Part shown: piece by piece, positions 1-32,166 of the stretch
Layout: each line of letters opens with the position of its first letter
Position numbering within the stretch: the first letter of the stretch is position 1
Source of the DNA: a virus
DNA length: 32,166 bases
Direction: 5' to 3' (one strand)
IMG/VR virus record: IMGVR_UViG_3300030108_005115
Coordinates: 1-32,166 of that record
Program-made: the position numbers and the translations under genes
Notes under the pieces: generated by a model
Database searches by the model: none
What the model was told of the DNA's origin: nothing
The model's input: only the letters and a program-made list of their open reading frames with translations

Positions 1-5
1 TTTTA

Positions 6-29
6 ATGTTATGCAAAAAAAAATAACAT
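6..29. repeat. Inverted repeat upstream of the ProV-like gene
   Basis: ATGTTAT (6-12) and ATAACAT (23-29) form a perfect 7-bp inverted repeat with a 10-nt A-rich centre. It lies just before the GTG start at 43. It could be a weak hairpin ending an upstream transcript or an operator. The window starts too close to it to tell. Confidence 0.35.
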
Positions 30-42
30 CAAAATAATATTC

Positions 43-780
43 GTGTCTTTTATAAAAATAAAAAATTTATATAAAATATATGGGAGCGATCCTCATGCTC
101 ATCTTTCTAAAGTTAAAAACGGAATGAGCAAACAACAATTACGACAAATGCATGATCATGTCCTAGCTCTAAATAATATAAACTTACATATAATGCCAAA
201 AACCTTTCAAGTGATAATAGGCCTGGAAGAGGCGGGTAAAACCACTTTGATGAAATTATTGAGTAAAACTATTGAACCCACTGATGGTGGACTATTTGTA
301 AATGGCACTACCGCCACGTTAAACGGACAATGCAATTTATTTAAAAATAAAACTGTGTTAGAGAACATAATGCACGGTATTGATGAGACTAAAACCTCTA
401 AAGCGCTTGAGTTGTTAGATTTAGTCAACTTATTAGAATATGAGAATAAGTATCCTATAGTTTTAAAAAAAGACATGGAGCAAAAAGTTGGTCTGATTAG
501 AGCGTTTATCAAAAACCCTGATATCTTATTATTGGATGAATGCACTCAGTATGTGGATGAATCTACTCAAGACGAGATACTAAATATGCTCATGAACTTG
601 CACAAAGAATACAAGAAGACAATTGTATTTATATCTCATAACGTAAAAGAAACTCTTAAGATTGCTGATCGTATAGCTATTCTGGAGGATGGAGCCTTAG
701 AGCAAGAGGGCACTCCAAAGGAGATCTTACGGAACCCAAAAACCAAACACATAATTGGTGGAATTCGTAATGATTTGTAG
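43..780 (+). CDS. ProV-like ABC ATPase domain with eroded signature and Q-loop
   Basis: This 245-residue protein closely resembles the ATP-binding half of the glycine betaine/proline transporter subunit ProV. The resemblance includes the ProV-type N-terminal extension (KIKNLYKIYG at 5-14, then a 'GMSKQQL' segment). Walker A is G60-L-E-E-A-G65-K66-T-T. Walker B is ILLLD (161-165) followed by the catalytic E166. The H-loop histidine is H199 in VFISHN. The part between Walker A and the helical domain is shortened and has no clear Q-loop. The LSGGQ signature is replaced by LKKDMEQ (141-147). The CBS domains of full ProV (about 400 residues) are missing, and no permease or binding-protein gene is nearby. 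ATP binding is plausible, but a normal transport cycle is doubtful. The start is GTG with no Shine-Dalgarno site. The position next to tail genes is odd for a metabolic gene. Family recognition is firm; function is unknown. Confidence 0.85.
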   Translation: MSFIKIKNLYKIYGSDPHAHLSKVKNGMSKQQLRQMHDHVLALNNINLHIMPKTFQVIIGLEEAGKTTLMKLLSKTIEPTDGGLFVNGTTATLNGQCNLFKNKTVLENIMHGIDETKTSKALELLDLVNLLEYENKYPIVLKKDMEQKVGLIRAFIKNPDILLLDECTQYVDESTQDEILNMLMNLHKEYKKTIVFISHNVKETLKIADRIAILEDGALEQEGTPKEILRNPKTKHIIGGIRNDL

Positions 781-792
781 TATATTATCAAA

Positions 793-2619
793 ATGCCCCT
801 AGTAAATTTTAGACCTGCACCAGGTATCAATAAAGAAGTCACTGACTATACAGGTCAGGGCAAATGGACTGATGGCGATATGGTGCGTTTTTTTCAGGGA
901 TCTGCTCAAAAAATAAAAGGTTGGGAGAAGTTTATAAGCACCACATTAGTAGGCGTAGCTAGAGATGCTCACGCTTGGGTGGGATTGGACGGAACTAGAT
1001 TACTTGCTGTGGGCACAGATAGAAAACTTTATATAGTCGTAGAGGGTTTGGCTTATGACATCACTCCAATAAGAGAAACACAGGCTTTAACTAATCCTTT
1101 TACTACAAATGGCACGACCTCAGTATCCGTTGCAGATAGTAGTCATGGAGCGGCTAAAGGTGATTTTGTTACGTTTGATTCTTTTAGTGCTATTGATGGC
1201 CTGGACATGAATAAAGAGTTTGAGATAACATCTATTACAGACAATAATAATTATGTTGTGACAGCTACATCAGCAGCATCAGGATCTACATCAGGTGGTG
1301 GAGGTAGTGGTAACGCTAAATATCAAATTAGCATTGGACCTGAGATATCAACATCTGCTTTTGGATGGGGCACAGATACTTGGGGTGCAGGAGGATGGGG
1401 TAGTCCATCTACATCATCAACAGTGACATTAGAAGCAAGACAGTGGTCTTTAGATAATTTTGGAGAAGATCTTATAGCCACCGTATTAAACGGAGGTGCT
1501 TTTAGGTGGGATACATCTAGTGGTGTTTCTACAAGAGCAGCTGCTATAACCAATGCACCTACTAGATCAAGACTTAGTTTGGTTTCTACACCCGACAGAC
1601 ATTTATTGTTTTTTGGCACACAGCCCACGATAGGTGGCACAAATGCACAAGATGATTTATTGTTAAGATTTTCAGATCAAGAAGATATCAACACATACCA
1701 ACCAACTGCTGAAAATACTGCAGGCTCGTTACGTATTGCTGACGGATCACGGATCGTGGCCGCAGAGCGATCAAGAGGTCAGATACTAGTGTGGACAGAT
1801 ACATCATTGCATTCTTTACAGTTTATTGGTCCACCGTTTACTTTTGGTTTAAGACAGTTAGGACAAAACTGCGGTATTGTTGGTAGTCATGCGGGCGTTG
1901 ATATAAATGGTGTAAGTTATTGGATGTCTCAAGACTCTTTCTTTTTATTCGATGGTTCTGTTAAGAAACTGCCTTGCACTGTAGAGCAGTTTGTTTTTAA
2001 TAATTTAAATGTTACAGGCGCTGAGAATGCTTTTGCAGGTCATAATGGTGAGTTTAATGAAATCATGTGGTTCTATCCTAGAACAGGATCAGATACGATA
2101 AATGCAATCGTAGCTTATAATTATACAGAGGGCACATGGTGGACAGGGACATTAGATAGAACTACTTGGTTAGATAGAGAAGTGTATGATAACCCTGTGG
2201 CTACAGATTATTTACCAACGACTACTGCAAACAATGAAGTCATTTCAGGACTAACTGATGGTGCAACACAATTGTTTTTACACGAAACAGGAAACAATGG
2301 TGATGGCGCTGCTATTACAGCATTTGTCAAGTCAGGTGTTGTGCAAATAGGTGAGGGTAATGATTTTGCTTTCGTGTCGAAACTAATACCTGATATAGAG
2401 GATCAAGAGGGTACATTAAACGCTAAGTTAGAATTTAAAAATTATCCAAACAATAGTACAAGTGTAACAAAAACAGTTTCATTTCAAGACAATACAGACT
2501 TTGTAAGTCTTCGTGGTAGAGGTAGAGAGTTTACAGTAAATGTTGTATCCAACACCACAGGAACAGCTTGGAGATTAGGCACACAAAGATTTGATATACA
2601 GCCTGATGGTAGAAGATAG
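793..2619 (+). CDS. Tail adaptor/stabilisation protein, P22 gp10-like beta-propeller
   Basis: A 608-residue virion protein. Its features match the phage stabilisation (gp10-like) group, which closes the portal channel in short-tailed phages: an N-terminal PGINK motif, blade-like repeats such as RLLAVGTDRKLY, GGAFRWD, RHLLFFG and ILVWTDTSLHSLQFIG, then a 'GVSYWMSQDSFFLFDG' segment, and a beta-rich C-terminus. A Ser/Gly-rich insert occurs near residues 160-175. There is no Shine-Dalgarno site; the ATG follows an AT-rich stretch 12 bp after the ProV-like gene. The gp10 link rests on motif layout and gene position, not alignment, so a general tail or nozzle role is safer than the exact name. Confidence 0.65.
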   Translation: MPLVNFRPAPGINKEVTDYTGQGKWTDGDMVRFFQGSAQKIKGWEKFISTTLVGVARDAHAWVGLDGTRLLAVGTDRKLYIVVEGLAYDITPIRETQALTNPFTTNGTTSVSVADSSHGAAKGDFVTFDSFSAIDGLDMNKEFEITSITDNNNYVVTATSAASGSTSGGGGSGNAKYQISIGPEISTSAFGWGTDTWGAGGWGSPSTSSTVTLEARQWSLDNFGEDLIATVLNGGAFRWDTSSGVSTRAAAITNAPTRSRLSLVSTPDRHLLFFGTQPTIGGTNAQDDLLLRFSDQEDINTYQPTAENTAGSLRIADGSRIVAAERSRGQILVWTDTSLHSLQFIGPPFTFGLRQLGQNCGIVGSHAGVDINGVSYWMSQDSFFLFDGSVKKLPCTVEQFVFNNLNVTGAENAFAGHNGEFNEIMWFYPRTGSDTINAIVAYNYTEGTWWTGTLDRTTWLDREVYDNPVATDYLPTTTANNEVISGLTDGATQLFLHETGNNGDGAAITAFVKSGVVQIGEGNDFAFVSKLIPDIEDQEGTLNAKLEFKNYPNNSTSVTKTVSFQDNTDFVSLRGRGREFTVNVVSNTTGTAWRLGTQRFDIQPDGRR

Positions 2620-2753
2620 TGGCACAACGTAAAAATGTTAAATACTTAAGTGTTGTAGCTGGGGTGCCAGTAGGTATGATTAATGACGCTATTAAAGAGA
2701 TTGCTAAGACACGTAAAGTGTTGAAGAAAAAAAGAGTGGGTAAAAGAAAATAA
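2619..2753 (+). CDS. Small basic protein (44 residues), GTG start
   Basis: GTG at 2619 overlaps the preceding TAG by one base (TAGTG). The TAA at 2751-2753 shares its last base with the next ATG. The product starts VAQRKNVKYL and ends in a Lys/Arg-rich tail (KVLKKKRVGKRK), with a short neutral core. Exact fit between two genes with stop/start overlaps at both ends is strong evidence that it is translated. Function is unknown. The basic tail suggests contact with nucleic acid or with an acidic virion partner. Confidence 0.6.
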   Translation: MAQRKNVKYLSVVAGVPVGMINDAIKEIAKTRKVLKKKRVGKRK

Positions 2754-3091
2754 TGCAACCTTTTCACATTTTACAACATTGGAAAAAACAACCCTATATT
2801 AAAACTAATTATGAAAACATACATGCACATTATGCAGATCATAAATATATAAGAATGAAGCCTAAGTCACAAATAACCTTAACGCCTGGGTTTATCTTTA
2901 TGATAATAAAACATCCAAAAGAGTGGGTGCAACAAAATTTTAAATTAGAAAATGATGTTACTTTACATAATGAAACCACTAATATTCTTTACTTTATATT
3001 GAAAGATTCACTATTGTCAGATGAGGAGAAAAATGAAAAGTTACATGTTAAGAATGGTGTACCAAAGGATGATGATGAATGGCTAAATTAA
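2753..3091 (+). CDS. Hypothetical phage protein (112 residues)
   Basis: Starts with ATG overlapping the previous stop and has no Shine-Dalgarno site, so it is probably translationally coupled. The sequence is rich in aromatic, His and Lys residues (MQPFHILQHW, then a basic middle and an acidic C-terminal third with 'LSDEEKNEKL'). No catalytic motif, signal peptide or membrane segment is visible. It sits among small tail-region genes, which hints at a minor virion or assembly role. I do not recognise the family. Confidence 0.65.
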   Translation: MQPFHILQHWKKQPYIKTNYENIHAHYADHKYIRMKPKSQITLTPGFIFMIIKHPKEWVQQNFKLENDVTLHNETTNILYFILKDSLLSDEEKNEKLHVKNGVPKDDDEWLN

Positions 3092-3249
3092 CCTTAACTA
3101 GATTTCCAGACGCTAGAGAAGAATATGATGCTCAACAACAAGCAGAATTAATAAGAGTATTAGAGGCAATAATACAACAATTAAATAGTTCCTACACGCA
3201 GGATACTCAAGAAGAAACTACTAGAAGGACTTGGTTTTTAAATGGCTGA
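3079..3249 (+). CDS. Small phage protein with helical middle (56 residues)
   Basis: ATG at 3079 overlaps the previous gene by 13 bp, and the TGA at 3247-3249 overlaps the next gene by 8 bp. The product reads MAKLTLTRFPDAREEYDAQQ, a helical stretch (AELIRVLEAIIQQLNSSY), then TQDTQEETTRRTWFLNG. From memory, proteins of this size ending in a Thr/Arg/Trp/Phe tail occur between tail genes in marine phages; I have not checked this. The nested position supports expression, and a structural or chaperone role is possible. Confidence 0.6.
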   Translation: MAKLTLTRFPDAREEYDAQQQAELIRVLEAIIQQLNSSYTQDTQEETTRRTWFLNG

Positions 3250-3598
3250 CGTATTTAAAAGATTTATTACAAACGTAACAACCACTGATTTGACCACAGT
3301 GTTTACTGTGCCCACTGCAAACGTAGCAGCTACACCTCCAGTGCCTGTGTCTACTTTTATTGTAAAAACAATCAACACTCACAATTATGATGGCTCTAAC
3401 TCTGTAACAGTTAATCTTGATCACAATGATGGCAGTGCAGATTTACAAGTTTTTCAGATCGACGTATCTGCTAGCAATACAAATACCATATCTACAAGCA
3501 TGGTATATCAAGAGGGTGATTCTATGAAAGTTCAAGCAAACGCCGCAAGTAGGGCTATGATTGAAGTATCTGTTTTGGAGATAAAACAACAACAATAG
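3242..3598 (+). CDS. Putative small beta-rich virion protein
   Basis: A 118-residue protein made almost entirely of alternating hydrophobic and polar beta-type stretches (TDLTTVFTVPTANVAATPP, STFIVKTINTHNYDG, NSVTVNLDHNDG, then SMKVQANAASRAMIEVSVLEI). It has no Cys, signal peptide or membrane segment. The composition fits a jelly-roll or immunoglobulin-like decoration or tail protein. It overlaps both neighbours. A virion role is inferred from composition and position. Confidence 0.65.
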   Translation: MADVFKRFITNVTTTDLTTVFTVPTANVAATPPVPVSTFIVKTINTHNYDGSNSVTVNLDHNDGSADLQVFQIDVSASNTNTISTSMVYQEGDSMKVQANAASRAMIEVSVLEIKQQQ

Positions 3599-4095
3599 TG
3601 AACTACATTTACAAAACTAAAGTTTTAAATCACAATAAAATTAAAAAACAATTATTGGAAATCTTTAATAAAATTCCAAAAAATTCAATAAACATTGAAA
3701 ATGAAAATATTGTGCATACAGATTGGAACTTACCAGCTGAGATGCATAGAGAATATGGTCCTTTGTTCTTAGAGGTTATAAAACCGCACATGATAAAAAT
3801 TACAAAAGACCTTAAATGCGCTGATTATGAAGTGCAAAATTTTTGGTTTCAAAGATATGAGCATAAAAATTATCATTCTTGGCATATACATCCCCGGGCA
3901 CATTTTGCAAACGTATATTTTGTTGAATGCCCTAAAGGTTTGAGCACTAAATTTAAACATTTTGAAGAGGAGTGTGAAGAAGGAGATATTATAAGTTTTC
4001 CTGCTTTTTTACCTCACAGCTCACCAATAATTACAGAAAATTCTGTTAAAACTATTATATCTTTTAACACCTCTATTCACTATGAACCAATATAA
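3598..4095 (+). CDS. Putative 2OG-Fe(II) oxygenase-like protein
   Basis: The 165-residue product resembles the small putative 2OG-Fe(II) oxygenases found in marine phages. WHIHPRAHFANVYFVE (near 99-114) gives the HxH that opens the metal site, and 'GDIISFPAFLPHSSPI' gives the distal His. 'VKTIISFN' follows, where the family usually has Arg or Lys for the 2OG carboxylate. The substrate is unknown; such enzymes may hydroxylate proteins or nucleic acids. GTG start in a TAGTG overlap with the previous stop, no Shine-Dalgarno site. It might instead be a non-enzymatic cupin-like virion protein. Fold assignment is moderately sure, activity not. Confidence 0.65.
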   Translation: MNYIYKTKVLNHNKIKKQLLEIFNKIPKNSINIENENIVHTDWNLPAEMHREYGPLFLEVIKPHMIKITKDLKCADYEVQNFWFQRYEHKNYHSWHIHPRAHFANVYFVECPKGLSTKFKHFEEECEEGDIISFPAFLPHSSPIITENSVKTIISFNTSIHYEPI

Positions 4096-4102
4096 TAATC
4101 TG

Positions 4103-4137
4103 TTGATTTCCTAGCTTTTCGACTATAAAACTATACT
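4103..4137 (+). promoter_or_regulatory. Candidate promoter placing the start at the ATG
   Basis: TTGATT (4103-4108), a 15-bp spacer, and TATAAA (4124-4129) end 8 bp before ATG 4138. A second -10-like TATACT abuts the ATG. No Shine-Dalgarno site is present, so the mRNA may be leaderless. The spacer is short and the assignment weak on its own, but the layout recurs before three other genes. Confidence 0.4.
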
Positions 4138-4386
4138 ATGGCAAAGATTGTAGATGAACCGGTGCTTCTACGACATGACACAATTGAGGGCAAGCAAGTG
4201 CCCGTTTATAGTGCAAAAGTAGAGACAACGATTACAAATACTAAAACAGGACATGAATATAGCTCTCATGAAGAAGTAGAAGCTGATATCGCCAACCCTG
4301 CAACGGAAACTAAAGAAGAAGACATACGTAGAGACGTGCACGTTATCGCACCTAATTTATTTGGGGGCGCAGCAACAGGGGAATGA
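4138..4386 (+). CDS. Hypothetical phage protein (82 residues)
   Basis: A hydrophilic, mildly acidic protein. The N-terminal half could form short beta strands (VPVYSAKVETTITNTKTGHEY). The C-terminal half has charged residues ending in NLFGGAATGE. No recognised motif. It starts after a 42-bp gap that carries a candidate promoter and is followed 3 bp later by the first large internal-virion-type gene, so it may open that transcription unit. Role unknown; a scaffold-like or minor virion protein is possible. Confidence 0.6.
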   Translation: MAKIVDEPVLLRHDTIEGKQVPVYSAKVETTITNTKTGHEYSSHEEVEADIANPATETKEEDIRRDVHVIAPNLFGGAATGE

Positions 4387-4389
4387 TAG

Positions 4390-5712
4390 ATGCTAAAAAA
4401 ATTTATAGAAGGTGTTAAAGACGTTTTACCAGCGATTGGTGGTACGCTAGGATATGCAATAGCAGGTCCAGCGGGTGCTGCTATAGGTTCTGGTATAGGC
4501 TCTATCGTTAGAGGAGATCCTGGTCAAGAAGCTTTTCAAAATGCGTTACTTGCTGGTTCGATAGGTGCCGGTGGTCAACGTTTCTTATCTGGTGGCTCAG
4601 GTCCAATCGGACAATTTTTTTCAAAAGGAACTATACCCGGTGTTGTTGGTGGTGACACAGGAATACTAAGAGCATTTAGTGAACGTAATTTTTCTCCAAC
4701 CATGAGAGGTTTTGGATTTGGTGACAAGTATCTACCAGTTGAGCCTGAAGTAAGTGCAAGAATGATTGGAGCTAATACTCCTGTTTATGATACAGCCACC
4801 GGTCAAACAGTCATGACAGGTGGCCAAACAATTAGTGGAGATACATTAAAAGAATTCGATAGATTAAAAGCCTTAGGCACCGGCACGAATGACATGAAAT
4901 TATTAGAAATGGCAAAAGAAAATGTTTTGAGCGGTGAGGCTGGTGGTGATACTGGTATTCTAAGTCAAGTTTTAGATTTTGCAAAAACCAATCCAGAGTT
5001 AATACTCGGTGGTGGTATTTTATTAGATCAACTAGGTTTTTTTGATGAAGGTGAATTAGATAAACTACCAACTAGTCCAACTATTGGTAGCCAAGGTTCT
5101 TTAAATACAGGACTTGCACGATTAATTAATCCTGTTTTAAATCCTGATGGCACATATACTTTTCCAACAAAAGATGGCGGTATTATGAGGGCACAAGAGG
5201 GTAAACGTGTTAAACGACCGTTAACTGATGAAGAAAGAGATTTCATGGATGATTATCTTTTAAACAAAATGATGGAAGAGATGATGAATAAGATGAGAGA
5301 TAAGCAGATGAAAGACGAACAGTTCAAGCCAAAGTTTGATATGATGGGTAGACCACTGCTTGAAGCAGCAGAGGGGATGTTAATGGAACGAAAGTTTAAT
5401 CCTGATGGAGGTTTTCAAGAAATGAAAGAGGGCAATATAGCAAGCTTTCAAGAAAACAGTCCTAGAAGAGATTTATTTTTAGAAAGGGATGGTCCAATAT
5501 CCGATGATCGTGGATCACCGAACAAAGACACTGTATTTGCAAAACTAGCTGACGGTGAGTTTGTAGTTAATGCTGACACTGTAGCTGATATAGGTTATGG
5601 TATGGGTGCAAAAAATTTAGATCAAGCAAAAGAAATGGGTGGTTCTTTCTTTTACGGCTTACAGGACGCACAGAAAAAAGGTATATTAGGTAATATGGTA
5701 GGTATGGCATAA
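4390..5712 (+). CDS. Putative internal virion protein with glycine-zipper N-terminus
   Basis: A 440-residue protein. Residues 10-40 form a glycine/alanine zipper (GGTLGYAIAGPAGAAIGSG) that could insert into a membrane. A Met/Lys-rich helical segment follows near 285-320 (NKMMEEMMNKMRDKQMKDEQ). The C-terminus has 'FAKLADGEFVVNADTV', a motif I associate with tail tape-measure and internal proteins of marine phages. No Shine-Dalgarno site; the stop overlaps the next ATG (TAATG). It probably belongs to the core or ejection complex with the four genes that follow. That role rests on composition and gene order. Confidence 0.6.
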   Translation: MLKKFIEGVKDVLPAIGGTLGYAIAGPAGAAIGSGIGSIVRGDPGQEAFQNALLAGSIGAGGQRFLSGGSGPIGQFFSKGTIPGVVGGDTGILRAFSERNFSPTMRGFGFGDKYLPVEPEVSARMIGANTPVYDTATGQTVMTGGQTISGDTLKEFDRLKALGTGTNDMKLLEMAKENVLSGEAGGDTGILSQVLDFAKTNPELILGGGILLDQLGFFDEGELDKLPTSPTIGSQGSLNTGLARLINPVLNPDGTYTFPTKDGGIMRAQEGKRVKRPLTDEERDFMDDYLLNKMMEEMMNKMRDKQMKDEQFKPKFDMMGRPLLEAAEGMLMERKFNPDGGFQEMKEGNIASFQENSPRRDLFLERDGPISDDRGSPNKDTVFAKLADGEFVVNADTVADIGYGMGAKNLDQAKEMGGSFFYGLQDAQKKGILGNMVGMA

Positions 5713-6665
5713 TGGCAGTTCAAGAACAACTAATTAGACAACCAGAGTTTATTGAAAAAAGAGCAGAGCAACTTTTACAGTCTGTGTTTGGACCTACTGG
5801 AGTCGCTAATGTCGCTCAAACAATACCTGCTGCTAGCGTTGCTCAATTTCAACCTTTACAAAATACTGCTTTTACTGCTGCTCAAACAGCTGCAAACACA
5901 GGTGTAACATCTGGTATAGGAGCTTTTCAACCTTTCTTAAGCTCTGCTACTCAGCAATTAGGAGCAGCGGGAACTACTCTTGGTGCAGGCATAGGCACTA
6001 TCGGTCAAGGTGTCGGCATGGTTGGTCCGTCAGGAGTTCAACAGTTCATGGACCCTTATCAACAACAAGTTACTCAACAAGCTTTAGCAGAGATTGACAG
6101 ACAGGCAAACATGGCCAGAAACACGGCAGCAGCGCAGGCTGTTGCAGCAGGTGCTTTTGGTGGTGGTCGTGAAGGTGTGCAAAGAGCTGAACTCGATAGA
6201 AACTTACAAGATATTAAATCAAGAAGAATAGCAGAGGATCTGCAGAGAAACTTTTTACAAGCTCAACAACAACAGTTACGATCAGCAGCAACTCTTGGCC
6301 AATTAGGTCAACAAACATTAGCTGGAGGTATTGCGCAGCAAGGGCTAGCAGAACAAATAGGTGCTTTAGGCACTAGAGCACAACAGTCTGGTTTTGCAGA
6401 CATACAACAATTATTAGGACTAGGATCATTACAACAAAGACAAGATCAAATGCAAAGAGACGTCGCTCGTCAAAATATTTTAGAAACACAAAGAGAACCT
6501 TTTGGTCGATTACAGTTTGCCTCTGATATTTTAAGAGGAGTTCCTTCTGGTCAACAAACTTTCGTAACCCAACCCTCTCCTTCACCATTTAGTCAATTAC
6601 TTGGCGCTGGTGTCGGTTTAGCTGGGATTAGTTCACTACTAGGTCAAAGCGGATTTAGCTTCTAA
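5712..6665 (+). CDS. Putative internal virion/ejection protein, Gln/Ala-rich
   Basis: A 317-residue protein dominated by Gln, Ala and Gly. A conserved-looking core near 115-180 reads 'FMDPYQQQVTQQALAEIDRQ', then 'AVAAGAFGGGREGVQRAELD', then a long Gln-rich helix (LQRNFLQAQQQQLRS). Proteins with this DPYQ...GAFGGGR...ELDRN layout are, to my memory, common in the virion blocks of uncultured marine podoviruses. No enzymatic motif. Overlaps both neighbours by the TAATG type of junction and lacks a Shine-Dalgarno site. Likely a DNA-ejection or inner-core protein. Confidence 0.6.
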   Translation: MAVQEQLIRQPEFIEKRAEQLLQSVFGPTGVANVAQTIPAASVAQFQPLQNTAFTAAQTAANTGVTSGIGAFQPFLSSATQQLGAAGTTLGAGIGTIGQGVGMVGPSGVQQFMDPYQQQVTQQALAEIDRQANMARNTAAAQAVAAGAFGGGREGVQRAELDRNLQDIKSRRIAEDLQRNFLQAQQQQLRSAATLGQLGQQTLAGGIAQQGLAEQIGALGTRAQQSGFADIQQLLGLGSLQQRQDQMQRDVARQNILETQREPFGRLQFASDILRGVPSGQQTFVTQPSPSPFSQLLGAGVGLAGISSLLGQSGFSF

Positions 6666-9340
6666 TGAATGATATATATAACAGAAAAATGTTTGTTCAA
6701 GGCTTCAATCGGGGCAGAAGAGTTTCTCGATATGGTTTACCTGCTGGAGCTGGTCAAGATAGTTTAGGTGGTGCCTTATTAGGTTTTGATGTTTTAGGTG
6801 GTTTTAATAAGGCTAAAGATTTAAGAACTGAAGGAATAACAGATCCAGAGGGATCATACCCTTTTGTTGCAGAGGGTTTTAAACAAGTATTTAGCACTGT
6901 GCCTGAATATTATTCACAAGGGTATAATCAAATATTAGCTCCTTTTTTAGATGTTGCGAAACTAGGTCTCGGTGAAGGCATAATTGGTTTAGGTGCCTCA
7001 AGGGGAGATGTTTCTAGGTCAGGTTTATTAGACCCTGCTGGTAGATTTGAAACAGAGGCTAATCCATACGGTCTTCCAGTAAAGCCAGGTTTGTTTGGTA
7101 ACCCACGTGAGAACATGATTATTGCCTTTGATCAGGAATATCCAAGAGGCAGTGAGAAAAGAAAAGCTTTCATAGTCGATAAGGCACAGGAGCCTGGTTT
7201 TAGTTCTAAGCTAGCTATGTATGGTGTATCTCAAACAGAAATTTCTGCTTTAAGTGATAGAATTATAGAAGCGGTTGGTCCTCCTGATCCTCAATTTGAA
7301 ACAAAAGATGACTTTTTAAAAAAACCTGGTTCTGGTTATCAGGCAGGAGAGAACAATTTAGTTAAACTTCTTCAAGGAGAGGCTTTTAAAGAAACAAGTC
7401 CTGGTGATCTTAATGTCATGCAAGAGATAGTTGACGCAAGAAAACAGTCAGCACAAGAAGATGACGTGAGTGAGCAAGAGAAACAAAATCTTGAAGGAGG
7501 GACACCAAATGCAGATCCTGGCAGTGTTGATGACGAAGTTGATTATGTGGCGGAGCTGCAAGGTGAACTAAGAAGTGCAGAAGATCAAAGAGACGCATTT
7601 AACTTTGAGGACGAAGTAGATAAATTAAAAAAGGTTTTATCGGAACAAACTGATGTAGATGATCCTACAACACCTGCTTTACTTCTTTTACAGTTAGCCT
7701 CAAATTTAATATCTGGTAAAACGAGTGAGAGAGGTTTTACCGGTTTCTTAGACGTATTAGGTCAAGCCAGTCAACCTGTCTTAGACAGTGCTATAAAATT
7801 ATCTGCTGCAGAAAGAGCTCGAAAACAAGAAATAGGTGCATCAGCAGTCGCTCTGGCTTTAGAAAAAGAAAAAGATTTAATAGAGGCCGCTCAGGCTCAG
7901 GCAGATAAAATTCTTGATTTGAATGAACCTTTTGATGAAACTAGATTCATTCATGAATTAAGAATAGGACCTAATGGAGAAAAGCTTGGTTACACGGATA
8001 CATTACCTATTCCTGTCAACTCACTTGCACAAGCAGCTCCTTATTTAGAACTACAGCCTTTTATTGTTGAAACAGAGGACGGTAAAACTAGAACCGTGTC
8101 TTTACCTAGATTTGAAATGTTAAAAACAGATGAGCCTGGTGAATTTTTACCTGGTCTTAGAGATCCTGATGGATATTACAAATCTGGTGGACCTCATCAA
8201 CTTTTACAAGAAATACTAAAAAATATGTCTGTTGCTCAGTCTTTTACACAAAACGTATTAAATGATGAAGAGTCTAGTTTTTCTTTAGTGGGTGCGCCTT
8301 ACTTAGTTCAAAACTTTGCATTTAAGGCTGCCGATATAGTTGATGGTTTTTTAAATGATAAAGATCTTCAAGCACGGCTAGGTGATGATTTTTCTGTTGC
8401 AGGAGTAGAAAAATTAAAGGGACAGATACAACAAATTCAAAGTGATGATAGATATGATCAACCTCAAAAAGATATAATGGTGCAAAACTTATTACTCGAG
8501 GCATCTGGTTATAACTATAGAAACGCTTTAGTGGTAAAAGCTGACGAATTGATAAATGCTCCAATAAACGTAGGTGGTCAAGCCTTCACTCTTAGAGAGT
8601 TAGCTTTAGCAGAACCAGGAACTTTTGATAATCAAGAAGTCATATTAGAAGGTGCAACAACTGATTTAATGTTAAAATCTGGTAACACATTGAGGTTAGA
8701 GGGTGATGACATAATAAGAGAAGCAAATGAAAAAATAAATACCATTGTAAGAGCATTGGATGCTAGTCAGATAGGTTACAACATACAAGATGGTCAATAT
8801 GATATAAGACCCATAGACAGTTTCGATGATCAATCAATAAGTATGAATGTGTTTGGTAAAAATCTAAAAATATCAAACAAAATCTCACAGGTTCAAACTT
8901 ACTCCACTTTATTGGCTTTTGGTTTTGCTCAAACAATTCAACCTGATCAAAGATTGTTGAAAGACACTATTGAAAAATCATTGCAGAACTTTTCTATTAC
9001 AGACTTAACATCTGGTCCTAAACAGGTTAGAGGCCGTGTAGAGGCTTATCAAAAATTGTTAGAAGACTCTTATAATAACATTATTAATAATACATTTACT
9101 GATGCCTACGCTCCAAGATATCAATACTTTGATGGTAAAAAATCAATAACTCAGTTTAAAGGGAATGATGCTGTTACATACGCTGGTAGTAATCAGAATA
9201 ATTTAAATGTTAATTTTAACGCTCAAAACACAGGTGCAAACCAGTCCATAAACACTGGTCAAAATAATGCAGCAAAAGATAATTATTATAATTTAACTGA
9301 GTTTTTAAATGAAGTGAATGCGGAGGCTCTAACACAATAA
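6665..9340 (+). CDS. Putative large internal virion protein (891 residues)
   Basis: A long, soluble, acidic protein. The N-terminal part is Gly/Phe-rich (GGALLGFDVLGGFNKAKDL). Residues near 255-330 are a charged low-complexity linker (AQEDDVSEQEKQNLEGG). A helical section follows near 335-420 (ALLLLQLASNLISGKTSERG, later AALEKEKD-like repeats of Glu/Ala). The C-terminal quarter is Asn/Gln-rich. No catalytic residues are evident. Size, lack of a signal peptide and position just before a second roughly 900-residue protein and the lysozyme match the large core/ejection proteins of podoviruses. ATG overlaps the preceding TAA; no Shine-Dalgarno site. Confidence 0.6.
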   Translation: MNDIYNRKMFVQGFNRGRRVSRYGLPAGAGQDSLGGALLGFDVLGGFNKAKDLRTEGITDPEGSYPFVAEGFKQVFSTVPEYYSQGYNQILAPFLDVAKLGLGEGIIGLGASRGDVSRSGLLDPAGRFETEANPYGLPVKPGLFGNPRENMIIAFDQEYPRGSEKRKAFIVDKAQEPGFSSKLAMYGVSQTEISALSDRIIEAVGPPDPQFETKDDFLKKPGSGYQAGENNLVKLLQGEAFKETSPGDLNVMQEIVDARKQSAQEDDVSEQEKQNLEGGTPNADPGSVDDEVDYVAELQGELRSAEDQRDAFNFEDEVDKLKKVLSEQTDVDDPTTPALLLLQLASNLISGKTSERGFTGFLDVLGQASQPVLDSAIKLSAAERARKQEIGASAVALALEKEKDLIEAAQAQADKILDLNEPFDETRFIHELRIGPNGEKLGYTDTLPIPVNSLAQAAPYLELQPFIVETEDGKTRTVSLPRFEMLKTDEPGEFLPGLRDPDGYYKSGGPHQLLQEILKNMSVAQSFTQNVLNDEESSFSLVGAPYLVQNFAFKAADIVDGFLNDKDLQARLGDDFSVAGVEKLKGQIQQIQSDDRYDQPQKDIMVQNLLLEASGYNYRNALVVKADELINAPINVGGQAFTLRELALAEPGTFDNQEVILEGATTDLMLKSGNTLRLEGDDIIREANEKINTIVRALDASQIGYNIQDGQYDIRPIDSFDDQSISMNVFGKNLKISNKISQVQTYSTLLAFGFAQTIQPDQRLLKDTIEKSLQNFSITDLTSGPKQVRGRVEAYQKLLEDSYNNIINNTFTDAYAPRYQYFDGKKSITQFKGNDAVTYAGSNQNNLNVNFNAQNTGANQSINTGQNNAAKDNYYNLTEFLNEVNAEALTQ

Positions 9341-12120
9341 TGAAAACTTATATGACATTAGCTGATGTTCTAGAGGCCGTGATGAAAGGTCAACAAAAAA
9401 CAAACATGCCTGAGATAAGTCCCGGCATACCTTTAGCAGACGTTCGTGCTATGGCAGAGGGTGATTTAGTTGAAGCTGGCACAGAACCCGATCTACCAAA
9501 AGATGCAGAGTTACCAAAAGTAAGCATACTTGGTATTGATTTTACTCAAGCTGCAGAAAAATATGCAACTGACGCTGGTCGATTTGAAACTGCAAAGATA
9601 CCCCTTGATAAAATGAAAGCTATAATTAACCAGGTAGCAACCGTAGGCATGGAAAAAGGTGTGCCTGAAGATTTGATTATGCAGGACATACAAACTTACA
9701 TGAACCGTTTTGGTTACACAGAAGACATGTTACATCCTGAGTCTGCAAGAGTAAAAAACATAGATGATAGATACAAATATTTTACAAATAGACCTAACCC
9801 CTTACCTGCTTTTAAGCTTTCAAGTGATATAGCTGCCAGTGTGGGTGGTGCTATTGCAGGAGCTAAAGTTGGAGCAAGGTTCGGTAGATTTTTTGGTTTA
9901 CCTGGTGCAGCTATCGGTAGTATCTTTGGAGGCACCGCGGGTTTAATAGCCAGTTTAGCTAACTATGAAAACTTAGTTACCGACCTTAATAGAAAAGGTG
10001 TTTTATATAGCCCTACTTTTGATGAGTTTGGTGACATGATAGGTTTTGAGGAAGGCATTAATCGACCGACTCAAGATGAATTAAAAGAATATTTAAAAAA
10101 AGAAGCTCAATTTGACTTAGCTTTTGGTGGTGCCCTCGTGGCTGCTAGACCTGTTCTTGGTTTATTTAAAGCAGGTTTTAATAAATTAGTCGGCGTAGAT
10201 CCTAAAGTATATCAGAGATTAAAAGACATAGGAGTAGATCCAGGTAGAGCTGAAGTTTCAAGTATTCCAATCATCAACTCTTTTCCTAATACGTTTGGTA
10301 GAATACCTTTCTTTGGTCCTGCCTTTCAAAAAGCTTACAAGAAAAATGCAGAAAAATTTGCAAAGGAAGGTGAAAGATTAATACCTGGGTTTAAAGATTT
10401 AACCATTGCAGCTCAAGGTGGACCAGCCACGATCTTGGCTGAGATGGGTGTCAATGTTAGAAAAGCTTTTTTAGATGCTAACGATGCAGCAATAAAAGAA
10501 GTGGTTAGACAATATAATCAAGTCGCAGACATAGGTCAGCAAATGGGTAAAGCTTTTGATATTCGTGAATTGATAAATGTCGCTAGACCTCTTCTTAAAA
10601 AAGTTCAGGCGTATGAAGATCTTGCACCTGATAAGTCAAGTGCACAAGCTTTTAAAATTTTAAATGAAATACTCGAGCCCAAGAATCCAGCTAACATCCC
10701 TGCAAACGGATTTGTAGATTATAACAGATTTAAGGCCTTGCGGTCATCAATAGCTGGTGCCATAGGTAACATGACTGAGGCAGGCACTAAGAGAACATAC
10801 AAAGAAGGTGTTGATGATTTTTTAGCCCTAGGTAGAGTATTAGACACAGCAGGGGGTAAACCGATTATGCCTGCTGGTATGAACCCCACAGAGTTTAACA
10901 ACCTTAGAGATGCTTTTATGAAAACATTAAAGGAAGCTGATACTAATTATGCTCAAACAGTTACATTGTTTGGCGGCACATTAAATCGTAATTTTAAAGG
11001 TGTGGGAGATTTTTACATTGAAGATCAAATAAGGTTAGGTGGTGACTTCACTAATGACATTTTTGAAAAAGCTTTTAAGTTTAATTCAATTGAAGGTGTA
11101 GAAACAATAAGAAAGATATTTAGTAAAGTAGACGGCGGTGATCAATTATTTAGAGATGCCGTTGCATTTAAAGTAGGTAAATCTTTTAGAGATGCGTTTG
11201 TATCTGAAGGAGCAGAAAGATTTGGACCAAGAGCTGCTTTGGAGGATATGGGCACACTTCGTTTCAGCACAGAAATATTTAAAAAGAATTTAGGATTAGA
11301 TCAAGTATCTAGTCTAGACAACTCTACATTACAAGGACTCGGTCATGCCTTGAAGAAAGCAAACTTAGTAGGTGACGGTGGCAAGGCTTTAGACGTAGAT
11401 ACTCTAAGAGATTTTTCAAATGCCACTGCTTTATTTTTCAATAATAAAAATTTTAATATGTCCACTTTCTTAGCAAGAAGAGCTCAGATTGGTGGTACAA
11501 AATCTATTTTAAGATCCATAACAGGTGGTGGTTTAGTTGCAACTGGTGGTGCAGTGACTGCCGGTGTGGTGCCAACATTAATAGGTTTGTTAGCTGCTCG
11601 ATATTCATCAAGATTGTTTGCTAATCCTTTCGTCATTAGACCATTCGCTGAAGCTTTAAAGGCTGCAGCAGATGGTAGGTTTTTAAAAAATCCTAAGGAA
11701 GTTGAAAACGTAGCAAGGTTACTTAAAAATTTATTTGATCAAGATAAAGAATTGTTTACTGATATGGAAAATGATTTCAATGAAATACAATCCAGAGCGG
11801 CTAATAATAGAATGTTTGATCTTGGATCAACGTTCTTTAATAATAAAGTTAATATGAATAATGCTAAGTTCGTAGGTGAAGTGGTTAATAAAACAAAAAA
11901 TCAAGTATCTAATTTAGCACCAAATACGGTTGTTTCTGCATCATCACAGGAGGCTCAATCACCAGAGGTACAAGTTAAGATTCCTGACCAAACTCAAGTG
12001 GCCAGACCAATAGTTCCCGATATTAATCAAATCATTGATAGACCTTTATCAGCACAAAGAGCTGAAGTTTTATTTCCACAAGATGAGTTATTACAAGCGT
12101 CATTAAAGAGGACAGTATAA
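9340..12120 (+). CDS. Putative large internal virion/ejectosome protein with glycine zippers
   Basis: A 926-residue protein with two membrane-active-looking segments. One lies near residues 165-210 (VGGAIAGAKVGARFGRFF, then GAAIGSIFGGTAGLIASLA). The other lies near 727-760 (GGGLVATGGAVTAGVVPTLI, then GLLAARYSSRLF). Between them are long amphipathic helices. Glycine-zipper pairs of this kind are typical of ejection proteins that form a channel across the cell envelope, and I infer that role. No transglycosylase or other enzymatic motif is obvious. ATG overlaps the preceding TAA, no Shine-Dalgarno site. It could alternatively be a tape-measure-like core protein. Confidence 0.6.
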   Translation: MKTYMTLADVLEAVMKGQQKTNMPEISPGIPLADVRAMAEGDLVEAGTEPDLPKDAELPKVSILGIDFTQAAEKYATDAGRFETAKIPLDKMKAIINQVATVGMEKGVPEDLIMQDIQTYMNRFGYTEDMLHPESARVKNIDDRYKYFTNRPNPLPAFKLSSDIAASVGGAIAGAKVGARFGRFFGLPGAAIGSIFGGTAGLIASLANYENLVTDLNRKGVLYSPTFDEFGDMIGFEEGINRPTQDELKEYLKKEAQFDLAFGGALVAARPVLGLFKAGFNKLVGVDPKVYQRLKDIGVDPGRAEVSSIPIINSFPNTFGRIPFFGPAFQKAYKKNAEKFAKEGERLIPGFKDLTIAAQGGPATILAEMGVNVRKAFLDANDAAIKEVVRQYNQVADIGQQMGKAFDIRELINVARPLLKKVQAYEDLAPDKSSAQAFKILNEILEPKNPANIPANGFVDYNRFKALRSSIAGAIGNMTEAGTKRTYKEGVDDFLALGRVLDTAGGKPIMPAGMNPTEFNNLRDAFMKTLKEADTNYAQTVTLFGGTLNRNFKGVGDFYIEDQIRLGGDFTNDIFEKAFKFNSIEGVETIRKIFSKVDGGDQLFRDAVAFKVGKSFRDAFVSEGAERFGPRAALEDMGTLRFSTEIFKKNLGLDQVSSLDNSTLQGLGHALKKANLVGDGGKALDVDTLRDFSNATALFFNNKNFNMSTFLARRAQIGGTKSILRSITGGGLVATGGAVTAGVVPTLIGLLAARYSSRLFANPFVIRPFAEALKAAADGRFLKNPKEVENVARLLKNLFDQDKELFTDMENDFNEIQSRAANNRMFDLGSTFFNNKVNMNNAKFVGEVVNKTKNQVSNLAPNTVVSASSQEAQSPEVQVKIPDQTQVARPIVPDINQIIDRPLSAQRAEVLFPQDELLQASLKRTV

Positions 12121-12947
12121 TGGTTAGTAGATTTGACTCAGGCATAGCACTTTCTCCAGGCACAACTGCAGAGGGTAAATTTAGAATAAACCCTGTAATT
12201 CAAGCACAAGCAGATGCCATACAAGAAAAGTATAAAAGACCCGCTGACTTAGAAAGGTTTTTTGAAAAAACTAGACTTTATGACAGGGGTAGCAGATTAG
12301 GTGGAGTTGAGTCTATCGATCCCTCGGGCATCGCTAGATTAAATACAGTTAATCTAGGTCTTAGAGATCCTAGAACAGCAGATCCTTCTACTGGTTATGG
12401 AGGAGCAACAGTATTGTCTTTAACTAAACCTCAACTTACTGCAGTTGCGCCAAGAAATTTTGGAGAGTTTGTAGGAGATTTTGGTAGAGCAGCTGGTGAT
12501 ACCCTTGGTAAGATTGGTGAAAAAGTATTGGGCGGTGGAGTCACCATGGATCTTTTGAAAGCTATAAATGATAAGTTAACAAAGAAAGATGAGCCTAAAG
12601 GTATAGCCCCAGAAGATGTAGACGGTATTTTAAAAAGTAATAATATACAGGCCTCTATCAATCCTCTTTTTAATCAACAAGTTTTTGATCCTATTAGAGT
12701 AAGTGAAATGGACCCCTCTATGTTAATGGCAGACAACACTGTGCTGGATGGAATACTACAAAATATTAACAAAATAAGAAACTTCGGCACTGACATGGGT
12801 TTAGATAGATTTAGGTTTGACCCTCTTAATCCTGGCAGGGGCGTAGATTTTAAAGACAACGTCATGATTAATGAAACCCCAGTTGATTATAACATAGGGA
12901 TAGACCCCTCTGGTAATTTAAGATTTGGTCTTGGGTTTGATTATTAA
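12120..12947 (+). CDS. Hypothetical virion-block protein (275 residues)
   Basis: Begins MVSRFDSGIALSPGTTAEGK and is rich in Asp, Gly, Pro and Asn, with many short loops and few long hydrophobic stretches. The C-terminal third carries 'GTDMGLDRFRFDPLNPGRG'. It is the last gene of the internal-protein group and is joined to the previous one by a TAATGG overlap. A minor core or tail role is likely from position. I do not recognise the family. Confidence 0.55.
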   Translation: MVSRFDSGIALSPGTTAEGKFRINPVIQAQADAIQEKYKRPADLERFFEKTRLYDRGSRLGGVESIDPSGIARLNTVNLGLRDPRTADPSTGYGGATVLSLTKPQLTAVAPRNFGEFVGDFGRAAGDTLGKIGEKVLGGGVTMDLLKAINDKLTKKDEPKGIAPEDVDGILKSNNIQASINPLFNQQVFDPIRVSEMDPSMLMADNTVLDGILQNINKIRNFGTDMGLDRFRFDPLNPGRGVDFKDNVMINETPVDYNIGIDPSGNLRFGLGFDY

Positions 12948-12965
12948 GATGTTATAATACCACTT
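12931..12965 (+). promoter_or_regulatory. Candidate promoter of the lysozyme gene
   Basis: TTGGGT (12931-12936), a 16-bp spacer and a perfect TATAAT (12953-12958) end 7 bp before ATG 12966. The -35 lies inside the end of the preceding gene. The expected start site is at or next to the ATG and no Shine-Dalgarno site exists, so the mRNA is probably leaderless. This gives the lysozyme a transcript separate from the virion operon. Confidence 0.55.
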
Positions 12966-13427
12966 ATGATTAAACTTACAGATGCCTTGAAGGCAAGAGT
13001 GCAGGACCATGAAGGCCTGCGCACAACCATGTACCTCGATAGTTTAGGAAAGGCCACGATCGGAATCGGCCACCTTATTCAGCCCCACGAACGAGAAAGA
13101 TACGCAGAAGGCGTAGAGATCTCTATGGATGAAGTTAATGAATTATTTGAATTAGATTTAAATAAAGCGGCTGCGGGGGCTGACCATCTTATAGACGAAT
13201 GCATTGGACATGATTTACCTCAACACATATCAGAAGTAATTCTTGAGATGGTGTTTCAGCTGGGTACAAATGGTGTTCGAAAGTTTAAAAAAATGTGGAA
13301 AGCAATGAGAGTTAAGGATTGGAAAACAGCGGCGGAAGAAATGAAAGATTCTAGGTGGCACTCGCAGACACCAAAACGCTGTGAATCATTAGCTGAAATC
13401 GTAGCTAACTCTGGGCCTAATTATTAA
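12966..13427 (+). CDS. Endolysin, T4-type lysozyme (glycoside hydrolase family 24)
   Basis: A 153-residue lysozyme that cuts the MurNAc-GlcNAc bond of peptidoglycan to release progeny. The catalytic triad keeps T4 spacing: E16 (DHEGLR), D25 (MYLDSLG) and T31 (KATIGIGH), matching E11, D20 and T26 of T4 lysozyme. The C-terminal SRWHSQTPKRC matches the conserved 'SRWxxQTPxRA' region. There is no signal peptide, so export would need a holin; none is adjacent. A tiny membrane protein at 29666 is one candidate. The gene has its own promoter and ends 3 bp before a convergent gene, with no visible terminator between them. Confidence 0.93.
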   Translation: MIKLTDALKARVQDHEGLRTTMYLDSLGKATIGIGHLIQPHERERYAEGVEISMDEVNELFELDLNKAAAGADHLIDECIGHDLPQHISEVILEMVFQLGTNGVRKFKKMWKAMRVKDWKTAAEEMKDSRWHSQTPKRCESLAEIVANSGPNY

Positions 13428-13429
13428 TA

Positions 13430-13654
13430 TTATTTACTTTTGTGAGATTCTAGGTGTTCTTCGATAGCATCCCATACTTCAACGTTTGACCAATGATGTA
13501 ACACGGCCTTTGACACATCCTCGTGTAAAACTTTTAAAGTTCTAATTCCCAAAGCAACAGGCTTACCCTTGTTCTCATATATGTGATCAACTTCGTCTTT
13601 TGTAAGGCTTAAGAAAACCTCACCGTTTTGATACATTATTCTCATACTCCACAC
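13430..13654 (-). CDS. Hypothetical small protein (74 residues)
   Basis: A charged protein with a beta-like N-terminus (MWSMRIMYQNGEVFLSLTKD) and an amphipathic C-terminal half ending EEHLESHKSK. It overlaps the end of the PP-loop gene by 13 bp, so it is the last gene of a three-gene leftward unit. No recognised motif. Confidence 0.6.
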   Translation of the reverse strand: MWSMRIMYQNGEVFLSLTKDEVDHIYENKGKPVALGIRTLKVLHEDVSKAVLHHWSNVEVWDAIEEHLESHKSK

Positions 13655-14484
13655 ATCCCTTCACAATCGTTAATAGCAACGCCACCAAGCTCATCAAACA
13701 TGTTAATCTGTTTGTCTTCTGCTTTTTTATCTATATCTATTTCACTTAAAGGCTTTCCCTCTTTAGTAACAAATACAGTGTAACCTTCACGCATACCTTT
13801 AAAGCCACCATTAATTTTCTTTTCAAACTCAATAACGTGTTGAAACTCATCAGGTGCTGTATCTTTTAAATGTTTCCATTCTTTCCATGTCTTGTAAGGA
13901 CAAAAGGTGCAAGCTGACCTTGGTGGTTTAGGCATAGCGTGATCATCAAACCATTTCTTACACATGGCTCTAGTAATATTTCTATCTACCAGAGGATAAA
14001 TATTTTTAATCCAAGGCTTTCTAGCCTCCTTAACACGATACATCTCATCACGAGATATACCCATGATCATGTCAACAACTGTGCCTTTTTTAACACGTTG
14101 TCCTTTTTTGTAACCCATTTGTTCTCTAATAAACTTATGAATAGGCTCTATTTTATAATGACCTGTACACTGCCTGGTAAGTATACCCATGCTGTTTTTC
14201 TTCGGGTCTTTTGTAAAGAAAGGTGGGGTTCTTGAAGTATGTAAACCCTCAGCTGCTTCAATAGAATCTGTTTCAATATTACCAGCGCTAATCACATGAA
14301 TGGGATAATTTTTTATTTTACCCTTCATCCAATCAAACCATTCATAAACTTCTTTTGGTTCTGCTTGTGTATCGGCAAACACAGCAAAGTCAGGCATTGG
14401 CCCTATCTCACCATACTCATACATAAAAGCTAACGTGCTTGATTGCACTCCCGCTCCTAAAGATAATACGCTTAAATCAGCCAT
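13642..14484 (-). CDS. PAPS-reductase-like PP-loop protein
   Basis: A 280-residue member of the PAPS reductase/ATP sulphurylase superfamily (adenine-nucleotide alpha hydrolase fold). The PP-loop is SLGAGVQSST (8-17). C106 in RQCTGHYKI, C175, and C192-x-x-C195 in 'SACTFCPYKTW' could bind a Fe-S cluster or zinc; two further cysteines lie at the C-terminus (CEGMCGV). In phages such proteins are usually named PAPS reductase, but the substrate is rarely known. Relatives activate nucleotides or thiolate DNA or tRNA (DndC, TtcA, ThiI). No dndD or dndE neighbour is present, so phosphorothioation is unsupported. It overlaps the SNF2 helicase gene by 13 bp, which points to a DNA- or RNA-linked function. 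Confidence 0.8.
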   Translation of the reverse strand: MADLSVLSLGAGVQSSTLAFMYEYGEIGPMPDFAVFADTQAEPKEVYEWFDWMKGKIKNYPIHVISAGNIETDSIEAAEGLHTSRTPPFFTKDPKKNSMGILTRQCTGHYKIEPIHKFIREQMGYKKGQRVKKGTVVDMIMGISRDEMYRVKEARKPWIKNIYPLVDRNITRAMCKKWFDDHAMPKPPRSACTFCPYKTWKEWKHLKDTAPDEFQHVIEFEKKINGGFKGMREGYTVFVTKEGKPLSEIDIDKKAEDKQINMFDELGGVAINDCEGMCGV

Positions 14485-15914
14485 TGCTTTAACTCCTCTC
14501 CCATGACTTGTGTCGCTATGTTAATCTTATTTCTCAGACTTTGTACAATCTTATCATCTACAGTGCCTTCAGTTACTAAGTCAACATAAGTGACTTTTGA
14601 TGTTTGTCCTATGCGGTGCACTCTATCCTCCGATTGTAACCGGACTTCTAAGTCATAAGAGTTGCTGTAGTATATCACAGTGTGACTTCTGGTTAAAGTT
14701 AAACCATAGCCCCCTGTTTTTGGATTCGCTACGAAGTATCTTAATTCTTCTTCGTTTTGAAACTCATCAATTATTCTTTGTCTTTCTTCATTAGACGTGT
14801 CGCCATAAAATGTAGCAACGGAACTTGGACCATGGACCTTGGCTATTTCTTTTGCAATAGACTGTATATCGTGTCTATAATTAGCCCATATTAAAACTTT
14901 GCCCGATGTCTCTTCTAATATATTCATTAATTCTTTTATCCTGTTATTCTCTACTGCTTTTACTTCTCCGTTATCTAGCTTTACATGGCCACAAACTATC
15001 TGGTGTAATCTTAGTATTTGTGTTAGTGCTGATAGCGCTGTCAATCTTTCTCCCTCTAGTTCTGCTATGGCCATTCTTTTCATAGTCATATACATATCTA
15101 ATTGTTTTGTAGTCATTGGCACATTACGCACCTGATATATTTTTTCTGGTAAGTCAAGACACTCGTCTTTAAGCACACGATAAGAAAAGTTTTCTATCTT
15201 CTCAGCTAGCTCATCCAACCTTTGATATCTAACGACCATATTAAAATTATGCGTAGGCATGTTTCTTCTAACCATAACGCAATATCTGTTTTTAAAAGCC
15301 CAGAAAGAACTGAAGCCTAATAAGTCTTCATCAAGAAAAGCACATTGTGAATACAGATCTATCGGAGACCTGGTGACAGGTGAGCCTGTCATAATTCTTT
15401 TATATTTAATTAAAGGTGCAAGTTTTAAAATACTTTTTGTTCTTGCTGCTGTAGGGTTTTTAATAGTGGTGCTCTCATCAATTGCAACCATGGCCTTGTG
15501 TGAAAGAAAAAATTTCTTTGCAAAGTCTACGCCTTTCTTTGTGCTGAAAGCTTCAACGTTCATTAAAAATATTTTAAATTTATCGTTCGGTAAAAATATT
15601 TTGTCTAATTTTTTTCTTTCTTGTGCTTTGTTATCAGAGCCCCAGACAAATATGTCAGGCACTATGTGTTCAGGTAAATGATTAGTAAGTTCTCTAATCC
15701 AGTTTTTATAAACAGTTTTAGGTGCTATAACACATAGACTTTCTATGTGTCCATTGTCATACAGATAACTAGCATTATAAATAGCCACAAGTGTTTTTCC
15801 CGTGCCCATCTCCATAAACCAAGCAAAATTATCCTTATCTAGAGCGGCACCTAATGCAGCTAGCTGATGAGCGAAGGGCTCAGTCTTAAACGGGTAGTCC
15901 TGTATTTTATTCAT
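14472..15914 (-). CDS. SNF2-family DEAD/DEAH-type helicase
   Basis: A 480-residue SF2 ATPase. Motif I is MGTGKT (36-41), motif II is DEST (146-149), and motif III is TGSPVTRSP. The C-terminal RecA domain has 'VLIWANYRHDI', 'FYGDTSNEERQRIIDEF', a GYGLTL stretch, and the SNF2-typical motif VI 'QSEDRVHRIGQTSKV'. The length fits a bare SNF2 motor with no accessory domains. Such enzymes translocate on duplex DNA, and in phages they are thought to act in replication, recombination or removal of bound proteins. It is the first gene of a leftward unit with its own candidate promoter, facing away from the replication block. Confidence 0.92.
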   Translation of the reverse strand: MNKIQDYPFKTEPFAHQLAALGAALDKDNFAWFMEMGTGKTLVAIYNASYLYDNGHIESLCVIAPKTVYKNWIRELTNHLPEHIVPDIFVWGSDNKAQERKKLDKIFLPNDKFKIFLMNVEAFSTKKGVDFAKKFFLSHKAMVAIDESTTIKNPTAARTKSILKLAPLIKYKRIMTGSPVTRSPIDLYSQCAFLDEDLLGFSSFWAFKNRYCVMVRRNMPTHNFNMVVRYQRLDELAEKIENFSYRVLKDECLDLPEKIYQVRNVPMTTKQLDMYMTMKRMAIAELEGERLTALSALTQILRLHQIVCGHVKLDNGEVKAVENNRIKELMNILEETSGKVLIWANYRHDIQSIAKEIAKVHGPSSVATFYGDTSNEERQRIIDEFQNEEELRYFVANPKTGGYGLTLTRSHTVIYYSNSYDLEVRLQSEDRVHRIGQTSKVTYVDLVTEGTVDDKIVQSLRNKINIATQVMGEELKQWLI

Positions 15915-15928
15915 TCTTTCTAAAAATA

Positions 15929-15956
15929 AATATAGTGCTTGAAATTAGGATTGCAA
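15929..15956 (-). promoter_or_regulatory. Candidate leftward promoter for the SNF2 unit
   Basis: On the minus strand, TTGCAA (15956-15951), a 16-bp spacer and TATATT (15934-15929) lie 14 bp before the ATG at 15914. TTGCAA is palindromic, and the element overlaps the rightward promoter, so the two may compete or share a regulator. Confidence 0.5.
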
Positions 15957-15968
15957 CTACTATATAAT
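15939..15968 (+). promoter_or_regulatory. Candidate rightward promoter of the replication block
   Basis: TTGAAA (15939-15944), an 18-bp spacer and a perfect TATAAT (15963-15968). A Shine-Dalgarno-like AGAAGGA follows 6-7 bp before ATG 15991, so this transcript has a normal leader. It is the natural start for the genes from 15991 to the terminator at 17717 and probably beyond. Confidence 0.6.
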
Positions 15969-15990
15969 ACGCATTGAGAAAGAAGGAAAT

Positions 15991-16308
15991 ATGAGCATAG
16001 TATATATAGTACAAGAGATGCCTGGTCGGGACGTCTTATCTGCTGATAAGTATGGTAAGTTAGTTCCAGTCATGCCCCCTGGTTTTCAGGTTGTTTTATC
16101 ACCTGGACCTGCAGTTGCCAAAGTTAAGAAGGTAATCAAAGAATATACTGACGATGATTACATTCTTTGTCTTGGTGATCCTTCACTCATAGGCATTGTC
16201 TGTGCTCATTGTTCAGAATTAAACAGGGGTAAATTTAATCTATTGAAGTGGGATAAACGACATCAAAAATATTATCCTATTGAAGTAGATATGAACAGGA
16301 GAACTTAA
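15991..16308 (+). CDS. Hypothetical phage protein (105 residues)
   Basis: Starts MSIVYIVQEMPGRDVLSADK and contains 'VMPPGFQVVLSPGPAV' and 'DDDYILCLGDPSLIGIVCAH'. From memory, short proteins with this pattern (an opening strand, a PPG turn, a 'LGDPxxIG' segment) recur at the head of replication operons in marine podoviruses. Two cysteines and a histidine near the middle do not form a clear metal site. First gene after a strong promoter, with a good Shine-Dalgarno site, so it is expressed early. Function unknown. Confidence 0.7.
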   Translation: MSIVYIVQEMPGRDVLSADKYGKLVPVMPPGFQVVLSPGPAVAKVKKVIKEYTDDDYILCLGDPSLIGIVCAHCSELNRGKFNLLKWDKRHQKYYPIEVDMNRRT

Positions 16309-16874
16309 TGAACAACGCATCAGTGCTAAGTTCTTTAGAACAATCATCTAAGGACCTTAGTAAGTTAGATGACGGATCTTTGTCCTCTTTAGGATCGAAG
16401 TGTCAAGAAATCGAATCAACTATAGCTGAGATTAGTAATATTGAGTTACACAAGAAAGACTTAAATTCTAAACTCCAAAAGTTGTATGATGAGACCGCAG
16501 ATCTTTTACGATCAAAGAATCTAACATCATTAACCCTTGCGAATGGATCAAAAGTTACTGCATCTGAAAAAGTAGTAGCACATATTAAAAAGGATTTACA
16601 AGAAGATGCCTTTGAAGTGTTACGAAATAAAGGATTCGGTGACTTAATCAAACGTGAGGTAAAAGCAAGCTTCGCTAAAGGCGAAGACTCTAAAGCGCAA
16701 GAATTCATTCATGCGATCGAAGAGCAAGGATTACAGCCGGTGGATAATGCATCAATACATCCAAGCACTCTTAAAGCTTTTTTTAAAGAGCAGCTAGATA
16801 AGGGCAACCCAGCTGAGATACCTTTAGATCTTTTCGGGGTACATGTTTTGAATGAAATAAAGATAAGGAGATAA
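16308..16874 (+). CDS. Hypothetical protein with N-terminal coiled coil (188 residues)
   Basis: The N-terminal half is predicted helical and coiled coil-like (LSKLDDGSLSSLGSKCQEIE, then LHKKDLNSKLQKLYDETADL). The remainder alternates charged helices and ends 'FGVHVLNEIKIRR'. The ATG overlaps the previous TAA, which couples it to the gene before. It directly precedes the SSB-like gene and is probably co-expressed with it. No catalytic motif is visible. A replication accessory role is inferred only from position. Confidence 0.65.
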   Translation: MNNASVLSSLEQSSKDLSKLDDGSLSSLGSKCQEIESTIAEISNIELHKKDLNSKLQKLYDETADLLRSKNLTSLTLANGSKVTASEKVVAHIKKDLQEDAFEVLRNKGFGDLIKREVKASFAKGEDSKAQEFIHAIEEQGLQPVDNASIHPSTLKAFFKEQLDKGNPAEIPLDLFGVHVLNEIKIRR

Positions 16875-16875
16875 T

Positions 16876-17712
16876 ATGCGTAAGACTAGAAAAACTAAAA
16901 ACAAGAAGAAGATGTCTACTGCTAAAGCAGTGGATAAAAAACAAAACACAGACGTAGCAGCGGTGACGTTGTCAAGTCTTGAAGCATTGTCAGGTAGAGG
17001 TTTACAAAACGTTTCTACTGATACGATGGCTACACCAAGGATTAAAATCTTGATGCAGTTGTCACCTGAGCTAGAAGAGATCGAGGGTGCAAAAGCAGGG
17101 ATGATTTACAATACTGTAACTCAGGAACTGTTTAAGACTGATGAAGGGATTAAGGTTATACCTTGTTATTTTCAATTACAGTATGTCGAATGGACTGATC
17201 GTGGTCAAGGCAGCAGTGCACCTGTAAATGTCTATGATGCTGGCTCTGACATCTTGATGAAAACAAAAAGAGATGAGCAGAATAAAGACAGATTAGATAG
17301 TGGTAATTACATTGACACTTGCCACAATCATTTTGTTTTAGTCATGGACAAGACTGGTGTGCCTTCGCCTGCTGTGATTACATTTAAATCAACACAGTTG
17401 AAGCATAGTAAACGTTGGAACACCATGATGAAGAGACAGTTCTTAAAGAATGCTAATGGAACTTTGTTTGCTGCTCCTTCTTTTGCTCACGTCTATAAGT
17501 GGTCAACAATGAAAGAGTCTAATGACAAAGGCACCTGGTATGGTTGGAACGGTCCGACTAAAGAAGCAGTTATCACTGACTTAGATAACAGTGCTGAAAT
17601 CTTACAAATGGCAAAAGACTTTGAAGAGAGTTGCCGTAAAGGTGAGAGAAACGTTTCTTATGAGGAGAGTGAAGCATCTTCAGATAAAGCTAACGAAGAC
17701 ATACCATTTTAA
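16876..17712 (+). CDS. ssb: Putative single-stranded DNA-binding protein
   Basis: A 278-residue protein with a very basic start (RKTRKTKNKKK), a beta-rich middle with many aromatic residues ('IPCYFQLQYVEWTDRG', 'SFAHVYKWSTMKES'), and an acidic C-terminus ending NEDIPF. The last residues match the tip of bacterial SSB (DDDIPF), which recruits replication and repair proteins. The mid-region fits an OB-fold, but I cannot prove it by eye. Position before primase, helicase and polymerase, strong GGAG Shine-Dalgarno site, and a terminator right after fit high-level early expression. An alternative start is Met13 in KKKMSTAKAV. The symbol reflects function, not proven homology. Confidence 0.75.
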   Translation: MRKTRKTKNKKKMSTAKAVDKKQNTDVAAVTLSSLEALSGRGLQNVSTDTMATPRIKILMQLSPELEEIEGAKAGMIYNTVTQELFKTDEGIKVIPCYFQLQYVEWTDRGQGSSAPVNVYDAGSDILMKTKRDEQNKDRLDSGNYIDTCHNHFVLVMDKTGVPSPAVITFKSTQLKHSKRWNTMMKRQFLKNANGTLFAAPSFAHVYKWSTMKESNDKGTWYGWNGPTKEAVITDLDNSAEILQMAKDFEESCRKGERNVSYEESEASSDKANEDIPF

Positions 17713-17716
17713 TTAT

Positions 17717-17740
17717 AAGGGGGCTTCGGCCCCCTTCCTT
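17717..17740 (+). terminator. Intrinsic terminator or attenuator after the SSB-like gene
   Basis: AAGGGGGC (17717-17724), a TTCG tetraloop and GCCCCCTT (17729-17736) make an 8-bp perfect stem, followed by CCTTATTT. The U tract is imperfect, so it may be a partial terminator that sets a higher dose of the SSB-like protein than of the downstream enzymes, or a 3' end protecting the mRNA. Confidence 0.8.
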
Positions 17741-17754
17741 ATTTAGGAGATGTT

Positions 17755-19257
17755 TTGGATTACAAGAAATTTAGAGAGATATTCAGAGGTTTAGATAGAG
17801 CCTATGGTGTTTACTATAAAGGAGAGACTAAAGAGAATGGTAAACTATCCGGCAAAGCTTACATTAAAAAAGAACCTCTACTAGAAGAATACTATAAGAA
17901 CCACTTGGAAGGACAGGACCCGTCGCTGGGTGTTGTGCCTATCATGGACGATAGTAATTGTTTTTGGGGTTGCTGTGATATTGATAAGTATCCACTTGAT
18001 TTTGTAGCAATAATAAAAAAACTTAAATTAAAAAAGATTCCTATGAGTGTGTGCCGTTCTAAGAGTGGCGGGGCACATCTGTTTTTATTCACCAAACAAT
18101 CCGTGTCTGCAACAATAATGAGAAACAAGCTCTATGAGATTGCAGCTTACTTAGGTTATGCTGACTGTGAAATATTTCCTAAACAAACAGAGATTAAAGC
18201 AGACAGAGGAGACACAGGTAACTTTTTAAATTTACCTTATCACGGTGGTGATGAGAGTATGAGATACGCCATGAATGATGAGGGCAAGTCTTTAACCGTT
18301 GAAGAGTTTTATAAACATTACGATGACATAGTGTTGACACCAAAAGAATTAAAAGAGATTAGTGTGGCTGATGAGTCACGTGAATTGAAAGACGGACCAC
18401 CGTGCCTTGAAACTTTAATGGCAGAGGGGTTTCCTGAAGGCACTAGAGATAATGCTTTGTATCAATACGCAGTGTATGCGAAGAAAGCTTTTCCTGACCA
18501 TTGGCAAGATAAAATATCTGAGTTCAATCATAAGTATATGGACCCGTCTCTATCTATCGCTCAGGTAAACAAGACAATAAAACAACATGAGAAAAAAGAA
18601 TATGCATACAAGTGTAAAGATCAACCTATGTGTTCACATTGTAATTCAAACTTGTGTAGACAAAGAATACATGGTGTAGGCCCTGACTATGAGCATAAGT
18701 TTGGTGATTTAACAAAGTATCAATCAGATGAATCTGTATGGTTTTTAAATGTAGATGGACAAAGACTCGAGCTCACAACAGATCAACTGTTTGATCAGTC
18801 TAAATTTAGAAAAGCTTGTATGGACAACTTAAACGTTTTACCTAATCCTATGAACACAAGGGACTGGACAGCAAGGATACAACAATTGTTACAAGGTGTA
18901 GAGATAATTGAGATGCCTAAGGAAGTTAGAAAAGAGGGTCGCTTTGAGCAACACCTTGATAATTTTATCAACGATCAAGGTAAAGCCATGAACATAGAAG
19001 AGATACTGATTGGTAAGGCCTGGGCAGAGGAGGGTAAAATATTTTTTAAAATGTCTTCTTTGGAAGAGTATTTACAAAAGAAAAGGTTTACAGAGTTTAC
19101 TACTACACAAATGGGAGCAAGAATAAAACAGATTGGCGGTGGAGACACACGTAAAAGAGTTAGAGGTAAAGTTGTTTACATGTGGTTTGTACCAGACCAG
19201 AGTGTTGATGATGTTAACTTAGATCTGCCTAGTATGAAAGAGGAGCTGCCTTTCTGA
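17755..19257 (+). CDS. Archaeo-eukaryotic-type (AEP) primase/primase-polymerase
   Basis: A 500-residue protein. The AEP catalytic motifs are visible: D75-x-D77 in 'WGCCDIDKYP', S-K-S-G-G-A-H108 in 'CRSKSGGAHLFLF', and a third region 'CEIFPKQTEI' (138-147). A helical primase C-terminal-like part follows, with a four-cysteine cluster (C287, C293, C296, C301; 'PMCSHCNSNLC') that may bind zinc. The last third is unassigned. It would make primers for the PolA encoded two genes on. The start is TTG at 17755, supported by TTAGGAG 5 bp upstream; the nearby ATG at 17750 is out of frame. It overlaps the helicase gene by one base. Confidence 0.82.
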   Translation: MDYKKFREIFRGLDRAYGVYYKGETKENGKLSGKAYIKKEPLLEEYYKNHLEGQDPSLGVVPIMDDSNCFWGCCDIDKYPLDFVAIIKKLKLKKIPMSVCRSKSGGAHLFLFTKQSVSATIMRNKLYEIAAYLGYADCEIFPKQTEIKADRGDTGNFLNLPYHGGDESMRYAMNDEGKSLTVEEFYKHYDDIVLTPKELKEISVADESRELKDGPPCLETLMAEGFPEGTRDNALYQYAVYAKKAFPDHWQDKISEFNHKYMDPSLSIAQVNKTIKQHEKKEYAYKCKDQPMCSHCNSNLCRQRIHGVGPDYEHKFGDLTKYQSDESVWFLNVDGQRLELTTDQLFDQSKFRKACMDNLNVLPNPMNTRDWTARIQQLLQGVEIIEMPKEVRKEGRFEQHLDNFINDQGKAMNIEEILIGKAWAEEGKIFFKMSSLEEYLQKKRFTEFTTTQMGARIKQIGGGDTRKRVRGKVVYMWFVPDQSVDDVNLDLPSMKEELPF

Positions 19258-20777
19258 TGGATAACACAACGATTATATTTGGACCACCAGGAACAGGTAA
19301 AACAACCAGGTTGTTGCGTATTGTTGAAGAGGAGTTGGAACGTGGAACACCACCCGACCGCATAGGATACTTTGCCTTTACTCGTAAGGCATCACAAGAA
19401 GCCGTCAACAGAGCTTGCTCTAAGTTTAGTGTGGATAGAAAAGAGTTTTCTAATTTTAGAACTTTGCATAGTCTGGCATACCGTGCATTGAAACTGGATA
19501 AAACAAATGTGATGAAAGATGAACATTACAAGGATTTAGAAAACATATTGCAGCTTAGGTTAACTAATCCTGACTCAACAATAAATACTTACGGTGCTTT
19601 TGTAGCTGATGATATTTATATGCAGTTAATAAATCTAGCTAAGGTTAAGAATGAGTCATTACAAAAAGTATTTCATGAGTTTGGTCACGTGCCTGGCGGG
19701 TGGCTGAAACTAGACTACGTTGACAGGGCTGTGAAAGCTTATAAGCAAGAAAGAAATTTATTTGATTATACCGACATGTTGATTGAATATAATAAACAAA
19801 CACCTAATCCTAATTTAGATGTTTTGATTGTAGATGAAGCTCAAGACTTGTCTTACATACAGTGGGAGATGGTTAAGCATATGCAAAGTGTAGTTGAAAG
19901 AGTTTATATTGCAGGTGATGATGACCAGGCAATATTTAAATGGTCAGGTGCACAACCTGAGTTCTTAATAGATCTACCAGGTAAACGAGAGATACTTAAT
20001 CAATCGTATCGTGTGCCTATCGCAGTGCATGGTGTAGCAAATAAACTGGTAAACAGAATAGAAAACAGAGTGCCAAAAGATTACAAGCCTAAAACTGCGT
20101 CTGGTTTTCTTGAAAGACATATACATCGATTTGATTCTGTGGACTTGAAACACGGATCATGGCTCTTGTTAGGTAGAACTAACTATGTTGCCGAACAGTT
20201 GGTTGATGAGTTAAGAAGCATGGGTGTGTATTATGAAAAGTTTGATAATCCTTCTGTGTCTAAGAAATTAGTGGAGGCTATCAGAACCTGGGAGAGTTTA
20301 CAAAGAGGAGAAGAGATAAACTATAATCAGGTAAAAAATTTATATTCTTATTTTAAATTAGATAAAGATGTAGCTCGAGGTCATAAAGGCATGACTGGTG
20401 TAGATGAAAAGAAAATGTTTAACATCGCAACACTGGGCACGGAACATGGACTAAAGGTTGAGCAACAGACACCATGGCATTATGCATTAAGTCAAGTATC
20501 AGAGACTATGAAAGTTTATGTTTTGTCTTTACTTAGGAATGATGAGGAGATTGATTTAAAACCTAGAATAAAAGTATCAACAATACACGGTGCAAAAGGT
20601 GGTGAAGCAGACAATGTTATGTTGTTAACAGACCTTACAAAAAGAGTTGAGCAAGGTTATCTTATCAACCCTGATGACGAGAGAAGAGTATTTTACGTTG
20701 GAGCGACTAGAGCAAAACAATCCTTGCATCTTGTAGCCAGTCAAAGTAATTTAGAATTCTCAGAAATTTTTAGATGA
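19257..20777 (+). CDS. UvrD/Rep-like superfamily 1 DNA helicase
   Basis: A 506-residue 3'-5' type SF1A helicase. Motif I is GPPGTGKTT (9-17), Ia is YFAFTRKASQEA, then FRTLHSLAYRAL, II is LIVDEAQDLS, III is AGDDDQAIFKWSGA, IV is LNQSYRVP, V is STIHGAKGGEADNVMLL, and VI is RRVFYVGATRAKQSLHL. The set is complete, so the enzyme should be active. It is shorter than UvrD (about 720 residues) because the 1B/2B insertions are reduced. It sits between primase and polymerase with stop/start overlaps on both sides and probably unwinds the template at the fork in place of a DnaB-type helicase, which this window lacks. Confidence 0.93.
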   Translation: MDNTTIIFGPPGTGKTTRLLRIVEEELERGTPPDRIGYFAFTRKASQEAVNRACSKFSVDRKEFSNFRTLHSLAYRALKLDKTNVMKDEHYKDLENILQLRLTNPDSTINTYGAFVADDIYMQLINLAKVKNESLQKVFHEFGHVPGGWLKLDYVDRAVKAYKQERNLFDYTDMLIEYNKQTPNPNLDVLIVDEAQDLSYIQWEMVKHMQSVVERVYIAGDDDQAIFKWSGAQPEFLIDLPGKREILNQSYRVPIAVHGVANKLVNRIENRVPKDYKPKTASGFLERHIHRFDSVDLKHGSWLLLGRTNYVAEQLVDELRSMGVYYEKFDNPSVSKKLVEAIRTWESLQRGEEINYNQVKNLYSYFKLDKDVARGHKGMTGVDEKKMFNIATLGTEHGLKVEQQTPWHYALSQVSETMKVYVLSLLRNDEEIDLKPRIKVSTIHGAKGGEADNVMLLTDLTKRVEQGYLINPDDERRVFYVGATRAKQSLHLVASQSNLEFSEIFR

Positions 20778-22690
20778 AAGATCATAGTTGGATACTACCA
20801 GAATACAAAGAAGGGAAAATAGAAGCTTACATGAGTAATCAAATACCAATGTTTCAACCACCCAGTGAGTGGTTACCACCAGAAAACATTCCTGATTTAG
20901 ATGACGCTAAAGAAATAGCTATCGACTTGGAGACAATGGATCCTGATATAAAAACAAAAGGACCTGGCTGGGCTACAGGTAATGGTGCAATCATAGGTGT
21001 TGCAATTGCTGTTGAAGGTTGGAAAGGTTACTTTCCTTTACGACATCCTGGCGGTGGTAACTTTGATGAAAAAATATTTTTTAGAAAATTTAAAAAAATG
21101 ATGGCGCTGCCAAACAGAAAAATTTTTCATAATGCTATGTATGATGTTGGTTGGCTCAAGCACCAGGACATACCAGTTAACGGAACTTTGATTGATACGA
21201 TGATAGCTGCACAAATAATAGATGAGAACCGTATGGGTTATTCATTGAATGCTGTGGCTAAAGATTATCTGGGTGAAAAGAAGTCAGAGACTTTATTATA
21301 TGAGGCTGCAAAAGAATGGGGTGTAGATCCTAAAGGTGAGATGTATAAGCTCCCCGCTCAGTTCGTTGGCCCATATGCTGAACAAGATGCAGAGCTCACA
21401 CTTAAGCTCTGGGGTCGCCTGGAATCAGAGATATACAAACAAGATCTAGTTTCCATATTCTCGTTAGAGACGAATATACTTCCGGCTTTAATCGAGATGA
21501 AGTGGAGAGGTGTCCGTATAGACACCGACCGTGCTGCTCAGATAAAAGAGAAACTTCTACAAGAAGAGAATCTTCTTCTTTCCTCTATCCAAAACATCTC
21601 AGGAGTTTCTGTTGACTTGTGGGCAGCACGCTCAATTGCAAAAGCTTTTGACTCCATGGACATACCTTATGAAAAGACAGTGAAAGCTAAGGAGCCTAAG
21701 TTTGATAAGAATTTTTTAGGCACACATCCTAGCAAGCTGGCTAAGTTAGTTGTTCAGGCTCGTGAGATAAATAAAGCCAGGACAACATTTATTGATACTA
21801 TCATGAAGCATCAACATAAAGGTAGAATACATGCTGAGATACATCAGATGAGATCGGATCAAGGTGGCACTGTCACTGGTCGTTTCTCTATGTCTAATCC
21901 TAATCTTCAGCAGATACCTGCCAGGCACGAAAAGATAGGACCAATGATTAGAAGTTTATTTATACCTGAAGAAGGATCTACGTGGGGTTGTTTTGATTAC
22001 AATCAGCAGGAACCACGGCTAGTTGCTCATTACGCCGCTATAACCAGGAATGGTTTGGACGGTGCTGATAAAGTCATTGATGGTTATAACAATGACCTAG
22101 ACTTTCACGGGACAGTTGCAGAAATGGCAAACATTGATCGTAAGATAGCTAAAACTGTTAACTTAGGTTTGTTCTATGGTATGGGTAAAGGTAAGTTGAA
22201 AAGTCAGTTGGGCTTGAATGACGAACAAGCTGATGAATTATTTAAGACTTATCATAGTAGAGTTCCTTTTGTAAAACAGCTCATGGACCAGGCCTCTAAG
22301 TCCGCACAAGAGAATGGTTTTGTAAGAACTTTACTCGGACGTAAGTGTCGTTTTGATTTGTGGGAGCCAGCAAGCTTTGGAGTACATAAGCCCTTGCCTC
22401 GTGAACAAGCGACCAGGGAACACGGAAAAAATATTAAACGTGCGTTTACATACAAAGCGTTGAATAGATTAATACAAGGCTCGGCAGCAGACATGACTAA
22501 GAAAGCTATATTAGATTTATATAAAGAGGGAATAGTTCCACACATACAAGTTCATGATGAATTAGATTGTTCTTTTGAGTCTGAGATCCAGGCAAAGAAG
22601 ATTGAAAAGCAAATGGTGGAGTGTGTCGATCTCAAAGTTCCAATTAAAGTTGATTGTGAAATCGGCGCTAACTGGGGCGAAATAAAATAA
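20774..22690 (+). CDS. polA: Family A DNA polymerase with 3'-5' exonuclease
   Basis: A 638-residue replicative polymerase. The proofreading exonuclease is intact: D51-x-E53 in AIDLETMD, 'FHNAMYDVGWL', and 'YAEQDAELT'. Polymerase motif A is 'CFDYNQQEPRL' with catalytic D408. Motif B is 'KTVNLGLFYGMG', where L464 sits at the position of E. coli Phe762. Motif C is H594-D595-E596 in 'QVHDELDCSF'. There is no 5'-nuclease domain. Leu at the 762 position is a known variant in viral PolA and has been linked to slower, more faithful synthesis and a less virulent lifestyle. Motif A differs from the usual DYSQIELR. ATG overlaps the helicase TGA (ATGA); Met20 is a possible alternative start. Confidence 0.95.
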   Translation: MKDHSWILPEYKEGKIEAYMSNQIPMFQPPSEWLPPENIPDLDDAKEIAIDLETMDPDIKTKGPGWATGNGAIIGVAIAVEGWKGYFPLRHPGGGNFDEKIFFRKFKKMMALPNRKIFHNAMYDVGWLKHQDIPVNGTLIDTMIAAQIIDENRMGYSLNAVAKDYLGEKKSETLLYEAAKEWGVDPKGEMYKLPAQFVGPYAEQDAELTLKLWGRLESEIYKQDLVSIFSLETNILPALIEMKWRGVRIDTDRAAQIKEKLLQEENLLLSSIQNISGVSVDLWAARSIAKAFDSMDIPYEKTVKAKEPKFDKNFLGTHPSKLAKLVVQAREINKARTTFIDTIMKHQHKGRIHAEIHQMRSDQGGTVTGRFSMSNPNLQQIPARHEKIGPMIRSLFIPEEGSTWGCFDYNQQEPRLVAHYAAITRNGLDGADKVIDGYNNDLDFHGTVAEMANIDRKIAKTVNLGLFYGMGKGKLKSQLGLNDEQADELFKTYHSRVPFVKQLMDQASKSAQENGFVRTLLGRKCRFDLWEPASFGVHKPLPREQATREHGKNIKRAFTYKALNRLIQGSAADMTKKAILDLYKEGIVPHIQVHDELDCSFESEIQAKKIEKQMVECVDLKVPIKVDCEIGANWGEIK

Positions 22691-22698
22691 TTTAAAGT

Positions 22699-22761
22699 TA
22701 TCCACAGATTCTTTTAATTTCTTTGCAAAATCGTTTCCAAAAATCACATAGTTTATACACA
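22699..22761. promoter_or_regulatory. Pair of consensus DnaA boxes, candidate origin
   Basis: TTATCCACA (22699-22707) and TTATACACA (22753-22761) both match the TTATNCACA DnaA box exactly, in the same orientation and 54 bp apart (about five helical turns). The second lies inside an inverted repeat, ACATAGT (22746-22752) and ACTATGT (22765-22771). The 113-bp gap right after polA is AT-rich. A host-DnaA-assisted origin is a reasonable inference. The inverted repeat may also end the polymerase transcript. Confidence 0.5.
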
Positions 22762-22803
22762 TAGACTATGTAAGAACTTAAAAGCTCTGGGAGGGGCTAT
22801 ATA

Positions 22804-23058
22804 ATGTTAACAAACAAGAAAGACCGTTGTGTAAACTGCGGTAAGAAATTAAAAAGAAAGTATGAAACAACATTTAGTGATAACGAAGCTAAGATGGCTC
22901 ACACGTCTAAATACAAAGACTATAGTAAGTCTTGGGACATCTGGGATGGTAAAACTTATTGGGCTTACGAAGGTTTGTTCGACACTTTACGTTGTGCAGC
23001 TAATTTTGCGGCCGGAGCATACAAAGCAGGCTATAGACGCAGAAAACGCACAAAATAA
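22804..23058 (+). CDS. Hypothetical small protein with one CxxC motif (84 residues)
   Basis: Starts MLTNKKDRCVNCGKKLKRK, giving a single C9-x-x-C12 zinc-ribbon-like knuckle. Aromatic residues follow (DYSKSWDIWDGKTYWAYEG) and the C-terminus is strongly basic (YKAGYRRRKRTK). One more Cys (C64) could complete a site only with a partner. A strong Shine-Dalgarno site GGGAGGGG lies 7 bp upstream. The basic tail suggests binding to nucleic acid. It stands alone between the DnaA boxes and the candidate structured RNA. Confidence 0.65.
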   Translation: MLTNKKDRCVNCGKKLKRKYETTFSDNEAKMAHTSKYKDYSKSWDIWDGKTYWAYEGLFDTLRCAANFAAGAYKAGYRRRKRTK

Positions 23059-23072
23059 GGAAAATAAAAACC

Positions 23073-23269
23073 GTTTTAAGAGCCATACAGGGCTATCCAA
23101 GAGATGGTCCTGTATGATTGGATCCAGGTAATTTGAAGGGATTAGTTGTTTCACCCTTAACTTTCGAAACACAGATAGACATCCTGACATTCTACTCGAA
23201 CCAAAGCTGATAGCCTCAAACACTTGTCCGTCAGCTACTTCGCCCTGTGCGTTATGGCTCTGTTAAAAC
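23073..23269. ncRNA. Candidate structured non-coding RNA, about 200 nt
   Basis: The ends pair: GTTTTAA+GAGCCAT (23073-23086) with ATGGCTC+TTAAAAC (23254-23260 and 23263-23269), 14 bp with a 2-nt bulge. Inside are CATACAGG/CCTGTATG (23084-23091, 23109-23116), AGCTGA/TCAGCT (23205-23210, 23231-23236), and an H-type pseudoknot. The pseudoknot is AAGGG/CCCTT (23136-23140, 23154-23158) crossed by TGTTTC/GAAACA (23147-23152, 23166-23171). ACAGGG can instead pair with CCCTGT (23243-23248), and GGCTATC (23091-23097) with GATAGCC (23209-23215), so two folds compete. It has no plausible ORF and is richer in G+C than its flanks. Read leftward, the outer stem is followed by GGTTTTTATTTT, like a terminator, so the strand is undecided. 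It matches no RNA class I know. Confidence 0.55.
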
Positions 23270-23285
23270 CATTATTCCGCCACAA

Positions 23286-23320
23286 TATTGAACTGATCAT
23301 ATTCAATAACCTGGTATAAT
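23286..23320 (+). promoter_or_regulatory. Inverted repeat overlapping an extended -10 promoter
   Basis: TATTGAA (23286-23292) and TTCAATA (23302-23308) form a perfect 7-bp inverted repeat with a 9-bp spacer, followed at once by TGGTATAAT (23312-23320), an extended -10. No well-spaced -35 is present. The repeat looks like an operator, perhaps for the ribbon-helix-helix protein at 23567. The A/T-rich stretch to 23374 holds nothing else I can identify. Confidence 0.45.
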
Positions 23321-23374
23321 ACATATGGATATAATAATTTTTTTTTCAACCAATAAATAATATTTTTTTAGGAG

Positions 23375-23404
23375 TTGACAATATAGTTTGAGATATTATA
23401 TAAT
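23375..23404 (+). promoter_or_regulatory. Strong consensus sigma-70 promoter
   Basis: TTGACA (23375-23380), an 18-bp spacer and TATAAT (23399-23404): both hexamers are perfect. The tract before it (23324-23370) is almost all A and T and could act as an UP element. It drives two tiny ORFs, the ribbon-helix-helix gene and probably the genes up to the hairpin at 24867. It is the best promoter by sequence in the window and is probably used very early. Confidence 0.75.
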
Positions 23405-23433
23405 TAGTTAAGAAATATAGAAATGAGGTTATT

Positions 23434-23505
23434 ATGGAATATGCAATACCCGGATGGGTTGAACTAATCTTGTATGAACAAGAGGAAAGGAAAGATGATG
23501 AATGA
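23434..23505 (+). CDS. Tiny ORF (23 residues)
   Basis: MEYAIPGWVELILYEQEERK then DDE. TGAGG ends 5 bp before the ATG. It is the first ORF after the consensus promoter, and its TGA overlaps the next ATG (ATGA). Amphipathic with an acidic end. It may be a real small peptide or a leader whose translation sets expression of the next genes. Confidence 0.4.
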   Translation: MEYAIPGWVELILYEQEERKDDE

Positions 23506-23567
23506 TTAGTATAATCATAGGATGCATCATAGCCATTGTGCTCGTCCATCATTTAGGGTGGGTGTAA
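23502..23567 (+). CDS. Tiny membrane peptide (21 residues)
   Basis: MISIIIGCIIAIVLVHHLGW then V: a single hydrophobic span. Overlaps the previous stop (ATGA) and the next start (TAATG), so the three ORFs are likely translated as a chain. Too short for a classical holin. A small membrane effector, as in early superinfection or host-takeover peptides, is possible. Confidence 0.4.
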   Translation: MISIIIGCIIAIVLVHHLGWV

Positions 23568-23743
23568 TGACAGATGTATCAAGATATAAGTCTGTAGCTA
23601 TCAAGAAAGAAAGCTACAAAAAACTAAAGACCATGGCCGATCGAGACTACAGATCTGTTGCTGGTTTCATAGAATATCTGGTTGATAAAGAATCAGAAGA
23701 AAGAATAAGAGGTAATAAAAATGACCAAGAAAAAAGAGCCTGA
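23567..23743 (+). CDS. Ribbon-helix-helix (Arc/CopG-type) DNA-binding protein
   Basis: A 58-residue protein. RYKSVAIKKESYKKLKTMAD is the strand and first helix, and RSVAGFIEYLVDKE is the turn and second helix of a ribbon-helix-helix fold. The C-terminus is polar. Such proteins act as dimers on inverted or tandem operators. The nearby inverted repeat at 23286-23308 and the consensus promoter at 23375 are natural targets, so autoregulation is likely. I chose ATG 23567 (overlapping the previous TAA) over an upstream in-frame ATG at 23522, because the longer version adds an unrelated basic leader that overlaps the membrane peptide. Confidence 0.65.
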   Translation: MTDVSRYKSVAIKKESYKKLKTMADRDYRSVAGFIEYLVDKESEERIRGNKNDQEKRA

Positions 23744-24347
23744 TAACATTACAGTCCCAGGCGTAGTATTACAGGACTGCATTATAACATTAAAAGGTGA
23801 CTCACCTTTGATATGTAACAAATGGTCTGAGAAGGCTAAACAAGAAATAAGAGATAAGCAGATGAAGATAGCTAAAGCTGCTGGTAGAGAAGCGAAGGAT
23901 CCTGAAAAATGTTTTAGAGATTCTTTGTATCAAATGCCAAACGGTAAAGACTATGGCTTCCCTGCGATTGCGTTCAAGGCAGCAGCCGTCAACGCTTGCT
24001 CTCACATTGAGGGTCTTACAAAGGTCTCGGCTCGTGGATCATTCCACATTCCGTGTGACTTAATTAAGATTCAAGGTAAGCCTGTGATGAGAGAAGACAT
24101 GGTGCGTGTTGGTATGGGTGCAGCTGACCTCAGATATAGAGGTGAGTTTACAGAATGGCAGGCAGACGTTCCTGTTCGATACAATGCTAATGCCTGGTCA
24201 ATTGAACAGTTGATCAACGTGTTTAACGTAGCGGGGTTTGCATCTGGTGTCGGAGAATGGAGACCACAAAAGAATGGTAACTTTGGTATGTTTAAAGTAA
24301 CCAACGTAACAAAGATCGAAAGAAAGAAGGAGGTTAAAGTTGCGTAG
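23721..24347 (+). CDS. Conserved phage protein with RAMP-like sequence features
   Basis: A 208-residue protein. After a Lys-rich start come 'CIITLKGDSPLICNKW', a charged helix, 'GFPAIAFKAAAVNACSHIEG', a beta-rich middle, and 'FASGVGEWRPQKNGNFGMFKV' near the end. The FPxxxFKxA helix and the Gly-rich GVGEWRP...GNFG loop recall the layout of Cas7/RAMP RRM-fold proteins (PxSSxKGALR and GxG...GxG). I infer a possible distant link, not an identity. From memory, proteins ending in G(I/V)GEWRP...G.(F/H)G occur in many phages without known function. An RNA- or ssDNA-binding role would fit. It overlaps both neighbours and was placed here by the early promoter. Confidence 0.7.
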   Translation: MTKKKEPDNITVPGVVLQDCIITLKGDSPLICNKWSEKAKQEIRDKQMKIAKAAGREAKDPEKCFRDSLYQMPNGKDYGFPAIAFKAAAVNACSHIEGLTKVSARGSFHIPCDLIKIQGKPVMREDMVRVGMGAADLRYRGEFTEWQADVPVRYNANAWSIEQLINVFNVAGFASGVGEWRPQKNGNFGMFKVTNVTKIERKKEVKVA

Positions 24348-24849
24348 AAGAATAATACAGTCCTATGAATTTAGGAACAACGGTAAAACAAAGTATTCAG
24401 TGGACGCTCAAGTTGTTGGAGAAGAACTTGAAGCGATATCTAATAAGCACGGGACCCTCAATCCACATGTAGTTGTGAAGGCGGCAGAAAGAAAGAGTTC
24501 GCCACTTCACTCGTGCTTCACGTGGGATGATGCTTCAGCTGCGGAGAAGCATCGATTGCACGAAGCTAGGATGCTGATCGGTTCAGTCATGGTCGTCACG
24601 CAGCATGTAGACGAACCGGTTCGTGCTTTTCATAGTGTAAAAGTAACCACGTCAGATGGTGATGACGACAACGCCGAGCGTAGTTACGTTCCACTGGATA
24701 TAGCGTTGGACAATGATGATTATCGAAGGCAGATATTGGAACAGGCTGCTAGAGATTTGAACACATGGAGAAAGAAATATGGAGAACTACAAGAACTTCA
24801 TAAGTTTTTCTCTGAGGCTCAACGCATCATCGATAAGTATGCAGCGTAA
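24340..24849 (+). CDS. Conserved phage protein of unknown function (169 residues)
   Basis: TTG start at 24340, chosen because AAGGAGG lies 6 bp upstream and the frame stays open. The middle reads 'GTLNPHVVVKAAERKSSPLH', then 'CFTWDDASAAEKHRLHEARM', a pattern (SPLH...F.WDD..AAE.HR...AR.LI) that I recall from many siphovirus and podovirus early regions. The C-terminal third is an amphipathic helix (ARDLNTWRKKYGELQELHKF). No enzyme motif. It overlaps the previous gene by 8 bp, and the two look like a functional pair, perhaps in recombination or DNA binding. Confidence 0.72.
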   Translation: MRRRIIQSYEFRNNGKTKYSVDAQVVGEELEAISNKHGTLNPHVVVKAAERKSSPLHSCFTWDDASAAEKHRLHEARMLIGSVMVVTQHVDEPVRAFHSVKVTTSDGDDDNAERSYVPLDIALDNDDYRRQILEQAARDLNTWRKKYGELQELHKFFSEAQRIIDKYAA

Positions 24850-24866
24850 CAGGCATACAAGATGTA

Positions 24867-24892
24867 GTGGTGCTGTTATTTAGCAGCACCAC
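24867..24892 (+). terminator. Strong hairpin after the conserved gene pair
   Basis: GTGGTGCTG (24867-24875) and CAGCACCAC (24884-24892) form a perfect 9-bp stem around an 8-nt loop (TTATTTAG). No U run follows (ATATAGAG), so it is either a Rho-assisted end, a processing or stability hairpin, or a site sequestering the leader of the next small gene. Confidence 0.5.
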
Positions 24893-24912
24893 ATATAGAG
24901 AAAGGAGAACTT

Positions 24913-25005
24913 ATGAAAAAATATAATTATAACCATATAATAAAAATATTGTTAGAGAAAAAAGGATGGATTAGAGTTCCATTGTATATAAGGAAAGGAG
25001 ATTAG
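24913..25005 (+). CDS. Small basic protein (30 residues)
   Basis: MKKYNYNHIIKILLEKKGWI then RVPLYIRKGD. AAAGGAG lies 5 bp before the ATG, an excellent ribosome site, and the TAG is followed immediately by the next ATG. An amphipathic basic helix. Translation is likely from the signals; function is unknown. Confidence 0.5.
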   Translation: MKKYNYNHIIKILLEKKGWIRVPLYIRKGD

Positions 25006-25230
25006 ATGGCAAGTAGTGATGTGTTTTATCAAGAGTGGGTAGATGAAGTCAGAGAACTTTACGGCTTACTTGAGGACGCTTTAATAGCTATGAACAATGC
25101 CACTAGATCTAAAGGGGTGCGTCATGTAACCAAAGACGACATAGATGAGATGGGTTCTATTATATTACAAATAGAGGACTTACTCGCTGTCGTTGATGAT
25201 TTAGAGCATGACGACCCTGAACCTGTATAA
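25006..25230 (+). CDS. Small acidic helical protein (74 residues)
   Basis: Nearly all helix-forming: 'EWVDEVRELYGLLEDALIAM' and 'DIDEMGSIILQIEDLLAVVD', ending EHDDPEPV. GGAAAGGAG precedes the ATG. Very acidic and amphipathic, so it could be a DNA mimic or a protein-protein adaptor, but I do not recognise it. Its TAA ends exactly where the tRNA begins. Confidence 0.6.
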   Translation: MASSDVFYQEWVDEVRELYGLLEDALIAMNNATRSKGVRHVTKDDIDEMGSIILQIEDLLAVVDDLEHDDPEPV

Positions 25231-25304
25231 CTCGTGGTGGCAGAAAGGCTATGCATCGCACTGCAACTGCGATCATGCGAGTTCGAATCTCGCCCACGAG
25301 TCCA
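25231..25304 (+). tRNA. trnC: tRNA-Cys (anticodon GCA)
   Basis: Acceptor CTCGTGG/CCACGAG (7 bp), D arm GCA/TGC with GG in the loop, and anticodon stem TCGCA/TGCGA with loop CTGCAAC giving anticodon GCA (25261-25264 region). The variable loop is TCAT. The T arm is GCGAG/CTCGC with loop TTCGAAT. The discriminator is T, as expected for tRNA-Cys, and CCA is encoded. All stems are perfect apart from the short D stem usual for this tRNA. It follows a gene stop with no gap and leads straight into the G-rich array, so it must be processed from a longer transcript. It may supply Cys codons or replace a host tRNA cut during infection. Confidence 0.95.
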
Positions 25305-25309
25305 TTTCT

Positions 25310-25800
25310 GGCAGGTACGGTCAGGTATTGCGGGGTAAGGTGCGTTGTGGAGCGTTGCGGCAGGCGTGGTAAGTTTGAGCGAGGTATGGTCGGTTTTGTT
25401 GCGGCAGGCAGGGTGAGGCTAGACATATTCCGGTGAGTTGAGGAATGGCGAGGCAGGCGTGGTGAGGTCGGGTACGTTCTGGTGGTAGCAAGTTGTGTCA
25501 AGGCAGGCGAGGTTAGGTGAGTTACGTTGAGGTGAGCTTAGTTCAGGAGTGGTATTTTTATGGCAGGCGTGGTGAGTTGACTTTAGTCGAGTTACGGCTA
25601 GGTACGGCAGGCCAGGTATGCCCAGGTTTGTTATGATCCGGACGGGTTAGGTAAGGCAGGCGGGGTGAGGTGCGTTCAGGTGAGTAGTGGATGTAGATGG
25701 CGAGCAGAGTTTTGGTTTGGCAGGTGTGGCGAGTTGTGGTTCGTTGGGTTACGATTGCGGTAGATTGGGGTATGGTGTTGTGAGGCGTGGATTGGCGAGG
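25310..25800 (+). repeat. G-rich quasi-periodic array of GGCAGG-headed units
   Basis: Nine units begin with GGCAGG, at 25310, 25359, 25403, 25452, 25502, 25562, 25606, 25655 and 25719. The spacings are 49, 44, 49, 50, 60, 44, 49 and 64. The unit head is close to GGCAGGCGTGGTGAGKT. The rest of each unit varies but is full of GGT, GAGTT and AGG words. The plus strand is rich in G and T and poor in C, quite unlike the AT-rich flanks. All frames have stops or give low-complexity peptides, so it is not coding. It fills the 512-bp gap between tRNA-Cys and the gene at 25817 and would be transcribed with both. Confidence 0.8.
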
Positions 25801-25816
25801 CCGGAAAGGAGAGAAC

Positions 25817-25960
25817 ATGTTCAAAATGCTCATGACCGGTAGTCAGGCAATGCAAATTGTCAAGGACTACATAACGAAAGATATTGCTCACAGTAATGTG
25901 ACCGAGGCAGTTCTTGCGTTAGAAAAATACATAAAAAGTTTGGAAAAGAGTGTGAAGTGA
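25817..25960 (+). CDS. Small protein after the G-rich array (47 residues)
   Basis: MFKMLMTGSQAMQIVKDYIT then KDIAHSNVTEAVLALEKYIK and SLEKSVK. AAGGAGAG lies 6-8 bp upstream. Two amphipathic helices, no recognised motif. Its ribosome site is the last G-rich segment of the array, so the array is effectively its 5' leader. Confidence 0.55.
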   Translation: MFKMLMTGSQAMQIVKDYITKDIAHSNVTEAVLALEKYIKSLEKSVK

Positions 25961-26083
25961 GATAGTCTGATAAACGGATTATCAATCCCACCCTAATCCA
26001 AAGGGTCGACACCTGGTCTGTAGCCTCGTAACACAGGTATGTGGTGTGACTGATGGAGAGACATCATAAAGAAAGGTAGCACA
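25961..26083 (+). other. Non-coding gap with possible folded leader
   Basis: GATAA/TTATC (a 5-bp hairpin near 25969-25983) is followed by GTC(G)ACACC (26005-26013) pairing with GGTGTGAC (26043-26050), with ACCTG/CAGGT nested inside. The fold ends about 30 bp before ATG 26084. It could be a regulatory leader, but the helices are short. Confidence 0.35.
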
Positions 26084-26275
26084 ATGACTAAAAAAGACAT
26101 CAACGAGACGATAGAAAAATTTTTACGATCGGACAGGGTAGAGAAAGCAACCGGCGGTGATGAAATAGAAAAAATGAAACTAAGAAACATGATAGAAGTA
26201 GCGATACGAAAGCAGGCTCCAGACTGGTTGAAAGAGATGATTGAGGAAGACGACGCACGGATCACGAAACACTGA
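26084..26275 (+). CDS. Small charged helical protein (63 residues)
   Basis: MTKKDINETIEKFLRSDRVE, then 'IEKMKLRNMIEVAIRKQAPD', ending EEDDARITKH. It is rich in both Lys/Arg and Asp/Glu, mostly helical. AAAGG is 8-9 bp before the ATG. It follows the possible folded leader. Not recognised. Confidence 0.55.
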   Translation: MTKKDINETIEKFLRSDRVEKATGGDEIEKMKLRNMIEVAIRKQAPDWLKEMIEEDDARITKH

Positions 26276-26297
26276 TCATGTCAATAGCAAAGATTAT

Positions 26298-26326
26298 TTG
26301 CTGTTAGGATTGTAATTTTATATATT
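26298..26326 (+). promoter_or_regulatory. Candidate promoter for the acidic 43-residue gene
   Basis: TTGCTG (26298-26303), a 17-bp spacer and TATATT (26321-26326), followed by a leader with AAAGGAGGT before ATG 26354. This is the last rightward promoter before the converging minus-strand unit. Confidence 0.45.
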
Positions 26327-26353
26327 GGCTTTTCGTCAAAAAAGGAGGTCAAA

Positions 26354-26485
26354 ATGGAAGAATTACAAGAAAAGTATGAGGGGGCATTAGCAGCGATAGC
26401 TTACCTACACAATGAATTACTAGCTGTAAAGCACTGTCAGTGCGAGGATGAATCAGAGGAATCTGAAGAGGATAACGGGGCCTAG
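26354..26485 (+). CDS. Small acidic protein (43 residues)
   Basis: MEELQEKYEGALAAIAYLHN, then ELLAVKHCQC and a tail of Glu, Asp and Ser (EDESEESEED). AAGGAGGT is a perfect ribosome site. C28-x-C30 with His27 might bind a metal. The strongly acidic tail resembles phage DNA-mimic or inhibitor peptides, without proof. Its stop overlaps the end of the convergent gene by 4 bp. Confidence 0.55.
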   Translation: MEELQEKYEGALAAIAYLHNELLAVKHCQCEDESEESEEDNGA

Positions 26486-26697
26486 TATAGGCCTTCGTGT
26501 CCCTGTTCAAAGTATTTGTTTTTCATGTGTCTGTCCCAAAATTGTTTTCCATTCGCTACAATAGTATTCCACTCTCGATGGTTAAATCTTTCTGTTGAAC
26601 CATCTTTGTATTCTACCTCATAGACCATGTCATGACCACCTGAGTCAGTCCTCTGTTCAAACACCCTTAACTGCTTAATTATATCTCTTAGCATCAT
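26482..26697 (-). CDS. Hypothetical small protein (71 residues)
   Basis: Starts MMLRDIIKQLRVFEQRTDSG with a short helix, then a beta-like section 'HDMVYEVEYKDGSTERFNHR', and a tail with FWDRHMKNKYF. It overlaps the preceding minus-strand gene by 23 bp, making it the last of a three-gene leftward unit. No recognised motif. Confidence 0.6.
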   Translation of the reverse strand: MMLRDIIKQLRVFEQRTDSGGHDMVYEVEYKDGSTERFNHREWNTIVANGKQFWDRHMKNKYFEQGHEGLY

Positions 26698-26956
26698 GGT
26701 ATTTTAAATACTTTACTTCTTTTACCATACCTTTGGGAATAATTGCAACCCTTCCTCCTTCTTGAGAATCATCATCACACCAGTCAGCCATCAATGACAT
26801 CTCTTCGTCTGTGTCTTTAACTAGCCAACCAATTGAAAAACAACCGGCTGCTGTTTTCTTTATTATGTCTTTAAATTCTACCCAGCCAGAAAAAGGCTCG
26901 GTTGCGTCTTTCCATCGGACTATCACAATCGGACAAGTCTTCAGGTTAAATTTCAT
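26675..26956 (-). CDS. Hypothetical phage protein (93 residues)
   Basis: I placed the start at ATG 26956, because it forms an ATGA overlap with the methyltransferase stop; a longer frame from 26995 would overlap that gene by 43 bp. It begins MKFNLKTCPIVIVRWKDATE and contains 'FSGWVEFKDI', 'CFSIGWLVKDTDEEMSLMAD' and 'RVAIIPKGMVKEVKYL'. These are alternating strands of a small beta-barrel-like domain (the 'RWxDA...GWL...ADW...IPKGxV' pattern), which I recall from other phages without a function. Confidence 0.65.
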   Translation of the reverse strand: MKFNLKTCPIVIVRWKDATEPFSGWVEFKDIIKKTAAGCFSIGWLVKDTDEEMSLMADWCDDDSQEGGRVAIIPKGMVKEVKYLKYHDAKRYN

Positions 26957-27588
26957 TTCACTAAAGTATTCTGTCCAGGCACCAGCTTGGAACATTTAGG
27001 GTTCTCCACTTTCTTTGAAACACTAAACCATTGCTCACGGCCAACGATGTAATCTGTGCCACCGGCATCATCACATTTGCCTGAGTTGAGTGTATCTTTT
27101 ACAGCTTGTTGTACAGAAGGTAAGGACATGTCATCACCGACCATGGACCCGCCGTCTTTAAGTTTGGGCCACCAGTTAAGTATGTCATCCATCACTGCTT
27201 CATATTCATGCGCACCGTCTATGATAATACCTTGAAAATGTTTATCGCCGAATCTTGCTAAAGTGTTAGCGTCGTCCGATCTGCTTTGAATAGGAGTTAG
27301 TATGCCTTTGTCAATATATTCTTGACAGTTTTTTAAAAAGATATCGTAGTATCCTTTTAAGTCTATATTTAAATTTACATGTTCAGAGCTACCGGTGAAT
27401 GTATCTAATGCATAAACATGAACTTTTTTACCTGAGTTGATAATATTAGTTGCCAGGTAAGATGTTGATCTACCCATGAAGGGTCCTATCTCTAAAATTT
27501 CATCTCCGTCTTCACAGTGATGAAGTAGCAGGTCATATGCTTCATGCATGTTGAACCAGCCTGGTATTGTAAAATATTTATGATTCAT
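26953..27588 (-). CDS. Class I SAM-dependent methyltransferase
   Basis: A 211-residue enzyme. 'DEILEIGPFMGRSTSYLA' is motif I (the SAM-binding ExGxxxGxS loop). 'VHVYALDTFTG' carries the acidic end of beta 2. 'IIIDGAHEYEAVMDDILNWW' and 'LKDGGSMVGDDM' are motifs typical of the Methyltransf_24 group. I chose Met at 27588 because the family usually begins just before 'IPGWFNMHEAYDLL'; an in-frame ATG at 27708 would add 40 residues with no family match and no ribosome site. The substrate is unknown and may be small molecules, glycans or DNA bases. First gene of the leftward unit, divergent from the gene at 27718. Confidence 0.8.
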   Translation of the reverse strand: MNHKYFTIPGWFNMHEAYDLLLHHCEDGDEILEIGPFMGRSTSYLATNIINSGKKVHVYALDTFTGSSEHVNLNIDLKGYYDIFLKNCQEYIDKGILTPIQSRSDDANTLARFGDKHFQGIIIDGAHEYEAVMDDILNWWPKLKDGGSMVGDDMSLPSVQQAVKDTLNSGKCDDAGGTDYIVGREQWFSVSKKVENPKCSKLVPGQNTLVK

Positions 27589-27682
27589 AATTCTCTCATT
27601 TTCTTGAGACTCGTGAACAAGCTGTCTGTATCTTTGCGGAGACACTTGAAGAAAATAGGAGGAACTGCGTCCACGAATCTCG

Positions 27683-27711
27683 TTGCAATAATATAGGATA
27701 AATTGCATATT
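27683..27711 (+). promoter_or_regulatory. Candidate promoter, -10 box 6 bp before the ATG
   Basis: TTGCAA (27683-27688), a 17-bp spacer and CATATT (27706-27711), then ATG 27718. Same layout as at 4124, 12953 and 31130, with no Shine-Dalgarno site: a probable leaderless mRNA. Confidence 0.4.
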
Positions 27712-27717
27712 GAAAGT

Positions 27718-27915
27718 ATGAAATATTTTCTAATAGTTTGGATATGTATTAATGATCCAAGCATGGAGTTAAAAAATAGATGTCAGCAATTGACCATGGA
27801 CCAGGAACCATTTGAGAAACTGCTTGATTGTCAATATAGAGCTCATTATCTGTGGAAAGATTTAGAACCAGCAGGCAATATTTATATGTCAAGTTTTTGT
27901 GCTTCACAGCTGTAA
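27718..27915 (+). CDS. Small Cys-containing protein with hydrophobic N-terminus (65 residues)
   Basis: Starts MKYFLIVWICINDPSMELKN, a short signal- or anchor-like segment, then 'CQQLTMDQEPFEKLLDCQYR' and 'IYMSSFCASQL'. Four cysteines are spaced as in small secreted phage proteins that I recall with a hydrophobic start, paired Cys and a C-terminal 'FC'; periplasmic location with disulphides would fit. I prefer ATG 27718 to the upstream in-frame ATG at 27703, because it puts the hydrophobic segment at the very N-terminus and fits the promoter. Confidence 0.6.
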   Translation: MKYFLIVWICINDPSMELKNRCQQLTMDQEPFEKLLDCQYRAHYLWKDLEPAGNIYMSSFCASQL

Positions 27916-28152
27916 CGTGTGCATATAGTATTATAAATATAAATACAAAAATAAAAAAATAAATTAGCAGAAATGTTACGTAACATTATTAATATATTAC
28001 TATTAGTATTATTTATCAGGGTTTTAAGGTGTAACGTGAGTGTAACGTGGAGTCCTAACGTAACGTTACGTTGGGATATCTTGAGTATTGAAATAGCTTG
28101 ATTTTAGCCTAAAGTGTATTGCAATGACAAGAACAGACGTTACAGACGTTAC
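27912..28152. repeat. Cluster of GTAACGT/ACGTTAC sites around the terS start
   Basis: GTAACGT occurs at 27912, 28031, 28042 and 28060, and its complement ACGTTAC at 28063, 28137 and 28146. TGTTACGTAACA (27974-27985) is a 12-bp palindrome of the same core, and AACGTAACGTTACGTT (28057-28072) is a 16-bp perfect palindrome. The pairs at 28031/28042 (11 bp) and 28137/28146 (9 bp) are about one helical turn apart. By chance a given 7-mer would be expected about 0.03 times in this length, so the cluster is real. Between them the DNA is very AT-rich. The sites extend into the first codons of terS, which suggests binding sites for TerS (pac/cos), a repressor or an initiator. Confidence 0.75.
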
Positions 28153-28663
28153 AACCACTTTACAAGAAAGGTTTGATCACTTTCCCGGACTATCACCAAA
28201 ACAAGCTAAGTTTGCACAATTGATAGTTTTGTATGAAGGTAGAAAGACAGCAACACAAATAGCTGTTGAGTGTGGTTTTTCTGAAAAGACCGCAAGACAA
28301 CAGGCTAGTAATATGCAAAACCCTAAAATGTTTCCAAAGGTTGTTGACGCTATTAATCACTATAGAGTGCAGTTTTACAGAAAATATGAAGTAAGCTATG
28401 ACAAGCATTTGAAAAGAATGTATGAGCTATCTGCAAAGGCAGAAGAGGCAGGTAACTGGAACGCAGCAGTTGTAGCTGAAAAGAATAGAGGTCAGGTGGC
28501 AGGACTTTACATCGACAAGAAAGAAATAAAGTATGGAACTATTGATAGTATGAGTATGGAGGAAGTCGATGCAAAAATTGTTGAATTGGAAAAAAGGTTA
28601 TCAGGCGAAACGGCTAAACCGGTGGTAATCGATGGTAACGAACGACAAACATCTCAAGGGTAA
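28124..28663 (+). CDS. terS: Terminase small subunit
   Basis: A 179-residue protein. 'LSPKQAKFAQLIVLYEGRKT', then 'ATQIAVECGFSEKTARQQAS' is a helix-turn-helix typical of phage TerS, followed by 'NPKMFPKVVDAINHY' and a C-terminal oligomerisation helix (SMEEVDAKIVELEKRLS). TerS binds the pac or cos site and stimulates TerL. Unusually, terL lies about 2.5 kb further on, after two nuclease genes and a cassette, instead of directly downstream. The gene's first codons carry two ACGTTAC sites. It overlaps the next gene by 32 bp. Confidence 0.82.
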   Translation: MTRTDVTDVTTTLQERFDHFPGLSPKQAKFAQLIVLYEGRKTATQIAVECGFSEKTARQQASNMQNPKMFPKVVDAINHYRVQFYRKYEVSYDKHLKRMYELSAKAEEAGNWNAAVVAEKNRGQVAGLYIDKKEIKYGTIDSMSMEEVDAKIVELEKRLSGETAKPVVIDGNERQTSQG

Positions 28664-29012
28664 TTGGGCACATCAACGAGCAATACTTTGGTTATCCGAA
28701 AAAGGCTATTATGTTTATAGCAATGTTTTTGGCACAGGTCCTATCGATATTGTTGCCATTGATGATTTGGGGCATGTGGAATTATTTGATGTGAAGCTTG
28801 CAGGATTTAGAAATAACAAAGACACTCTGGGATCTAAGCAAATGATTAATAGAGTATTGACAGCAGAACAAAAAGAGTTGGGTGTAAAACTATTGTATGT
28901 TTTTGATAATGGAGACTGCAGAGTTCAATTAGACAGAGCTAGTTGGTTGAAAAAACAAGAAGACAACAGAGACGAGAAAGGTAGATTTAAAGGAACAGAT
29001 GAGGAAACCTGA
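28632..29012 (+). CDS. PD-(D/E)XK nuclease, Holliday-junction-resolvase-like
   Basis: A 126-residue protein. 'GPIDIVAIDDLGHVELFDVK' supplies the D...(E/D)-x-K core: D39 region in PID and D-V-K after the beta strand. 'NWAHQRAILWLSEKGYYVYS' is the leading helix with the first acidic-adjacent elements. Length and order resemble small archaeal-type Hjc resolvases and related phage nucleases. It probably trims branched replication intermediates before packaging. It overlaps terS and the next nuclease gene (14 bp), so the three are likely translated together. Confidence 0.75.
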   Translation: MVTNDKHLKGNWAHQRAILWLSEKGYYVYSNVFGTGPIDIVAIDDLGHVELFDVKLAGFRNNKDTLGSKQMINRVLTAEQKELGVKLLYVFDNGDCRVQLDRASWLKKQEDNRDEKGRFKGTDEET

Positions 29013-29469
29013 GGGTAGATTTACTACAACACTAAGATCAAATTGTAACAAAATACACTTCCTAAAAATAGACTCTTGGTCGACACCAGGTTTACCTGAT
29101 TTATATGGTCTTTATGAACATGAAGAGACGGGTTTGCCAGGCACATTCTGGGCAGAACTGAAGTGTACATCAGTTAACAAGATTGGACTGTCTCCAGTGC
29201 AGATTGCTATAAATCTCAAGCTGTCTGAGTATAACATACCTAACTACATACTTGTCAGAAGCCTCTCTAAGAGAGCCTTGAAAATTTTTCCAGGACACCT
29301 GGTTGATGAAGCGTCGAAGGATGGTTTTAAGTCCAAGAGCCATGTTGCATGCTTCGAAGACCCTCTTCCCTGGTCCGAGATACAAAAGTCCCTAATGGTG
29401 GACCCCCAAATTATTTTCACTGGTTATGGTAAATGTTTACCGGGAGCAGCTCCCAGGCAGGTCAAGTAA
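28999..29469 (+). CDS. Second PD-(D/E)XK nuclease, VRR-NUC-like
   Basis: A 156-residue protein. 'STPGLPDLYGLYEHEETG', then 'FWAELKCTS' gives the G-x-PD...E-x-K signature of VRR-NUC-type nucleases, and 'LSPVQIAINLKLSEYNIPNY' matches the family's Q-x-x-x helix after the core. Related domains cut branched or single-stranded DNA. It lies directly after another nuclease of the same superfamily but a different subgroup, so the two may have separate substrates or act as a pair during packaging or recombination. The Pro/Gly-rich C-terminus (GKCLPGAAPRQVK) looks disordered. Confidence 0.78.
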   Translation: MRKPEGRFTTTLRSNCNKIHFLKIDSWSTPGLPDLYGLYEHEETGLPGTFWAELKCTSVNKIGLSPVQIAINLKLSEYNIPNYILVRSLSKRALKIFPGHLVDEASKDGFKSKSHVACFEDPLPWSEIQKSLMVDPQIIFTGYGKCLPGAAPRQVK

Positions 29470-29480
29470 AAATCCTGAAC

Positions 29481-29550
29481 AAAAATCCCTGAGTCCTGAC
29501 CCCACGTCATAGAATAGCTTATAATAGAAGTTTCCCGGCGCGCTCGCGGG
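29481..29550 (+). repeat. GACCCCACG element, copy 1
   Basis: AAAAATCCCT at the left end, then TGACCCCACG, then a TATAATAGAA -10-like block, ending in GCTCGCG with CCCG/CGGG complementarity. Aligns over about 68 bp with copies at 29791 and 29903. Non-coding. Confidence 0.7.
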
Positions 29551-29590
29551 TGAATTTTCTGCGAGGTCAAGAAAAAAAGGTTGATTTTAC

Positions 29591-29619
29591 TTGACTTTTG
29601 ATTCACGAATCACCATATT
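29591..29619 (+). promoter_or_regulatory. Promoter with internal operator before the tiny membrane gene
   Basis: TTGACT (29591-29596), a 17-bp spacer and CATATT (29614-29619). Within the spacer, TGATTC (29599-29604) and GAATCA (29607-29612) form a perfect 6-bp inverted repeat centred on AC, the classic place for a repressor to block RNA polymerase. A GAGCT/AGCTC hairpin lies in the leader before the ribosome site. Confidence 0.5.
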
Positions 29620-29665
29620 ATAACCATGAGCTGCATCCTGGTAGCTCCTGAGAAAGGAAGAAGAT

Positions 29666-29803
29666 ATGTTAGAAGCTATATTTTTCGGCGTTTATATGCT
29701 GTTGTTCGGTGTTTCCAGATGGCAGGCACTGGCTGCTGTAACAGGTTTCCTCCTGTTTGGTCTCTGGTCTGAAGCATGGACCACTATTCCAAAAATCCTT
29801 TAG
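29666..29803 (+). CDS. Tiny membrane protein (45 residues), holin candidate
   Basis: MLEAIFFGVYMLLFGVSRWQ then ALAAVTGFLLFGLWSEAWTT and IPKIL. Two short hydrophobic segments separated by SRWQ can form one or two membrane spans. AGGAAG lies 5-8 bp before the ATG. The gene has its own promoter with an operator-like repeat and is flanked by GACCCCACG elements. As no holin is next to the lysozyme, this is a possible one, but it is shorter than usual holins and has no charged C-terminal tail. It could equally be a pinholin-like, exclusion or host-takeover peptide. Confidence 0.5.
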   Translation: MLEAIFFGVYMLLFGVSRWQALAAVTGFLLFGLWSEAWTTIPKIL

Positions 29804-29859
29804 GTCGGACCCCACGTGGATCCGGCCTCCTAATATAGAATTTAGGAGCGGGGCTCGCG
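29791..29859 (+). repeat. GACCCCACG element, copy 2
   Basis: AAAAATCCTTTAGGTCGGAC opens it, followed by CCCACG, then CCTAATATAGAAT (identical in copy 3) and GCTCGCG. Its left end overlaps the last codons and stop of the membrane protein gene. Confidence 0.7.
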
Positions 29860-29869
29860 ATCCTTTTTT
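29845..29869 (+). terminator. Terminator at the end of element copy 2
   Basis: GGAGCG (29845-29850), a GGGCT loop and CGCgaTCC (29856-29863) form a stem with a 2-nt bulge, followed by TTTTTT. It ends the tiny membrane gene's transcript and overlaps the repeat's GCTCGCG end. Confidence 0.55.
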
Positions 29870-29902
29870 CTGGCAGAAGAATCATCTGATTTAAATCCTT
29901 TG

Positions 29903-29967
29903 AAAAATCCCTAAAGTCCGACCCCACGCTGATTCGGTTTCCTAATATAGAATGACACCCGCTCGCG
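29903..29967 (+). repeat. GACCCCACG element, copy 3
   Basis: AAAAATCCCTAAAGTCCGAC, then CCCACG, CCTAATATAGAAT and GCTCGCG. It lies in the 351-bp gene-free stretch 29804-30154, which otherwise holds the copy 2 terminator, an A-rich hairpin, a DnaA box, an AT-rich tract and a promoter. Confidence 0.7.
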
Positions 29968-29980
29968 ACCGCGAAAAAAA

Positions 29981-30026
29981 AAAAACAAGGAAAAAAAATT
30001 TTGGGTGCTTCGCACAACTTGTTTTT
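29981..30026 (+). terminator. Long hairpin terminator, possibly bidirectional
   Basis: AAAAACAAG (29981-29989) pairs with CTTGTTTTT (30018-30026). Inside, GTGC/GCAC (30005-30008, 30012-30015) forms a tight hairpin. A runs on the left and T runs on the right could work on both strands. It insulates the cassette that follows. Confidence 0.55.
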
Positions 30027-30038
30027 ATAAGAAAATAG

Positions 30039-30085
30039 TTATCCACAGAAAAGATTTTTTTCTTTAATTTTTTATTATTTAAAAG
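30039..30085. promoter_or_regulatory. DnaA box beside an AT-rich tract
   Basis: TTATCCACA (30039-30047) is a perfect DnaA box, identical to that at 22699. It is followed by a stretch made almost only of T and A to 30085, like a DNA unwinding element. A second candidate origin or a DnaA-controlled promoter. Confidence 0.4.
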
Positions 30086-30113
30086 TTGGAATTAGTTAGG
30101 ATATATGCATAAT
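30086..30113 (+). promoter_or_regulatory. Candidate promoter of the two-gene cassette
   Basis: TTGGAA (30086-30091), a 16-bp spacer and CATAAT (30108-30113), 41 bp before ATG 30155. The leader carries a weak GAGAG ribosome site. Confidence 0.4.
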
Positions 30114-30154
30114 GGAAACATACTTTAAATAGTATAGAAAGAGAGAATGCTAAT

Positions 30155-30559
30155 ATGCAGAATATAAGTAAAGAAGACAGAAATAAGATTGATGACTACG
30201 CAAGGTTGTCAATTCTTAAATCTATCTTTGTTAAGGAATGGCAGGAAAGCTGTCGTAGAGAACTTGCCTTTATGAGTGGCAAGTATCATGGCTTCTTGTT
30301 GGGTGATGAATTTCAATTTTCCCACAAGAAAAGACAAGGTGGTTTATCTCAAAGTAAGATGACTACCTTTATTAAAGACAAGTTTGGTTTTACTGATGAC
30401 CAAATGAAAGAAATGTTTGGTAGTGAACAGACTATTAATGTGTTTACACCAAAGCCTTTAATATCAAGTATTAAGCAACAGAAAAAATGCAAAGACTCAA
30501 TCTTGCGTTCTAATGTTATGAACTTAATACCAAACTATCAAGATAAGGTGGTGTTGTAA
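30155..30559 (+). CDS. Unknown cassette protein A (134 residues)
   Basis: A basic, soluble protein: MQNISKEDRNKIDDYARLSI, then 'KEWQESCRRELAFMSGKYHG', 'KKRQGGLSQSKMTTFIKDKF' and a C-terminal 'KQQKKCKDSILRS'. Many Lys, Gln and Ser; no signal peptide, membrane span or known motif. The region 'TTFIKDKFGFTDDQMKEMFG' resembles a helical recognition unit. It overlaps the next gene by one base (TAATG). Both lie between terminators with their own promoter, apart from the packaging genes, as in phage cargo (moron) cassettes. Function is not inferable. Confidence 0.65.
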   Translation: MQNISKEDRNKIDDYARLSILKSIFVKEWQESCRRELAFMSGKYHGFLLGDEFQFSHKKRQGGLSQSKMTTFIKDKFGFTDDQMKEMFGSEQTINVFTPKPLISSIKQQKKCKDSILRSNVMNLIPNYQDKVVL

Positions 30560-30852
30560 TGCCAAACGATAATTTATTACAACTCTTAAACTTACCAACT
30601 CAAAATGCCAATACAGAGGTAAATCAAAATGATAACAACACTAATATTAATTGGCAAAGTGATTTGCTTGGTTGGGTTTATTCTAATACTCTTGAAAGTG
30701 TTTTATTAACTTGGCTAACCAATAACCAAATGTCAAAGCAAGATTTGGCTAGGGTGTTGGTATCAGTCTTGGCTAATAAACCAACTAATCAACAAACTGA
30801 TGTATCAACTACAGTTATTGAAAAACTAAACAGTTTAATCAATAGCCAGTAA
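30559..30852 (+). CDS. Unknown cassette protein B (97 residues), Asn/Gln-rich
   Basis: The N-terminal third is low-complexity Asn, Gln and Thr (NTEVNQNDNNTNINWQ). The rest is helical with Leu and Val heptads (WVYSNTLESVLLTWLTNN, then LARVLVSVLANKPTNQQ). A polar tail followed by a coiled-coil-like region suggests self-association. It is coupled to the preceding gene by a TAATG overlap and followed 16 bp later by a strong terminator. Composition is unlike the acidic and basic small proteins elsewhere in the window, a hint of separate origin. Confidence 0.62.
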   Translation: MPNDNLLQLLNLPTQNANTEVNQNDNNTNINWQSDLLGWVYSNTLESVLLTWLTNNQMSKQDLARVLVSVLANKPTNQQTDVSTTVIEKLNSLINSQ

Positions 30853-30868
30853 TTAATACCAGCATTTT

Positions 30869-30903
30869 AACCACCACCTGTTTTTACAGGTGGTGGTTTT
30901 TTT
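30869..30903 (+). terminator. Strong intrinsic terminator
   Basis: AACCACCACCTG (30869-30880), a TTTTTA loop and CAGGTGGTGGTT (30887-30898) give a 12-bp perfect stem, followed by an uninterrupted T run to 30903. It closes the two-gene cassette before terL. Confidence 0.93.
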
Positions 30904-31107
30904 ATGCCTGATGCAATTACCATCTTGTTCAGATCCCACAAATTCTAGTATCCATATTACAACTGACCTACTATATCTAGTAGTCCCAAAAATTTCCAAA
31001 ACTCGAACTTCGTTTTTTCGCCCACGCCACCCCCCTGAGTTGCGCGGTTGCTTGCTAGCACAGCACAAAGTCAAGTTTTGCACATACACAACCTCTGCAA
31101 AATACTT
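30904..31107. other. Gene-free stretch before terL
   Basis: Contains a short hairpin, CTACTA/TAGTAG (about 30969-30984), and a C-rich patch 'CGCCCACGCCACCCCCC' near 31019-31036. No believable ORF on either strand; a 127-codon minus-strand frame lacks protein-like features. Packaging genes often have cis sites nearby, but I see no terminal repeat or cos-like symmetry here. Confidence 0.4.
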
Positions 31108-31135
31108 TTGAAAAGGGGACCCAATTTGATATAAA
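31108..31135 (+). promoter_or_regulatory. Candidate promoter of terL
   Basis: TTGAAA (31108-31113), a 16-bp spacer and TATAAA (31130-31135) end 6 bp before ATG 31142. No Shine-Dalgarno site, so the terL mRNA is probably leaderless. Confidence 0.55.
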
Positions 31136-31141
31136 AACTCA

Positions 31142-32166
31142 ATGGGAATGCAAATCGAGGGCCTGACCCCTTTTGAACAAGAAGAGGCGTTAAAGAAACT
31201 CGTACTTAGAAAAAAAATTTTAGAATTACAAGGCAAACAGAAAGAGGATTTCTTATTGTTTGTTAGGACTGTTTGGCCAGAGTTTATTGCTGGTAATCAC
31301 CACAAAATTATTGCAAAAAAATTCGAAGCTATCGCTTCCAAGAAAATCAAGAGACTTATTGTTAATATGCCACCACGACACACGAAATCTGAATTTGCGT
31401 CTTTCTTATTTCCTGCATGGATGATGGGCCGTGAACCACGACTCAAGATCATTCAAACATCACACACGGCAGAATTAGCACAACGCTTTGGCCGTAAAGT
31501 CAGAAACTTAATCGACACACAAGATTATCAAAACGTTTTTCCAGGCATGGAATTATCGGCGGACTCTAAGGCAGCAGGTCGTTGGGAAACAAATGCCGGA
31601 GGTGAATACTTCTCTGCCGGTGTCGGTGGAGCAATAACCGGTCGTGGTGCTGATTTATTAATTATCGACGACCCACATTCCGAACAAGATGCACTCAGTG
31701 CTACAGCGTTAGAAAATGCGTGGGAGTGGTATTCTTCTGGTCCTCGTCAGCGTTTACAGCCAGGTGGTGCTATTGTGATTGTCATGACTCGTTGGAATAC
31801 AAAAGACATCACCGGAGAACTGATCAAGGCTCAAGGACAACCGAAAGCGGACCAATGGGAGATTATAGAGTTTCCGGCGATCTTACCCTCCGATAAACCT
31901 GTGTGGCCAGAGTATTGGCAAAAAGAAGAGCTGGAGTCAGTCAAAGCATCTATCTCTGTTGCAAAATGGAATGCACAGTGGCAACAAAATCCTACAGCAG
32001 AAGAAGGAGCTATCATCAAAAGAGAGTGGTGGCAAACGTGGGAGAAGTCACAGATGCCTGGTCTGATGCACGTGATACAATCTTATGATACTGCATTTAG
32101 TAAAAAAGAAACGGCGGACTATTCCGCTATCACTACATGGGGTATCTTTATGCCTGACGAAAAAAC
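31142..32166 (+). CDS. terL: Terminase large subunit, cut by the window end
   Basis: About 341 residues of an open frame that continues past the edge. The ATPase half shows a Walker A variant 'MPPRHTKSE' (the usual form has G before K), the Walker B 'LLIIDDPHSE', and a coupling segment 'IVIVMTRWNTKD'. The nuclease half begins at 'SYDTAFSKKETADYSA', where the first Asp is a metal ligand. TerL pumps DNA into the prohead and cuts it. The missing C-terminus should hold the other nuclease acidic residues. A second ATG two codons on is an alternative start. Portal and capsid genes are expected next, outside the window. Confidence 0.93.
   Translation, partial: MGMQIEGLTPFEQEEALKKLVLRKKILELQGKQKEDFLLFVRTVWPEFIAGNHHKIIAKKFEAIASKKIKRLIVNMPPRHTKSEFASFLFPAWMMGREPRLKIIQTSHTAELAQRFGRKVRNLIDTQDYQNVFPGMELSADSKAAGRWETNAGGEYFSAGVGGAITGRGADLLIIDDPHSEQDALSATALENAWEWYSSGPRQRLQPGGAIVIVMTRWNTKDITGELIKAQGQPKADQWEIIEFPAILPSDKPVWPEYWQKEELESVKASISVAKWNAQWQQNPTAEEGAIIKREWWQTWEKSQMPGLMHVIQSYDTAFSKKETADYSAITTWGIFMPDEK

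Follow-up and report, generated by a model that had tools for sequence, protein, structure and literature searches.

In ABC dimers, the signature and the D-loop act in trans on the ATP of the partner subunit, and in importers the region following the Q-loop borders the permease groove. Asymmetric ABC proteins, CFTR and TM287/288 among them, have NBD2-type subunits that pair a canonical cis ATP site with a degenerate signature, the latter being the part that would act on the site of the partner. For SAR11, glycine betaine is important both as a solute and as food, and phages carry enzymes that push host metabolism. For OpuA, passages of PMC11065425 and PMC10710835 identify a cationic helix-turn-helix of the NBD, close to the membrane, as the ionic-strength sensor, and according to parts of PMC8199443 differently tagged OpuA subunits from two genes form heterodimers in vivo, which are active once purified. 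Viral ABC transporters, as covered in sections of PMC6163359, are mostly from large eukaryotic viruses. For HTVC023P-type phages, PMC9599517 describes 80 genomes with many host-derived genes including 2OG oxygenases, and in its main text the terms 'ABC transporter', 'betaine', and 'transporter' each have zero occurrences. A phage-borne proV was absent from the results of our literature search.

The window, i.e. the whole stretch of DNA analyzed, is a virus record of 32,166 bp, and the gene under study is the following open reading frame:

43..780, + strand: gene for a predicted phage ProV-derived ABC ATPase, 245 aa, GTG start

The two complete relatives described below have GTG and TTG as start codons at the matching position. 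With 57.3 bits against Pfam PF00005 ABC_tran (cut-off 25), the product scores as an ABC ATPase. Its top NCBIfam model was TIGR01186 proV (164.7 bits), followed by other betaine/choline models; outside the betaine/choline group the highest score was 119.7. TIGR01186 was the top model for all three complete phage proteins (164.7, 163.5, and 157.0 bits), each at about half of the curated cut-off of 326.6 bits, which the cellular controls L127 (342.6 bits) and L086 (333.0 bits) exceeded. Since the ProV-family score tops those of other families but lies below the cut-off, the proteins are best described as ProV-derived and not as ProV by the family's own rule. The closest solved structure was L. 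lactis OpuA (7ahc; E 1e-40), and as this alignment begins at residue 4, the ProV-type N-terminal extension is present. With ProV as the highest-scoring family and the extension in place, the sequence identifies the product as a putative ProV-derived ABC ATPase, with the glycine-betaine importer ATPases (ProV/OpuAA) as nearest kin. Identity to 19 cellular ProV-type proteins was 33–42% across 242–245 positions; with ProV of the E. coli type it was 39%.

To find relatives, we ran three forms of the query and two motif patterns against IMG/VR (2.9 million contigs). Besides the window, copies were found in L002 (93% identity by BLAST, 94% when aligned), L003 (83%), and L095, the contig of which ends 19 aa into the gene; with four contigs the gene is rare. 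The copies in L002 and L003, two contigs from one sample, are complete and carry losses identical to those of the window protein. The end of L095 (IMGVR_UViG_3300030108_001361) equals window 1–98 apart from the final base, and this contig may be a neighboring piece of this phage or of one almost identical to it. In a tree with the 19 cellular ProV-type proteins, taken from plasmid records, the prophage-flank contig L127, and the phage-collection contig L146, with SAR11 ProV not among them, the phage clade had a support of 100 and a branch length of 1.3 substitutions per site, and it adjoined alphaproteobacterial sequences with weak support (68–74). This placement beside alphaproteobacterial ProV-type proteins and the top family TIGR01186 bear out the ProV origin proposed in the first-pass annotation. 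A search for a close cellular relative in genome contigs returned only two unrelated ABC proteins (28–29%), while 560 records of the phages collection matched, all with less than 60% identity and the best ones resembling host contigs.

For motif comparison, ProV of Sulfitobacter, Paracoccus, and Leisingera and the set of 19 cellular ProV-type proteins served as references. The following features were located:

91..153, + strand: ProV-type N-terminal extension, predicted helix-turn-helix, residues 17–37 (alignment and AlphaFold models)
220..243, + strand: Walker A, residues 60–67, GLEEAGKT (GLEESGKT in both relatives, GLSGSGKS in ProV; alignment)
306..307, + strand: site of a 17-aa deletion relative to ProV, directly ahead of the Q-loop strand (alignment)
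322..330, + strand: Q-loop remnant, residues 94–96, N-G-Q (F-Q-K in ProV; alignment)
463..483, + strand: degenerate ABC signature, residues 141–147, LKKDMEQ (LKKGMEQ and LKKGIEQ in the relatives; alignment)
523..540, + strand: Walker B and catalytic Glu, residues 161–166, ILLLDE (kept relative to LLLDE in ProV)
547..558, + strand: altered D-loop, residues 169–172, QYVD (SALD in ProV, Asp retained; alignment)
637..639, + strand: H-loop His199, retained (alignment)

The Walker A pattern GxxxxGK[ST], the Asp-Glu of Walker B, and the H-loop His are present in all three phage proteins. Within Walker A, GLSGSGKST of ProV has become GLEEAGKTT in the window protein, the middle glycine now being Glu, and the two Glu in this altered P-loop may weaken ATP binding. 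Thus, of the near-colinearity with ProV noted before, the N-terminal extension, Walker B/Glu, and the H-loop stand, while Walker A is kept only generically and is itself altered. Also the described shortening of the Q-loop region was found: 17 aa are gone ahead of the Q-loop, the placement moving by a few residues from one alignment to another, and with VFQK of ProV changed to LNGQ the Q-loop Gln is displaced by one. The stretch behind it was kept (LFKNKTVLEN vs. LFPHRTVLEN in Sulfitobacter ProV). A further 6 aa are absent from the helical domain, and at the C-terminus some 100 aa are lacking (245 aa vs. 337–395 aa in 17 cellular ProV-type genes).

The replacement of LSGGQ by LKKDMEQ in the window, likewise reported by the first-pass annotation, extends to the relatives: LSGGMQQ of ProV is LKK(D/G)(M/I)EQ, and LSGGQ is lacking in all three phage proteins. 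By motif search, LSGGMQQRV was found in 18 of the 19 cellular ProV-type proteins vs. LKK in 3/3 phage proteins; the sequence of the remaining cellular one, L141, lies outside the search pattern. At position 144, where the old signature had its last glycine, L002 and L003 have Gly and the window has Asp. Of the positions with at least 90% conservation among cellular ProV, those retained by all three phage proteins number 4/10 in the signature block, 3/10 in the Q-loop block, 5/9 in Walker A, and 5/7 in the N-terminal extension. Judged from the alignments, the elements for ATP binding in cis are retained and those reaching the ATP of the partner (signature, D-loop) are lost, so that an intact host ProV would be a plausible partner.

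AlphaFold2 models of middling quality were obtained for the window protein (4 rows; pLDDT 69.0; pTM 0.64) and the L003 copy (7 rows; pLDDT 74.7; pTM 0.74). Both show an ABC domain, in which the ProV-type extension forms two helices (residues 17–25 and 30–36/37), and solved NBDs aligned to the phage models with Z over 20, as expected for the ABC fold. In VIA-align, OpuA came first for the L003 model (7ahc_C; Z 23.2; rmsd 3.3 Å; 235 residues), on a par with other importer ATPases, and fourth for the window model (Z 21.8). Residues of about 77–88, around the 17-aa deletion, are among the lowest-certainty parts of the models. An interpretation of this deletion as loss of the OpuA ionic-strength sensor was rejected, as the sensor more likely is the N-terminal helix pair; we think, by our own assignment, that this pair is the sensor, and the phage protein retains it.

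The polymerase PolA matched that of 023Pt_psg01 (58.7% identity), HTVC023P (52.5%), HTVC027P (52.0%), and DSL-LC04 (50.2%), followed by phages with less than 40%; DSL-LC04, next after the three matches of the pelagiphage group, is a freshwater phage. The structural gene was 44.5% identical to that of DSL-LC04 and 42.2% to that of HTVC023P. By both genes, the phage can be assigned to the HTVC023P-type (pelagiphage) group. HTVC023P and HTVC027P were isolated on Pelagibacter HTCC1062, and SAR11 is the likely host group. An ABC_tran match was found in none of five related isolate genomes, HTVC027P included, in the same search in which the window was positive. In the transcript data given in parts of PMC12753301, host proVWX transcripts were reduced by both pelagiphages studied, HTVC022P and the relative HTVC027P, while most changed transporter genes rose. 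As HTVC027P is without a match, the decrease under this phage does not come from an ATPase gene of the present kind, and shows no more than the compatibility of lower proVWX with infection.

The proW and proX neighbors of a ProV-type gene are lacking: the permease domain PF00528 was found in 0/8 and the binding protein OpuAC (PF04069) in 0/5 virus records, all of which are fragments, so that a phage permease may lie elsewhere in a genome of about 60 kb. The ABC_tran search gave no second ABC ATPase in the window. Within these records, the earlier statement that transporter partners are missing holds. As no permease or binding protein was seen in the records and no second ATPase in the window, the partner would be one of the host, the obvious candidate being the ProV dimer on ProW.

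We favor, with a probability of roughly 0.4, a mixed dimer of the phage subunit and host ProV that would damp the host ProVWX importer. Beyond the ProV ancestry, the purifying selection, the cargo behavior, and the absence of partner genes from the fragment records, this is indirectly favored by the pattern of retained cis and lost trans elements, the retained stretch after the Q-loop, the subunit mixing in OpuA, and the proVWX decrease, the latter two as reported in parts of PMC8199443 and PMC12753301. The heterodimers of PMC8199443, formed without any dead subunit, make such mixing feasible in the OpuA family. A bacterial proV would have lost its C-terminal part and become exchangeable cargo of an HTVC023P-type phage, and selection would have reshaped the subunit to occupy one place of the host ProV dimer without normal working. 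The phage protein would use its Walker A, Walker B, and H-loop to bind ATP and would dock on the host permease ProW alongside host ProV, where LKK for LSG and the altered D-loop would fail to complete the ATP site of host ProV. The mixed transporter with at most one working site would be slowed or stopped, and glycine betaine import would be cut during infection. In a more specific version, which we put forward tentatively, the swapped-in subunit would turn the symmetric host importer asymmetric, one ATP site being competent and the other dead, and would thereby throttle osmolyte import at the level of the protein, a 'subunit-swap' takeover of a host pump. Both the 17-aa deletion and the displaced Gln of the Q-loop adjoin the permease-docking groove and could break docking. 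We infer the identity of the partner as host ProVWX, the mixed dimer, an inhibitory direction of the effect, and a benefit for the phage.

A second possibility, which we regard as doubtful but worth keeping in mind, is a soluble, ATP-bound switch that makes no contact with a transporter, has another partner in the host or the phage, and binds ATP without an ABC-type sandwich. Such a function would agree with the missing signature, D-loop, and Q-loop Gln, with the absence of partner genes from the virus records (fragments), and with a branch as long as 1.3 substitutions per site. On the other hand, neither the N-terminal region of ProV type nor the stretch behind the Q-loop would be needed by a free ATPase, and both are retained.

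Mixing with host ProV might also work in the opposite direction to the favored damping, with one working site and the normal control gone, so that betaine uptake is raised or prolonged and the gain serves as osmolyte and as nitrogen or glycine source. The intact cis site, the missing C-terminal ~100 aa, and the kept helix-turn-helix region fit this idea. We consider it unlikely, as the losses in Q-loop and signature speak against good coupling and the pelagiphage infections reported in parts of PMC12753301 reduce proVWX.

Still less can be said for a working homodimer in which a lysine of LKK replaces the lost serine/glycine contact with the ATP of the partner and which drives some permease. 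All three phage proteins share K142 and K143, while the following residue varies (D/G/G); both lysine codons are AAA throughout, leaving no silent change to reveal selection, and no phage permease was seen (PF00528 in 0/8 fragment records). We therefore rate it as quite improbable.

The genomic position of the gene bears on a role in the virion. Two features border it on the downstream side:

778..787, + strand: TAGTATATTA element ahead of the structural gene, its first three bases being the stop codon TAG of the ATPase gene
793..2619, + strand: P22-gp10-like virion structural gene (phrog_3287; profile match), border of the cargo slot

The structural gene, the homologue of which is labeled 'stabilization protein' in related isolates, begins 12 bp downstream of the ATPase gene, and this same-strand arrangement is shared by the window, L002, and L003. 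Upstream of the ATPase gene, L003 (201–3399) and L095 (1795–4995) have a run of cargo genes, in L003 with two 2OG-Fe(II) oxygenases (Pfam), one of which directly precedes the ATPase gene. In L192 and L194, which represent the empty site, the final gene of this run lies directly ahead of the structural gene: there, an oxygenase (93% and 89% identical to that of L095) is followed 21 bp on by the structural gene (97.9% identical to that of the window), without an ATPase gene. In alignment with these empty sites, the ATPase gene sits exactly between the stop of the oxygenase gene and the TAGTATATTA element. A chimeric assembly was ruled out by the same flanks in L003, the right neighbor in L002, and the left neighbor in L095.

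Furthermore, the slot was surveyed in the best 80 of at least 600 stretches matching the structural gene, L002 and L003 not being among these 80. The ATPase gene was absent from all of these 80 loci. Four loci had no gene start and four more had less than 750 bp upstream, leaving 72 readable slots of the best 80, all of which hold other genes, including 2OG-FeII_Oxy_5 (27/72) and 2OG-FeII_Oxy_3 (8/72) by Pfam and the phage 2OG oxygenase family phrog_81 (29/72), these families overlapping; some slots match families labeled as endonuclease V or glycosyltransferase. The ATPase gene is a one-gene cargo (moron or auxiliary metabolic) insertion of cellular origin, patchy between fixed neighbors. The empty sites and the absence from the other 80 loci, the best of at least 600, mark it as cargo and not as part of the virion. 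The 'tail region' of the first-pass annotation is thus right as to the P22-gp10-like gene 12 bp downstream and means nothing beyond an exchangeable cargo slot. Of the survey of gp10-adjacent copies that it suggested, L002 and L003 share the substitutions, while the 80 surveyed loci are without the gene.

A virion or assembly ATPase belonging with the gp10-like gene, which had also been proposed, would account for the close same-strand linkage in the window, L002, and L003. Given the absence from the 80 loci (best of at least 600), from L192 and L194 with their about 98% identical structural protein, and from 5/5 related isolate genomes, this role has very little in its favor and was dropped.

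Exact TAGTATATTA occurs a single time in the window. Within 40 bp ahead of the gp10-like gene, TAGTATATT was found in 32 of 76 other loci (L004–L083), or in 41 when one mismatch was allowed, making TAGTATATTA/TAGTATATT a possible candidate for a late promoter element of this phage group. A promoter/terminator scan of L003 gave nothing clear (14 promoter-like sites vs. 9.1 expected).

Elsewhere in the window, a non-coding stretch of ~500 bp (25305–25800) directly follows the only tRNA, tRNA-Cys (25231–25304). Its GC content is mostly 0.53–0.58 vs. about 0.40 downstream, and one strand is strongly G/T-rich. With up to 3 mismatches allowed, it contains GGCAGGCGTGGTGAG seven times at spacings of 44–93 bp, compared to 0.31 expected, and 0/100 shuffles attained seven. 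RNA folding of the stretch was not better than that of shuffles (z −0.21), and in Rfam the tRNA was the sole match. The array recurs with nearly the same spacings in L155, L160, L167, L179, L180, L186, L151, L169, and L148. A two-copy pattern search returned 41 loci, 34 of which carry at least three copies within 800 bp, and in the 11 of these 41 that were scanned for tRNAs, tRNA-Cys was found in three (L155, L160, L179).

The ATPase gene in its altered form is under purifying selection. Pairwise dN/dS values (Nei-Gojobori) were 0.063, 0.125, and 0.136, with bootstrap limits of 0.03–0.112, 0.076–0.196, and 0.081–0.214, and the three complete copies are free of stops and frameshifts; values of 0.06–0.14 and the lack of stops argue for purifying selection and not for decay. 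A viral copy with an intact signature was not found in IMG/VR with the query forms and motif patterns used. Thus, neither an intact-signature relative nor dN/dS near 1 or stops, named at the outset as evidence against the annotation, appeared. That the gene is a recently captured passenger heading for loss, as the lost motifs and the greater distance of the window copy from ProV at A64 and D144 could suggest, is hardly tenable with these dN/dS values (upper limits at most 0.214) and intact reading frames. The dS is lower in the ATPase gene than in the adjoining structural gene (window/L002 0.44 vs. 1.09; window/L003 0.74 vs. 0.95), which suggests that the gene moved between phages after divergence of the structural gene, or that codon constraint differs.

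If the favored mixed dimer with host ProV is true, a selected, motif-broken transporter subunit would be a different way to steer the host, namely by joining its machine, and the effect would bear on the handling of dissolved organic matter by infected marine cells. With ProV/OpuAA (TIGR01186; L. lactis OpuA 7ahc/7ahd/7ahe) the phage protein shares the ABC fold, the N-terminal helix-turn-helix, Walker B/Glu, and the H-loop. It differs by the lost or moved signature, D-loop, and Q-loop Gln, by the 17-aa and 6-aa deletions, and by the missing C-terminal region, its gene has no adjoining permease or binding protein gene, and the protein scores about half of the family cut-off. A canonical cis ATP site with a degenerate signature is what it has in common with the NBD2-type subunits. 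In CFTR and TM287/288, the partners co-evolved in one operon or chain, whereas the supposed partner of the phage protein is the symmetric ProV of the host. As with other auxiliary metabolic genes of HTVC023P-type phages, e.g. the 2OG-Fe(II) oxygenases in the genomes described in PMC9599517, the gene lies in the same slot region, is host-derived, and has no virion role; while those described there encode enzymes, it encodes one membrane-transporter subunit with a broken catalytic motif. It is host-derived cargo of a known sort, unusual in that a core motif was lost and kept lost.

Follow-up and report, generated by a model that had tools for sequence, protein, structure and literature searches.

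In the intergenic DNA beyond the DNA polymerase gene of the viral contig analysed here (32,166 nt, the whole of which we call the window), the minus strand encodes a structured RNA that, judged by its helices and its homologues, is a divergent and rearranged relative of manA RNA (RF01745) with a different central hairpin. We think it reasonably likely that this manA-homologous variant, ~190-200 nt long, is transcribed from a promoter of its own and is free-standing rather than a gene leader.

Position and fold of the minus-strand RNA

The window is a viral contig, and the nearest counterparts of its DNA polymerase A, at 52-59% identity, come from the Pelagibacter phages HTVC023P and HTVC027P and from phage 023Pt_psg01. 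Other genes recognized in it are a ProV-like (glycine betaine/proline) ABC transporter ATPase at the contig start (43-780, score under the curated cut-off), auxiliary genes resembling a 2OG-Fe(II) oxygenase (3598-4095, plus strand) and a phosphoadenosine phosphosulfate reductase (13642-14484, minus strand), and a tRNA-Cys (GCA) gene (25231-25304). An earlier note had proposed a plus-strand RNA at 23073-23269, a 197-nt intergenic segment flanked by an 84-aa ORF on one side and by a strong plus-strand promoter on the other. That promoter is real as a consensus match (TTGACA-18-TATAAT, 12/12, 23375-23404). The origin-like DnaA boxes also reported there amount to a chance number, six in the window against 5.5 expected; those near the segment, TTATCCACA at 22698 and TTATACACA at 22753, are part of this chance-frequency pattern. 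The stretch holding them and the 84-aa ORF (22691-23058) is an indel: L006, L010, L011, L013, L015 and L018 have the RNA region immediately after polA, with no such ORF between.

The GC content of the RNA (0.41) exceeds that of its flanks (0.36 and 0.28) and of the window as a whole (0.38), and the longest perfect long-range helix, of 9 bp, was equalled in 0 of 60 shuffles. Relative to shuffled sequence the folding energy has a z of -2.56 for the plus strand and -1.61 for the minus strand, a margin that alone is little proof. Scans with both flanking proteins yielded 25 loci in related contigs, in 16 of which almost the full segment has a homologue (79-100% identity across ~250-260 nt). In L016 and L020-L023 only the first part, a hairpin, is present and the remainder is absent; the 197-nt segment is therefore composite, and the real RNA is shifted relative to it, running on the minus strand from 23316 to 23119. 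The separate hairpin perhaps has a role in 3' end processing. The segment is non-coding: a conserved protein, which would have refuted the note's RNA, is not found, nor is any protein family, and stops in all six frames across the clade rule out coding on either strand.

Covariation among homologues, which the note had named as a check, is present and significant, on the minus-strand structure. When the 35 pairs of this structure were mapped onto a ten-sequence alignment (window clade plus L131), pairing was retained in 98.9% of cells and 19 pairs (47 cells) were changed on both sides, counts which, because the sequences comprise only two subgroups and L131, are not independent events. None of 500 shuffles reached either the pairing or the double-change value, and sliding the partners by one column lowered pairing to 46%. 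The two subgroups of this reversed lineage are separated by compensatory double changes, which affect P3, P4b and P6. Over the alignment, P3 goes from ATGG/CCAT to ACAG/CTGT, P4b from GUAGC/GCUAU to AUGAC/GUCAU and UAGGC/GUCUA, and P6 from AAGGG/CCCTT to GGAGG/CCTCC. The outer helix P0, outside the 35-pair count, is CCGG/CCGG in the L018 group, a deletion paired on both sides. A further helix, P5a (TTCGA/TCGAA), was tried against the alignment and found unsupported. More distant homologues add independent support for the structure through RF01745, as described below.

The same alignment identifies the strand. Over 350 cells (P5a excluded), the number of standard pairs is 323 with the minus strand as the RNA and 287 with the plus strand, most of the minus misfits being due to the register of P5b, since revised for the 35-pair count; G·U cells number 39 and A·C cells 3. 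The minus strand is the RNA, and the G·U changes, those in the central domain among them, fit it alone. A plus-strand hint from a mini-stem (CAA/UUG to CAG/UUG) was overturned by the full pair table. Thus a folded RNA does exist at this locus, on the other strand and with other folds than those first drawn. The complementary arms of the proposed 14-bp outer helix are present (GTTTTAAGAGCCATA, 23073-23087, and TTATGGCTCTGTTAAAAC, 23252-23269); among nine related sequences, however, 14 of its 135 cells are broken, as are 5 of 54 in the ACAGGG/CCCTGT pairing and 13 of 63 in GGCTATC/GATAGCC, and in none of the three is a pair restored by a double Watson-Crick change. A switch between mutually exclusive alternative pairings, which break without compensation, is accordingly unsupported. 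The H-type pseudoknot of the note, too, had been placed on the wrong strand.

Table 1. Features of the predicted RNA and its surroundings, in window coordinates
Feature	Position	Strand	Basis or remark
Whole manA-like variant RNA, predicted	23119..23316	-	5' end at 23316; covariation; homologues also matched by RF01745
Match of covariance model R1 to the window	23113-23317	-	self-match by construction
P0 5' arm, CCAGGT	23309..23314	-	pairs with 23124-23129; alignment reading
P0 3' arm, ACCTGG	23124..23129	-	pairs with 23309-23314; alignment reading
P1 hairpin, ATTGAA/TTCAAT	23287..23307	-	double changes in 3 pairs
P2 closing helix 5' arm, TTG	23283..23285	-	pairs with 23133-23135; covariation count
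P2 closing helix 3' arm, CAA	23133..23135	-	pairs with 23283-23285; covariation count
GC/GC junction pairs, 23279-23280 with 23249-23250	within 23249..23280	-	around GGAATAA and TAAC
P3 hairpin, ATGG/CCAT	23272-23254	-	100% paired, double changes in 3 pairs
Variant central domain, P4 CAGGGC/GCTTTG and P4b GTAGC/GCTAT	23202..23247	-	double changes in 8 pairs
Almost invariant terminal loop, ACGGACAAGTGTTTGAG	23215..23231	-	one T/C difference across contigs
P5 region, TAGA/TCTA	23176..23194	-	weaker: 95% paired, a double change in one pair
P6 hairpin, AAGGG/CCCTT	23136..23158	-	100% paired, double changes in 3 pairs; GGAGG/CCTCC in L018 group
Separate hairpin, CATACAGG/CCTGTATG	23084..23116	not assigned	conserved after polA whether or not the RNA is present; outside the RNA
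Promoter-like site, TTGAAA 23349-23344, A-tract, 18-nt spacer, TATGTA 23325-23320	23320..23349	-	

The link to manA RNA

The note had assigned the segment to no known RNA class, and the window indeed has no match of its own to RF01745 at E<=10 and no useful match there to any Rfam family; its homologues, however, connect it to manA RNA. The conserved 15-mer CTCAAACACTTGTCC retrieved two further viral contigs, L069 and L087, both of which also carry TTCAGCCAC 44-45 nt beyond it; a two-part pattern search added L127, L128, L129 and L131, and a further pattern L274 and L275. In Rfam scans run with an E-value threshold, against RF01745 with its curated cut-off of 55.2 bits, L127 (55.5 bits) lies above that value, and L129 (53.0), L087 (50.5), L128 (49.6) and L131 (41.3) lie below it. 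All five matches span the entire model and lie on the other strand from the earlier plus-strand reading; L069 gave no match to RF01745. From the other direction, an independent covariance model (R1), derived from the window clade together with L131, finds seven distant loci (L275, L069, L129, L128, L087, L274 and L127; E 5e-10 to 2e-7), its strand agreeing with that of RF01745 wherever both match. Classical cyanophage manA gives no match with R1, and the link to manA therefore runs through a bridge group which is reached from both sides.

The pair tables and a joint alignment contain the scaffold helices of manA in order: the 5' hairpin, the closing helix, the junction pair, P3 and P6. The conserved core of manA, GUGACUGAAUAA with UAAGG, corresponds to GUGGCGGAAUAA with UAACG in the window and is approached more closely by L018 and the bridge homologues. 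In the central domain, classical manA has AGRTGGTGCTCGCT..., whereas the variant has a hairpin bearing the almost invariant ACGGACAAGUGUYUGAGG; the near-identity of ACGGACAAGTGTTTGAG spans pelagiphage-type and other viral contigs. On this evidence we call the window RNA manA-related rather than a member of RF01745 as currently defined, since it does not reach the cut-off, lacks the classical centre and does not occupy the usual gene position.

No phage isolate DNA resembling the segment was found, and an 18-base motif produced three matches among bacterial and archaeal genomes, about the chance level. The matches of another pattern, AAACACTTGTCC..CMGCCAC, were mostly unrelated, several being, by eye, an oxygenase-like protein on the minus strand, and a tRNA-like reading of the L087 region was ruled out when no tRNA was found there. 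L087, L127, L128, L129, L274 and L275 are tailed-virus contigs in which the variant RNA occupies long non-coding stretches, in L127 with a tRNA ~330 nt downstream; the host of the bridge group is possibly archaeal.

Orientation, transcription and alternative readings

manA RNA has been regarded since 2010 as a probable cis-regulatory riboswitch candidate (PMC2864571). Among 94 classical copies collected by the motif GTGACTGAATAAACTT (P-SSM2 being counted twice and some contigs possibly redundant), the next downstream ORF is co-directional in 91, which agrees with the published leader interpretation (PMC2864571); the upstream ORF lies on the same strand in 74 and on the opposite strand in 19. 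RF01745 confirmed all 15 copies scanned (cmscan) and, in a separate search, P-SSM2, where manA precedes purL, hsp20 and purM. In seven of the 94 copies (L151, L171, L186, L217, L250, L261 and L267) a tRNA gene, for Asn or Asp, starts 11-17 nt downstream. Cyanophage S-SSM7 (L273, 151363-151634) has a tRNA-Gly directly after manA, and the distances in all these cases span 1-17 nt; a leader preceding a tRNA gene is inconsistent with translational control. In S-SSM7 an annotated hypothetical protein, SSSM7_180 (L273, 2942-3073), lies almost wholly within the manA RNA and is probably no gene.

The window RNA opposes all nearby genes, and no expression platform was seen. The first co-directional ORF of at least 60 codons is 7.2 kb away, and none lies downstream in the retrieved DNA of ten related loci. 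In 023Pt_psg01 and HTVC027P (loci L276 and L278) polA is followed by purM, at the place taken by the manA-like RNA in the window clade. A promoter-like site just upstream of the RNA (Table 1) was present in all 13 sequences examined, in both subgroups of the reversed lineage, with TTGAAA, the A-tract and the 18-nt spacing invariant, the spacer sequence variable and a -10 element of TATGTA (weak, as in the window), TATATA or TATAAG. Transcription from it would start near 23313, within P0. We treat this minus-strand promoter as putative, because a stricter scan lists neither a minus-strand promoter nor an intrinsic terminator on that strand. A second reversed manA-like RNA with its own promoter-like site is probable, if not certain, in 023Pt_psg01, a complete seawater phage genome: a weak R1 match (19.7 bits, E 9e-4; 10249-10402, minus strand), within 408 nt that separate plus-strand genes and with TTGACA-17-TATATA just 5' of it, retains GUGGC.GAACAA..UAAUGCACAGG, the centre differing again. 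HTVC023P had no R1 match, and HTVC027P one at chance level only.

Retention of the fold by compensatory change after reversal, together with a retained promoter-like site, is most simply accounted for by a separately transcribed RNA that would act in trans or bind a partner. In the window's phage lineage the RNA lies, reversed, after the DNA polymerase gene and would be transcribed from its own promoter, heading away from the strong plus-strand promoter; during infection its fixed scaffold would then likely hold out the invariant loop to a partner, whether a protein, a metabolite or a second RNA.

Alternatively, the RNA might act in cis, on the DNA or the overlapping transcript, antisense transcription into the polymerase operon damping or terminating that operon while the fold stabilises or ends the transcript. 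The RNA does read toward the polA operon; in L018 and L011, 54-55 nt separate the polymerase stop from the 3' end of the RNA, and the missing minus-strand terminator would suit such read-through; such an action, however, needs neither the manA scaffold nor an almost invariant loop common to unrelated viruses, and we regard it as unlikely. Its orientation against all neighbours and its absence from the close relatives L016 and L020-L023 could also mark an ordinary manA leader, inverted by chance and now a drifting, functionless relic. A relic would be expected to accumulate broken pairs, and the double changes that preserve pairing in P3, P4b and P6, with the promoter-like site in both subgroups, largely refute this reading already and leave it quite improbable. 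That the RNA is instead a riboswitch-type leader of a small or unannotated minus-strand gene is suggested by the leader-like placement of classical manA, and by two variant copies that precede ORFs: L131, at the same position after polA and co-directional, by 17 nt, and L069, likewise co-directional, by 26 nt. A leader role for the variant elsewhere is thus possible; for the window RNA it is very unlikely, given the 7.2 kb that separate it from a co-directional ORF and the stops in every frame of the element. The plus-strand switch built on the 14-bp helix, despite real complementarity and the better plus-strand z, is scarcely credible in view of its uncompensated pair breakage, the G·U/A·C pattern and the assignment of its 5' arm to the separate conserved hairpin.

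The window RNA is thus probably a free-standing RNA, which calls into question the view that manA-type RNAs only control an adjacent gene. A fold kept by compensatory change and pointing away from every gene makes a case for an RNA acting alone, and the swapped central domain separates the scaffold from the likely specific site. More tentatively, and at somewhat less than even chances, manA-type RNAs in general may be at least partly free-standing, trans-acting viral RNAs, their scaffold serving as a module with an exchangeable centre that can be transcribed alone against the operon.

Comparison with known RNAs

manA RNA was described by Weinberg et al. in 2010 (PMC2864571) and revised in Rfam 14 (PMC7779021). 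It stands as a candidate riboswitch only, on a leader interpretation (PMC2864571), and we found no paper assigning it a ligand. The wcaG RNA (RF01761), another candidate riboswitch of marine phages, is reported beside manA in cyanophages (PMC2864571, PMC9964418); it was matched in none of our Rfam scans of the window or its homologues, and resembles the variant in its marine phage setting. The window RNA differs from RF01745 in its extra outer helix P0 and in falling under the detection of that model, and from classical manA in running opposite to the operon with no gene directly downstream. Its P2 is the counterpart of the manA helix GGGAG/CUCCC. Common to both are the order of helices, in which the hairpin-bearing core (GUGRCUGAAUAA..UAAGG in the joint alignment, less exactly kept in the window) is followed by a central domain, P5, and P6 with ARUCC, as well as their occurrence in marine viruses. 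The variant brings SAR11-phage-like and further tailed viruses into the family.
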